Assembly (NCBI GenBank): GCA_947629945.1
Contig: CANRFR010000007.1
Coordinates: forward strand, 1 to 47,171
Source: an uncultured Clostridia bacterium
Lineage (GTDB): Bacteria; Bacillota; Clostridia; Oscillospirales; Ruminococcaceae
Length of the DNA: 47,171 nucleotides
Direction: 5' to 3'
A program made the translations under genes and the position numbers. Positions 1 to 47,171 of this stretch are shown one piece after another. Within the stretch, counting starts at the first letter, position 1. The number at the start of each line of letters is the position of its first letter. The notes below the pieces were generated by a model. The model was given only the letters and a program-made list of their open reading frames with translations, was not told the DNA's origin and ran no database searches.

Positions 1-253
1 TAAGGCAGCACAGCAGATTTACCTCGTCGTAATCCGTCGTTGCTATAACTATCCCCGATTTGCCGACGTTTGCCTGTTTTTGGATATCCTTGTCGATACC
101 GTTGCCCTCGATACACATTACGTCCTCGGTGTTCTGCGTCCTTTCAAGAGCGGCGGCGTTTATATCTATAACGGTAACATCGTGTTTCTCATTTGACAGC
201 ATAGCGGCAAGGCTGCTTCCCACCTTGCCATTGCCAATTATTGACATTTTCAT
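1..253 (-). CDS. trkA: TrkA-type K+ uptake regulator, NAD-binding N-terminus (partial, runs off window)
   Basis: The reading frame on the minus strand begins MKMSIIGNGKVGSSLAAML and continues to the window edge, so about 84 N-terminal residues are visible. GNGKVG is the glycine-rich Rossmann turn of RCK/TrkA_N domains, and the acidic end of beta-2 (VIDIN) and the IATTDYDEVNLL stretch fit the same fold. TrkA/KtrA proteins are peripheral cytoplasmic subunits that bind nucleotide and gate TrkH/KtrB potassium channels. The ATG at 253 follows AGAGAGGT. A TrkH gene lies at about 30 kb in the same window, not adjacent. The C-terminal half cannot be seen, so a different RCK protein is possible. Confidence 0.85.
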   Translation of the reverse strand, partial: MKMSIIGNGKVGSSLAAMLSNEKHDVTVIDINAAALERTQNTEDVMCIEGNGIDKDIQKQANVGKSGIVIATTDYDEVNLLCCL

Positions 254-304
254 AGTTGACCTCTCTAAGCTTGTTTGATGCTAAGTGAATTTGTTGCTTT
301 ATAT

Positions 305-333
305 ATTATAGCACCAAACAAGGTTTGTGTCAA
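305..333 (-). promoter_or_regulatory. Vegetative promoter for the trkA-like gene
   Basis: On the minus strand TTGACA (333-328) and TATAAT (310-305) are separated by exactly 17 nt, a full consensus sigma-A promoter. Initiation near 298 would give a leader of about 45 nt. Confidence 0.8.
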
Positions 334-483
334 GAGGAAAACACCATATTGCTCTGTAATCGGCGCCGAGAATTTCCCGTTTTTTTCGCGAGGTCAATTG
401 CCGCTTACTTTCAAAATCGAAATTGACTGAGCCTGCTTTTGAAATCTCCGCAAAAGTTAAGGATTATTTAATAATTTCCGTGC

Positions 484-489
484 TATAAT
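484..489 (+). promoter_or_regulatory. Extended -10 promoter for the ABC exporter operon
   Basis: TGCTATAAT gives a consensus -10 preceded by the TGn extension. No good -35 is seen 17 nt upstream. The ABC permease start codon lies 31 nt downstream, so the leader is very short. The 230-nt divergent gap from 254 holds nothing else I recognise. Confidence 0.55.
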
Positions 490-519
490 GTAATCACACC
501 GATGAAAGGAGCGGATACA

Positions 520-2871
520 ATGTACTTACGAATACTGAAAAAAGACCTGAAGCGCAAGAAAACAATGAACGTAATACTGCTGATTTTTGTAATATTGGCG
601 GCGACGTTCATAGCTTCGAGCGCAAACAACCTGACAACCGTAAACGGCGCGCTGGACAATTTCTTTGAGAAAGCGGAAGTGCCCGATTACTGGTTTGCCG
701 TAACGAACACGCCCGATATGGAGCGTTTCGAGGACTTAGCCGAAGAAAACGGTTACGACTATTTCAACTCGCGGCTTATTCAGATAGAGCCGAAAAATGT
801 GACCGTGGCGGGCAAAAAGTGCGAATACTCCAATACGCTTACGCTGTCGAAACTCGGCGGAATAAACATATTCGACAAGAACGACAAGGAGCTTACGGAG
901 ATAAACGACGGAGAGATATACGTTACGGCGTTTATGTATCAATCGACGGAAAACAACTACCGCGAGGGCGGAAAAATCGTCATAAAGCAAGGCGATGTTG
1001 AAAAAGAATTTACGATAAAGGGCTATGTAAAAGACGCGCTTATGGGAACGGCAATGGTCGGAATGACGCGCTTTTTCGTAAGCAAGGACGATTTTAAGCT
1101 GTTCGATACCGAAAACGCGGCGGTCAGCAATACCGTGGAAGTCCACACGGACGACCCCGATTATCTTGATAAGTTCAATAAACTGGGGCTTAACACCATT
1201 ATGTCGATAGACGGTTCGATGTTTAAGATGATGTATCTTATGGATATACTTATCGCAGCTATCCTGCTTGTAGTAAGCGTTGTGCTGATACTTATTTCAA
1301 TGGTTATTTTGAGGTTTATTATCAACTTCACGATAACAGAGGAGTTCCGCGAGATCGGCGTTATGAAAGCCATAGGACTGAAAAACCGCAAAATTCGCGG
1401 ACTGTATATCGTGAAATATTTAGGAATTGCCGTTATCGGCACGGCGGTCGGTCTGGGGCTTAGTTTTCCGCTCAGCAATCTGATGATAAGCGGAGTTTCG
1501 CAAAAGATAGTGATGTCGAGCGGCGACAATTACCTTATCAATATAGCGGCGGCTATTCTGGCGGGAGCGTTGGTGGTGCTGTTCAGTTATTTCTGCACGC
1601 GGAAGATAAAGAAATTCTCTCCGATAGACGCTATCCATAGCGGCGAAACGGGCGAGCGTTTCAGTAAAAAGGGAATTATCCGTCTCGGGAAGTCGCATTT
1701 GCCGACGGTTCCGTTTATGGCGCTCAACGACATTTTCAGCGGGATAAAAAGCTATGTTTCGATGGTGATAATTTTCATACTCGGAACACTGCTTGTAATT
1801 ATACCGGTGAACACGATAAACACTCTGCGCTCGGACGATCTGATAACGCTGTTCAATATGACGAAAAGCGACCACGTTGTTTCGGCGGAGCTGCTGTTCA
1901 ATCCCAACGAGGACAATAAGGCAAAGATAGAACGGCAGTTTGACGAAATTCGCGATTTTTTTGCCGACAAGGGGATAGACGTTGACGTTTTTCAAGAGAT
2001 AATGTTCCGAAGCAATGTTAAAAAGGGCGAAAAGCTGACAAATTCGCTGACGTTTATCGGAATGGGCGGCGTGACGACCAACGAGTATGATTACTTAGAG
2101 GGCACCGCTCCGCAAAACGTTCACGAAGTCGCGCTGACGTATCTTACGGCGGGGCAGATAGACGCGCATATCGGCGACGACGTGCAAATAAAGGTCGGCG
2201 AAACCGAAAAGACCTACACGGTCACGGCGATTACTCAAAGTATGAACAATATGGGCGAGGGCGTGCGATTCTATCAGGACGAGGATTTGGACTTCAACTA
2301 TGCGGCGGGCAGCTTCGGCATTCAGGTAAACTACAAAGATAATCCCGACAAATCCGCACTTGCCGAGCGAAAAGCATTGCTTGAAAAGCTCTATCCCGCC
2401 GCCAAAATATACACGCCCGGCGAGTACATCGGTTATATGATAGGCAATGTCGCAGAACAGCTCGACAGTATGAAAACGCTTATATTGACAATAATTCTCG
2501 GCATAAACGCGCTTGTGGCGGTACTTATGGTAAAGAGCTTCATCACCAAAGAAAAGAGCGAGATAGCGCTGTTAAAAGCTATCGGCTTCACTAACGCGCC
2601 GCTGTGCGGTATTCAGACTTTGCGTATCGGTATTGTACTGCTTATTTCGGTTATCATGGGAACTCTTATCTCAATTCCGCTTACTCCCGTAATAATCACG
2701 CCGATATTCCAAATGATGGGCGCGTTCAGCATAGAGTACAACATCAAGGCGCTTGAGGTCTACGTGATAATTCCGCTTATAATGCTCGGAGTTACGGCGC
2801 TGGCGGCGTATATCTCGGCGCAGGGGTTGAGGAAAATATCTTCCTCGCAAATATCAAACAATGACAGTTGA
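520..2871 (+). CDS. FtsX/MacB-type ABC transporter permease
   Basis: This 783-residue integral membrane protein is the permease of an ABC exporter whose ATPase is the next gene. A first membrane segment at about residues 16-37 is followed by a large extracytoplasmic domain. A three-helix FtsX block lies at about 240-365, then a second extracytoplasmic domain, then a second FtsX block at about 660-775. That is the fused double-FtsX layout of Firmicutes antimicrobial-peptide or lipid-handling exporters. The ATG at 520 is chosen because AAAGGAG (505-511) sits 8 nt upstream; the in-frame ATG at 502 has no ribosome site. The stop codon is supplied by the first unit of a repeat array (TGACAGTTGA). 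Substrate unknown. Confidence 0.85.
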   Translation: MYLRILKKDLKRKKTMNVILLIFVILAATFIASSANNLTTVNGALDNFFEKAEVPDYWFAVTNTPDMERFEDLAEENGYDYFNSRLIQIEPKNVTVAGKKCEYSNTLTLSKLGGINIFDKNDKELTEINDGEIYVTAFMYQSTENNYREGGKIVIKQGDVEKEFTIKGYVKDALMGTAMVGMTRFFVSKDDFKLFDTENAAVSNTVEVHTDDPDYLDKFNKLGLNTIMSIDGSMFKMMYLMDILIAAILLVVSVVLILISMVILRFIINFTITEEFREIGVMKAIGLKNRKIRGLYIVKYLGIAVIGTAVGLGLSFPLSNLMISGVSQKIVMSSGDNYLINIAAAILAGALVVLFSYFCTRKIKKFSPIDAIHSGETGERFSKKGIIRLGKSHLPTVPFMALNDIFSGIKSYVSMVIIFILGTLLVIIPVNTINTLRSDDLITLFNMTKSDHVVSAELLFNPNEDNKAKIERQFDEIRDFFADKGIDVDVFQEIMFRSNVKKGEKLTNSLTFIGMGGVTTNEYDYLEGTAPQNVHEVALTYLTAGQIDAHIGDDVQIKVGETEKTYTVTAITQSMNNMGEGVRFYQDEDLDFNYAAGSFGIQVNYKDNPDKSALAERKALLEKLYPAAKIYTPGEYIGYMIGNVAEQLDSMKTLILTIILGINALVAVLMVKSFITKEKSEIALLKAIGFTNAPLCGIQTLRIGIVLLISVIMGTLISIPLTPVIITPIFQMMGAFSIEYNIKALEVYVIIPLIMLGVTALAAYISAQGLRKISSSQISNNDS

Positions 2872-2980
2872 AAGTAAACAGTTGAAAGTTGACAGTTTTT
2901 GTGCCGCTTTGCGGCGATTTAAAATAACGGCGCGAAGCGCCGCACCTTAACTGTCAACTGTCAATTATCAACTGTCAACT
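2862..2980. repeat. TTGACAGTT-type decamer repeat array with two inner hairpins (copy 1)
   Basis: The whole gap between permease and ATPase is filled by roughly 10-bp units such as TGACAGTTGA and CAGTTGAAAGT, arranged as two inverted arms. Between the arms are two short palindromes, GCCGCTTTGCGGC and GGCGCGAAGCGCC. The array begins inside the permease stop codon region. Related arrays lie at 3775-3812 and 26404-26543, so this is an interspersed family. Confidence 0.8.
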
Positions 2981-3003
2981 AAAAAGATTTTGGGGGTTTT
3001 ATT

Positions 3004-3768
3004 ATGACGAACATTTTAGAGGTTAAGGATCTTTGCAAAACTTATGTGATAAACAAACGGCAGAACAACGTTTTAAGGAACGTTAATTTCAGCGTTTCCG
3101 AGGGCGAGATGGTCGCTGTTATGGGACCGTCCGGCTCGGGAAAATCCACGCTCCTGTATTCCGTTTCGGGAATGGATAACATAACCGCGGGCGAAGTGGA
3201 TTTCAACGGCAAAAACATCGCGAAAATGAACCAAAAGGAACTCGCCGAGCTTCGGCTTGACGAAATGGGCTTTATCTTTCAGCAGATGTATATGCTGAAA
3301 AATCTTTCGGTTATCGACAACATAATCCTGCCCGCGTGTCAGTCGGGTAAAGTGAACGAAACGCGCAAACAGACTTTGGAGCGCGGTTACGAGCTTATGA
3401 GAAAACTCGGCATTATCGAGGTCGCGGACAACGACATAAACGAAGTCTCGGGCGGACAATTACAGCGCGCGTGCATTTGCAGAAGTATGATAAACAAGCC
3501 GAAAATGATATTTGCCGACGAGCCTACGGGCGCGCTCAACCGCACGTCCTCGGACGAAGTAATGGAAGAACTTGCCAAGCTGAACGCCGAGGGAACTACG
3601 ATAATGCTGGTTACTCACGATGTGAAAGTAGCGGCGAAGTGCACCCGCGTTTTGTATATCGTAGACGGCAATATCCAAGGAGAATACAAGCTTGAAAAAT
3701 ACGACAGAACCAAGCTCCGCGACCGTGAGCGCGCCCTTAACGGCTGGCTTATGGAAATGGGCTGGTAA
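3004..3768 (+). CDS. MacB/LolD-type ABC transporter ATP-binding protein
   Basis: A 254-residue cytoplasmic ATPase that powers the preceding permease. Walker A is GPSGSGKST at 41-49, the Q-loop lies in FIFQQMYML at 90-98, the signature is SGGQ at 149-152, Walker B is MIFADE at 168-173 and the switch histidine is in VTHD near 205. The family drives FtsX-type mechanotransmission exporters rather than classical import. The ATG at 3004 follows GGGGG with good spacing. It is co-directional with the permease across a 132-nt repeat-filled gap, so the two are probably co-transcribed. Confidence 0.92.
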   Translation: MTNILEVKDLCKTYVINKRQNNVLRNVNFSVSEGEMVAVMGPSGSGKSTLLYSVSGMDNITAGEVDFNGKNIAKMNQKELAELRLDEMGFIFQQMYMLKNLSVIDNIILPACQSGKVNETRKQTLERGYELMRKLGIIEVADNDINEVSGGQLQRACICRSMINKPKMIFADEPTGALNRTSSDEVMEELAKLNAEGTTIMLVTHDVKVAAKCTRVLYIVDGNIQGEYKLEKYDRTKLRDRERALNGWLMEMGW

Positions 3769-3774
3769 CGTCAA

Positions 3775-3812
3775 TGTACAGTTGACAATTGACGATTGAC
3801 AATTGACAGTTT
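3775..3812. repeat. TTGACAATT/TTGACAGTT tandem array (copy 2)
   Basis: Four near-identical 10-bp units (TTGACAATTG, GACGATTGAC and variants) start six bases after the ATPase stop codon. Same family as the arrays at 2862-2980 and 26404-26543. Confidence 0.75.
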
Positions 3813-3825
3813 TGTGCGCGAACGC

Positions 3826-3854
3826 TTGCATTTTCGCTTTTAATGTGATATAAT
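3826..3854 (+). promoter_or_regulatory. Vegetative promoter for the HD-GYP gene
   Basis: TTGCAT (3826-3831), a 17-nt spacer and TATAAT (3849-3854) with a TGn extension (TGATATAAT). The HD-GYP start codon lies about 40 nt downstream. The promoter sits just after repeat array copy 2. Confidence 0.75.
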
Positions 3855-3895
3855 TAAGAAAACCCGTATTATTTCGGGCTTCCTTAAAGTGTTAT

Positions 3896-5224
3896 ATGAA
3901 AGGCATTACGGATATGTTGTTGTACATTTTAGACGTGTTTGAAACGGCGGCAACGTCGATCTTATTCTTCCTGATAAAAAAATATGTGCTGCTTGAAAAA
4001 GAGATTTCTCCGAAAAAGCAGAATATTTTTTATTTGATAACTGCGGCGGCGGTAACTTTGGCTCTTTTGCTTTTCGGAAAACAGTACGCCGAAATACTTT
4101 GCGTGGCGGCGGTCATTGTGAACATCGTTATGGCGCGTCCGAAAGAAAGGCGGGTCTCGGGACTGCTGCTGAGCGTTCCGTTTGCTCTCGTGCTTTACGG
4201 AATATCGAACGGAATTTGGCTGCCGCTTATGGTTATGCCGACGTATCTTTTCCCCGAATACGCGGGTCTTTATTTGCTTTTGGTTTACGCCGTACTGTTT
4301 GCTGCTTTTGCGGCGTTTATGATATTGGGCAGAAATTGGCGGCGTGAGTTCTCCAAAAGCACCAAAGACAGGACTTTATCGCCCGGCGAACGCGTTGTTT
4401 TGGTCACGGGAGCCGCGCTTCAAATTGTTTTCTCGGTCGTGCTTAACAACACGCTGCAATCCGAAACTTCCGGAGTGCAGGAAAAGAAATATATCGTTAT
4501 GAGCAGCCTGTTCGCGTTTGCTATGACGGCAGCTTTCGTTATAATGATAATGCAAGGCAACAAGCGCAATTATTATCTTCGTAAGTACAATAGTATGCAG
4601 TCGCATATTATCACCACAATGGCTGACATCATCGAAAACCGCGACGAGAGCACGGGCGGTCATATCAAACGCACTGCGAAATATGTTGAGATACTGGCAA
4701 AGGAACTGCAGCGACAAGGCAAGCATACGGATATCCTCACTAACAAATACATAAGCGATATGGTATTGGCGGCGCCGCTGCACGATATCGGAAAAATCCA
4801 CATTTCGGATACCGTGCTCAACAAGCCGGGAAAGCTGACCGATGAGGAATTCGCGCTTATGAAAACGCACACCACGGCGGGGCGGGAGCTTCTCGAAAAA
4901 GCCCGAGGCGAAATGGGCGATATTCATTATCTGAACATTGCAATCGAGATGGCGGCGTATCATCACGAATGGGAGAACGGCAACGGTTATCCCTATGGCG
5001 TTAAGGGCGATGAAATTCCGTTGTGCGCTAAAATTTTAGCGGTCGCGGACGTTTTCGACGCGCTGACCTCGAAAAGAGTTTACAAGCCCGCTATGCCATT
5101 TGCTAAGGCTTGTTCGATAATACGCGAGGAGCGCGGAACGCATTTCGACGAGGACGTGGTGGACGCGTTTACCGTTTCGTCCGAAAAAATAATGGCGGCT
5201 ATGAAGAGCTTCGGAGCGGAGTAA
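3896..5224 (+). CDS. Membrane-anchored HD-GYP domain cyclic-di-GMP phosphodiesterase
   Basis: The first ~230 of 442 residues form a hydrophobic sensor region of about seven membrane helices that I cannot assign to a named family. The C-terminal ~180 residues are a full HD-GYP domain. Visible are the HD pair in LHDIGKIHI, the KTHTTAGRELL helix, the downstream YHHE, the GNGYPYG motif and the ADVFDALTSKR helix. HD-GYP enzymes hydrolyse c-di-GMP to pGpG or GMP at a di- or tri-iron centre. A second ATG at 3914 is better placed relative to AAAGG (3899-3903) and would remove six residues. It has its own promoter. Confidence 0.9.
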   Translation: MKGITDMLLYILDVFETAATSILFFLIKKYVLLEKEISPKKQNIFYLITAAAVTLALLLFGKQYAEILCVAAVIVNIVMARPKERRVSGLLLSVPFALVLYGISNGIWLPLMVMPTYLFPEYAGLYLLLVYAVLFAAFAAFMILGRNWRREFSKSTKDRTLSPGERVVLVTGAALQIVFSVVLNNTLQSETSGVQEKKYIVMSSLFAFAMTAAFVIMIMQGNKRNYYLRKYNSMQSHIITTMADIIENRDESTGGHIKRTAKYVEILAKELQRQGKHTDILTNKYISDMVLAAPLHDIGKIHISDTVLNKPGKLTDEEFALMKTHTTAGRELLEKARGEMGDIHYLNIAIEMAAYHHEWENGNGYPYGVKGDEIPLCAKILAVADVFDALTSKRVYKPAMPFAKACSIIREERGTHFDEDVVDAFTVSSEKIMAAMKSFGAE

Positions 5225-5238
5225 ATTTTTACTTTAGA

Positions 5239-5262
5239 GATGCCCTTTAGTGGTTGTTCCTA
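5239..5262. repeat. Possible decayed end of the GGGCACCTC palindromic element
   Basis: TTAGAGATGCCCTTTA resembles the right end of the elements at 9803-9968 and 34540-34590 (TTAGAGGTGCCCTTTA or TTAA). No matching left end was found, so this is either a solo remnant or chance. Confidence 0.3.
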
Positions 5263-5300
5263 TTTCTCGGGGCAAATAATATATTGAAAAGGGATTTAAT

Positions 5301-5963
5301 ATGACCGATATTCTGATAGTCGAGGATAACAAGGAATTGTCGGGGGTGCTGTGCGATTTTCTCAGAGCGGAAAATTACACGGTATCCGTCGCCGAAAACG
5401 CAGAAACAAGCCTCGCACTGTATCAAAAATACGGCGCGAGACTTGTCGTGCTGGATATAATGCTGCCCGACAAAGACGGCTTTTATATTCTCGAAAAAAT
5501 CCGCGCGGAAAGCAATACTCCCGTGCTGATAGTCAGCGCGAGAACAGGCAAAGACGACAAACTGCTCGGACTTGATCTCGGCGCGGACGATTATATCGAA
5601 AAACCGTATGATATCGACATTATGCTGGCGAAAATACGCGGTATTTTTAAGCGCCGCTACTCGCTTGACGAGATTACGGACGGCGATATACGAATAAATA
5701 AGGGCAGCCGTGAGACGTTTAAAAACAACGTGCCGCTTGAAATGACGTCAAAGGAATTTGAATTGCTGGCGCTGCTTATGGAGAACAAAGGGCGCGCGCT
5801 TTCAAAAGAGTACATCTTCAATACAATATGGGGAAGCGACAGCTTTTCCGAGCAGCAGACGCTAACGGTTCATATAAAACGGCTTCGTCAGAAAATTGAG
5901 GAGGACCCGAAACAGCCAAAGAAAATACAAACGGTTTGGGGCGTTGGGTATAGGTATTTATGA
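5301..5963 (+). CDS. OmpR/PhoB-family response regulator
   Basis: A 220-residue two-domain regulator. The receiver domain has the acidic pair E8/D9, the phospho-acceptor D52 in VVLDIMLPDKDG and the conserved K101 in IEKPYD. The C-terminal winged helix (about 125-220) has the typical ELLALLMENKGRALSKE and TVHIKRLRQKIE segments ending in TVWGVGYRY. ATG at 5301 follows GAAAAGGGA. Its stop overlaps the kinase start (ATGA), indicating coupled translation. Its targets cannot be read from the sequence; the ABC exporter upstream is a candidate by proximity only. Confidence 0.93.
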   Translation: MTDILIVEDNKELSGVLCDFLRAENYTVSVAENAETSLALYQKYGARLVVLDIMLPDKDGFYILEKIRAESNTPVLIVSARTGKDDKLLGLDLGADDYIEKPYDIDIMLAKIRGIFKRRYSLDEITDGDIRINKGSRETFKNNVPLEMTSKEFELLALLMENKGRALSKEYIFNTIWGSDSFSEQQTLTVHIKRLRQKIEEDPKQPKKIQTVWGVGYRYL

Positions 5964-7195
5964 GGGCTTGGAGAAAAATTTTCGCGGCGTTTGCCGTGTT
6001 TGCTATCGCGGTATTCGCCGCGGCAAATCTGATTTTAAATCATCTGAACTCCCCCGAAAACGGCAGACCCTACCGCGTTGAAATAAACAGGCTCGCGCTT
6101 CAAATCGAGAAAAACGGGCTTTCAAGCGTTGACTTAACTCAATGCGAATTCGTTTACAATATCGAAAAATACGGCGGCGATTTTTATAACGCGCCGAACG
6201 ATTATTCGATACGTGAAATAGACGGCGAACTGTACCGTTTTGACTACGCAATAAAAAACGGCACGGACAATTCCGGAACAACCGCCGCTGTGAACGTCCT
6301 TTTAGCGGTGATGACGGCGGCGATTTTTGCGGTACTGTTTTATATACGCGCAAAAATTCTGCGCCCGTTCGACCGCCTGACAGACGTTCCCTACGAGCTT
6401 TCAAAGGGCAATCTTTCCGCGCCCGTTAAGGAAAACAAAAACCGCTTTTTCGGGAAATTTCTCTGGGGGATAGACTTACTTCGTGAAAATATCGAAACGC
6501 AAAAGCAGCGCGAACTGGAACTGCAAAAGGAAAAGAAAACGCTTTTGCTGTCGCTTTCGCACGATATAAAAACGCCGCTTTCCGCGATAAAATTATACTC
6601 CAAAGCGCTGTCGAAAAATCTCTATCCAAGCGCGGAAAAACAGCGCGAGATAGCCGAGACGATAAACGATAAAGCGGACGAGATCGAGGGATACGTCACA
6701 AAAATAATTACCGCCTCGCGCGAGGATTTTTTGAGTCTCGAGGTGAATAACGACGAGTTCTATCTTTCGGAATTGGTCGGGAAAATCTCGGATTATTACC
6801 GCGAGAAGCTCTCCCTTTTGAAAACGAGTTTCATCATCGGCGAATACTCCAACTGCCTGCTTTTCGGCGACATTGAACGCGCTGTGGAGGTGCTGCAGAA
6901 CATTATTGAAAACGCCGTGAAATACGGCGGCGGAAATCGCGTCGAGGTTCTTTTCCCAAAGGACGACGAGGGCGTTTTGATCTCGGTGCGAAACGGCGGC
7001 TGTACGCTTGACAAATCCGAACTGCCACATATATTTGAGAGCTTCCGGCGCGGCTCCAATGCTGAAAACGTTCGCGGAAGCGGGCTGGGTCTGTACATCT
7101 GCAGACAGCTTATGCACAAAATGAACGGCGAGGTCTTCGCGGAGATAAGCGGGGATTTTATTACGGTCACGGCGGTTTTCACCAGAGCGCGTTAA
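5960..7195 (+). CDS. Membrane sensor histidine kinase
   Basis: The 411-residue partner of the preceding regulator. A membrane helix lies near residues 5-27, followed by an ~80-residue extracytoplasmic segment, a second helix near 110-130 and a HAMP-like linker. The H-box is LSLSHDIKTPLSAIKL with H201. The N-box is IIENAVKYGGGN, and the G-box is GSGLGLYICRQL, so the catalytic domain appears complete. The start overlaps the regulator stop by 4 nt. The short sensor loop does not resemble a named ligand domain, so the signal is unknown. Confidence 0.92.
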   Translation: MRAWRKIFAAFAVFAIAVFAAANLILNHLNSPENGRPYRVEINRLALQIEKNGLSSVDLTQCEFVYNIEKYGGDFYNAPNDYSIREIDGELYRFDYAIKNGTDNSGTTAAVNVLLAVMTAAIFAVLFYIRAKILRPFDRLTDVPYELSKGNLSAPVKENKNRFFGKFLWGIDLLRENIETQKQRELELQKEKKTLLLSLSHDIKTPLSAIKLYSKALSKNLYPSAEKQREIAETINDKADEIEGYVTKIITASREDFLSLEVNNDEFYLSELVGKISDYYREKLSLLKTSFIIGEYSNCLLFGDIERAVEVLQNIIENAVKYGGGNRVEVLFPKDDEGVLISVRNGGCTLDKSELPHIFESFRRGSNAENVRGSGLGLYICRQLMHKMNGEVFAEISGDFITVTAVFTRAR

Positions 7196-7204
7196 CACAA
7201 AAAT

Positions 7205-7237
7205 GCTCCCCCTTGAACATTAAGTTCGAGGGGGAGC
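7205..7237. terminator. Bidirectional terminator between the histidine kinase and secDF
   Basis: A 14-bp stem (GCTCCCCCTTGAAC / GTTCGAGGGGGAGC, one G-U pair) with a 5-nt ATTAA loop sits between two convergent genes. The minus-strand reading is followed by ATTTTTG, the better U-tract. Confidence 0.8.
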
Positions 7238-7276
7238 GTATTTATACGGTATCAAAAATCGGCTTTAATCCGCTTA

Positions 7277-9664
7277 TTAACCTTTGGCTTTCGCCTCTTT
7301 CGCGGCGCCGCGCTTTTTATCCTTGCGCTCCCGATGCCAGATCCAAAGCGGACCCGCCAGGCACAGCGAGCTGTAGAAGCCCACCAACATACCGAAAGCA
7401 AGGGGTATTGCGAAAGAAAGTATCGAGGTAACGCCTTGCAGCGAACATATCACCGCAATACATATCATCGCCGTAACAGTGGTCGTCGTAGTAATTATCG
7501 AACGCGAGAGCGTTTGATTTATCGAGAGGTTTACCAAGTCTCTGTCGGAAATATCTCCGCCGAACTTCGCGCGGTTCTCACGCAAGCGGTCGTAGATGAT
7601 GATGGTGTTGTTTATCGAGTATCCGAGCAGCGTCAAAATAACCGCCATAAAGTTGGAATCCAGCGACATTCCCGTTACAATGTACACCGCGTAGGTGAGG
7701 ATAACGTCGTGTAACAGACAGCAGATGGCGATTATACCAGCGCTCCAGCCGCCGATTTTCTTGAAACGGAACGCGATGTAAATTACCAACAGCACAAATG
7801 CCGCAGCTACCGCGATAACGCAGGAAACAAGGAATTGAGAGCCTGCCGCAGCAGAAACGTTGGTCGTATCGATGTTTTCGATGTTATTGTCCGGATAGGT
7901 TTCGACAAGCGTATCGGTGATCTTTCCGAGCATCTCGTCGTCCATCTTCTCGTCCTGAGCAAACGAAATAACGATAGTATTCAAGCTGCCCGTGAAGCTC
8001 GTACCGGTGGTTACCGTAGCGCGCGGAGTGCCGAGTTCCTCAACGGTAGACTTTATATCGTCGGTGGAAATGTCCTCGCCCTCATAAGAGTAGGTCATAA
8101 TCGTACCACCTTTAAAACGGATGTCAACGTTAACGCCAAGCACGAACGAGAACAGTATCGTCAAAGCAAACGCCGCCGCAGATATAATAACGAAAACCTT
8201 GCGCTTGCCTACAAAATCGATGTTGGTTTTAGCCTTGACGTTAATAGCCTGTACGGTGTCCTTGCCCTTTTCGGTATCCGTGTTGTTCAGATCGGCGGGG
8301 GATACTCCGTAAAAGCCGGGCTTTCTGAAGCACTTGAACTTTGAAAGACCGATAGTCATTATTCTCGTAGCCCAGCAAGCCATAATGAAGTTCATAATAA
8401 CGCCCGCAAGCAAGGTGTAACCGAACGAGTATACCGTGCCCTCCGTAGAAGCGCCGAACCATGTGCCAAACACCGCCATCAGGATAAGCGCTACTATGAT
8501 GACTGTCAAGTTGGAGTCGAGTATAGCCGTGAAGCCGCGCGAGAAGCCGTTTTTCAGCGCACCGTCAATAGTGCGTCCCGCTTTCAGCTCTTCTTTGATA
8601 CGCTCCGCCGAAATAACGTTCGCGTCAACGCCCATACCTATTGAAAGTATAATACCCGCAATACCGGGGAGAGTCAGCGAGGAAGCGTTGTTGAAGCCGA
8701 AGAAGCCCGTTATTGCCGCGAACATACCCGCAACCTGACCCGTAAGCGCGATAACCGCCACAAAGCCGGGAAGTCTGTAGTATATTATCATAAATACAGC
8801 GATAAGGATAAACGCTGCAAGTCCCGCGACCGCCATAGCGTCGCGAGCGCCCATACCGAGTATCGGAGATATCGTTGAAAGGCTGCTGTTCTCCAATTTG
8901 AACGGCAGCGCGCCGCCGTTTATCTTGTTTGCAAGCTCCGACGCTTCATCGGCGGTGAAGTCGCCCTCAATAACGGCTTGACCATCGTCTATTTTGGAGT
9001 TTACTTTCGGGTAGCTTATGCAGACGTCGTCCATCCAGATGGAGATAGGTTCGCCTATCAGCTTGCCCGTTGCCTCGGCAAACTTTTCCTTGCCCGAATC
9101 CTTGAATTCCAACTGGACTACATACTGTCCCGTTGAGCCGTTATCCGAACTTTGATAGCCCGCTTTCGCGCTTTGAACGTCCGCACCCGTGAGAATGATG
9201 TTCTCCGTTTCGCCGGTGGGAAGTCCGTTATCGTCTACCTCGTGCTTCTCGCGGAACGTCAGCAGCGCCGTCTCGCCTATTTCGCGCACAGCCTGCTGCG
9301 GATTGAAAGACGTGTCGTCGCTCTGCCACGGGAACTGCACGATAATGGCGTTCGTTGCGGAATCCGTGTAAACGTTATAGTCGTTTATGCTCTTGCTTAC
9401 CAGACGCGTTTCGAGGATAGCCTTGGCGGCGTTCAAATCGTCCTCGGTGATGGTGTTCTCTTCCGCGTAATCCTCGGGCACGGTGAACGTGGCGTTCACG
9501 CCGCCTCTGATATCCATTCCCCAGCGTATATCGTCTATGCCCCAGATGATCGAGGTCTTGTTATCGCCGTCGTAAGTGCTTATGCCCATTGTGGACAGCA
9601 CCGTAAACGCGATTATCAAAAAAAATACGATAAAGAACGCGGGTTTTCCGATTTTGTGTTTCAT
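7277..9664 (-). CDS. secDF: SecD-SecF fusion, protein translocase accessory subunit
   Basis: A 795-residue RND-family membrane protein combining SecD (about 1-450) and SecF (about 490-780). It uses the proton motive force to pull secreted proteins through SecYEG. Visible are the first membrane helix, the SecD segment WGMDIRGGVNATF, a large extracytoplasmic P1 region, and the IILSIGMGVDANVISAERIKEE helix-4 motif. After a basic linker come the SecF segment VDIRFKGGTIMTYS and ILTLLGYSINNTIIIYDRLREN. The ATG at 9664 follows GAGGAAA. Fused SecDF is usual in Firmicutes. The other translocase accessory gene here, yajC, is 29 kb away. Confidence 0.95.
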   Translation of the reverse strand: MKHKIGKPAFFIVFFLIIAFTVLSTMGISTYDGDNKTSIIWGIDDIRWGMDIRGGVNATFTVPEDYAEENTITEDDLNAAKAILETRLVSKSINDYNVYTDSATNAIIVQFPWQSDDTSFNPQQAVREIGETALLTFREKHEVDDNGLPTGETENIILTGADVQSAKAGYQSSDNGSTGQYVVQLEFKDSGKEKFAEATGKLIGEPISIWMDDVCISYPKVNSKIDDGQAVIEGDFTADEASELANKINGGALPFKLENSSLSTISPILGMGARDAMAVAGLAAFILIAVFMIIYYRLPGFVAVIALTGQVAGMFAAITGFFGFNNASSLTLPGIAGIILSIGMGVDANVISAERIKEELKAGRTIDGALKNGFSRGFTAILDSNLTVIIVALILMAVFGTWFGASTEGTVYSFGYTLLAGVIMNFIMACWATRIMTIGLSKFKCFRKPGFYGVSPADLNNTDTEKGKDTVQAINVKAKTNIDFVGKRKVFVIISAAAFALTILFSFVLGVNVDIRFKGGTIMTYSYEGEDISTDDIKSTVEELGTPRATVTTGTSFTGSLNTIVISFAQDEKMDDEMLGKITDTLVETYPDNNIENIDTTNVSAAAGSQFLVSCVIAVAAAFVLLVIYIAFRFKKIGGWSAGIIAICCLLHDVILTYAVYIVTGMSLDSNFMAVILTLLGYSINNTIIIYDRLRENRAKFGGDISDRDLVNLSINQTLSRSIITTTTTVTAMICIAVICSLQGVTSILSFAIPLAFGMLVGFYSSLCLAGPLWIWHRERKDKKRGAAKEAKAKG

Positions 9665-9722
9665 TAAATTTTCCTCACTCCGTTCTCGGCAAAATTTGCC
9701 GCTTTTTCACCTATACTTATCT

Positions 9723-9751
9723 ATTATATCACGTATTTTATAATAAGTCAA
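9723..9751 (-). promoter_or_regulatory. Vegetative promoter for secDF
   Basis: Minus strand TTGACT (9751-9746), 17-nt spacer, TATAAT (9728-9723) with a TGn extension. The leader of about 50 nt contains a small CGGCAAA/TTTGCCG palindrome near 9690. Confidence 0.8.
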
Positions 9752-9802
9752 TAGCTATTTGCAAAAAAAGGCGAGATGATTTTCAGACTGCGGAAAACCG
9801 AA

Positions 9803-9968
9803 TTAAGGGCGTCTCTAAAAACCGGTTCGAAAAGCAAAAACGGGTGGGGTGCGCCGTATGCAAGGAAAACCTCCTCGCAAGGCTGTATGCCTTGCGAGGA
9901 GGTTTGACGCAGCAGACGGCGTGCACCGCACGTTTTGGCTCAAACAAGGTTTTTAGAGGTGCCCTTAA
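9803..9968. mobile_element. MITE-like palindromic element, GGGC-CTC family (long copy)
   Basis: The ends GGGCGTCTCTAAAAACC (9807-9823) and GGTTTTTAGAGGTGCCC (9948-9964) are inverted repeats with two mismatches, flanked by TTAA on both sides. The interior is a nested palindrome: AAAACG/CGTTTT, then GGTGC/GCACC segments, then a perfect 16-bp stem AACCTCCTCGCAAGGC at the centre. It carries no coding capacity. A 51-bp relative with perfect ends lies at 34540-34590. The rest of the 9665-10235 gap holds only the two flanking promoters. Confidence 0.75.
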
Positions 9969-10107
9969 ATGTTTAAGGAATCCTGATCAAATCGGAAGCT
10001 CGAGTTTTTTCGAAAAACTTTATCCTCATTTTTTAAGCGCAGTTTGTGAAAAGTGCACAAAACCACGCGCAAATTTCGCTTAAATGTGAAAAAATCATAC
10101 TAATCTA

Positions 10108-10136
10108 TTGAAATTTATTTTGCAAAATGATATAAT
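10108..10136 (+). promoter_or_regulatory. Vegetative promoter for the SBP-GGDEF-EAL gene
   Basis: TTGAAA (10108-10113), 17-nt spacer, TATAAT (10131-10136). The leader of about 93 nt contains GATCGTTC and its complement GAACGATC, plus two TTAATTA-GCTTAA segments, so it can fold or bind a dimeric protein. No known c-di-GMP riboswitch core was recognised. Confidence 0.75.
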
Positions 10137-10235
10137 AAAAGTAAGGTATTTAATTAAGCTTAAGCAGATCGTTCGAACTAACCTTATTTACCTTAATTAG
10201 CTTAATATAAAGAACGATCCGTTGGAGGACATTTA

Positions 10236-13181
10236 ATGACAGTTATCCGAAAATCGAAAACAGCAGCGGTGATGACTGCGGCGGTTATGTTGCTTTCGTT
10301 GATTTTTACAGTATCGGCGCCGAGGATTGTTTCGGCGGACGCCGTGACATATAAGGTTGGCGCGAACCCCGTGTTTGGCGTGAATAAAACAGATTCGGGC
10401 TATTCGGGACTTACGTGCGACTACCTTAACGCTATTTCGCAGTACACAGGTGATAAGTTTACATACATCGACGGCTCGGCGGAAGAGCTTTTTCAAATGC
10501 TTAAAGACGGCGAGATCGATGTTATTCCGTGCATTACCAAGTCGGAACGCGAATATTACGAAAATTTGTTGGGCGGAGCGGGCGGCAGCCTGTTTAAAGA
10601 AACGGGCAACGCGCTTATTTCGAGGTTTGGCGCCGTTTGCGTTTACGACAACGGCGACTATGCCGATACCGTTTTGAACGACGCCGAGACTATTCGGAAA
10701 ATGACCATAGGCTACCTTTCAGAGGACGAACCGCTTTATTTTAAGGATGGAAAATTCATTTATCCCGAGATCGCGGACGCTCGGTTCGTGCCTTATGAGT
10801 CGGAATCCGAGATGCGTTCGGATCTAATTGTGGGAAAAATATCGGCGGTCATTAAGGACTGTATGCGCTCTTGGTACAACGAGACTATTGTTTATCAGTT
10901 CCCTGCGGAGTCAGGCTCATTCGTAGTAAGGGCTTCCGATGATAAGGTGTCCGAAGAGCTGGAAACCGGTCTGCGTTTGCTGTTCACCGATTATCCTACA
11001 TTTTACGGCGATGTTTATCAAAAATACGTGGGAAATTACGGCTCGCGGAAGTTCGCTTTAAAAAAGGAAGAGCGCGAGTTCGTTGACAATCGGTCGTCGA
11101 TAAATCTCGGCTTCGCTCTTGATTCGGATATTATGGGGTGCTATAACGAAAAGGACGGCTCTTTGAACGGGGTTGTAGGCGCGCTTATCGACGGCTATAC
11201 CGAAAAAACGGGGCTTAAAGTAAAAGTGCAGGCATTCGATAACCTTGACAAATGTTATAAGGCGCTTGAAAACGAAGAAATAGATATGATATACGGCGGC
11301 GTGACGCAGACTAACATGGAGCGTTCGTCAAAATTCTACGTGACAGGACCCGCAGTAAATTCTCCGCTTGTGCTGGCATGCAAGAGAACGGCAGACGATT
11401 CAAAAGAGGTTGAAAAAATCGCGGTGAGCGCGGACAATACTCACATTCCGCAGCTTGAGCAGCTTTACCTCAACGTTAAGATCACGCGCACCGAGACCGT
11501 TGAGGAAGCCTGTTCGCTGACAATGGACGGCTCCTGTGACGCGGTCTGCCTTAAAAGCTACGACGCGATGGCTTTAAGACGCGGCGATTTCCCCGAACTG
11601 GAAATATATAAAGTGCTGCCTATCTATTCGTCGGAGTGCTTCGCGCTTCGTGCGGAAAACAAAGCTCTTGTGGGCATAACCGAAAACGCGCTTTTGCAGA
11701 TAAACGGCTCAGACCTTATCGCGGAGGTATATAATATTATTGAAGCGTCCGGGCAGGACACGGACGGCGCAAGCTCGAAAATGTCAATGTTCGTGACGAT
11801 CGCGGCGGTCGCGGTAGTGGTTGCCGCGGGCATTATCATTCTGCTTATGCTGGAAAGCAAGCGCCGAGTAGAGATCGACCCGCTGACGGGCGGCGCGACA
11901 AAGCGGACGTTTATCGAAAAGTCTATAAAATCCATAAAAAGATCCGGCACGCTCAATTGGACGGTTGCAGTTATGGATATCGACAAATTCAAGTTTATTA
12001 ACGAACGTTTGGGTTATGAAGAAGGCAACCGTATGCTGGAGCGTATGTACAAGACTTTAGGCGACCACATGGAAAAAGGCGAGACGTACGCCCGCATTTC
12101 CAACGACAATTTCGCGTGCTGTTTCCCCGATTTGTCCGACAACGAGATCAACAACCGCTTAAACAGCATTTTTGAGGAATTTGAACGCAGAAACTCACTG
12201 TTCGTGTCCTATCCGGTACTGTTCAGCGCGGGCGTCTGCAGGCTCGACCAGTGCGTCGAGAAATACGGAATGGTGGATTTTAACGCCGCCATCGACCGCT
12301 GCAATATCGCAAAAAAGACGATAAAAAATCTGCACCACAACTCGATAGCGTTCTATGACGGCAAGATACGTGAAAGATCTATGCGCGAAAAGGATTTTGA
12401 AAACAGTATGCCCGCCGCGTTGGAAAACAGGGAGTTCATGTGCTACATTCAGCCGAAATACGGCGCGCATTCTCGGCGAATAGAGGGCGGCGAGGCGCTG
12501 ATACGCTGGAAAAGCTCGGAATTCGGGTTTGTTTTCCCCGACCAGTTCATTCCGCTGGCGGAGAAAAACGGCTTTGTGGTGGAGCTGGACTTCTTTATTC
12601 TGGAAGAGGTTTGCAAGGCTATGCGCCGATGGCTTGACAAGGGACTTACCCCGGTGGTCATCTCGGTAAATCAGTCGCGTATTCATCTGACTCACGACGA
12701 TTACATTTGGCGGCTGCGAGAGATCGTTGATAAGTACGCCATTCCTTATGATTATCTTGAGCTTGAGATAACCGAAACGGTGTTCAACGACAACTCCGAG
12801 CAGCTGCTTCAAATAATGAGCAAGCTGCACGACATCGGTTTCCAGCTTTCCATCGACGATTTCGGCTCCGGTTATTCCTCGCTGAATATGCTTAAAGATA
12901 TCCCCGCCGACGTCGTGAAAATCGACCGAGAGTTCTTCAACGGCACCGTCAACAGCGATAAGGGACGAGCAGTTATAACCACTGTGGTAGACCTTGCGAA
13001 AAAGCTGCGTATGCACGTCATTTCCGAGGGTGTTGAAACTATTGACCAGGTTGAGTTCCTCGACGAGATAAACTGCGACCTTATTCAGGGCTACTATTTC
13101 GCTAAGCCTATGCCGCTCAGCGACTTTGAGGAACTGTGGTTTAAGGACCTTGAAGAGCATCGCAGCGATGAGAACGCGTAA
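10236..13181 (+). CDS. Double solute-binding sensor with degenerate GGDEF and intact EAL domain
   Basis: A 981-residue membrane signalling protein. A signal peptide (about 1-36) is followed by two tandem amino-acid-type periplasmic binding domains (SBP_bac_3-like, about 37-270 and 285-505), a membrane helix at about 516-538, a GGDEF-fold domain from about 546 and an EAL domain from about 725. The GGDEF loop reads RISNDNF, so the cyclase site is degenerate. The EAL site looks complete: GGEALIRW, SVNQS, ELEITE, SIDDFGSGYSSL, VKID, SEGVET and QGYYF. The likely role is ligand-controlled c-di-GMP hydrolysis. ATG at 10236 follows GGAGG. The two sensor domains may bind amino acids or other small ligands; identity unknown. 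Confidence 0.9.
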   Translation: MTVIRKSKTAAVMTAAVMLLSLIFTVSAPRIVSADAVTYKVGANPVFGVNKTDSGYSGLTCDYLNAISQYTGDKFTYIDGSAEELFQMLKDGEIDVIPCITKSEREYYENLLGGAGGSLFKETGNALISRFGAVCVYDNGDYADTVLNDAETIRKMTIGYLSEDEPLYFKDGKFIYPEIADARFVPYESESEMRSDLIVGKISAVIKDCMRSWYNETIVYQFPAESGSFVVRASDDKVSEELETGLRLLFTDYPTFYGDVYQKYVGNYGSRKFALKKEEREFVDNRSSINLGFALDSDIMGCYNEKDGSLNGVVGALIDGYTEKTGLKVKVQAFDNLDKCYKALENEEIDMIYGGVTQTNMERSSKFYVTGPAVNSPLVLACKRTADDSKEVEKIAVSADNTHIPQLEQLYLNVKITRTETVEEACSLTMDGSCDAVCLKSYDAMALRRGDFPELEIYKVLPIYSSECFALRAENKALVGITENALLQINGSDLIAEVYNIIEASGQDTDGASSKMSMFVTIAAVAVVVAAGIIILLMLESKRRVEIDPLTGGATKRTFIEKSIKSIKRSGTLNWTVAVMDIDKFKFINERLGYEEGNRMLERMYKTLGDHMEKGETYARISNDNFACCFPDLSDNEINNRLNSIFEEFERRNSLFVSYPVLFSAGVCRLDQCVEKYGMVDFNAAIDRCNIAKKTIKNLHHNSIAFYDGKIRERSMREKDFENSMPAALENREFMCYIQPKYGAHSRRIEGGEALIRWKSSEFGFVFPDQFIPLAEKNGFVVELDFFILEEVCKAMRRWLDKGLTPVVISVNQSRIHLTHDDYIWRLREIVDKYAIPYDYLELEITETVFNDNSEQLLQIMSKLHDIGFQLSIDDFGSGYSSLNMLKDIPADVVKIDREFFNGTVNSDKGRAVITTVVDLAKKLRMHVISEGVETIDQVEFLDEINCDLIQGYYFAKPMPLSDFEELWFKDLEEHRSDENA

Positions 13182-13280
13182 GTTTTCTTGCGTTGTGAGT
13201 AATTATAAACAAAAAGGAGTTCCGCACAACCTATTTTTAGTATAAGTTTTTGTGCAAAATCAATAATTTTTAACAACCGC

Positions 13281-13309
13281 TTGACATCATCATTGTAATA
13301 AGTTATAAT
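13281..13309 (+). promoter_or_regulatory. Full-consensus promoter for the second EAL gene
   Basis: TTGACA (13281-13286), 17-nt spacer, TATAAT (13304-13309). Initiation near 13316 argues against the ATG at 13316 as start codon and for the GTG at 13370. Confidence 0.85.
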
Positions 13310-13369
13310 GATAATATGGGCGGCTTTATTTTTGCGCCGATAAACATACGATTTGGGGAGGTGACGGCT

Positions 13370-16300
13370 GTGTCCGGGAATATTCTGGAAGAATTTGAGC
13401 AAGCGAAACAAGAAATAAAAAAATTGCGCGTCGCTCTCCGAGCGGAACAGCTAAGAACAAAAATATCGTCGGAATATACAAATTTCGGACTGTGGGAGTA
13501 TGATATCGCCACCGATATTTGCTATCAATACAAAAAGCTCAGCGGAAGATTTGAGAATAATCTGGAGCCCATTATACATTTCCGCGATTCGATATTGAGC
13601 TGGGGCAGTGTATGTACCGAGGATCTGCCCGCGTTCAAGCATTTTTGCGACGATTTGAAAGCGGGCAAAAAAGAAGTTTTCTGTGATGTCCGCATGATAA
13701 ACGACAACTGCGATATAGTGTGGTTCAGATACGAAGGCAAAACCGTTTACGACGACGCGGGCAACCCGATAAAGGTAGTGGGGCGCACGTTGGATGTAAC
13801 TCAGGAAAAGGGCGGCATAGCGGATGACACCAACGAACGCAAGGATCCGCTCACCAATTTGTATTCGCCGGACCTTTTCCGCGACTGTGTAGCCGAAAAA
13901 CGCAGCGGCGCAAAGCACTATAACAACGCCGCGCTTTTATGCGTGGGTATCGATAATTTCCGCGGCTTGGTGTCGCGTTTGGGATTGGAATACGGTGATT
14001 ACGTTCAAAAGACCGTCGGCAAGATACTTTCGGGCGTATGCGCCACCGAGCGCGACAGTCTGGTTACACGTGTGCGCGACGGAGAGTTTTTGTTGTATCT
14101 CAGCTTCACCGATAACAAGACGCTGGACAACACCGCGCGCCGCATCATTCATCTTATACGCGAGTATATTTACGAGGGCGAGCCGGTTACGGCAAGCGTC
14201 GGCGTATCGCAGTTTAAGACAGGCAAAAAACTCGATGACGTCTACAAAAAGGCATCCGTTGCTCTTGCGGAGGCACAAAAGAGCGGCGGCGTATGCTTTA
14301 TGCATTATTCGCCCGCTATGTCAATGGGACTTTACAATTACCCCGTCAATCTCGATGAAAACATTGATGTGCTGAATATGTCAAGCGGCGCGGCAAAGGT
14401 ATATAATCTGCTGTTAAAAGCGTTTTGCAGCGCTTCCGAGCGCAGCGCTCAGATAAAAGAGGCAATTAAAACGGCGGGGCAGTGCATAGGCGCTTCAAAT
14501 ATCTTTATATTCTCAAAAGAGGACGGCGGGTATAGGCGCAGTATGATTTTCAATTCCTGCGACCGTTCCGAGGGCAAAACGCCCTCGATTACGGTTAGCT
14601 GCGGCGAGGACGGGCTTGCGGCGGCGTTCGGCAATGATAATTCTTTGCGCATTGTCGATCACGATCTTCCCATAGGCGGAATTCATTTGGAAAACGGAGC
14701 CGTTTGCGCCGAGTGCCGCGCTGTGCGTTTTAATGGCGCTGTCAAAATGATGTTCGCGGTGGTTTTCGACAGCCGCTTTGAGCTTAGTGAACAGGATCTC
14801 CAAATAATTGACGTTATCGAAGACGCGCTCACCGCGATGAACATTTCCTACGAGACGGAAATGTCGGAGCGTTCCTCGCAGCGTTTGCGTTCCACTGCCA
14901 TCAACAACCACAGAATGGAGGGTTTTTCTATTATTCCCCTGACGTTCGAGGTGGATGAGGTGGGAGACAACGCCGCCGAGCATTACGGTTTGTGCAAGGG
15001 CGATATATGCTACAAGAAATTGTACGGACGTGAAGCGCCGTGCGAAAACTGTCCCGCAGTTCAGCTTGCACAAAACGGCGGCTTGTTTGCGTCATCGGCG
15101 TATTACAACAACAGCGAGCGCCGCTGGCTTGATGTAACCGCTTCAGTCGACGAAAACAGCAATGGTGAAACAAGGTATGTCGTAAGCTATACCGATATTA
15201 CCGACTGTCTCGGTAAAATACGGATGACCGACGGACTTACGGGACTTATGACGTTCAGTTCGTTCACTGCGGAAGCTTTGCAGATGACCGCCGACCCGGA
15301 AAACAGCAACGACGGGCTTTTCACGGCGGTTATAAACATTGCGGATTTCAACAGAATAAACGAGGAAAAGGGCTACGAAGCGGGCAATGTCATTCTTATC
15401 ACAATGGCGGATATTATGCAGCGCTGCATAGGTTCCGGCGAATTGCTGTGCCGCTCGGAGGACGCGCGCTTTACTGCGCTGTTCAGAAACGCCGATCGTA
15501 ACGAATTTGACGGCAGAATAAATCTTTTGCTGAACAGTCTGCAAAAGCAGATCTACGAACGGCTTCAAGTGCATATTTTCCTGCTTGTGGGCGTGTGCGA
15601 TATGAACGACGAGCCCATTGGCATTATGAGCAGCATTGACCGAGCCATACAGGCGCAGAAAACCATACGCGACAGGGCGTATTATCACGAAACTCTGGTT
15701 GTTTACTACGACGGAGTTATGCGCGAGAAAATCAAGGAGCACCGCTTTATCGAGGCGAATATGCAATCCGCTTTGGAAAACGGCGAGTTCCACGTTTACT
15801 ACCAGCCCAAGGTCTGTATAGAGACCGGCAAGATCGTGGGTGCGGAGGCTTTGGTGCGCTGGATACGCGAGGACGGAACAATTATTTCTCCGGGCAAGTT
15901 CGTGCCTATTTTCGAGGAAAACGGGTTTGTTACCGAAATGGATTTCGCTATTTACCGCCGTTCCATCGCGGATATCGCGAAGTGGCTGCGTATGGGCATC
16001 GATGTGCCGCTTATTTCGCTCAACGTTTCGCGGCGGCATTTGGCGGACGAGGATTTCTGTCAAAAATTTAACGCGCTGGTAGACGGCATAGGCGTTCCGC
16101 ACGACTACATAGAGCTTGAAATAACCGAGAGCCTGCTCACGGAAAATCTAGACAAGCTGATAGAAGTGGCAACGTGGTTTAAGGAGCGCGGTTATCGTAT
16201 TTCCATCGACGATTTCGGCTCGGGTTACTCGTCGCTGAACCTCATCACTATGCTGCCGTTTGATACGCTGAAAATAGACGGCAGTTTCTTCCTCCGAAAC

Positions 16301-16522
16301 GACCTTACCGACAAAAACCGCAAGGTCATAACATCGGTGGTGTCGCTTGCCAAAAGCCTTAACCTTACGACGGTTTCCGAGGGCGTTGAAACTCAAAAAC
16401 AGGTCGACTTCCTAAAAGGTTTGGGCTGTGATATGATACAAGGCTTCTTCTACTACAAGCCTATGCCTTGTGATGACTTTGAGCGGGTCATTGAGGCTCA
16501 AAGCGGTGTTATTACCGAATAA
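13370..16522 (+). CDS. Cytoplasmic PAS-GGDEF-(GAF-like)-PAS-GGDEF-EAL protein
   Basis: About 1050 residues with no membrane segment. Inferred order: short coiled region, PAS (about 30-145), GGDEF-fold from DPLTNLY (about 160), an unassigned GAF-like region (about 345-495), a second PAS-like domain containing CYKKLYGREAPCENC (near 547), a second GGDEF-fold from DGLTGLM (about 620) and EAL (about 800-1045). Both GGDEF loops are degenerate (RVRDGEF and RSEDARF). The EAL site looks intact: GAEALVRW, SLNVS, ELEITE, SIDDFGSGYSSL, LKID, SEGVET, QGFFY. GTG at 13370 is chosen because GGGGAGGTG lies just upstream and the predicted transcript begins near 13316. Likely a c-di-GMP phosphodiesterase sensing an internal signal. 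Confidence 0.88.
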   Translation: MSGNILEEFEQAKQEIKKLRVALRAEQLRTKISSEYTNFGLWEYDIATDICYQYKKLSGRFENNLEPIIHFRDSILSWGSVCTEDLPAFKHFCDDLKAGKKEVFCDVRMINDNCDIVWFRYEGKTVYDDAGNPIKVVGRTLDVTQEKGGIADDTNERKDPLTNLYSPDLFRDCVAEKRSGAKHYNNAALLCVGIDNFRGLVSRLGLEYGDYVQKTVGKILSGVCATERDSLVTRVRDGEFLLYLSFTDNKTLDNTARRIIHLIREYIYEGEPVTASVGVSQFKTGKKLDDVYKKASVALAEAQKSGGVCFMHYSPAMSMGLYNYPVNLDENIDVLNMSSGAAKVYNLLLKAFCSASERSAQIKEAIKTAGQCIGASNIFIFSKEDGGYRRSMIFNSCDRSEGKTPSITVSCGEDGLAAAFGNDNSLRIVDHDLPIGGIHLENGAVCAECRAVRFNGAVKMMFAVVFDSRFELSEQDLQIIDVIEDALTAMNISYETEMSERSSQRLRSTAINNHRMEGFSIIPLTFEVDEVGDNAAEHYGLCKGDICYKKLYGREAPCENCPAVQLAQNGGLFASSAYYNNSERRWLDVTASVDENSNGETRYVVSYTDITDCLGKIRMTDGLTGLMTFSSFTAEALQMTADPENSNDGLFTAVINIADFNRINEEKGYEAGNVILITMADIMQRCIGSGELLCRSEDARFTALFRNADRNEFDGRINLLLNSLQKQIYERLQVHIFLLVGVCDMNDEPIGIMSSIDRAIQAQKTIRDRAYYHETLVVYYDGVMREKIKEHRFIEANMQSALENGEFHVYYQPKVCIETGKIVGAEALVRWIREDGTIISPGKFVPIFEENGFVTEMDFAIYRRSIADIAKWLRMGIDVPLISLNVSRRHLADEDFCQKFNALVDGIGVPHDYIELEITESLLTENLDKLIEVATWFKERGYRISIDDFGSGYSSLNLITMLPFDTLKIDGSFFLRNDLTDKNRKVITSVVSLAKSLNLTTVSEGVETQKQVDFLKGLGCDMIQGFFYYKPMPCDDFERVIEAQSGVITE

Positions 16523-16526
16523 ACTC

Positions 16527-16554
16527 AAGCCGCCGATCGTTTGATTGGCGGCTT
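16527..16554 (+). terminator. Terminator after the second EAL gene
   Basis: A 12-bp stem AAGCCGCCGATC / GATTGGCGGCTT (one G-U pair) with a GTTT loop, beginning 5 nt after the stop codon and followed by a weak T-rich stretch. Confidence 0.7.
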
Positions 16555-16604
16555 TTGGAGCTTTTAAACCGCAAATTCGGTTTTACGGGAAGTGATTTGC
16601 AATT

Positions 16605-17471
16605 ATGACAAAGAAAATGTTTGATTTTGAAAAGCTCGACGACGGCTGGGAGCTTGCGAAATACAACTACAACGACGACCCTCGGATAACGTCGGTCGAG
16701 ATACCGGAAAAGTACAAGTTCAAAAAGGTGAAGAGCATAGGCTCAAAAGCATTCAGCTCGGCGAGCTTTTTGAAAAGCGTTTATATACCGGATACCGTTA
16801 AAAATATCGGCACCTCAGCGTTTGAGTATTGTGAGTGTCTGGAGGATCTGCGGCTGCCAAGCAATTTGAAGATCGTGGATTATTGCTGCTTTAAACTTTG
16901 TACTTCGCTGAAAAAAGTAACGCTGCCTACGAAATGCGCCGTGGTGCGGTCATTCGCTTTTTCCAAGTGTACGTCTCTGGAAACCGCGCTGCTTTCCGAT
17001 ATGATGTGCGTTATCTATAACGGCGCGTTTGAGGATTGTATCGTTTTGCAAGATGTAAGCTTTCCCAATTCCGAGGTTACCATACTCGGCAAGGCGTTTG
17101 AAAACTGCCCTTTTCTTTCGACCGACTGCGCGATGTATTCGCTTATCGGCTCCAACGATCTGCATAAGCCTTTCGTCTCTGACCTAATGGATTGGAACGT
17201 TGCTATGCGAAGCGACGTTTTTCAGAAAGCCTGTCGGCTCGGCAGTTTTGAAAACGTCAATAAAGCCGAGATATTTCGGCAGCTTATCGACCGAGATTTG
17301 ATAGATCTTATGCCGTTCGCGGAAAATCTGCTCAGCGACAAGATACTCGGGGAACTTATCGATTACTCTTCTGAACGCAGCAAAACCGAATTCACGGCAC
17401 GTTTGATGAATTTCAAAAACGGGCGGAATTCGGCTGTTGATGATATTATTGATTCGCGGTTCAGTCTTTGA
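16605..17471 (+). CDS. BspA-like leucine-rich repeat protein (LRR_5 type)
   Basis: 288 residues with no signal peptide or membrane segment. Residues about 25-175 hold five or six 23-residue units of the BspA/TpLRR type, seen as recurring I-G-x-x-A-F-x-x-C-x-x-L-x-x-V-x-x-P (for example SIGSKAF, NIGTSAF, SFAFSKCTSLE, NGAFEDC). The last ~110 residues are helical and charged and resemble no domain I can name. The repeats usually mediate protein binding. Lacking a secretion signal, it probably acts in the cytoplasm. It ends convergently, overlapping the ABC permease gene by 11 bp. Confidence 0.8.
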   Translation: MTKKMFDFEKLDDGWELAKYNYNDDPRITSVEIPEKYKFKKVKSIGSKAFSSASFLKSVYIPDTVKNIGTSAFEYCECLEDLRLPSNLKIVDYCCFKLCTSLKKVTLPTKCAVVRSFAFSKCTSLETALLSDMMCVIYNGAFEDCIVLQDVSFPNSEVTILGKAFENCPFLSTDCAMYSLIGSNDLHKPFVSDLMDWNVAMRSDVFQKACRLGSFENVNKAEIFRQLIDRDLIDLMPFAENLLSDKILGELIDYSSERSKTEFTARLMNFKNGRNSAVDDIIDSRFSL

Positions 17472-18081
17472 CATTGCGCCTGACGTAAACGGATATCGAG
17501 ATAAGCCACGAAAGCGCGTAAATAACCGCCGCGCACGCGAATACTATCCAAACGGGAAAAGCGGTAAAATCGGGAATTTCGCCCTCGGGAATAAAATTCC
17601 AAATCACGGTCATCAAACCCAACATTACAATGATATTGGCAATTCGCCCTTTAACATTGCCAAACGCGAAACAGCACGGCAGACAAAGCGCGGGCAGTAT
17701 CAGTGATATAACGAAAACTCCGCCGATCATCTGTGCGCCCGACAAAAGGGTTACATCGCCGATAGTATTTACCCGAATAATCAAAGCGATAAACACGATC
17801 ACCGCCGTGAAAGCCTGATACAAAGGTCCGAACAAATATTTTGCCGATACGATCTGCGCCGCGCTGTAAGGCAGAGCGCCACTGTATTTTGTCCACTTGA
17901 ACTGCTCGTCAAGACCCAGCAGAGCGCAGGGTATTTCTCCCGAAACAATAAGCGGCAGCAGCATAAATAGTATGTTCTCTTTCGCGATAAACGAAACCGC
18001 AATAAAAATTAAGGAAAATATCAGCATATTTTTACAATATTTCACTGTTACGTAGGTATCTTTTAAAAGCAAGCCTTTCAT
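17461..18081 (-). CDS. ABC-2 family transporter permease
   Basis: 206 residues with about six membrane helices; the opening MKGLLLKDTYVTVKYCKN and spacing resemble the short ABC2_membrane_5-type permeases of Firmicutes GntR-controlled exporters. Its start overlaps the ATPase stop by 4 nt (ATGA), so the pair is translationally coupled. Substrate unknown; related YtrA-linked systems respond to cell-envelope antibiotics. Confidence 0.82.
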   Translation of the reverse strand: MKGLLLKDTYVTVKYCKNMLIFSLIFIAVSFIAKENILFMLLPLIVSGEIPCALLGLDEQFKWTKYSGALPYSAAQIVSAKYLFGPLYQAFTAVIVFIALIIRVNTIGDVTLLSGAQMIGGVFVISLILPALCLPCCFAFGNVKGRIANIIVMLGLMTVIWNFIPEGEIPDFTAFPVWIVFACAAVIYALSWLISISVYVRRNVKD

Positions 18082-18923
18082 ACTGTTTCCTCCTTTGCCG
18101 TCTGAACAAACAGTTCCTCGATAGATACGGGGCTTATCTCCGTGCCGCGCGGTACCGCGTCTCTTTTAACGATAGCCTCCGCGCCGTAGGGCGTGATTTT
18201 TTTGTGCTTGATAGCGTTTTGGTCGAGTTCCGAGAGCCGCTGTTCGGTGCAATGGATTATGCCGTATTCCGAGAGCAAGACGTCCTTTTCCTCAAACAAA
18301 ATCAGCTTTCCCTTGTGCAGAAACGCGATGTAGTCGCATATTTTTTCGAGGTCGCTTACGATATGCGATGACAGCAAAACCGAGTGGTTCTCATCGCGCG
18401 TAAAGTCGTTGAGGATATCCAGCACCTCGTCGCGGACGAGCGGGTCAAGTCCGCTTGTCGCTTCGTCGAGGAGCAGAAGTTTTGCCCCGTGCGACATCGC
18501 CACGGCAAGCCCCAGCTTCATCTTCGTACCGCGCGAAAACTTGCCGAACGCTTTGTCGAGCGGTATAGAGAGCCGTTTAAGTAAGTCGTTGAACGCGTCG
18601 GCGTTCCAATTTTTAAACGTACCGCGCATTATCTTACCGATTTGCCGAGCGTTTAAACATTCGGGAATGCCCACCTCGTCGAAAACCGTTCCCACGTCCT
18701 CTTTAATGAGACGAATTTCCTTTGAGTTATCCCGTCCGAGTATCTTCACCGAGCCGCCGTCGCGCTTTATCATGTCGAGGATAAGCATAATGGCAGTGGA
18801 TTTTCCCGCGCCGTTTTCCCCGACAAGCCCGAGAATACAGCCGCCCGGAAGCGTGAAGCTGAGACTATCCAATGTAAATCCGTCGTATTTTTTTGTCAAA
18901 TCTTTGATTTCAAGAGCGTTCAT
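18078..18923 (-). CDS. ABC transporter ATP-binding protein (YtrB/BcrA-like)
   Basis: A 281-residue ATPase. Walker A is GENGAGKST near residue 35, the signature is FSRGTKMKLGLA, Walker B is LLLLDEATSGLDP and the switch region is LLSSHI. SRGTK in place of the usual SGGQ is frequent in this export subfamily. The last ~60 residues form a family-specific tail. It overlaps both neighbours by 4 nt and so is the middle gene of a coupled gntR-ATPase-permease operon. Confidence 0.92.
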   Translation of the reverse strand: MNALEIKDLTKKYDGFTLDSLSFTLPGGCILGLVGENGAGKSTAIMLILDMIKRDGGSVKILGRDNSKEIRLIKEDVGTVFDEVGIPECLNARQIGKIMRGTFKNWNADAFNDLLKRLSIPLDKAFGKFSRGTKMKLGLAVAMSHGAKLLLLDEATSGLDPLVRDEVLDILNDFTRDENHSVLLSSHIVSDLEKICDYIAFLHKGKLILFEEKDVLLSEYGIIHCTEQRLSELDQNAIKHKKITPYGAEAIVKRDAVPRGTEISPVSIEELFVQTAKEETV

Positions 18924-19297
18924 TCTTTTTCCTCCAAAGCGAATTTCACAATTTCAAGAAGTTCCTCGCCGCTCATTTCGCACGCGGCGGCAAGTTCTAT
19001 AATCTCGTCGATATGTTCCTCGATTTTCTTTAGGTTGGTCTCGCGTATAAGCTCGAGATTTTTCGGCGCGACATAGCACCCTTTCGCGGGAACCGTGTAG
19101 ATATACCCCTCGCGCTCCAACTCCTCATAAGCGCGTTTTGTCGTAATAAAGCTGATCCTCAGATCCTTTGCCAAGCCCCTTATTGAGGGGAGCATTTCGT
19201 TTTCGGCAAGCTCTCCGCTTATTATCTGCTGTTTTATCTGCGAGTATATCTGGTCGTAAATCGGCGTGCCGCTTTTTACGTCTATAAATATGTTCAA
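18920..19297 (-). CDS. YtrA-like GntR-family transcriptional regulator
   Basis: A short 125-residue GntR protein: the winged helix-turn-helix (about 10-75) contains GTPIYDQIYSQIKQQI, LPSIRGLAKDLRIS and TTKRAYEELEREGYIY, followed by a ~45-residue helical tail instead of a full effector domain. That length and the downstream ABC genes are the YtrA pattern, in which the regulator represses its own operon until an envelope-active compound is present. ATG at 19297 is preceded by AGGTGATAGG. No convincing promoter lies directly upstream; the best one is ~500 nt away. Confidence 0.9.
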   Translation of the reverse strand: MNIFIDVKSGTPIYDQIYSQIKQQIISGELAENEMLPSIRGLAKDLRISFITTKRAYEELEREGYIYTVPAKGCYVAPKNLELIRETNLKKIEEHIDEIIELAAACEMSGEELLEIVKFALEEKE

Positions 19298-19358
19298 CCT
19301 ATCACCTGACTTTTTTCTTCGTTATAATTTTCCGCGCTCCGTAAGGTTATGCTTTTTA

Positions 19359-19520
19359 GAGCCTGTTTAGTATCTGGAGAAGTGCCGGATTTGCCCGGAT
19401 TTTTGTGCCAGACGACGGCAATTTTTCGCCGTAATACTGTATGTATTTCAAGAAAAATTGCCTAAGTATGGCGCAAAAAGACGGGTGAAGACGGTGCTTC
19501 GGAGGATACTAAACAGGCTC
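19359..19520. mobile_element. MITE-like palindromic element, GAGCYTG family (copy 1)
   Basis: Imperfect palindrome of about 162 bp with ends GAGCCTGTTTAGTATC and GATACTAAACAGGCTC, flanked on both sides by TTA (a probable 3-bp target duplication). The interior arms also match each other, for example GGCAATTTTT on the left against AAAAATTGCC on the right. No coding capacity. A relative lies at 35606-35764. Confidence 0.75.
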
Positions 19521-19526
19521 TTAGGA

Positions 19527-19695
19527 GGGGGCGCGAGCAGTCTCCTTGGGGTGCGGACAACGTTTAAGCTCCATGCATCGGCGCAGCCGGGAGACTGCGA
19601 GTGCCCCCGACCACGCGTTTCGCACGTCCGCCCCGAACGCAGCGAGACGAGCGTCAGCGAGTTAAGCGGAGTGAGTGGGCGGCGGGCGAAACGCG
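19527..19695. repeat. Two stacked GC-rich stem-loops upstream of gntR
   Basis: Stem 1 pairs 19527-19545 (GGGGGC and GCAGTCTCC) with 19590-19608, with a 4x4 internal loop. Stem 2 pairs CGCGTTTCGC (about 19614) with GCGAAACGCG (ending 19695) and encloses AGCGAG-type short repeats. Transcribed on the minus strand they would lie in the leader of the gntR operon. They could be RNA structure or interspersed repeat. Confidence 0.55.
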
Positions 19696-19811
19696 TTTTC
19701 CGAGCGTGTCGGCGTTTTAAAACAGCAGAACACACATTGCCGCCCCGAATTTGTCTTGCCGAACAATCCGCAAGTGGACAGTAAGACAAAACGCCAAACT
19801 GTATATATTTA

Positions 19812-19840
19812 ATTATACACAGTTTATACAGATTTGTCAA
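19812..19840 (-). promoter_or_regulatory. Full-consensus promoter reading toward gntR
   Basis: Minus strand TTGACA (19840-19835), 17-nt spacer, TATAAT (19817-19812). The transcript would begin near 19805 and run about 500 nt through the stem-loops and the palindromic element before the gntR start. Confidence 0.75.
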
Positions 19841-19885
19841 GTAGTTTTGAAAAAATAATTAATTGGTCATAAATGGCTTTGCAAT

Positions 19886-20026
19886 GAGTTTTTCACGGTT
19901 TTAACCGAGTTTTCAACAAAGAAAAGGGCTGTACGGTGCAAAAAAGGGGAAAAAGCTGCGGAAATTGTTGAAAACTCTCCACTTTCAAAGAGTTTTTCAC
20001 CCAATTCAACGGGTTTTCAACAAAGA
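19886..20026. repeat. Pair of 37-bp direct repeats plus an inverted part copy
   Basis: GAGTTTTTCAC...GAGTTTTCAACAAAGA at 19886-19922 recurs at 19990-20026 with a changed centre (GGTTTTAACC versus CCAATTCAACGGG). The inverse, TTGTTGAAAACTC, lies near 19964-19976. The function is unknown, possibly a protein-binding array. The remainder of the 19298-20230 gap holds the elements listed separately. Confidence 0.6.
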
Positions 20027-20133
20027 TTCGGTTAAAAGTGTGGAATATTTTTCGCGTTATTTAACGATAAGTATAAAACAACGCAGAGTTTAAAAGGGTA
20101 AAGCGCTGTAATCGGGGAACGATTTCAAAAAAG

Positions 20134-20172
20134 TCCGCCCCGTTTTGCTGATACTGTGCAAAACAGGGCGGA
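20134..20172 (-). terminator. Terminator of the VanZ-family gene
   Basis: A 15-bp stem TCCGCCCCGTTTTGC / GCAAAACAGGGCGGA (one mismatch) with a 9-nt loop. Read on the minus strand it is followed by ACTTTTTTG. It lies 59 nt beyond the vanZ-like stop codon. Confidence 0.8.
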
Positions 20173-20230
20173 GAAATTCGTATTAGGAAGTGCGGGTGAA
20201 ATAGGTGCGTGCAGATTGTGACGCAAATTT

Positions 20231-20854
20231 TTATTGGTCAAAGTTACTGCGGCTATCGTATTGACAGACCCTCTTGTTTTCGCGGTAAAAGAGTGTGACA
20301 AAAAGCTTGGCAGCAGCGCACCCGACTATCGCGCCAAGTGTGTTGGCGATGATATCGTCGAGGTCGCATGAGCGCTCAAGGAAAGGCTGAAGAAGTTCAA
20401 TTAAAACAGTTGTTCCCAAGCCTATAAAATCGACAGTCCACCATTTGAGTTTGTGAAATCCAATTGAGAGAAGTATACCGTAAGGCAGAAACATTATGAT
20501 GTTCCCGACAAGTTCCTCGTCTTTAAGTACGGAGAGATCTCCGTGGAACAACGCCCAAAAACGTTTGTTGTTTGCGTATTCTCCCGGCTGAAAAGTGAGC
20601 GCCGCAAAATCTTCAATGGAAATTTCCCCGAATACCAAACGCGGAAACTCGGGAAACCACACAAGAACGATAAGCGTTACAAGATACCACACAAGCAAGC
20701 ACCGAGCGATCTCAGACAACCACGCGGCGCGCGGTTTACCCGAACATCTCAAATATATTGCGCGTATCACGGCGTATACGGCTGCTGCCGCAGCAGCGAT
20801 AGGCATAGATGAGAACAGTCCGTAACTTTTTAGTACACCATAAATCCAATCCAT
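20231..20854 (-). CDS. VanZ-family membrane protein
   Basis: About 207 residues with four or five membrane helices and the VanZ signature: GNIIMFLPYGILL followed by IELLQPFLERSCDLDDIIANTLGAIVG. VanZ-like proteins are membrane proteins, one of which gives low-level teicoplanin resistance; the activity of most homologues is undefined. ATG at 20854 is preceded closely by GAGGAAA; an upstream GTG at 20869 would add five residues but has no ribosome site. It stands alone with its own promoter and terminator. Confidence 0.88.
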   Translation of the reverse strand: MDWIYGVLKSYGLFSSMPIAAAAAAVYAVIRAIYLRCSGKPRAAWLSEIARCLLVWYLVTLIVLVWFPEFPRLVFGEISIEDFAALTFQPGEYANNKRFWALFHGDLSVLKDEELVGNIIMFLPYGILLSIGFHKLKWWTVDFIGLGTTVLIELLQPFLERSCDLDDIIANTLGAIVGCAAAKLFVTLFYRENKRVCQYDSRSNFDQ

Positions 20855-20872
20855 TTTCCTCACTCCCACTAC

Positions 20873-20901
20873 ATAATATCATATTTTAGGGCTTGTTTCA
20901 A
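20873..20901 (-). promoter_or_regulatory. Promoter for the VanZ-family gene
   Basis: Minus strand TTGAAA (20901-20896), 17-nt spacer, TATTAT (20878-20873) with TGn extension. The leader would be only about 12 nt. Confidence 0.7.
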
Positions 20902-20950
20902 GCATTTTGATAAAATGTAAGACAAATGTAAGATTTTGCCCGTTAAGTCG

Positions 20951-20979
20951 TTGACTTTTCGGAGGATTTGTGGTACAAT
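20951..20979 (+). promoter_or_regulatory. Promoter for the Sel1-repeat gene
   Basis: TTGACT (20951-20956), 17-nt spacer, TACAAT (20974-20979), about 38 nt before the start codon. Confidence 0.75.
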
Positions 20980-21017
20980 AAAATGTGTAAATTAGTGAAT
21001 TTTAAGCAGGTGATAAT

Positions 21018-22376
21018 ATGAAATGCGGTCGCTGCGGCAAAGAGTTCGACGATACCAAGCAGGATTTCTGCGGATTTTGCAAAACCGTTCACAATAAAAA
21101 CGGCGAGCCGATACGGGATATTAAAGGTATTCTTTGCTATATAGCCAAAAAAGTCGGCAAGGAAACATTGTTGGATCGCCGACGCATCGACGCGTTAATT
21201 GCGGACTTTTTCCCAAAAGAGACCGCTGTGAGAAGACTGGCATACGTGGCGCTTTACGACGGTACGGCTAAAAAGCTGATTGCGGTTCGCGAAAAGCCGT
21301 TCGAGGTGAAGTGCGCGGCGGCAGCCCGCTGCATAAAATCACTTCGCGACGAAATAGGGCTTAAAGGCAAGATAGCCGCCGAAGCCGTCGAGGCGGTAGG
21401 GTGCGCGGTAGGGTGCGAGATATCGTTCAAAAAGAGCGAAACTCCGCCCGCCGCCGAGACCGAAGCGCGAAAAAACGTCTCCGACGCAGCCGAGCAGTAT
21501 TCGCTGGGGCGGCATTTCGACAGGATCCGCGAGTACGAGAAAGCGCTTTATTGGTTTGAAGCAGCCGCAGCTCAGGATTACGGCGAGGCTGAGTATTATG
21601 TGGGCGCGTATCGGCTTGAGGGGCGCGGCGGGATTCAGAACTTGGAGCAGTCGAGAGAATGGTTTTTACGCGGCGCGGAAAACGGCGTAGCACAGGCCGA
21701 ATATATGGTCGGTTATTTCTACGCCGAGGGTATCGCGTGTGAAGTAAACGAGGACAAGGCGTTCGAGTGCTTTTTGAAAGCTGCCAAAAACGGCTGCGCG
21801 GATGCGGCGAATATGGTGGCGATGTGTTACGAAAACGGCGTTCACACCGAGAAAAACGCCGAACTAGCGCGTAAATGGCGCAAAGCGGGAGGCACTCTTG
21901 ACGAATCGGAGGAGACTCCGCAGGTGCCGCAGCAAGCTCAGAAAGCCGCAATGCCGCGCTCGGAAAAGTCCAAACAGGCTCCGCCGATACCGGACCCCGA
22001 CGCAATTCCTCGTTCCACAGCGGACGAGGGCGAGGAGCTTTACCAGAGTGCTCGCCGATGTCTGGCGGAAAAGGACGCGGAGGGCGCAGCTATGTTTTAC
22101 AAACGCGCCGCAGAGTTGGGTCACGCACGGGCGCAGTGCTCTTACGGGAAGTGTCTCTATACGGGCAACGGCGCTGCGAAAAATGTTGCGGAAGCGTTTC
22201 GATGGTTCAAGACCGCCGCGGAACAAAAGCTGAATATCGCACAGTACAATCTCGGCGTTATGTATCTCAAGGGCGTTTACGTGGCTAAAGACGCGTCGGA
22301 AGCCAAACGCTGGTTCAAGCTTGCCGCCGAGAACGGTCATGAGGACGCGGCTAAAATACTAAAAAAGCTGAGATAA
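21018..22376 (+). CDS. Zinc-ribbon protein with Sel1-like repeats
   Basis: 452 residues. An N-terminal zinc ribbon has C3, C6, C18 and C21 (CGRC...CGFC). Two blocks of Sel1/TPR-like helical repeats follow, about 155-295 and 340-450, with units such as AEYMVGYFYAEGIACEVNEDKAFECFLKAA. A proline-rich low-complexity linker (about 300-335) separates them. Sel1 arrays are protein-interaction scaffolds. No signal peptide or membrane helix is seen. It heads a possible two-gene unit with the metallopeptidase 29 nt downstream. Confidence 0.85.
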   Translation: MKCGRCGKEFDDTKQDFCGFCKTVHNKNGEPIRDIKGILCYIAKKVGKETLLDRRRIDALIADFFPKETAVRRLAYVALYDGTAKKLIAVREKPFEVKCAAAARCIKSLRDEIGLKGKIAAEAVEAVGCAVGCEISFKKSETPPAAETEARKNVSDAAEQYSLGRHFDRIREYEKALYWFEAAAAQDYGEAEYYVGAYRLEGRGGIQNLEQSREWFLRGAENGVAQAEYMVGYFYAEGIACEVNEDKAFECFLKAAKNGCADAANMVAMCYENGVHTEKNAELARKWRKAGGTLDESEETPQVPQQAQKAAMPRSEKSKQAPPIPDPDAIPRSTADEGEELYQSARRCLAEKDAEGAAMFYKRAAELGHARAQCSYGKCLYTGNGAAKNVAEAFRWFKTAAEQKLNIAQYNLGVMYLKGVYVAKDASEAKRWFKLAAENGHEDAAKILKKLR

Positions 22377-22405
22377 GGCGGTTTATTTGCCCAAAAAAAT
22401 GTGAA

Positions 22406-23095
22406 ATGAAAACACTTACTCTTTCGAGCGGAAAAACGCTCGCCTATGAACTTACGCGCAAGCGTGTAAAAAACATAAACTGCCGCCTGAAATCGGACGG
22501 CATAGTTTACGTTTCGGCAAATTCGCGTGTTCCGGTTGCGGAGATTGAACGCTTTCTTGTCGAAAAAGCGGACATCTTTTTCAACGCTTATGAGAACATT
22601 AAAAAGCACAAGGAGAAAAGCGAAATAAACACGCGTTCCGTGAATTTTCTCGGGAAAGAATACCCCGTGCGGATTATTCAAAATTCGCGCGAGACCGCCG
22701 TCTTTGACGAAACGGAGTGCCGTGTTTTCACTCGTCTTTCCGAACCCGAAAACGTACTTTTGCTTATAAAGCGCGCTGTTTCCGAGCATTTCTTAAATCT
22801 TTGCCGAGAAATAAACGCCGAGGTTCTGGACGAATTGAAATTGAACGGTTTAAAGCCGCCGCCCACACAGATTACGATAAAGGATATGACGTCCCGCTGG
22901 GGAAGCTGTTCTTATACGCGCGGGCATATCTCGATAAATTCGCGCCTGGTCGCCTACCCGCGCGAGACGATAAAGGCGGTCTTTTGGCACGAATACACTC
23001 ACTATTGGCACCACGATCACTCCAAGGCGTTCTACGATTTTTTAACGAAATATTATCCCGAGTACTTTAAATGGCACGATTTTTTAAAAGAATGA
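22406..23095 (+). CDS. YgjP/SprT-like zinc metallopeptidase
   Basis: 229 residues matching the YgjP (DUF45) family. Visible are the family motif RWGSCS at 164-169, INSRLVAYP, and the zinc-binding helix WHEYTHYWHHDHSKAFY, with HEYTH at 195-199 and a further histidine ligand at 203 or 205. Members are cytoplasmic putative proteases of unknown substrate. ATG at 22406 has no strong ribosome site, so translation may be coupled to the upstream Sel1 gene. Confidence 0.87.
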   Translation: MKTLTLSSGKTLAYELTRKRVKNINCRLKSDGIVYVSANSRVPVAEIERFLVEKADIFFNAYENIKKHKEKSEINTRSVNFLGKEYPVRIIQNSRETAVFDETECRVFTRLSEPENVLLLIKRAVSEHFLNLCREINAEVLDELKLNGLKPPPTQITIKDMTSRWGSCSYTRGHISINSRLVAYPRETIKAVFWHEYTHYWHHDHSKAFYDFLTKYYPEYFKWHDFLKE

Positions 23096-23102
23096 ACGCG
23101 GC

Positions 23103-23125
23103 TCCCCCTGTTAATTGTAGGGGGA
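23103..23125. terminator. Hairpin at convergent gene ends
   Basis: TCCCCCT / AGGGGGA stem with a GTTAATTGT loop between the metallopeptidase and the choloylglycine hydrolase. There is no strong U-tract on either strand, so it is a weak or bidirectional terminator at best. Confidence 0.45.
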
Positions 23126-23130
23126 CTTCC

Positions 23131-24105
23131 TTAGTTTTGGTAATTGATATTCTCTTTATCGCAAGGATCAAAAATTATCAGTTCGGTGCCGCAAAGGTTC
23201 TCGCGGTGCATATCCACTGCGTTTATCTGGTGATTGTTGTAGTAGTTGTAATAATAAATGCCCTTCGTACAGTTGCAGCAACAGGTGTATTGAGTTATCT
23301 GGAACGTTCCGTTTTCCAGTTCGCAGCAGCCGTTAGGGTTTTCGACGCTTGCCAAAATATGGAATACTTGAGAAACACATTCCGTTTCACTGTCTCCGCA
23401 AACCGAATTGGACTTAATAAAAGTCGCCCTGGCGAACCTTGATTCGCTGGAGAGATCTCCGGGCAGTCCTATAGCGCCCATTCCGCGACTGTAAGGCTTC
23501 AGCGGCAGATCGGCGCAGAAGTGGTTTTGCGGCGGCTTTCTCGAGAGTCCCATAAAGTTGCACAGCTGCGTTTGCTGCAGCGGAAACTCGGGATTGTTTG
23601 TAAGCACCCCCATAGGGTCGTCGTAAACGAACAAACCCTCGCGTGTGCTTTCCACAACTATTGAGCCGCTTTTGTCGGAGATTATCCAATGCAGCTCCGA
23701 ATTGGGAAGTTCTTTGCTAAACGGCTCGTTTACGATTGACAGCTTTTTCAGGATATCGCGCGCCTCGGAGACGTCAGCGCACTGTCCCGCAATAAACTGG
23801 ATAAACTCAAACGACGCCACTGCGAATTTCCCGTCGACGGGTTCTCCGTAAAACGCGTTGCCGACAAAGTTCAAGCCCGCTATCGCAAGCCCTTTTTCGT
23901 TTACACCGTCATAAAATAACGGCTGATTTTCCGCGACGTGCGCCATTCCGATCATCGCGTAATGTTCGCTCATAGAGCCTGCCAAGCGGAAGTTCAGCGG
24001 ATAATTGCGCGGCATTATTACAAGGCTGTCGCCGAAAGCTATCTCGTAATCCAAATTCCGTCCAAAGTAGAAGTCTTTTTTATTAAATCCAACGGCAGTA
24101 CACAT
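23131..24105 (-). CDS. Choloylglycine hydrolase family enzyme (bile salt hydrolase or penicillin V acylase type)
   Basis: A 324-residue Ntn-hydrolase. The start MCTAVGF places the nucleophile C2 directly after Met. Other active-site residues align with the clostridial bile salt hydrolase: R16 and D19 in FGRNLDY, N79 in AGLNF, N170 in GVLTNNP and R223 in SSESRF. ITQYT and KGIYYYNYYNN near the C terminus also match the family. No signal peptide, so it is cytoplasmic. Bile salt hydrolases cleave glycine or taurine from conjugated bile acids. The penicillin V acylase branch is the alternative, but overall similarity to gut bile salt hydrolases favours the former. ATG follows GGGAGG. Confidence 0.88.
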   Translation of the reverse strand: MCTAVGFNKKDFYFGRNLDYEIAFGDSLVIMPRNYPLNFRLAGSMSEHYAMIGMAHVAENQPLFYDGVNEKGLAIAGLNFVGNAFYGEPVDGKFAVASFEFIQFIAGQCADVSEARDILKKLSIVNEPFSKELPNSELHWIISDKSGSIVVESTREGLFVYDDPMGVLTNNPEFPLQQTQLCNFMGLSRKPPQNHFCADLPLKPYSRGMGAIGLPGDLSSESRFARATFIKSNSVCGDSETECVSQVFHILASVENPNGCCELENGTFQITQYTCCCNCTKGIYYYNYYNNHQINAVDMHRENLCGTELIIFDPCDKENINYQN

Positions 24106-24128
24106 AAAAAACCTCCCATACAGTTTGC

Positions 24129-24166
24129 ATAGGCTCTCCCCCGTAATATGCGTGGGGAGAGCCTAT
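24129..24166. terminator. Hairpin between the GNAT and choloylglycine hydrolase genes
   Basis: A perfect 13-bp stem ATAGGCTCTCCCC / GGGGAGAGCCTAT with a 12-nt loop. No U-tract follows on the minus strand, so it may be a processing or attenuation structure rather than a clean terminator. Confidence 0.5.
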
Positions 24167-24208
24167 CGTATATTTAAGTATATTTTATGGGAGAATGACG
24201 TTAAATAT

Positions 24209-24676
24209 TCAAAGTATTTTTTCCATTCCGATCTTCTGTACCTGAAGCCCGCACTTTTCGTAAAATTTCATCGCGCTCTCATTGCAAGCCCACACATTCA
24301 AGGTGACGTTGTAGCAGCCGCTCTCCTTGGCGAATTTCAGGACATATTCATAAAGCGAACGTCCGATATGCAAGCCGCGCGAGTTTTCGTCCACGCACAA
24401 ATCGTCTATGTAAAGCGTAGTGAAATTCGGGGTGTTGCGTTCCTCATGGCGCTGAAATACGCAGAACGCGTACCCCAGAACTTCTCCGTTTTCCGCAACA
24501 AACACGGGACGTTCCTTGTCCGCAAGTATCTCTTTAAGCTCGTCCGCGCCGTATTTTGTCGTACCCGTTTTGAACAGGTCGGGACGATTTTTCGCGTGGA
24601 CTTCAAGCACCTGTGACAAAAGTTCCAGAATGCGCTGAATGTCGCGGTTTTCGGCTTTTCTGATGTTAAGTTCCAT
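24209..24676 (-). CDS. GNAT-family N-acetyltransferase
   Basis: 155 residues with the full GNAT fold order. The RKAENRDIQRILELL start is followed by VFVAENGEVLGYAFCVF (beta-2/3), LYIDDLCVDENSRGLHIGRSLYEYVLKFAKESG, which carries the acetyl-CoA pyrophosphate loop, and NVWACNESAMKFYEKCGL. The acceptor cannot be predicted. ATG follows GGAGGG. Confidence 0.9.
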   Translation of the reverse strand: MELNIRKAENRDIQRILELLSQVLEVHAKNRPDLFKTGTTKYGADELKEILADKERPVFVAENGEVLGYAFCVFQRHEERNTPNFTTLYIDDLCVDENSRGLHIGRSLYEYVLKFAKESGCYNVTLNVWACNESAMKFYEKCGLQVQKIGMEKIL

Positions 24677-24701
24677 AGTTCCCTCCGTTATTCGAAATGT
24701 T

Positions 24702-25118
24702 TCAGTTGTTGTCCATAACGGCGAGAGCAGTTGTGATTCCCAACACAGCCAAGATTCCCAACGTTATCAGCGGGTCAAAGCCCGTGTACGGCATTTTCGC
24801 TTCTATTAAGACAAAGAGCCGCGCAATTAAACAGAAGCAAAACAATTCGCAGAAAAACAGCGCCCCCGATATGCCGCACGCTATAATACAAAAAACCTTT
24901 TTTATCTTTCCGCGAAGCCATACGGAAACAATCGTGGGCAGAGCCGCCGCGTACGGTCCGAAATATGCCGTTGCCGCAAGGACAGTCCATTGTTCTCTGT
25001 CGTAGCCGATAATGGAAGAATTTGCAAACCAACGCGCGAGTTTTACTCCCGTAAATACTACAACCGCCAAAGTGAACGAGAAATTTATTATATAACGTTT
25101 TCTTGTCATAACCGTCAC
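24702..25118 (-). CDS. Small polytopic membrane protein, unknown function
   Basis: 138 residues with three or four predicted membrane helices (about 10-28, 42-65, 75-105 and 115-135). The GTG at 25118 overlaps the kinase stop codon (GTGA), which suggests coupled translation; an ATG three codons later is the alternative. No family recognised. Last gene of the kinase-containing run. Confidence 0.6.
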   Translation of the reverse strand: MTVMTRKRYIINFSFTLAVVVFTGVKLARWFANSSIIGYDREQWTVLAATAYFGPYAAALPTIVSVWLRGKIKKVFCIIACGISGALFFCELFCFCLIARLFVLIEAKMPYTGFDPLITLGILAVLGITTALAVMDNN

Positions 25119-26386
25119 TCTGTGATATCAAAGCGCTCTTCGTTTATAGTGATGGATGTTCCCGTGAAAATGGGAGCGGCTTTTCCGCTTTCGATTTGCT
25201 TTTCCTCGCCGTTCGGAAGAGTGCAGTTCCAGCTTTCCGAGCCGTGGTTTTTAAGCCCCCACAGCGCGGGATTTTTCTTGTTGCGGACAACTTCCGCTTC
25301 AAGGGAAACGTCCTCGTTAAACAGTTTCGCGCCATCGAACAGCAGAACGCTCGTTTTCGCGCCTTTAAGAGAAAGCGGTTTTGAATAGTGAGTTCCGCAC
25401 GGACAGATAAGCTTTCCCGCGTCGTCAACGGGAACGGCGGGCAGGAAGTTTTGAATACCGCACGGACACGCGGTGATATCGCCGCGCAGACGTTTCAGAA
25501 GATCAAGCCACTGCTTTTCGATAAGCCGTTTTGACGGTTCGTTCAAGCCCGTCGTAAACGAAAACTCAAACGCCTCGCGGATATAGTCGGGCATAATTTT
25601 CCAGAACTTGATGATGTTGTTGTGAACGCCGCGCACGGGTCGGTTGCTGTCGTTGTCGGGGTCGTAGACGAAAATCGGCTCAAAGCCGTAGTGCCGCCGC
25701 TCGGCTTCTTCCGTCAAGCATACGCTTTTAAGCACCTTGCTGCCCTCCAGAGGGTCGCCGCGCAGAAGAAGTCTGAACAGCACCACAGCCAGCGAGTATC
25801 TGTCGGTAAACTTATCGGGAGCCTTTTCGCCGCGGACTATCTCAGGAGCCATATACCCGGGCTTTCCCGCTATTCCCAAGTGCTCGCCGTAGGGCGCGAT
25901 GTTGTCGCAGTCGCAGATGAGCACATCGCCGTCGGACGGACGAATGAAAAATCCGCCGTCGTTCATATCCTGATAGCTCTTTCCCGAGTTGTGCAATTCG
26001 CGGAATGCCGCCGTTATCCTGATTGCCGAGTTCACCACCGAGTACAATCCGGACAGCTTAACGCGCGCGTTAAGTATGTCCGAAAACGGCTTATACTCTT
26101 CCGGAATCAAGTCCATCATAAACCCGAAGCCCTCGTCCGTCTGCGCGGTAAGCAGTCGCGGCATTAAAAACGCCGAGTGCGCGTTCTTGTCCTCGCAGAG
26201 CGTCCGCAGATTATCGCGGAAAATCTCGGGTCTTCTCAGTTTATTCTGAAAATACATTTTAAGTGCGTATTCCTTATCCGCATACAGAGCGCGGTAAACG
26301 ACGCCCTGTCCGCCCTGACCGAGCACATCCAGAATTTCCGCTGAACCGCCCAATTCCAGCGGCACTTTATCGCCTATCTTAAGCAA
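25115..26386 (-). CDS. Divergent eukaryotic-like protein kinase with C-terminal zinc-ribbon-like region
   Basis: 423 residues. A kinase domain spans about 15-250: glycine loop GQGGQGVVY, likely ATP lysine K43 in YALKMY, catalytic loop YQD at 138-140 with N142, metal-binding DCD at 159-161 in place of DFG, and APE at 180-182. Y-for-H in the catalytic loop and DCD for DFG mark it as divergent but possibly active. Two CPCG motifs (ACPCG, ICPCG) lie near residue 315-340, followed by an ~80-residue beta-rich tail. TTG at 26386 follows GGGGGTG. Such kinases often occur with TerY-C and phosphatase genes in stress-response clusters; a TerY-C-like gene is directly upstream. Confidence 0.82.
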   Translation of the reverse strand: MLKIGDKVPLELGGSAEILDVLGQGGQGVVYRALYADKEYALKMYFQNKLRRPEIFRDNLRTLCEDKNAHSAFLMPRLLTAQTDEGFGFMMDLIPEEYKPFSDILNARVKLSGLYSVVNSAIRITAAFRELHNSGKSYQDMNDGGFFIRPSDGDVLICDCDNIAPYGEHLGIAGKPGYMAPEIVRGEKAPDKFTDRYSLAVVLFRLLLRGDPLEGSKVLKSVCLTEEAERRHYGFEPIFVYDPDNDSNRPVRGVHNNIIKFWKIMPDYIREAFEFSFTTGLNEPSKRLIEKQWLDLLKRLRGDITACPCGIQNFLPAVPVDDAGKLICPCGTHYSKPLSLKGAKTSVLLFDGAKLFNEDVSLEAEVVRNKKNPALWGLKNHGSESWNCTLPNGEEKQIESGKAAPIFTGTSITINEERFDITE

Positions 26387-26403
26387 AATAACACCCCCAA
26401 TTA

Positions 26404-26543
26404 ATTGACAGTTTACAGTTTACAATTGACAATTTCGGTGCGGCTTCGCCGCAAATTAGATTGTATTTTGTCAATTGTGTTTATGCAGCGTTTCAATCCC
26501 GGTCAATAACTGTACACTGTCAATTGTACATTGTCAACTGTCA
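26404..26543. repeat. TTGACAGTT-type decamer repeat array (copy 3)
   Basis: Fills the gap between the TerY-C-like gene and the kinase. Units such as ATTGACAGTTT, ACAATTGACAATT and ACTGTCAATTG form two inverted arms around GTGCGGCTTCGCCGC. The upstream gene's stop codon (TGA, 26543-26541) lies inside the outermost unit. Confidence 0.8.
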
Positions 26544-26909
26544 GAATCCGCCGCCCGTAATGCCTTCAAAGCTCTCCTCGGCGGATGTTTCGGCGGCATT
26601 GCCGCACCACTCGCAGACGGTCTCGTTTTCGCCGTTCCAGCAAGTGGTCTTGCCGCACTCGCTGCACTGGAAAAAGCCCTTGGCATTGCAGTACGGACAA
26701 CCCGGATAATCGGTAGTGACATAGATGTTGCCCGAAATCTCCGTGTCGCCGAATTTTTCACGTCCCGCCGTTTTCTCGCTCACCTTGAACGCCCACGTCG
26801 CGTACCACTCCTCGTGCTCGGGACTTTCCGCGTTCTCGCGTACCTCGGCGCGTATGCCGAAAAGCTCGTGGCTTTGTTTGCACTTCGTTAAAATTACTGC
26901 TGCTTTCAT
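26541..26909 (-). CDS. TerY-C-like metal-binding protein
   Basis: 122 residues. The N-terminal half is beta-rich with WYATWAFKVSEKTAGREKF. The C-terminal half holds paired cysteines: CPYC, CSEC, C and CEWC, a double zinc-ribbon pattern like the TerY-C domain found in tellurite/Ter-linked phosphorylation systems. ATG at 26909 follows GGAGGAAA. Its stop codon falls within repeat copy 3. The assignment rests on the cysteine pattern and on the adjacent kinase. Confidence 0.7.
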   Translation of the reverse strand: MKAAVILTKCKQSHELFGIRAEVRENAESPEHEEWYATWAFKVSEKTAGREKFGDTEISGNIYVTTDYPGCPYCNAKGFFQCSECGKTTCWNGENETVCEWCGNAAETSAEESFEGITGGGF

Positions 26910-26940
26910 AATGTTTCCTCCATAAAATATAAAAGTTGTA

Positions 26941-27345
26941 TCACTCTATTGCCATTTTATAGTATTCCTCGCCGTCCTCTTCAAACGGAACCGCGTAAAA
27001 CTTTTTTCCGATAAGCGTTCGCAGCTTTCGAATATTTTCAAGCTCGAACGAACCGAATTCTTGATAACAAACGTTTGCGCTTGCGTTGTTTAAATCCTCG
27101 TAAAAATCCGTGACAAATAAATTGAATTCGTCTAAAAGTCCTTCTATCGGCACTTGCGGAAGGTCCTGCGGAGTACCGTCCTCTTCGCCGTAACGCTCGT
27201 TCTCCAATTCAAACGTGAGCGATGTGACATAGATGTTGTTTTTATGTATTCCGTAAGGGTCGGCGGTTTGATATATCCCGTCCTCAATCTTTTTGAATTT
27301 ATCCTCCGAATACTTCTCCGCAGTATAGCCGCGAAAGTTCTTCAT
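26941..27345 (-). CDS. Small acidic protein, unknown function
   Basis: 134 residues, soluble, acidic, with no recognised domain. ATG at 27345 (MKNFRGYTAEKYSED) follows GGGAGGAAA; a 13-codon upstream extension lacks a ribosome site. It ends 31 nt before the TerY-C-like gene and is likely co-transcribed with it and the kinase. Confidence 0.65.
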   Translation of the reverse strand: MKNFRGYTAEKYSEDKFKKIEDGIYQTADPYGIHKNNIYVTSLTFELENERYGEEDGTPQDLPQVPIEGLLDEFNLFVTDFYEDLNNASANVCYQEFGSFELENIRKLRTLIGKKFYAVPFEEDGEEYYKMAIE

Positions 27346-27421
27346 AATGTTTTCCTCCCGATTAGAATTTAAAATTTCATCCAAATTGCTTGGCGTTAGC
27401 TTGGCAATCGCTTTTGTGGGT

Positions 27422-27820
27422 TCAGCCGCTTCGTTTGGACTTTACAAATCGCATAAGCGAGCCGAGCGCTATTCCCGCCGCCGAGCATCCCGTTCCGATA
27501 AGAAGCTGCAAAATGCCGTTCGAGCGCAAAACGCTCCACGTTCCCGACTTGCTCCACTCCGTCGATATTGCCAAACGAAAAACCGCGTAAGGCACCCCGA
27601 AGAAGAGCGTACACAGCCACTTCAGGCGGCTAACGACGTAAAGTCCGATAAACAGCGAAACGACGAATGCCGCTATCGGCAATATTATCACAAGATAATT
27701 TGCGAGAACAACACCCGCCATATTGTTGAGCCTTACCGAAACAATACCCGCGGCAAACAGTACCATGTATATTATAACAAAGCAAGTCGGCGCTTTGTTC
27801 TTCTTTTCGGAAAATTTCAT
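27422..27820 (-). CDS. Small membrane protein, unknown function
   Basis: About 132 residues with four predicted membrane helices (about 10-32, 38-60, 62-78 and 100-120) and basic ends. ATG at 27820 follows GAGGAG; a GTG two codons upstream is too close to the ribosome site. No family recognised. Confidence 0.6.
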   Translation of the reverse strand: MKFSEKKNKAPTCFVIIYMVLFAAGIVSVRLNNMAGVVLANYLVIILPIAAFVVSLFIGLYVVSRLKWLCTLFFGVPYAVFRLAISTEWSKSGTWSVLRSNGILQLLIGTGCSAAGIALGSLMRFVKSKRSG

Positions 27821-27886
27821 ATACACTCCTCACCGGAAGCCGGACAGTTTCTTATTGAAGCGTTTGAACGGCGGCTCATTAAAAGT

Positions 27887-28078
27887 TCAGTGCATTCCGC
27901 ACTCGTCGTAGTCTTTCCACTTTTCGTGATAGCGCATCTCATCGGCGATTTTAAGGCAGATATAAGCCACTGCCGCCGCAACCACGATAACCGCCGCGAT
28001 AATCGGGATCACTATTTGAGCGACGGGTCCCGTCTTTTTTTTGATGTCCTCTTGGATAATGGTGTGGATCTTCTTCAT
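27887..28078 (-). CDS. 63-residue single-span membrane protein
   Basis: A basic cytoplasmic-type start (MKKIHTIIQEDIKKKTG) leads into one hydrophobic helix (about 20-43) and a charged tail ending in CGMH. ATG at 28078 is preceded by a perfect AGGAGG, the main reason to call it a gene. No family recognised. Confidence 0.65.
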   Translation of the reverse strand: MKKIHTIIQEDIKKKTGPVAQIVIPIIAAVIVVAAAVAYICLKIADEMRYHEKWKDYDECGMH

Positions 28079-28145
28079 AATGCTCCTCCTAATAAATATA
28101 TTTTTGTTTGCGTTTCCGCTTGCTGAGCGGCGAACAAGAACGAGG

Positions 28146-28976
28146 TCAGCCGCTTGACAGCTCCGCGTAAATTTCCCGCTTGGGGATACCCGTTGCCTTA
28201 GCCGCTTCGCGGCACGCATCGGAGAGTTTCTCGCCGCCCTCGACCAATTGCCGAGCAAGCTCCGCCGCCTGTTCGAGAGTGAACTCCGCAGACGTTTTCT
28301 CCAATCCGCGCACAACTATAACGTATTCCCCTCGCGGCTCCAGATCGTCGTAGTAGTGCACCAGCTCCGCCAGCGTGCCGCGTATCACTTCCTCGTGAAG
28401 CTTTGTAAGTTCGCGGCAAAGCGCGGCTTCGCGGTCGCCAAGAACCTCATATAAATCGATAAGCGTCTGTTTTATTTTATGCGGAGCTTCGTAAAATACA
28501 AGCGCGTGCGGCAAATTTTTGACTATCTCCAACCGCTCGGCGCGTTCTTTTTTTGGAACGGGCAAAAATCCCTCAAACACCCACCTGTCAACTTCCAGAC
28601 CGCTCACAGCCACTGCCGCGACAGCCGCGCTGCACCCCGGGATTACCTCGACGGGGATACCGCGCTCATAGCACTTGCGGACGAGCACCGCGCCCGGATC
28701 GGATATGCACGGCATACCCGCGTCCGACACCATAGCGACGTTTTTACCGTCCAAAAGCAAGCCGATAATTTGTTCGCTCTTTTCCTGTTCCTTGGGCTTG
28801 TAGCAAGAGATCAGCGGCTTTTTAATCTCAAATCTCGCAAGCAATCCCAGCGTTACGCGCGTGTCCTCTGCCGCGATGAAGTCCGCGCTTCGGAGCGTTT
28901 CAACTCCACGCGGAGAGAGATCGCCAAGGTTGCCTATCGGCGTGCCCACTATTGAAAGTTTTCCAAATTCGCTCAT
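28146..28976 (-). CDS. rsmI: 16S rRNA (cytidine1402-2'-O)-methyltransferase
   Basis: 276-residue tetrapyrrole-methylase-fold enzyme that 2'-O-methylates C1402 of 16S rRNA in the decoding centre. Signature segments: LSIVGTPIGNLGDLSPRG at the start, AAEDTRVT, VSDAGMPCISDPG and FEGFLPVPKKER, then YEAPHKI and LTKLHEEVIRG. ATG at 28976 gives the family-standard N terminus and follows GGGGAA. It lies 14 nt after trmN6, as in the Bacillus yabB-yabC neighbourhood. Confidence 0.95.
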   Translation of the reverse strand: MSEFGKLSIVGTPIGNLGDLSPRGVETLRSADFIAAEDTRVTLGLLARFEIKKPLISCYKPKEQEKSEQIIGLLLDGKNVAMVSDAGMPCISDPGAVLVRKCYERGIPVEVIPGCSAAVAAVAVSGLEVDRWVFEGFLPVPKKERAERLEIVKNLPHALVFYEAPHKIKQTLIDLYEVLGDREAALCRELTKLHEEVIRGTLAELVHYYDDLEPRGEYVIVVRGLEKTSAEFTLEQAAELARQLVEGGEKLSDACREAAKATGIPKREIYAELSSG

Positions 28977-28990
28977 TGCCGATTCCCCGT

Positions 28991-29701
28991 TTATTCGTAA
29001 ATTTTGGAATATTCCTCCGTATATGACTTGTCGTCGTTGCGAAGTATCATAGGCTTTTCGACTATCATTCCGGGCGCCGCGCCCTTCTTCCCGCTGACGA
29101 GAAAGAGCCACGGGCGGTCGTTTATCGAGTTGAACACAAAAGTAATGGATTTCGGTTCTATATTGTGCGAACGCATTGCGTTGATAACGTCGGAAAGCCG
29201 CTCGGGTCGGTGACACATCTTTAGATAGCCGCCGTATTTCAAAAGCTTCGCCGCCGCCGCGCAAACGTCGTCTATGCTGCACATCAATTCATGCCGCGCT
29301 ATAGCCTGCGCTTCGCTCTCCTTTGTAAATCCCGAACCTCCCGTCATATACGGCGGGTTAGCCGTTACGATGTCTACACTTTCATACGCAATAACGTTTT
29401 GCGAAAGGCTGCGTAAGTCCGCCGTTATCGGCTGCACCAAGTTTTGCAGTCCGTTTTCGTCCACGGTTTTTTGAAGCAGCGCCACGGCTTCCTCTTGTAT
29501 ATCCACGGCGTAAATCAGCTGCGGCTTCGCGTTCTTGCAAAATATCAGCGGGATTATTCCGCACCCCGTGCATAGGTCGCACACCACGCTCGTCGAGCGT
29601 ATCCCCGCGTAGTACGCCAGTAAAAACGCGTCGGTGCCGAAACGGTGATCTTCCGATACGTACATTTTGATTTTCCCCAGTTGGAATGCTTCGGTTTCCA
29701 T
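28991..29701 (-). CDS. trmN6: tRNA1(Val) A37 N6-methyltransferase-like protein
   Basis: 236-residue class I SAM-dependent methyltransferase. The SAM-binding motif is VCDLCTGCGIIP at about 40-51, the acidic beta-2 end is AVDIQ, and the catalytic NPPY is at 115-118, typical of N6-adenine methylases. Family members modify A37 of tRNA1(Val) in E. coli; the exact tRNA target in Firmicutes is less certain. Adjacent to rsmI and sharing the promoter at 29757-29785. Confidence 0.88.
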   Translation of the reverse strand: METEAFQLGKIKMYVSEDHRFGTDAFLLAYYAGIRSTSVVCDLCTGCGIIPLIFCKNAKPQLIYAVDIQEEAVALLQKTVDENGLQNLVQPITADLRSLSQNVIAYESVDIVTANPPYMTGGSGFTKESEAQAIARHELMCSIDDVCAAAAKLLKYGGYLKMCHRPERLSDVINAMRSHNIEPKSITFVFNSINDRPWLFLVSGKKGAAPGMIVEKPMILRNDDKSYTEEYSKIYE

Positions 29702-29756
29702 TTTATCTCACTTCCATTTTAATAATTTGTCGCTTTTTGAACTTTGCTTTAAAGCG

Positions 29757-29785
29757 ATTATGTCGAATACATCGTCAAATGTCAA
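29757..29785 (-). promoter_or_regulatory. Promoter for trmN6-rsmI
   Basis: Minus strand TTGACA (29785-29780), 17-nt spacer, CATAAT (29762-29757). Confidence 0.7.
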
Positions 29786-29825
29786 CATTCGGCAGCTATT
29801 GATTAATTTGCTTGCGAAAAGCCTG

Positions 29826-31190
29826 TTATCCTATCAATATCTGACCCTCGGGCACTACGATGTTTTTGCGGCTGTTGCTCTTCATCACGAGCGACATTAC
29901 AATCGACACGGGTCCCACTCTTCCAATGAACATCGTAATGATCAGCAGAATGCGCCCCGCAGTTCCGGCAAGCGCTGTAGCTCCCGCAGAAAGCCCCGCC
30001 GTAGAGAACGCGCTGACCGCGTCAAACAAACATTGCACCGCGCCCGCCTCGGTACCTTCGGGCATTGAGAAGTACAGAAAACCGAAGCAGAGCGCCACCG
30101 CGAACATAGAAAGCACCGAGATAACCAACGTGCGGTAAATAGTGAGCTTATCCAGCTTATGACGGAACAGCTCGACGTCGTTTTTGTTACGCATATACGA
30201 CACCACCGTCACTACCATCACCATAACGGTCGTCACCTTTATGCCGCCGCCCGTAGAGCCGGGAGCCGCGCCCACGAACATCAAAAGTATCGTTCCCATT
30301 TGCGAGAACTCGTTCATTTCGCCCATTCCAAGGTTGTCGAAGCCCGCCGTTCTTGTAGATACCGACGCGAAAAACGAGTTCAGAAGCCGTTCGCCGAACG
30401 GCATATTTTTGAGCGTCGCGGGATTTCCGCTTTCGGATATCATGTAGAATGCCGTTCCTCCGACTATCAGTACAGCCGTCATAAAAAGCACGGTCTTTGT
30501 GTGGAGACTCAGTTTACGGCTTTGTCTGAGATTTAAGAAATTCTCCCAAACGATAAAGCCCAATCCCCCCACTATTATAAGCAGAGCCAGCGTTATCAGA
30601 ATTATCGGGTGGTTCTGCGCCGAAATGACGCTGGAGCCTTCGCCCATCATTCCCAGCAGATCGAAGCCCGCGTTGCAAAACGCCGATATGCTCATAAAAA
30701 CGCTCATCCACACTCCGTATCCGCCAAATCTCGGCACCAGATCTATCGCCATCAGCGCCGCGCCCGAAAGCTCGAAAATAAGCGAGTATTTTATGATCCT
30801 GATGAATATTTTACGTCCGCCCTCAACGCTGCTTTCCGAAAAATCTCCCGCCGCGTTTTTGAGCGTCCTGTAGCCCAGCTTTTTACCCGCGGCTACGTTG
30901 AAGAACGTGATAATGGTAACGAAGCCCAGTCCCCCCACCTGTATCAGAAACGCTATCACTATCTGACCGAAAAGAGACCAGTGCAGATACGTGTCGTAAA
31001 CCGAAAGCCCCGTAACGCAGCTTGCCGACGTCGCTGTGAACAGGCAGTCGAAAATTGTCGTGGCTTGTCTGTCCTTTGCGGATATCGGCAGCCACAGCAG
31101 AAGCGTGCCGACCGATATTATTATTAAAAAGCCGATTACCAGCGTACGCGCCGGGTTGAACCGCTTTGAAGCCTTTTTGAATATAGACAC
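29826..31190 (-). CDS. trkH: TrkH/KtrB-family potassium uptake channel subunit
   Basis: 454 residues with the four-repeat M1-P-M2 plan. Filter-type segments include ATSASCVTGLSVYDT in the first P-loop, ISAFCNAGFDLLG, STRTAGFDNLG and FSTAGLSAG. The protein forms the membrane pore for K+ uptake and is gated by a TrkA/KtrA ring; the visible trkA-like gene is ~30 kb away. Start is GTG at 31190 after GGCGGTGAT. It follows no obvious operon partner. Confidence 0.92.
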   Translation of the reverse strand: MSIFKKASKRFNPARTLVIGFLIIISVGTLLLWLPISAKDRQATTIFDCLFTATSASCVTGLSVYDTYLHWSLFGQIVIAFLIQVGGLGFVTIITFFNVAAGKKLGYRTLKNAAGDFSESSVEGGRKIFIRIIKYSLIFELSGAALMAIDLVPRFGGYGVWMSVFMSISAFCNAGFDLLGMMGEGSSVISAQNHPIILITLALLIIVGGLGFIVWENFLNLRQSRKLSLHTKTVLFMTAVLIVGGTAFYMISESGNPATLKNMPFGERLLNSFFASVSTRTAGFDNLGMGEMNEFSQMGTILLMFVGAAPGSTGGGIKVTTVMVMVVTVVSYMRNKNDVELFRHKLDKLTIYRTLVISVLSMFAVALCFGFLYFSMPEGTEAGAVQCLFDAVSAFSTAGLSAGATALAGTAGRILLIITMFIGRVGPVSIVMSLVMKSNSRKNIVVPEGQILIG

Positions 31191-31393
31191 TGTATCACCG
31201 CCTTAAATATGAATGATAATGTATAATTGAAACGAAAATTATCGAGTTTGCTTCGCGCGTATTTACGGCGGTCGGCATAATTAAAGGAACACTAAAAAAA
31301 TCGCCGCATAATCTTGGAAAAAAGTTGCTTGAAAATTATGCAAGCATTTCGTTTATTGTAAAAGTACACGAATCGCGCAGCGGTTTTTCAAGC
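31191..31393. other. Intergenic gap, no clear feature
   Basis: AT-rich. It must hold the trkH promoter, but I could not identify a clean -35/-10 pair. A small GCTTG/CAAGC hairpin near 31325-31345 is the only structure seen. Confidence 0.4.
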
Positions 31394-33274
31394 TCAAATA
31401 CTATCCGAAACAATAGCGGAATCCGCGTTCGAGACTTGAGGTCGTCTGCTCTTTGCCGTTTTGCGGTAGCTTATAAAGTCGCGGGCGTTCTCGCCGTAAG
31501 CGTAAACCGTGAACTCGTCCGTTTTACCCACTATGTCATAGGAACCGCCCTTGAACGGCACCTTAACGCCGTTTTCGGTTATCATAAGGCAAGAACCGGG
31601 GATCTTGCCGCCGCGCTTCAATATGCTGACGTGCGTATCAGGCGCTAAAAACTGCACCGTTGCCGCAAGTTCGTAATCGGTCTCGTAAACGGTTATCGGT
31701 GGAGACTGTACATCGTTATATATCAAAGCTGCCGCTTCCTTATACGGCGCCAGCCGCCGCGAACTGTCTGCGAAAATCTTGGGCAGATATACCGCACACC
31801 CGAAAACCATTGCCGCGGCAACTACGCAAAACACCGTGCCCGTAATGTAGGCGGACCTATGTTTCCGCGTGCAGGAAATAAACACCATCAACAACGCGTA
31901 AATCGTAAATACGAACGACGACATTATTATATAACTCATTCCGGAAGAACCCTCTTCGATACCATCGCCAAACAGTATCTGAAGCGTTCCCAGAAGAGGC
32001 GAGTATTCAAACTGGTTTGAAAGCTGAGCCAGCGGATAACCCGCCACCGCAAAGCAAATACAGGAATAGCCGTATATCAGTGCGCCGATAAGCGCCTTTA
32101 CAAGGTTTATGCCGTATAAAAACACGAACGTCAGCACCAAAAACATCGCGAACGGCGCGATGTTGTCGGTATAACGACCGAACACTGCCGCCTCCGCGGA
32201 ATATTTTCCCGTGCCGAACGCCGAAAACGCGGGTATCATGGATGTGCAGCCAACCGCCAAAAACTGAAACAACGCGAATGCCGTAAGTTTGACGTTGTAT
32301 TTGTGCTTTACCGGTTCGTAGATTTTCGTGCCGTCCTCCAACACCACGGGTCTCGCCTTTATCCCCTCGGCAAGGTGCGACAGCATCATCACCGCGAAAA
32401 TCGCCGCCGCCAGCGCTCCCATTCCGATGGAGGACGTCATAAACGCGTAAATATGCGAAAAAAACACTCCGAAAAAGCGGCTTGCCGCGTTCGCGTTCAC
32501 TTCGACGGCTCCCGCGTTCACGTTCGCCGCACCGTGCAGAGAGTCATATACCGCCAATCTTAAGAAGTGTTCCGCAGTGAATGAGCCGACAAGCGTTATT
32601 CCGAAAATCGGCAGATTAAGCATTTTCTCCTTAAAAACAAAACGAACGATTACTGCCGTTAGAATAAGCGCCGCCACAGGCGAAATAAGCCGTTTGTTCG
32701 CCGCGTATGCCAGCGCACACAAAAAGCCCGTCAATACGGACATCATCGCCCGCGCGCTTTTACCTCGCTTATCCCACGAGCTGAAAACGCACAACACCAG
32801 CAGCCAGCTCAAAAGACAGGTCAGCGATTCGTTCCAGATAAACTTGGAGTTTATCATGTAAGAAATGTACATCCCGCAACACAGCGAGACCAACAGTTTC
32901 CTTCGCACGCTCGTCACGCCGAATTTTCCCGCTAGTCTGTAGACGATTATCGGTATAAAGCCGATGATCAGCGCGTTCACGATAAGCATAGCTCTATACA
33001 AAGCGAAAGGATTTTTGAATATCCAAAACAGCGGCGTGTAAAAAAGCGATTGAATATATCCGCTTTCCGAGCCTGTGTTTTTTAGCAGAGCCGACCAATC
33101 TTTCCCCGCGTAAGCAGCGGCTATTCCCGCAACGTTTATCTCGTCGGGGCAAATGGAGGGCAGCTCGGCGAACACTGCGGGCAAGACGTTCACTACAACC
33201 GAAAGCGCGTACAAAATGAACATAACACCGCGGTCGCCGTAAGCTTCATAAAATTGTTGAAGTCGTTTTTTCAT
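31394..33274 (-). CDS. Large polytopic membrane protein, possibly GT-C glycosyltransferase-like
   Basis: 626 residues with about 12-13 membrane helices and a ~110-residue extracytoplasmic C-terminal domain. An acidic pair in the first outer loop (CPDEINVAG, D44/E45) and the long multi-span layout recall lipid-linked-sugar GT-C transferases of the PMT/ArnT type, but no decisive motif is visible, so the assignment is tentative. Start ATG at 33274, 9 nt after the RING/DUF2628 gene, so the two form an operon. Confidence 0.6.
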   Translation of the reverse strand: MKKRLQQFYEAYGDRGVMFILYALSVVVNVLPAVFAELPSICPDEINVAGIAAAYAGKDWSALLKNTGSESGYIQSLFYTPLFWIFKNPFALYRAMLIVNALIIGFIPIIVYRLAGKFGVTSVRRKLLVSLCCGMYISYMINSKFIWNESLTCLLSWLLVLCVFSSWDKRGKSARAMMSVLTGFLCALAYAANKRLISPVAALILTAVIVRFVFKEKMLNLPIFGITLVGSFTAEHFLRLAVYDSLHGAANVNAGAVEVNANAASRFFGVFFSHIYAFMTSSIGMGALAAAIFAVMMLSHLAEGIKARPVVLEDGTKIYEPVKHKYNVKLTAFALFQFLAVGCTSMIPAFSAFGTGKYSAEAAVFGRYTDNIAPFAMFLVLTFVFLYGINLVKALIGALIYGYSCICFAVAGYPLAQLSNQFEYSPLLGTLQILFGDGIEEGSSGMSYIIMSSFVFTIYALLMVFISCTRKHRSAYITGTVFCVVAAAMVFGCAVYLPKIFADSSRRLAPYKEAAALIYNDVQSPPITVYETDYELAATVQFLAPDTHVSILKRGGKIPGSCLMITENGVKVPFKGGSYDIVGKTDEFTVYAYGENARDFISYRKTAKSRRPQVSNADSAIVSDSI

Positions 33275-33283
33275 CAGCAGTCC

Positions 33284-34177
33284 TCAAACGGCTCTTCCGG
33301 CGAACACTAAAATGCAGGTCTGCAAAAACGCCGCCGCCAAAGCCCCTATAAGCGCTCCGGCAAGAGTAGGCTTGCCGCTTTCGTAAAGCGCCATATAATA
33401 TTCGTCGGAGAGCGTGTCGCCATCGTAGCATTTTCGGAATTTGACTATGCTTTTCACACAGTGCTTGTAATATATATAGTCGCCGAAAATACAGAGTATC
33501 AGCATAAGCGCTATGCGTACCACATCAAACAAAACGCTCAGCGGCACGCTGTTCGCCCTAATGAATTGATCGGAAACGGAGGCAATTATCATTTGCGGCG
33601 CCAACTGAATCAACGTCACCAAAATCCCAAAAATGTTCATTTTGCGATAAAATTGGAACACCGGTGCCAGAAGTCCGCTGCAAAAGTTGAACGATATCCT
33701 GTGCTTTTTGCCGTCTCTGCGGTCTCTGAAAATCTTGAATGATTTGCCGTAGTGATAAACGCTGGTTGCGGAGTATGCCACAAGCTCATGCATACTTACC
33801 CCGTCTTCGCCTATCTCCTTATCGTTAAGCGAACTGAAAAGCTCCTTGAACGGGTTTTCGTCGCCCAGTTCGTCAAACATACGTTCTTCGTTCGCGTAAG
33901 GCGTACCCGACGGATATTCCGCGTGGTGAGCGTCGCTCTCGGTACGTTCAACGTCTACGCTGCCTGAGTCGATTTCTGTGGAAGCCGGCTCTTCATCGGG
34001 CAGTCTGCCGTTCCATTGCCACCCGGAAGCGTGCAGGCTGTTCAAAGCGCACTCGTTTTTTTTACAATAGCACGCCCTGTGGTGCGGAGTTCCGCACTCG
34101 GGGCAAACCACAATGTCCGCCTTATCATTGAATCGTGTTCTGCACACCGGGCAAAGTTTATTTTCAAATCTTGTCAT
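33284..34177 (-). CDS. Prokaryotic RING-like zinc finger protein with DUF2628-type membrane domain
   Basis: 297 residues. The N-terminal zinc finger reads CPVC...CPECGTPHHRACYC...C, a prokaryotic RING-1-like pattern of paired cysteines with HH. An acidic low-complexity linker (about 55-120) follows, then a DUF2628-like region (FNFCSGLLAPVFQFYRKM) and three membrane helices. ATG at 34177 follows AAAGGA; the upstream in-frame extension has no ribosome site. Bacterial RING-like fingers are not known to need ubiquitin; the role is unknown. Confidence 0.75.
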   Translation of the reverse strand: MTRFENKLCPVCRTRFNDKADIVVCPECGTPHHRACYCKKNECALNSLHASGWQWNGRLPDEEPASTEIDSGSVDVERTESDAHHAEYPSGTPYANEERMFDELGDENPFKELFSSLNDKEIGEDGVSMHELVAYSATSVYHYGKSFKIFRDRRDGKKHRISFNFCSGLLAPVFQFYRKMNIFGILVTLIQLAPQMIIASVSDQFIRANSVPLSVLFDVVRIALMLILCIFGDYIYYKHCVKSIVKFRKCYDGDTLSDEYYMALYESGKPTLAGALIGALAAAFLQTCILVFAGRAV

Positions 34178-34248
34178 TGTCGTATCCTTTCGCAAAAGCG
34201 CGGTCGGTTTTCTACGTAGAATAAGCCGTGCGCATATATACATAATTA

Positions 34249-34277
34249 ATTATAGCACATTCGACCGAATAATTCAA
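34249..34277 (-). promoter_or_regulatory. Promoter for the RING/DUF2628 operon
   Basis: Minus strand TTGAAT (34277-34272), 17-nt spacer, TATAAT (34254-34249). A TTCTACGTAGAA palindrome at about 34210-34221 lies in the leader. Confidence 0.75.
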
Positions 34278-34319
34278 GTAAAAAATATGAAAATTTGTGA
34301 AAAACCTAAGACAGTATGA

Positions 34320-34344
34320 GCCGCGCCCCTTTTCGGAGCGCGGC
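34320..34344. terminator. GC-rich hairpin, possible terminator
   Basis: GCCGCGC / GCGCGGC stem between the KPEPKPQP gene and the RING operon. No good U-tract on either strand. Just beyond it, GTCAATTATCCACTG (about 34357) looks like a decayed unit of the TTGACAGTT repeats. Confidence 0.4.
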
Positions 34345-34539
34345 ATCGGTGTTCAAGAATTGTCAATTATCCACTGAAAAGACATTCGCAGTTCTCTTTT
34401 ATATCGCGGTAAACGCGCTCAAAATCGCCAATGTGCCACAAGTCGAAGATATTCCCCGCACCGCCGTTCGGGGAAGTCCATTTCTTTCGCTTTTTTATCC
34501 TTTTCATTGAACTCGGCGCGTTTTAAGAAACCGTCTTTA

Positions 34540-34590
34540 GGGCACCTCTAAAAACCTTGTTTGAGGGAAAATCGGTTTTTAGAGGTGCCC
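34540..34590. mobile_element. MITE-like element, GGGC-CTC family (51-bp copy with perfect ends)
   Basis: GGGCACCTCTAAAAACC at 34540-34556 and its perfect 17-bp inverse at 34574-34590, separated by 17 nt, flanked by TTTA on both sides (a probable 4-bp target duplication). Same ends as the element at 9803-9968. Confidence 0.75.
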
Positions 34591-34668
34591 TTTACAAGAT
34601 ACCAAATGCGTATTTCGACAGAATTTGCTCGAAAATCCACGTACAATTCTTGTTAAAACAGGCTCTTA
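34591..34668. repeat. One-ended remnant of the GAGCYTG palindromic element
   Basis: Ends in AAAACAGGCTCTTA. Read on the minus strand, GAGCCTGTTTTAACAAG and then GTGGATTTTCGAGCAAATT match the left arm of the 35606-35764 element. The other end is not recognisable; the 51-bp element next to it may have inserted into it. Confidence 0.55.
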
Positions 34669-35520
34669 AATATTAACGGATTCCTCGCAGTAGCGCGTGA
34701 TGCTGCGGATAAAGCTCGGCACTCTTTCTTCGGGAATTCCTGTTTCCACCCACAAGCCGTTACTGAGTTGCTTAGGTTTGTTCATATCGTTTTCGGCTAT
34801 AACATCATCGGTGGTGAAGAACTTGCCTATTTTTTCGTTTGAGTATATAAGACGCATTGAGAACGGAAACTTTGTTATCAAATTCTCACAAGCGTTGACA
34901 ATAGGGTTGGGCGTGTCCGGCTCCGTATCAAAATCCGACATTTCCATATCAAGAATGTTTGGATTTGCCTCGGAATTTCTGTGCTCCGTAAACTCGATTT
35001 TCAAATCGGGTTTAGGCTCCGTCTTAGGCTGAGGTTTAGGTTCGGGTTTAGGCTGCGGCTTGGGCTCGGGCTTAGGCTGCGGCTTGGGCTCGGGCTTAGG
35101 CTGCGGCTTGGGCTCGGGTTTAGGCTGCGGCTTGGGCTCGGGTTTAGATTCCGGCTTTGGCTCGGATTCAGATTCCTGTTTAGTCTCTTGCTTCGGTTCC
35201 GGCTTAGTCGCCGGTCCCGGTTCGGACTTCGCTTCAACTATGGGAACTTCGGCGGCGGACTTAGCGGCTGTTTTATTACTCAGCAGAAAACCCAATGTCA
35301 CCGCCTCTACCTTAAATTCCGCAAACTTGGTCTTCAAAATTTCGATATTCTTGATATTGGTCTTAGCCTTTGCGAGAATCTCCTCCGCCTTGTTCCAATC
35401 GTCCATATCAATCGCGTTGTGAGCGGTCTTGCGCTGCTCGGCAAGCATTGTATCCAGACTTTTTTCCATAAACTCCACGCCTTCGGACAAAGCCGTACTT
35501 TGAATATTCTCGTTTGCCAT
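34666..35520 (-). CDS. Protein with (KPEPKPQP)n linker, unknown function
   Basis: About 284 residues. A helical, probably coiled-coil N-terminal part (about 1-85) is joined to a compact C-terminal domain (about 205-284, ending SITRYCEESVNI) by a Pro/Lys/Glu/Gln linker of eight-residue KPEPKPQP repeats. No signal peptide or membrane helix. ATG at 35520 (MANENIQSTAL) is the most plausible start, though AAAGG is rather far upstream; an ATG-equivalent at 35577 would add 19 residues. The stop codon lies at the very end of the palindromic remnant at 34591-34668. I do not recognise either terminal domain. Confidence 0.65.
   Translation of the reverse strand: MANENIQSTALSEGVEFMEKSLDTMLAEQRKTAHNAIDMDDWNKAEEILAKAKTNIKNIEILKTKFAEFKVEAVTLGFLLSNKTAAKSAAEVPIVEAKSEPGPATKPEPKQETKQESESEPKPESKPEPKPQPKPEPKPQPKPEPKPQPKPEPKPQPKPEPKPQPKTEPKPDLKIEFTEHRNSEANPNILDMEMSDFDTEPDTPNPIVNACENLITKFPFSMRLIYSNEKIGKFFTTDDVIAENDMNKPKQLSNGLWVETGIPEERVPSFIRSITRYCEESVNI
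35037..35158. repeat. 24-bp coding tandem repeats
   Basis: About five units of the 24-bp sequence encoding KPEPKPQP, near-identical at DNA level (GGCTGCGGCTTGGGCTCGGG core on the plus strand), so the tract is likely length-variable by slippage. Confidence 0.8.
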
Positions 35521-35605
35521 AATATAATTCACTGCCTTTCTGTTTAGGAATTGTTCAATAAATCGTATGCGCTCCACAATTTATTATGCCTTCCTTAAAT
35601 CTTTA

Positions 35606-35764
35606 GAGCTTGTGTTCTAGGATTTGTGTGTGGATTTTCGAGCAAATTTTATCGCTGACAAGGCAAAATTTCGCGGGCTTGCTGTCGCAAGTCAAGAAAT
35701 TTTAACGCAGCCAGCGGTAAAGTCTGCCGAAAAGACGCGTGCAATATCCTATGAATATATGCTC
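35606..35764. mobile_element. MITE-like palindromic element, GAGCYTG family (copy 2)
   Basis: Imperfect palindrome of about 159 bp starting GAGCTTGTGTTC and ending in ATATGCTC, with TTA on both flanks. Internal arms pair (for example TAGGATTTG against CAATATCCTA), and the AAGGCAAAATTTCGC centre resembles the element at 19359-19520. No coding capacity. From 35765 to about 36000 I see only AT-rich sequence. Confidence 0.65.
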
Positions 35765-36008
35765 TTAATTTCACAATTTTATCATACCATATTTCCGTTG
35801 CCAATGTTATATCCATTACAATTTCAACGCTTTCGCTGTGAGTTTCCAGCGTTTTCTTTATTATAACATATTAATTGTGGAATTGCAATAATATTTCAAC
35901 GTTTTTTATCAAATTTTGTAAAAAACGTTTCCGAACAGCTTTAAGTTGACTTTTCAAACACGCGCATCTTACTTTGAGCACACAAAATTCCGCATTGGTT
36001 CCATGAAA

Positions 36009-36042
36009 AGAAAAAATCCCGCAGACAAGGGGGTGTCTGCGG
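36009..36042 (-). terminator. Intrinsic terminator, minus strand
   Basis: A 9-bp stem CCGCAGACA / TGTCTGCGG (36042-36034 and 36027-36019) followed on the minus strand by GATTTTTTCTTTTC. Confidence 0.85.
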
Positions 36043-36158
36043 TAAATTAAATCAATTGCCGCCTGTTTGGGGAAAACAGATAATCGGCTGAAAATAATTA
36101 GGGAAAATATATTAAGAAGTACACGGAAAACCGTAATACTTTCTTACCAACTTATTAC
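36009..36158 (-). ncRNA. Candidate stand-alone small RNA, about 145 nt
   Basis: Lies wholly in an intergenic region behind a strong minus-strand promoter (36193-36165) and ends in an intrinsic terminator. Three stem-loops are visible: SL1 36145-36114 (AAGAAAGTATTACGG against CCGTGTACTTCTT), SL2 36088-36058 (GCCG...CTGTTT / AAACAG...CGGC) and the terminator. No ATG lies in the predicted transcript. It does not match 6S, SRP, RNase P or any riboswitch I know. The terminator probably also serves the AEC gene upstream. Confidence 0.5.
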
Positions 36159-36164
36159 ATTTTA

Positions 36165-36193
36165 ATTATACCATTTTTTCCACAAATATGCAA
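36165..36193 (-). promoter_or_regulatory. Promoter for the candidate small RNA
   Basis: Minus strand TTGCAT (36193-36188), 17-nt spacer, TATAAT (36170-36165) with a TGn extension. It lies after the AEC stop codon and faces only non-coding sequence for ~640 nt. Confidence 0.75.
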
Positions 36194-36252
36194 CATTATT
36201 TTTAAACAAAATTTGCGTCAATATTTTAAGCACTTTGCACAAATCGCCGAAA

Positions 36253-37215
36253 TTACGGAATAAACAAGCTGCTTATCAGTCCGGAAAGCGTCAGGATAAG
36301 CGGAATAGTCAGCATACTAGCTATCGTTGAGAGCGCGAAATGGTTTGAGGCAAGCTTTTCGTTCTTGCCGTATTTGTAGGCGAACATTATCATCGCCGAA
36401 GCTGTGGGCGCCGCCGCCGCTATCAAAACGGTGTTTACGATAGAGCTCTCAACGCCGAAAATACGCACCGGTACAAACAGCGCCGTAAGCAGTATCGGCA
36501 CGACAAGCAGCTTAACGCTCTGTAAAAGGTAAACGCGGCTGTTCTTAAAGCAGTCGGAAAGCCCCGCTTTCGCTATTGTGGCTCCCGAGACTATCATTGC
36601 CAGCGGCGTGTTCATCGAGCCTAAATAATTCAATGGCTGCTGAATTACATCGGGCAGCCGCCAGCCCGTAAAAAAGAACACCAACCCCAGTACTATCGAA
36701 AGAATAGCAGGGGAGACAAGTATTTTCAACATCCCTTTTATGCGCTCGCGAGCGGTTTTTTTACCGCCGCCGCTCATCAGCACCACTCCGTGCGTCCACA
36801 TAAACGCGTTGAACGCTGTGATGAACGCCGTCAGATAAAATACTCCGTCCGAACCGAAAGTCGCCTCCACAAGCGGGATACCCATAAACGCGCAGTTTGA
36901 ATAGGTCAGCGCGAAGCGTTCCGTTTCAGAGCCGTCGCGGTCGGCGCGGACGATTATCGCCGCCGCCCCCGCCAGTATCCCCTGAGCCGCAAACGATAAA
37001 ATCAGCGCAATAAGCAGACCCCGAAGCTTTTCGGGGGCAAATTCCGTTTGGTAGGCGTTGAAAATTACGATAGGATTTATTACCGATATCGTAATGTTTG
37101 ATAACTGCTTGACGGCGTCGCCGCCGAGCATCTTTCCTTTGTAAAATCCATAGCCGACGCTTAAAAGTATCAGCATTATAACCGATTGCATGGCAACTAT
37201 TAATGCCGATTCCAT
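36253..37215 (-). CDS. AEC-family (auxin efflux carrier) transporter
   Basis: 320 residues with about ten membrane helices in two five-helix halves, the AEC/BART plan. Characteristic segments are ISVINPIVIFNAY, YSNCAFMGIPLVEATFG in the first half and LGSMNTPLAMIVSGATIAKAG in the second. Bacterial members export or exchange organic acids such as malate or malonate; the substrate here is not evident. ATG at 37215, 13 nt after bioY, so probably in the same operon. Confidence 0.88.
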   Translation of the reverse strand: MESALIVAMQSVIMLILLSVGYGFYKGKMLGGDAVKQLSNITISVINPIVIFNAYQTEFAPEKLRGLLIALILSFAAQGILAGAAAIIVRADRDGSETERFALTYSNCAFMGIPLVEATFGSDGVFYLTAFITAFNAFMWTHGVVLMSGGGKKTARERIKGMLKILVSPAILSIVLGLVFFFTGWRLPDVIQQPLNYLGSMNTPLAMIVSGATIAKAGLSDCFKNSRVYLLQSVKLLVVPILLTALFVPVRIFGVESSIVNTVLIAAAAPTASAMIMFAYKYGKNEKLASNHFALSTIASMLTIPLILTLSGLISSLFIP

Positions 37216-37228
37216 TTTTTACCTCTGA

Positions 37229-37804
37229 TCATTTTCGTACCGTATTGAACATCGCACGGTTCAGCTTATTTTTAAGCGGAACGGCTATTGCTGCCGTGCA
37301 CGCGATCTTTATTCCATCGCCCGGGATAAAAGGAAGCGCGCACAGCGTCAGCGAGCTTGCAAGGTCTTTCTTCGTGAGTATCATAAACCACGCGGTGCCG
37401 AACGTGTAAAGCGCGGCAGTCGCGAGTATCATTCCGATAACCGTAAGAACTGCGCGCGGGATTTTATCGCTCTTCATCTCGGCGAAAACGCCCGTGATGA
37501 TAACAAGCGGGATATATCCGATGATATAGCCGCCGGTGGGTCCCAACAATGCGCCGAAGCCGCCGTTAAAGTTCGAGAACACGGGCAGTCCTACCGCGCC
37601 CAGCAAAATGTACAGAATTACCGCGACAGCTCCGCGCTTGGTGCCCAACACCGTGCCCGTAAGGTAGACGGCAAACGTTGCAAGCGTTATCGGGATAGGT
37701 CCCACTTGTATCGAGAAAGGCGCGGCAACGCAGATAAGCGCGGCAAACAGCGCCGTAAACACCATGCTTCTTGTTGAAAGCAATTTTCCTTTTTCGTCCG
37801 CCAT
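37229..37804 (-). CDS. bioY: Biotin transporter substrate-specific component (ECF S-component)
   Basis: 191 residues, six membrane helices. The BioY hallmarks are visible: VGPIPITLATFAVYLTGTVLG and GGFGALLGPTGGYIIGYI, plus FIPGDGIKIACTAAIAV near the end. BioY binds biotin with high affinity and couples to a shared ECF module encoded elsewhere. No BirA-like operator was recognised in the 35-nt gap upstream. Confidence 0.93.
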   Translation of the reverse strand: MADEKGKLLSTRSMVFTALFAALICVAAPFSIQVGPIPITLATFAVYLTGTVLGTKRGAVAVILYILLGAVGLPVFSNFNGGFGALLGPTGGYIIGYIPLVIITGVFAEMKSDKIPRAVLTVIGMILATAALYTFGTAWFMILTKKDLASSLTLCALPFIPGDGIKIACTAAIAVPLKNKLNRAMFNTVRK

Positions 37805-37839
37805 AATATACCACCTTTTCTGTTTTCGGAACGGTTCGG

Positions 37840-38436
37840 CTAATTCAATTTCATTGCCGAAAGCTTTTCCTCGGATACATAAGCCGAAAGTCCGCGCGTT
37901 ACCATATTAACGGCAGTATCGGCGATGAAAGAAAGATCTTCGCGGCAGTCGCCGTCAAACCACGCGGAATACAGCGACAGCACTCCGGAAATGGAGAACT
38001 CCGCCGCCGCGTTGAGCGCCGCCTCATTATCGGTAAACGCCCCCGCGTTTTTCAACGACACCGTGATAACTCTGCGAAGCATCGCTTTGATTTTTCCCTT
38101 GTTGAACAGATCGGGGTTCTGGCGCATAAGCTGCTTGAAAAAGCTTTGGCGCTGCTCGATTGTCGCGCTTACGTCGCGTATGGCGGCGCCTACGTCCAGA
38201 ATACTTTCGCCGCCGCGCCGCAAAATCTCCGAAAACTCCCCCAAGACCTCGTTTTCAAGTTCCTCGATAACGTCCGCCGCGGAACGGTAATGACTGTAGA
38301 ATGTCTTGCGGTTTATTTTCGCGCGGACGCAGATCTCCGAAATGGTTATCTTGTCAAGCCGCTTTTCGCTCATCAGTTCAAACAACGAGCTGCGAATGGA
38401 TGCTTTGGTCTTGATAACGCGTAAGTCTTCTCCCAT
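37840..38436 (-). CDS. TetR/AcrR-family transcriptional regulator
   Basis: 198 residues. The N-terminal helix-turn-helix is KASIRSSLFELMSEKRLDKITISEICVRAKINRKTFYSHYRSAADV; the C-terminal ~140 residues are an all-helical ligand/dimer domain of the TetR_C_7 kind. ATG overlaps the yajC stop by one base (TAATG), so it is translationally coupled to yajC, an unusual partner. It may control the downstream bioY-AEC pair. Confidence 0.9.
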   Translation of the reverse strand: MGEDLRVIKTKASIRSSLFELMSEKRLDKITISEICVRAKINRKTFYSHYRSAADVIEELENEVLGEFSEILRRGGESILDVGAAIRDVSATIEQRQSFFKQLMRQNPDLFNKGKIKAMLRRVITVSLKNAGAFTDNEAALNAAAEFSISGVLSLYSAWFDGDCREDLSFIADTAVNMVTRGLSAYVSEEKLSAMKLN

Positions 38437-38846
38437 TATCTGATCTCGGTTTTGCCTTTCTTGTTTTTCTTGGGCTTCGCGGCTGACTCAACGACCTCTG
38501 CGGGCGCCTCGTGCTCGGTGTTGCATTTTGCTATGGCGGATTTCAGCACGCGGATCTTAGTGCGGTCCGAACCTGTTTCGATAAGCACGGTGTCCTTGTT
38601 GACGGACACGACAAGTCCGATAATGCCGCCGTTCGTCACGATCTCATCAGCTACCTGCAAAGAATTTAGCATATTCTGCATTTCCTTGTTGCGCTTTTTT
38701 TCGGGGCGAATGATAAGAAGCCAAAAAATCAGCACCATAAGCGCCAGCGGCACTATCATCGTCAGTACTCCCAAAACGCCGCCCTGCGTTGTTGTTCCGT
38801 TGGCGGCGGTTTGTCCCGCGCTTGCCATCATAATAATACGGTTCAT
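38436..38846 (-). CDS. yajC: Preprotein translocase subunit YajC
   Basis: 136 residues: one membrane helix (about 29-49), then IIRPEKKRNKEMQNMLNSLQVADEIVTNGGIIGLV, the YajC signature, and a lysine-rich tail. YajC is an accessory of the SecDF-YajC complex; secDF is in this window at 7.3-9.7 kb. ATG follows AGGAGGAA. Confidence 0.94.
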   Translation of the reverse strand: MNRIIMMASAGQTAANGTTTQGGVLGVLTMIVPLALMVLIFWLLIIRPEKKRNKEMQNMLNSLQVADEIVTNGGIIGLVVSVNKDTVLIETGSDRTKIRVLKSAIAKCNTEHEAPAEVVESAAKPKKNKKGKTEIR

Positions 38847-38907
38847 AAAATTCCTCCTGTGTTCTTTTGTCCTATGTGTTTATAAATATCCGCGTTTTGC
38901 GGTATTA

Positions 38908-40203
38908 TTAAAGTATAGCTATTCCCGCTTCGCCGAACGCTTTTGTTACATCCTCCAGCGCCTGACCGGAAAGTGTTGAAAGACGAACGGCGTATTGCGC
39001 GTTCCCCAAAACGGAGTTTGCTTTTTCTATAAATTTCTTGGCGGTTTGGTATTCCGCCGAGCCGCTTTCGACATTGGCGGAAGTATTTGATGAGTTCTCG
39101 GAGGTATTCGCGGTCTCATTGCTCTTAAACATTTCTGCGGTCACGTCGTAATTTACCGCAAGCTTGACGTTAGAAAGCTTTGCAGCGTCGGAAACAAGCT
39201 CCGCGTCGGTACAGTCGCGCAATTCGGCGACAATGTTCGCGCCGCTCATTTCAAGCCAAAACTCCGCGCCGTTGCTTTCGGAGTTCTTCTTTGCGGAATC
39301 CACAACGTTCCACAGCGCTTCGGTACGTTTTGCGCCGTCGCTCAACGGAAGGTCGTTAAGATAGGTGGAAATGTCAACGGTGTGGAAAGCGGGGTAGCGC
39401 GTATTCGCGCAAATGATATGTTTAAAGCCCGCTTTTGAAAGTTCGGCGGTGATATTGCCGATATAATTTGCGGCTTCCGTTTTAAACGGCGAAAGCCACG
39501 GTTTTCCGCCTTTTTCCACTCTGTTATCGTGCCACGTGCCGCCGCCCGATGACTGAGCGATTCGGAAATTGCCGTCGACATAGGCGCCGCCCATTCTGTC
39601 CATAAGCGTGTTTATCCTAGCCGCCGGAGTAAGCCCCGCCGCGGTTATCTTTTCGGCTATCTGCGCCGCAGTGAGCACTCCCGTAACGACCTCGGTGTCT
39701 TTGACGCCCTCTATGCCCGTCTTGTAGAGCACATAGCCGGTGGTGTCCTTAAGCGTCACCGCCGCAATGGAGCAGCCGGAATTTTTCGCCGCTTCAACGG
39801 CAGCCGTGAGATTTGCCTCGCTTAAAGCGGCGTCCTCCGCAAGATAGTATATCTTATCGGTTATTTGCGGCACGGGCGGTTCGCTTTCCTCTTTGCTTGT
39901 AGTGCTTGGTATAACCTCGCCGCCCGAAGCCTCGCCGCTGCTTGATTCGTTTGCGGTCTGCTCTATCTGAGAGTTTATGATGCTTGAAATGATTGCGGAT
40001 GTAGTGGACTGTTCACTTGTCGTTCCTCTCTCTTGAAGATACTTGATAAGCGGCTTGCCCAGCCCGTAACCAAGCACGCCCAAACCGCATACTATGACAA
40101 CTGTGAGTAAGACTTTAAAAAAACGCTGCGCTTTGCTTTTCTTTTTGTTGTAGAGATTGAATTTGCTGTGTTTTATTTTGATGTTTGTTTTCTTTGGTGG
40201 CAT
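38908..40203 (-). CDS. Membrane-anchored putative glycoside hydrolase (DUF4015-like)
   Basis: 431 residues. A basic N terminus, one membrane helix (about 29-51) and a Ser/Thr/Glu-rich linker (about 60-115) precede an extracytoplasmic domain. AAVTLKDTTGYVLYKT and WLSPFKTEAANYIGNITAELSKAGF recall the TIM-barrel DUF4015 family of putative glycosidases. The catalytic residues cannot be confirmed by eye. It is 27 nt downstream of the Rnf-like rnfA and probably in the same transcript. ATG follows AAAGGAG. Confidence 0.68.
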   Translation of the reverse strand: MPPKKTNIKIKHSKFNLYNKKKSKAQRFFKVLLTVVIVCGLGVLGYGLGKPLIKYLQERGTTSEQSTTSAIISSIINSQIEQTANESSSGEASGGEVIPSTTSKEESEPPVPQITDKIYYLAEDAALSEANLTAAVEAAKNSGCSIAAVTLKDTTGYVLYKTGIEGVKDTEVVTGVLTAAQIAEKITAAGLTPAARINTLMDRMGGAYVDGNFRIAQSSGGGTWHDNRVEKGGKPWLSPFKTEAANYIGNITAELSKAGFKHIICANTRYPAFHTVDISTYLNDLPLSDGAKRTEALWNVVDSAKKNSESNGAEFWLEMSGANIVAELRDCTDAELVSDAAKLSNVKLAVNYDVTAEMFKSNETANTSENSSNTSANVESGSAEYQTAKKFIEKANSVLGNAQYAVRLSTLSGQALEDVTKAFGEAGIAIL

Positions 40204-40230
40204 TATACGGAAACTCTCCTTTCAAAACGG

Positions 40231-40833
40231 TCAAAAATCCGCCGTGTAGCCTATCAGTACGTTCAATGCGAGTGAAACCACGCCTATATAAATAAGCATT
40301 ATCGGATATCCGCGAAAAATACGCGGGATCTTGTCGCTGTCAAGCCTTTCTCGGGCGATATTCAGCAAAAAGCACGCGAGGAAAAAACCCACGCCCGAGC
40401 CGAAGCCGTAACCGATGTAGCTCGGCAGGTCGCTGCCATAGTTGGAATTGAGGAACAGCGCGCCTATTACCGCGCAGTTAAATATTGCAAGGTGCGCGTA
40501 TTTTCTCGTTTTTTTGTAGGTCTTATGAAAAAATTTCCACAAAATGAGAAGCCCCGCCACATACAGCACGCCGATAACGCCTATATAGATAAGCGGCATA
40601 AAATAGTATCCGTGTGGCAGCGCCAATACGGGCTTATCTATAAAATACGTAACAAAAGAAGCCGCCGTGGTCATTGCGGTTATGCCCAGCGTAAAGCCCG
40701 CGACGTGACCGTCTTTTCTTGAAGCGTAAATCGCCACGTTCGCGCCGAAAGCCCTGTCGAAAATGGCATTTTGGGTAAATATGGAAATCATCGCGAGACT
40801 GACTATCTTCGCGAGAACCCCGCTTAATGTCAT
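40231..40833 (-). CDS. RnfA-like integral membrane subunit with altered Fe-S ligand
   Basis: 200 residues, six membrane helices, matching RnfA/NqrE-type proteins across the whole length: the half-repeat QNAIFDRAFG, the second half NCAVIGALF, and IARERLDSDKIPRIFRGYPIMLI near the end. In canonical RnfA the first half-repeat has the cysteine of GxCPFLG. Here the equivalent stretch is GANVAIY, with N32 at the cysteine position. The second cysteine (C120) is kept. Start overlaps the rnfE-like stop by 4 nt (ATGA). Family function is Na+- or H+-coupled electron transfer from ferredoxin to NAD+; this copy is probably altered. Confidence 0.82.
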   Translation of the reverse strand: MTLSGVLAKIVSLAMISIFTQNAIFDRAFGANVAIYASRKDGHVAGFTLGITAMTTAASFVTYFIDKPVLALPHGYYFMPLIYIGVIGVLYVAGLLILWKFFHKTYKKTRKYAHLAIFNCAVIGALFLNSNYGSDLPSYIGYGFGSGVGFFLACFLLNIARERLDSDKIPRIFRGYPIMLIYIGVVSLALNVLIGYTADF

Positions 40834-41465
40834 ATCGCGCCCTCCTTTCGCTCATAGGAGGAAGAATTTTTGGATTTTTTGCGTTTTCCCGTAACGGCTC
40901 TGCAAACCGCCGCCAAAATTCCCACCAAGAAAAATCCGAAGAACGGCGATTTGGCGGCGGGCATCGGCGGGTCGAACCAGCGCTTTCCGAAAAACGTTCC
41001 GAACGCCAGCAGCTCGCGTATTATGCCCACGGCGAACGCCGCTATAGCGTATCCCAGCACATAAACGAACGCGTCTATCGCCATTATGCCGTACGGCTTG
41101 AGGTAAAAGCGGCTTTCCGTTTTGGCAAGCAGCAGCGAGTTCACCGTAAGAAGCTCTATATAAAGCATAACGCTTTCGGTCGTTTCGGGAAACCATCTTT
41201 CAAGAAGTATCACCGTCGGTATAAACATTCCCGCCGCGACCACCGCGTAAAGCAGCGTTCTCACCGTATAAACGATCTTGCGCGGAATAAATCGGCACAG
41301 CAAAATGCTCGTATAGCTCATCATAAAGAAGCTCAGCACCAATACCACAGCACGTTCGCCGGTGGTCGCCGCCACGATGATGGGCGCTGTAACCAGTCCG
41401 CTCATCAGGACAATGTTCTGCTTTAACAGACCGTCAAAGTTCGCGGAGTATTTACTTTTGCTCAT
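40830..41465 (-). CDS. RnfE-like integral membrane subunit lacking both Fe-S cysteines
   Basis: 211 residues, six membrane helices plus a basic cytoplasmic tail. NFDGLLKQNIVLMSGL, LYIELLTVNSLLLAKTESRF and AVGIIRELLAFGTFFG align with RnfE. Canonical RnfE has a cysteine in GxCPTLAV and in VVNCIILARAEAF; here the positions read TAPIIVA (A27 before P28) and VNSLLLAKTES (S110). The protein therefore cannot supply its two ligands to the membrane [2Fe-2S] cluster. It overlaps rnfD by 14 nt and rnfA by 4 nt. Confidence 0.78.
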   Translation of the reverse strand: MSKSKYSANFDGLLKQNIVLMSGLVTAPIIVAATTGERAVVLVLSFFMMSYTSILLCRFIPRKIVYTVRTLLYAVVAAGMFIPTVILLERWFPETTESVMLYIELLTVNSLLLAKTESRFYLKPYGIMAIDAFVYVLGYAIAAFAVGIIRELLAFGTFFGKRWFDPPMPAAKSPFFGFFLVGILAAVCRAVTGKRKKSKNSSSYERKEGAI

Positions 41466-42687
41466 CGGTTTTGTCCTCCTCCGCAGTCAATAGTTCCTTA
41501 TCGCTTGGCTGAATGCTCGACTGAACGCTTGGCTCGACACTTTCGGGCTTTATCCGAACACCCTCTGCGTCCACGATGTCGGCGTTTCGTTTGCTTTTTC
41601 TGCGGGGACGGCGCTGTTTGGTTATCTTGCCGTCGATTGGCGGGGTGTTGTAGCGGTATTTCTCCGGCAGCTCTATCTCCTGAGTGTCCGAAAGCCTTAT
41701 CCCGCCGACCTGTATCTGCGTTTTGGATTTTTCAAACGTGTTTATATAGGTCTTCTTCCAATAAATTACGTTTTCCACAACGCGGTCAAAACTGGAACAA
41801 AGGGCGCACGTTATCAGTTGTGCAAAAACGAAGCTGCCCTCGGTTCTTCCGAAAAACCTGAACATCATCGCAGTGCAGCCCAACATTATACCATAAAGTA
41901 TCTTGCCCGTGTTTGACTTGGGTATTCTGTAAGGCTCTGCGGCGAGAAAGACCGTTCCGAAAACGATATATCCGGAGGAAAGCTCGTATACCACGGATTG
42001 AAGCCCCGTTATCTCAGCACGCGGGAAAAAGAACGCCAGCAGTCCCGCCGTAAGCAGGCAAGAGAACGACGCCAAAACACTGTTGCTTCTGCGGAACGCC
42101 ATACATATACCGCACACTAGGATAAGTCCCGTGAAAACGGCGCCGATAGGTCCGGAGATAAGCCCCATCATCGTGTCGCCAATGCTTTGCGAAGGAACGC
42201 TGTGAAGATTGAGCGAATACTCCACCGAGCGGCTCACTGTTCCCGAAAAATTATCGAACACCGCGACCTTTTCGCCGTATTTCGGAAAATAGAGCATATC
42301 CGCCGGGTAGCAGATTATCAAAAACGCCGCTGAAATGGCGGGAGGACAGAACACGATGTTGTCCGAGCCGCCGAAAAGATGTTTTCCCACTGCCACGCAA
42401 ACCAGCGCCGACAAAATAATGAGCCACACGGACACCGTCACCGGCATCATCATGGCGGCTGCCAATCCCCAAAACGGCACCGCCGTATCCTTTATATCAT
42501 ATTTTAATTTTCGTATCTTACAGCACACAGCGTCCGTTATCATACACGCAAGAACGCTTAAAACCGCGACGAACGCAGCTCGCGCGCCCTGCAAAAACAC
42601 GGCGGGCACCAACAAAAGCGCCATTATCACAAATCTTTCGAGATAAACGCGGCGGGGTTCCCGCTCGGCGAGTTTTATCATTGACAT
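41452..42687 (-). CDS. RnfD-like (NqrB family) integral membrane subunit with long C-terminal tail
   Basis: 411 residues. Helices to about residue 300 follow the RnfD/NqrB plan, with GKHLFGGSDNIVFCPPAISAAFLI matching the conserved FGG...NPA region. The canonical covalent-FMN site (D-x-x-S/T-G-A-T) is not found; the nearest stretch is FDNFSGTVSRS at 144-154, one residue out of register. About 100 extra C-terminal residues are cytoplasmic, first basic (RRPRRKSKRN), then acidic. The start overlaps the rpe stop by one base (TAATG). Confidence 0.75.
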   Translation of the reverse strand: MSMIKLAEREPRRVYLERFVIMALLLVPAVFLQGARAAFVAVLSVLACMITDAVCCKIRKLKYDIKDTAVPFWGLAAAMMMPVTVSVWLIILSALVCVAVGKHLFGGSDNIVFCPPAISAAFLIICYPADMLYFPKYGEKVAVFDNFSGTVSRSVEYSLNLHSVPSQSIGDTMMGLISGPIGAVFTGLILVCGICMAFRRSNSVLASFSCLLTAGLLAFFFPRAEITGLQSVVYELSSGYIVFGTVFLAAEPYRIPKSNTGKILYGIMLGCTAMMFRFFGRTEGSFVFAQLITCALCSSFDRVVENVIYWKKTYINTFEKSKTQIQVGGIRLSDTQEIELPEKYRYNTPPIDGKITKQRRPRRKSKRNADIVDAEGVRIKPESVEPSVQSSIQPSDKELLTAEEDKTDEQK

Positions 42688-43340
42688 TATCCTTTCAGCG
42701 CGGCGTTAAGCTCACGCATATCCTTTGCTTTAAACAGGCTCGTTCCCGCAACAAGCACATTTGCTCCCGCGGTTCTCGCCGTTTTTGCGGTGTCGGCGTT
42801 TATGCCGCCGTCCACTTGAATATCCAACTTTGAAAAGCCGTTTTCATCGGCATAGCGGCGGATAGTTTCGACCTTGGTCATCATTTCGTTCATAAAACTT
42901 TGGCCGCCGTAACCCGGCTCCACGGTCATCACAAGTATCATATCGCACTGCGCGATGAAGTCGAGAGCGCGCTCCGCGGGTGTTTGGGGCTTTATCGCCA
43001 CAGCCGCCTTTAAGCCCCTCTCGTGGATCTTCTCCAAACACATCGGTACGTCGCAGGCGCTCTCTGCGTGAATCGTTATTATATCCGCGCCCGCGTCGGC
43101 GAACAGGTCTATTTGATGCGTCGGATCCTCAACCATCAAGTGAATATCCAGCGGCAGCTCGGTCGCTCTCCTCACGCACCTCAGCACGGGCGAGCCGTAG
43201 GTTATCTGCTCCACGAAGCGTCCGTCCATCACGTCAAAATGTATCCAATCAACGCCTGCGGCTTCGCAGCGCCGAACCTCGTTTGCAATATCTGCCATAT
43301 CACACGCCAACAGCGACGCGGAAACAATAATATCGTTTAT
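42687..43340 (-). CDS. rpe: Ribulose-phosphate 3-epimerase with non-canonical start codon
   Basis: TIM-barrel epimerase interconverting ribulose-5-P and xylulose-5-P in the pentose phosphate pathway. Family motifs: IIVSASLLACDMADI (beta-1), WIHFDVMDGRFV, DIHLMVEDP, MTVEPGYGGQSFM, DIQVDGGIN and LVAGTSLF. The first standard in-frame start is TTG at 43310, which would delete strand beta-1 with its conserved serine. Upstream in frame are ATA (43340) and ATT codons only, plus CTG at 43349. AAAAAGGA lies 9 nt before the ATA at 43340, giving about 217 residues, so I place the start there. A sequencing error (ATG read as ATA) is the alternative. Confidence 0.85.
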   Translation of the reverse strand: MNDIIVSASLLACDMADIANEVRRCEAAGVDWIHFDVMDGRFVEQITYGSPVLRCVRRATELPLDIHLMVEDPTHQIDLFADAGADIITIHAESACDVPMCLEKIHERGLKAAVAIKPQTPAERALDFIAQCDMILVMTVEPGYGGQSFMNEMMTKVETIRRYADENGFSKLDIQVDGGINADTAKTARTAGANVLVAGTSLFKAKDMRELNAALKG

Positions 43341-43345
43341 AGTTA

Positions 43346-44443
43346 TCAGTCCTTTTTCACCGCGATAAGCGGTATTGTCATTTCATCGGCGGTAAGCCCC
43401 GCATGGTTTCCCACGAAGTTTTTGCTTTTCTTGTTGTATATAGAAATGTCGCCGATACCCACAGCGATATAGTCGCCAAGCATTTCGTCGAAGCGCGGAT
43501 GCGGCGTGCCCTTACCGAAAAGCTGCCGCTCTTTGACCTCCGCTTTCGACATAAGCATAAATTTATCGACGAAATGTTCCGCGAATGCCGCTTTCAGTTG
43601 TTCCTCCATGCCGTTCTTAACAAACAGATTCAAACAACGCGGTTCTATCGACGGCATTCTCACAAGACATTCCATTATGTCGGGGTAGTCCGTGATAACG
43701 GCTTTCGGGCTGTCGATATGCCCGTGATCCGCCGTGACGAACACCAACGTATCCGACAGCTCTCCGACAAGCGCTTCAATCTCACATTCAAGCGAACGCA
43801 GCGTCGATTTGGCGCGTTCGCCGAAGCAGCCCTTGCGGTGCATTATCGTATCGGGCTGATCCCAATACGCGTAGATATATTTTTCGCTGTCCTTATTGCA
43901 CAGCCGCTTTATCTCGCCGCACAGACTGCCGAAATCTTTGGGAAACGGCTCGGAAAACGGCGCGAGAAAATGCGCCTCATATCCCGCCGCTTCTATTTGC
44001 GCACCCAGTTTATTGTACGGTACATATTTCCACGCAATGCTGTCACCTTCTATTTGTATGTCGGTGTCGAAGTCTTGGTTGAGAAAATACACCACATTTT
44101 TGTCAACTTCCGGGAAATATCCCGTCCAGCCCAGCCACGCAGTCTGTACGGGAAACAAACCGCTGTCCATCGCCGTAGTAGCGGCAACCGTTGTCGGAGG
44201 AAATACCGAGGAGTATGTTCCCGCAAGGCGGCTTCGGAAAAAGCCGTTCGGTTCTAAGTTGGCTTCAATGATGTTATTCCCCATTCCGTCAAGCAAAATC
44301 ACAACAACGTTTTTAAAGCGCCGCTCCAACAGACTGTCCGCAAGCGGCAGAGAGGGATTCAATGGTTCGGCGCCGAAATGCTTCAATATCGAGCACGCAA
44401 AATTCGCAATGCAGTTATCGTAATCGGGGTACAGAATTTTCAT
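43346..44443 (-). CDS. Alkaline-phosphatase-superfamily phosphodiesterase/nucleotide pyrophosphatase
   Basis: 365 residues of the type I phosphodiesterase (PF01663-like) fold. The metal site is visible: VVVILLDGMGNN (first Asp), PPTTVAATTAM carrying the likely Thr nucleophile, YAYWDQPDTIMHRKG and VTADHGHID, plus a late GNHAGLT. No signal peptide, so it acts in the cytoplasm. ATG at 44443 (MKILYPDYD) follows GGGAGG; a longer frame upstream lacks a ribosome site. It is the first gene of the rpe-Rnf-like run. Confidence 0.85.
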   Translation of the reverse strand: MKILYPDYDNCIANFACSILKHFGAEPLNPSLPLADSLLERRFKNVVVILLDGMGNNIIEANLEPNGFFRSRLAGTYSSVFPPTTVAATTAMDSGLFPVQTAWLGWTGYFPEVDKNVVYFLNQDFDTDIQIEGDSIAWKYVPYNKLGAQIEAAGYEAHFLAPFSEPFPKDFGSLCGEIKRLCNKDSEKYIYAYWDQPDTIMHRKGCFGERAKSTLRSLECEIEALVGELSDTLVFVTADHGHIDSPKAVITDYPDIMECLVRMPSIEPRCLNLFVKNGMEEQLKAAFAEHFVDKFMLMSKAEVKERQLFGKGTPHPRFDEMLGDYIAVGIGDISIYNKKSKNFVGNHAGLTADEMTIPLIAVKKD

Positions 44444-44552
44444 AAAACCTCCCGGCTTCAAATCGGCTTCGCACAAACTTCGCACAAGCTTCGCTCCGGC
44501 TTCGCTTTTTCCGAACAAATGAACAAGGTTCCCTTTTACACCATACATCTAT

Positions 44553-44581
44553 ATTTTATAATAAACTGCGCGTTAAGTCAA
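44553..44581 (-). promoter_or_regulatory. Promoter for the phosphodiesterase-rpe-Rnf-like operon
   Basis: Minus strand TTGACT (44581-44576), 17-nt spacer, TAAAAT (44558-44553). The leader contains short CTTCGCACAA direct repeats near 44465-44510. Confidence 0.65.
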
Positions 44582-44686
44582 GAGTGAAATCCTACTTTTT
44601 TTCAAATTTTCAGTAAGTGCGTTAAAATGTTCCAAACACGGCGAAAATTTTCAAATATATTTGGTTATTTTTATTTTTGGTTAGAC

Positions 44687-44715
44687 TTGAAAAAAATCAA
44701 AATATGTAGTATAAT
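44687..44715 (+). promoter_or_regulatory. Promoter for guaB
   Basis: TTGAAA (44687-44692), 17-nt spacer, TATAAT (44710-44715). The leader is only about 40 nt and holds no purine riboswitch. Confidence 0.8.
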
Positions 44716-44724
44716 AGAATCTAA

Positions 44725-46233
<1,509 letters not shown>

Positions 46234-46401
46234 CAGATGAAAGAAAATATACACCTTTACATAAATGAAACATTGTCGAACTAAAAAGTCGGCGATTTGT
46301 CCGCGATGTTTATGAGAGTATTTTAAAGTTTTAATTCTCGCGATTACTCCATAATCATATTGAAAAAATGTTTTTGCGGGCGGTATTGGAAAATAGTTCC
46401 A

Positions 46402-46427
46402 AAGGCGCGGAAATTGCTCCGCGCCTT
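46402..46427. terminator. Terminator hairpin downstream of guaB
   Basis: A perfect 10-bp stem AAGGCGCGGA / TCCGCGCCTT with a 6-nt loop, followed on the plus strand by ATTTCTTATTCTT. It lies ~170 nt after the guaB stop. The minus-strand small ORF ends in it, so it may serve both directions. Confidence 0.65.
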
Positions 46428-46515
46428 ATTTCTTATTCTTGGTGAAATTATGCTTCAAAATCAACGCGCAAACTCGTCGCCTATTCCTATTCAGCACAAT
46501 TTTCGCTTTTGTCAT
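46426..46515 (-). CDS. Putative 29-residue basic small protein
   Basis: MTKAKIVLNRNRRRV... is preceded by AGAAAGGATG with good spacing to ATG 46515. It ends with TAA immediately before the terminator hairpin. Upstream on the minus strand TTGCAG and AATAAT are 17 nt apart, a possible weak promoter. Nearly a third of the residues are Arg or Lys. No family recognised; chance cannot be excluded at this length. Confidence 0.35.
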   Translation of the reverse strand: MTKAKIVLNRNRRRVCALILKHNFTKNKK

Positions 46516-46592
46516 TTCAACATCCTTTCTCTTTTTACCGACACATTATTGACTAATGTACAAGAAACTGCAAAAAAATTTTTTAAAAACCC

Positions 46593-46621
46593 TTGACAAA
46601 CCATTGGCTTTATGTTATAAT
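46593..46621 (+). promoter_or_regulatory. Full-consensus promoter for tmRNA
   Basis: TTGACA (46593-46598), 17-nt spacer, TATAAT (46616-46621) with a TGn extension, about 28 nt before the mature tmRNA 5' end. Confidence 0.9.
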
Positions 46622-46649
46622 ATACTACTACGGAGATGTCCGCAGATTG

Positions 46650-47000
46650 GGGTCCGTAAAGGCTTCGACGGGGATCTTGAAGAGCGATAAGCGAGTAGTG
46701 AGGGCGAAATCACTTTAATAGTCGCAACTTAAATTTAAACGCAGACGACGATCTCGTTTTAGCGGCTGCCTAAGCGCGCCGCCGTCATACCCTGAGTTAC
46801 CGCGGGCGGGGATATGGCGTCACTACGCGGTGAACGACCTGAGCCTGTAGCCTTGAAGCTCTTGTTGTACTAAAGGCTGCCAAACGCGTAAGCCTGTTTG
46901 TCGGCGTTCGCGCAAGGGAGATCTAATTGACAAACTGCACTCGGAGAAGGTCGCCCGGACGGGTTTTCGGACAGGGGTTCAATTCCCCTCGGATCCACCA
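46650..47000 (+). ncRNA. ssrA: Transfer-messenger RNA (tmRNA)
   Basis: A 351-nt RNA for trans-translation rescue of stalled ribosomes. The mature 5' end GGGTCCG pairs perfectly with CGGATCC before the encoded ACCA at 47000. GGGGTTCAATTCCCC is the T-arm. The tag reading frame follows AGTCGCAACTTAAATTTAAAC and its stop lies at 46771-46773. The pseudoknot region follows. No permutation (two-piece form) is seen. SmpB is not in the window. Confidence 0.97.
46741..46773 (+). other. tmRNA proteolysis-tag reading frame
   Basis: Resume codon GCA at 46741; the encoded tag is ADDDLVLAAA followed by TAA. The LAA-type end is the ClpXP degradation signal, here with three terminal alanines. Confidence 0.85.
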
Positions 47001-47022
47001 TGAAACACTGACAAAAAAGATA

Positions 47023-47064
47023 TTATGCCCACAAACGGCTGTACAAAGCCATTTGTGGGCATAA
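47023..47064. terminator. Long hairpin after tmRNA
   Basis: An 18-bp stem TTATGCCCACAAACGGCT / AGCCATTTGTGGGCATAA (one mismatch) with a 6-nt loop. The plus strand has no U-tract after it, whereas the minus strand reads into TCTTTTTTG, so it also blocks transcription coming from the right. The last 107 bases of the window hold nothing I recognise. Confidence 0.7.
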
Positions 47065-47171
47065 ATCTTGTAAAAAACAGAAAACACCGTCCGTAGATAT
47101 TTTCGACACGAAAATGGACTTGAACCCTCCCCTACAAAATTTTCTTGGTTGAAATTGGATATTTTGACGAA

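Follow-up and report, generated by a model that had tools for sequence, protein, structure and literature searches.

The window, a 47,171-nucleotide stretch of DNA from an uncultured Clostridia bacterium, encodes three membrane proteins that very probably constitute a non-redox derivative of the Rnf complex. Judged from their sequences, these proteins descend from Rnf and have lost the iron-sulfur site of the A and E subunits, the threonine that carries FMN in RnfD, and the clustered RnfB, RnfC and RnfG; their operon is conserved together with a DUF4015-like protein that is short of key motif residues. Because the electron sites are broken, the proposed ion-handling parts are kept and the neighbor resembles a dead enzyme, it seems that an energy pump was turned to a job that involves no electrons. 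The full reading, in which a non-redox Rnf core works with the DUF4015-like protein via a cation-coupled mechanism, is a tentative one that we place a little below an even chance.

The three genes lie on the minus strand between positions 40231 and 42687 and overlap one another: an RnfD-like gene (41452-42687; 411 amino acids), an RnfE-like gene (40830-41465; 211 amino acids) and an RnfA-like gene (40231-40833; 200 amino acids). Pfam matches cover nearly the full length of each protein (NQR2_RnfD_RnfE on the D-like protein, E=1.9e-48; Rnf-Nqr on the E-like and A-like proteins, 4.8e-23 and 6e-25). The top NCBIfam models are rnfD, rnfE and rnfA, all with scores far under their cut-offs (89.4 vs 207, 52.5 vs 213 and 74.1 vs 229 bits, respectively). 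Chance resemblance to Rnf was ruled out by these matches together with alignments to solved Rnf/NQR chains. Upstream of the trio lies rpe, encoding ribulose-phosphate 3-epimerase (42687-43310, minus strand; Pfam and NCBIfam), and on the other side lie the DUF4015-like gene (38908-40203, minus strand; 431 amino acids; Pfam PF13200) and yajC (38436-38846, minus strand; Pfam and locus survey), a frequent downstream neighbor of the module. Neither rpe nor yajC is probably part of the complex. Pfam detected no rnfB, rnfC or rnfG among the scanned window neighbors, and no FMN-binding domain, NqrF-like domain or ApbE encoded beside the module; the scan covered ten proteins of the module and its surroundings, and none is NqrF-like. 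In line with these data, the initial annotation had described three overlapping, full-length RnfA/E/D-like genes whose flanks lack rnfB, rnfC and rnfG.

A search of the same genome for a complete rnf located one canonical rnfCDGEAB cluster on a different contig, accompanied by NusG_II, Gx and ApbE. RnfC_N and FMN_bind each match once in the genome, inside this cluster, and a genome-wide search gave no match for a second RnfC. Because a complete canonical rnf stands elsewhere in the genome, the window trio is a second set. RnfB, RnfC and RnfG, matching copies of which the initial annotation had named as evidence against its own reading, are present, but as parts of their own complete cluster.

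In Rnf, the membrane [2Fe-2S] cluster is held by four cysteines, two each from the A and E subunits, and RnfD bears FMN on a threonine. We scored the corresponding columns by alignment to the solved chains 9eri, 7zc6, 8ahx and 7xk3. The cysteine columns hold N32 and C120 in the A-like protein and A27 and S110 in the E-like protein, exactly as first annotated, leaving one of the four cysteines and three lost. The SGAT motif of NqrB (Thr 236) aligns with SGTV of the D-like protein, replacing Thr by Val and upholding the earlier claim that the FMN-Thr motif is missing; in the f1 D-loop this column is hard to align, with MAFFT giving window S154 and the NqrB pairwise alignment giving the Val of SGTV, neither of them Thr.

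The same losses recur across relatives. We compared full Rnf clusters with a D-E-A class, defined as loci in which no C, G or B gene was detected within 4 kb, counting identical sequences once; relatedness among the 85 D-E-A sequences means that these counts are not independent events. The first cysteine of A is present in 39/42 full Rnf sequences vs 0/82 D-E-A sequences, and the two cysteines of E in 41/41 and 40/41 vs 0/85 each. The second cysteine of A (41/42 in full Rnf) is retained in 60/82 D-E-A sequences, replaced by another residue in 21 and unaligned in one. The FMN-Thr of D is found in 37/41 full Rnf sequences (three of the four exceptions are gaps) vs 1/85; D loci with a gap at the flavin loop number three. 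The ligand columns are lost across the class: homologues of the trio lack the four-cysteine set. Conserved cysteines do occur elsewhere: the four-ligand set is absent, yet C57 of the E-like protein is Cys in 81/100 degenerate sequences (Ile in 44/44 ordinary ones), and C126 and C192 of the D-like protein are Cys in 91/100 and 72/100. In A-like proteins of the degenerate set, no new cysteine reaches 90% conservation.

Residues proposed to handle ions show a different pattern. PMC11889175 links RnfE R67/E115 and RnfA N112 to Na+ handling in A. woodii, and their counterparts R69 and E117 in the E-like and N119 in the A-like window protein are kept. Across the D-E-A class, R67 is found in 84/85, E115 in 82/85 and N112 in 80/82 sequences. 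RnfA E88, T110 and T111, also in the proposed Na+ path, are lost across the class; the E88 position is Leu in 78/82 sequences, and E88 is kept in 5/7 C-D-E-A-DUF4015 sequences. In the f24 relatives, E115 remains in just 2/8. Retention of the Arg-Glu pair and Asn could reflect a purely structural role. Statements in PMC12174285 and PMC11889175 place the Na+ route of Rnf/NQR in dispute between RnfD/NqrB and the RnfA-RnfE pair, the latter paper putting RnfD off the path. The D-like protein has both phenylalanines of the NqrB constriction, and the F338 column of NqrB is Phe in 96/100 degenerate vs Leu/Ile in 42/44 ordinary sequences. This constriction, bulkier than in ordinary Rnf of the same order, therefore counts against an open pore through D. 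The model of the D-like protein, of medium confidence (pLDDT 65.6), has 9eri_D as its best fold match (TMt 0.74), agreeing with the earlier view that the membrane fold was kept; urea/ammonium transporter folds are weak matches ranked below all Rnf/NQR matches. In the C-terminal tail of the D-like protein, modeled as disordered, the columns of the motif LSDTQEIELPEKYRYNTPPIDGK are invariant or nearly so in a 15-sequence alignment.

The DUF4015-like protein passes the PF13200 profile (50.2 bits, cut-off 27) and is laid out as a predicted N-terminal helix, a disordered linker and a TIM-barrel, whose best fold match is 4s1a (Cthe_0052; TMt 0.77). In the family motif QFDYxRFP, the window protein has Ala for Asp and Asn for Tyr and keeps the Arg. 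Both Asp and Tyr are present in 30/30 ordinary members (the best-scoring fetched ones, which represent the family core; only matches above 30 bits entered the comparison) and are lost in nearly all Rnf-linked copies, the Asp remaining in 2/78 D-E-A-linked ones. The partner looks like a dead sugar-cutting enzyme on the cell surface. Its suspected link to the trio proved to be a conserved gene order: a DUF4015-like gene follows A in 78/85 distinct D-E-A loci, six of the remaining seven stop at most 222 bases past the last module gene, and rpe lies upstream in 82/85. Neither DUF4015 nor A is strictly needed, because DUF4015 does not adjoin the f24 modules and one locus (L141) has D-E alone, without A or DUF4015. 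For these gene-order counts, duplicates were removed by the last 150 residues. Four loci were assigned to classes by hand (L065; L069, which has no C gene; and L055 and L085, which are separate contigs of a single genome and were presumed to form one locus). The sub-stretches L001-L005 and L056-L059 of the trio's own genome were excluded. The survey by D-like homology comprised the best 80 of 96 relatives, and since many of its loci lay on the same contigs as loci from other sets, duplicates were removed there as well.

Numerous uncultured relatives of Oscillospiraceae from the gut have degenerate trios. A low-scoring A/E pair without internal stops is present in 22/24 sampled genus mates (of the other two, G019 retains a fragment where a contig ends and G002 has none), a recurrence that rules out a sequencing or assembly artefact. 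Within the same order, gene sets form graded stages: complete rnf with DUF4015, C-D-E-A with DUF4015, and D-E-A with DUF4015. In four f7 genomes (90-98% complete) with C-D-E-A-DUF4015, no other RnfA/E, FMN_bind or ApbE match was found, and no C, G or B was detected within 4 kb in any of 79 loci found by D-like homology alone, some of which are truncated by contig ends. The trio is under purifying selection and is not decaying: dN/dS is 0.03-0.15 for D and A and 0.07-0.23 for E outside f7, with many dS values above 1, and values around 0.1 rule out a pseudogene. Together with the ligand-column loss, this selection and the four f7 genomes sustain the initial inference of an Rnf-derived complex that kept its fold and lost its electron path. 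Against 342 genomes of the class, with few drawn per order, an A-like profile scored at least 166 bits in nine genomes, the trio's own among them and all from its order, and the next matches listed scored at most 150 bits; degenerate sets may exist in orders beyond its own. In a quickly searched tree, marked by long branches and unusual composition, 31 degenerate rows fall on one side of a branch with support 92 (not starred), and joining four f3 partial sets to that side is not rejected (p-AU 0.472), so that separate origins need not be invoked.

A cation-coupled transport or transducer mechanism for the trio is possible, if leaning toward doubtful. The RnfA-RnfE pair would still alternate, opening inward and outward in turn, and the retained Arg-Glu pair of RnfE and Asn of RnfA would continue to bind a cation, Na+ or H+, with an ion gradient providing the drive in place of electrons. 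The movement would carry a solute or shift the exoplasmic DUF4015-like domain from one state to another. That domain probably serves to bind, and not to cleave, a glycan or cell-wall ligand. It is more doubtful that a primary redox pump became a secondary, gradient-driven machine in which A-E alternating access powers or senses the exoplasmic dead glycosidase through RnfD. Somewhat unlikely, too, is that D-E-A moves nothing and only anchors or positions the DUF4015-like protein, perhaps with cytosolic partners via the D-like tail. Such a scaffold would fit the prevalent pairing with DUF4015, the catalytically changed appearance of both trio and partner, and the conserved tail modeled as disordered, and PMC12718326 offers a precedent from Bacteroides, in which the toxin Bte2 requires the Rnf membrane complex independently of electron transport. 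However, the DUF4015-like protein has a predicted N-terminal helix of its own, and f24 modules persist with no DUF4015 beside them. As far as sequence can tell, the kept RnfE/RnfA ion-site residues make us lean toward a transporter over a scaffold.

The canonical cluster could supply B, C and G to complexes in which the trio replaces RnfD, RnfE and RnfA, yielding a variant or inhibited pump, and the window A-like protein keeps Arg161 (R154 in A. woodii) and has Asp165 at the position of E158, both near the RnfB cluster domain. Yet R154 is kept in only 7/82 D-E-A sequences, the f7 genomes keep the module while no match to canonical RnfA/E, FMN_bind or ApbE was found in them, and without the four-cysteine site and FMN-Thr such a pump has no known electron route. 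Borrowing of canonical subunits is unlikely, and a hybrid of this kind is improbable. Just as improbable is that A C120 and the new cysteines hold another cluster or metal in a complex that is still redox-active; the retained second A cysteine and the conserved C57, C126 and C192 leave a small doubt in favor of such an altered site, but the A cysteine is replaced in about a quarter of the D-E-A sequences, no new cysteine is as strict as the old ligands across all degenerate classes, and the FMN-Thr is gone as well, as are FMN_bind and ApbE matches from the f7 genomes. The stepwise loss of genes and ligands among relatives would also suit a duplicated rnf in the course of being lost, but a relic is very improbable given the intact pairs in genus mates, the low dN/dS and the newly conserved columns.

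A non-redox Rnf derivative has partial parallels among known systems. Like Rnf (RnfABCDGE; 9eri, 7zc6, 8ahx), it has D, E and A homologous over nearly their full length in the order D-E-A, and keeps the RnfD fold, the structural Gly/Pro/Asn columns and RnfE R67/E115; unlike Rnf, it has no adjoining B, C or G, lacks the FMN-Thr and all but one of the four cluster cysteines, and has a DUF4015-like partner. Na+-NQR (NqrB, NqrD, NqrE) is another branch, which arose by rnf duplication and rnfB loss, as stated in PMC4014512. The D-like protein shares its double Phe constriction; NQR, by contrast, gained a reductase subunit and is still a redox pump, whereas the trio has no NqrF-like gene among its scanned neighbors, its known redox sites are gone, and the D-like match to NqrB begins only from residue 144-146, leaving the quinone-site N-terminal helices unmatched. 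PMC12174285 states a kinship of RnfD with the urea/ammonium transporter fold; unlike those transporters, the D-like protein is of RnfD descent, with a constriction kept or bulkier. The partner resembles DUF4015 (PF13200; 4s1a) in profile score and TIM-barrel fold and departs from ordinary members in its missing Asp and Tyr. The flavinylation-linked NQR/RNF-like clusters described in PMC8238504 likewise place an NqrB/RnfD-type membrane domain outside classic Rnf, but, as described there, combine it with FMN-binding domains, NqrF-like domains and flavinylation by ApbE, and none of these is encoded beside the module in the window.

If the gradient-driven reading is true, the trio would represent a third Rnf/NQR branch, with a membrane core free of any redox cofactor. 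In parallel to the origin of NQR, a respiratory pump has apparently been put to a different use. A natural relative that lacks the known electron sites and retains RnfE R67/E115 and RnfA N112 points to residues that are required in evolution even when no electrons are transferred, and offers a protein for studying ion movement separately from redox; the graded relatives supply intermediates of the change from Rnf. An open-access literature search of titles and abstract starts returned no paper on such a module; the one paper with DUF4015 in that search shows YkyA-DUF4015 fusions in a figure legend.

The Rnf-like trio of the window consists of three overlapping genes on the minus strand. The D-like gene (41452-42687) follows rpe and overlaps the neighboring trio gene, the E-like gene (40830-41465) lies in the middle, and the A-like gene (40231-40833) precedes a gene for a DUF4015-like protein (PF13200) and then yajC, giving the order rpe, D-like, E-like, A-like, DUF4015-like, yajC. 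Pfam places the D-like protein in RnfD and the other two in RnfA/E, and the top-ranked NCBIfam models are rnfD, rnfE and rnfA, with scores far under the curated cut-offs. Aligned with Rnf and NQR chains of known structure, the A-like protein has N32 and C120 and the E-like protein A27 and S110 at the cluster-cysteine positions, and the SGAT of NqrB, whose Thr (residue 236) we take to be the FMN-bearing residue, pairs with SGTV in the D-like protein. These comparisons bear out, in all details tested, the initial annotation, which had described a trio without rnfB, rnfC and rnfG and without most redox ligands. Section 16 of PMC12174285 describes FMN borne by a threonine.

The draft genome of the window (2.75 Mb, 206 contigs, 97.75% complete) also carries a full canonical set on contig C121, in the order ApbE, NusG_II, Gx, rnfC, D, G, E, A, B (NusG_II and Gx being labels assigned in this analysis). 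Because this cluster is complete and holds the genome's sole FMN_bind and sole RnfC_N matches, the trio is a second, separate Rnf-type set. A frameshift in the draft interrupts the canonical rnfE (locus L036, 1742-2489). In our tree, the canonical Rnf of the window's order forms two groups, and some genomes (G042, G049, G097, G107, G210 and G025) hold one of each.

A low-scoring A/E pair recurs in 22 of 24 genus mates searched, with a fragment in G019 and no pair found in G002. Among 342 genomes of the class, the A-like profile scored at least 166 bits in nine, all in the window's order. A GTDB genome scan with the D-like alignment, one of whose two patterns derived from the tail motif described below, yielded 79 distinct loci among the best 80 of 96 matches, named as uncultured Oscillospiraceae, Ruminococcaceae, Ruminiclostridium or Clostridia MAGs and a few Eubacterium or Roseburia; a C, G or B gene lay within 4 kb of 0/79. 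The conserved C-terminal motif, LTDTQEI.LPEKYRYNTPPIDGK (D-like residues ~331-354), falls in a low-confidence stretch of the structure model and is perhaps where a cytosolic partner docks.

Relatives of the trio form a graded series. In stage 1, DUF4015 follows rnfB of a complete rnf cluster, and none of the four cysteines is missing at loci L030, L060 and L061; in the tree, these three belong to the second canonical group. Stage 1b comprises L078, L079, L087 and L088, from genus g41 (family f3). Here the A-like protein has lost its two cysteines and the E-like protein its second in 4/4, the first E-like cysteine is lost in 1/4, and the D Thr is retained in 4/4. The N-terminal cysteine domain is gone from all three RnfB found, no RnfB was found in L088, the RnfG of L088 lacks SGAT, and that of L079 is merely an 80-residue ORF, in a genome whose profile search gave no FMN_bind match. 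These four loci are natural intermediates, in which cluster cysteines are already gone from A and E while RnfC and D, and in most cases G and B, are still present. Stage 2 has neither B nor G and reads C-D-E-A-DUF4015 (f7, f5, f15 and one f1 genus); Pfam was run on two stage 2 RnfC-like proteins and one from f24, and the stage 2 protein has lost the GGAGFPT loop and retained both four-cysteine cluster sets. Stage 3 is D-E-A-DUF4015 (the window's genus, other f1 genera and f23), and f24 is a side branch with C-D-E-A and no adjoining DUF4015. All 31 sampled rows of stage 2, stage 3 and the side branch fall on the same side of one branch (support 92), and grouping the four stage 1b rows with them is not rejected (p-AU 0.472); a single origin with stepwise loss is therefore allowed, though unproven. 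At L069 (4480-8005), a degenerate set of the f24 side branch without C, a CAP-domain protein gene occupies the rnfG slot between D and E.

Four f7 genomes with C-D-E-A-DUF4015 (90-98% complete) gave no match to another RnfA/E, to FMN_bind or to ApbE; thus, the module can persist without a detectable RnfG-type domain or ApbE. G204 (two contigs) holds the degenerate A/E pair alone, with ApbE present and no FMN_bind match, and the majority of the remaining genomes checked carry both FMN_bind and ApbE. Across 18 pairs (one identical, two with a saturated gene and many with dS >1), Nei-Gojobori dN/dS was 0.06-0.14 for D, 0.03-0.15 for A, 0.08-0.24 for the DUF4015-like gene and 0.07-0.23 for E, rising to 0.35-0.44 for E in f7, where the E-like protein has a long charged N-terminus.

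Downstream of A, the DUF4015-like gene is present at 78 of 85 distinct loci, and six of the seven exceptions are contig or locus ends. At the seventh, L141 (1069-4119), D-like and E-like genes stand without A or DUF4015 despite ample space, and a gene for a prokaryotic RING-finger protein comes after them. In the DUF4015-like model (pLDDT 78.6), a disordered linker joins an N-terminal helix to a barrel; the nearest folds are 4s1a, followed by Cwp19, GH20 and other glycosidase-like chains. The Asp of QFDYxRFP is present in 30/30 ordinary members, 2/78 D-E-A-linked proteins and 1/13 class 1+2 copies, and another acidic position carries Asp in 30/30 ordinary members and Glu in 65/78 D-E-A-linked ones. 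Ordinary DUF4015 is not known to have enzymatic activity, so that 'dead glycosidase' is an inferred label.

Structural columns of Gly, Pro and Asn, together with RnfE R67 (A. woodii numbering), are common to ordinary and degenerate sets. PMC11889175 links R67, E115, N112, E88 and T110/T111 to Na+ entry and binding in A. woodii, and K32, R154 and E158 to the RnfB cluster domain. Within the D-E-A class, R67 (84/85) and E115 (82/85) of RnfE and N112 (80/82) of RnfA are retained, E88 is replaced by Leu (78/82), and T110 and T111 are gone; K32 becomes Arg (79/82), R154 persists in 7/82, window included, and the E158 column holds Asn (43/82) or Asp (28/82, as in the window). The NqrB F338 column is Phe in 96/100 degenerate D-like sequences, so an open pore through D appears unlikely. 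The newly conserved cysteines of degenerate sequences (E-like C57, 81/100; D-like C126, 91/100, and C192, 72/100) would count against simple loss of metal sites.

The A-E pair, with no known electron path, may still bind a cation and alternate between inward- and outward-facing states, and the ion gradient would then drive solute movement or alter the barrel outside. The chief rival to this gradient-driven mechanism is that the complex serves purely as a scaffold. Bacteroides shows that the membrane part of Rnf can take on non-redox roles, since a toxin there depends on the complex irrespective of electron flow (PMC12718326). NQR arose through rnf duplication, loss of rnfB and recruitment of a reductase subunit (PMC4014512). 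The trio's module, its redox sites lost, is a separate departure from Rnf. We found no description of such a module in the open-access literature searched.

Elsewhere in the window, rpe has no ATG, GTG or TTG ahead of an internal TTG (43310-43352; upstream frame LITINDIIVSASLLACD), and its start codon is probably unusual. A tmRNA gene (46650-47000) encodes the tag ADDDLVLAAA.
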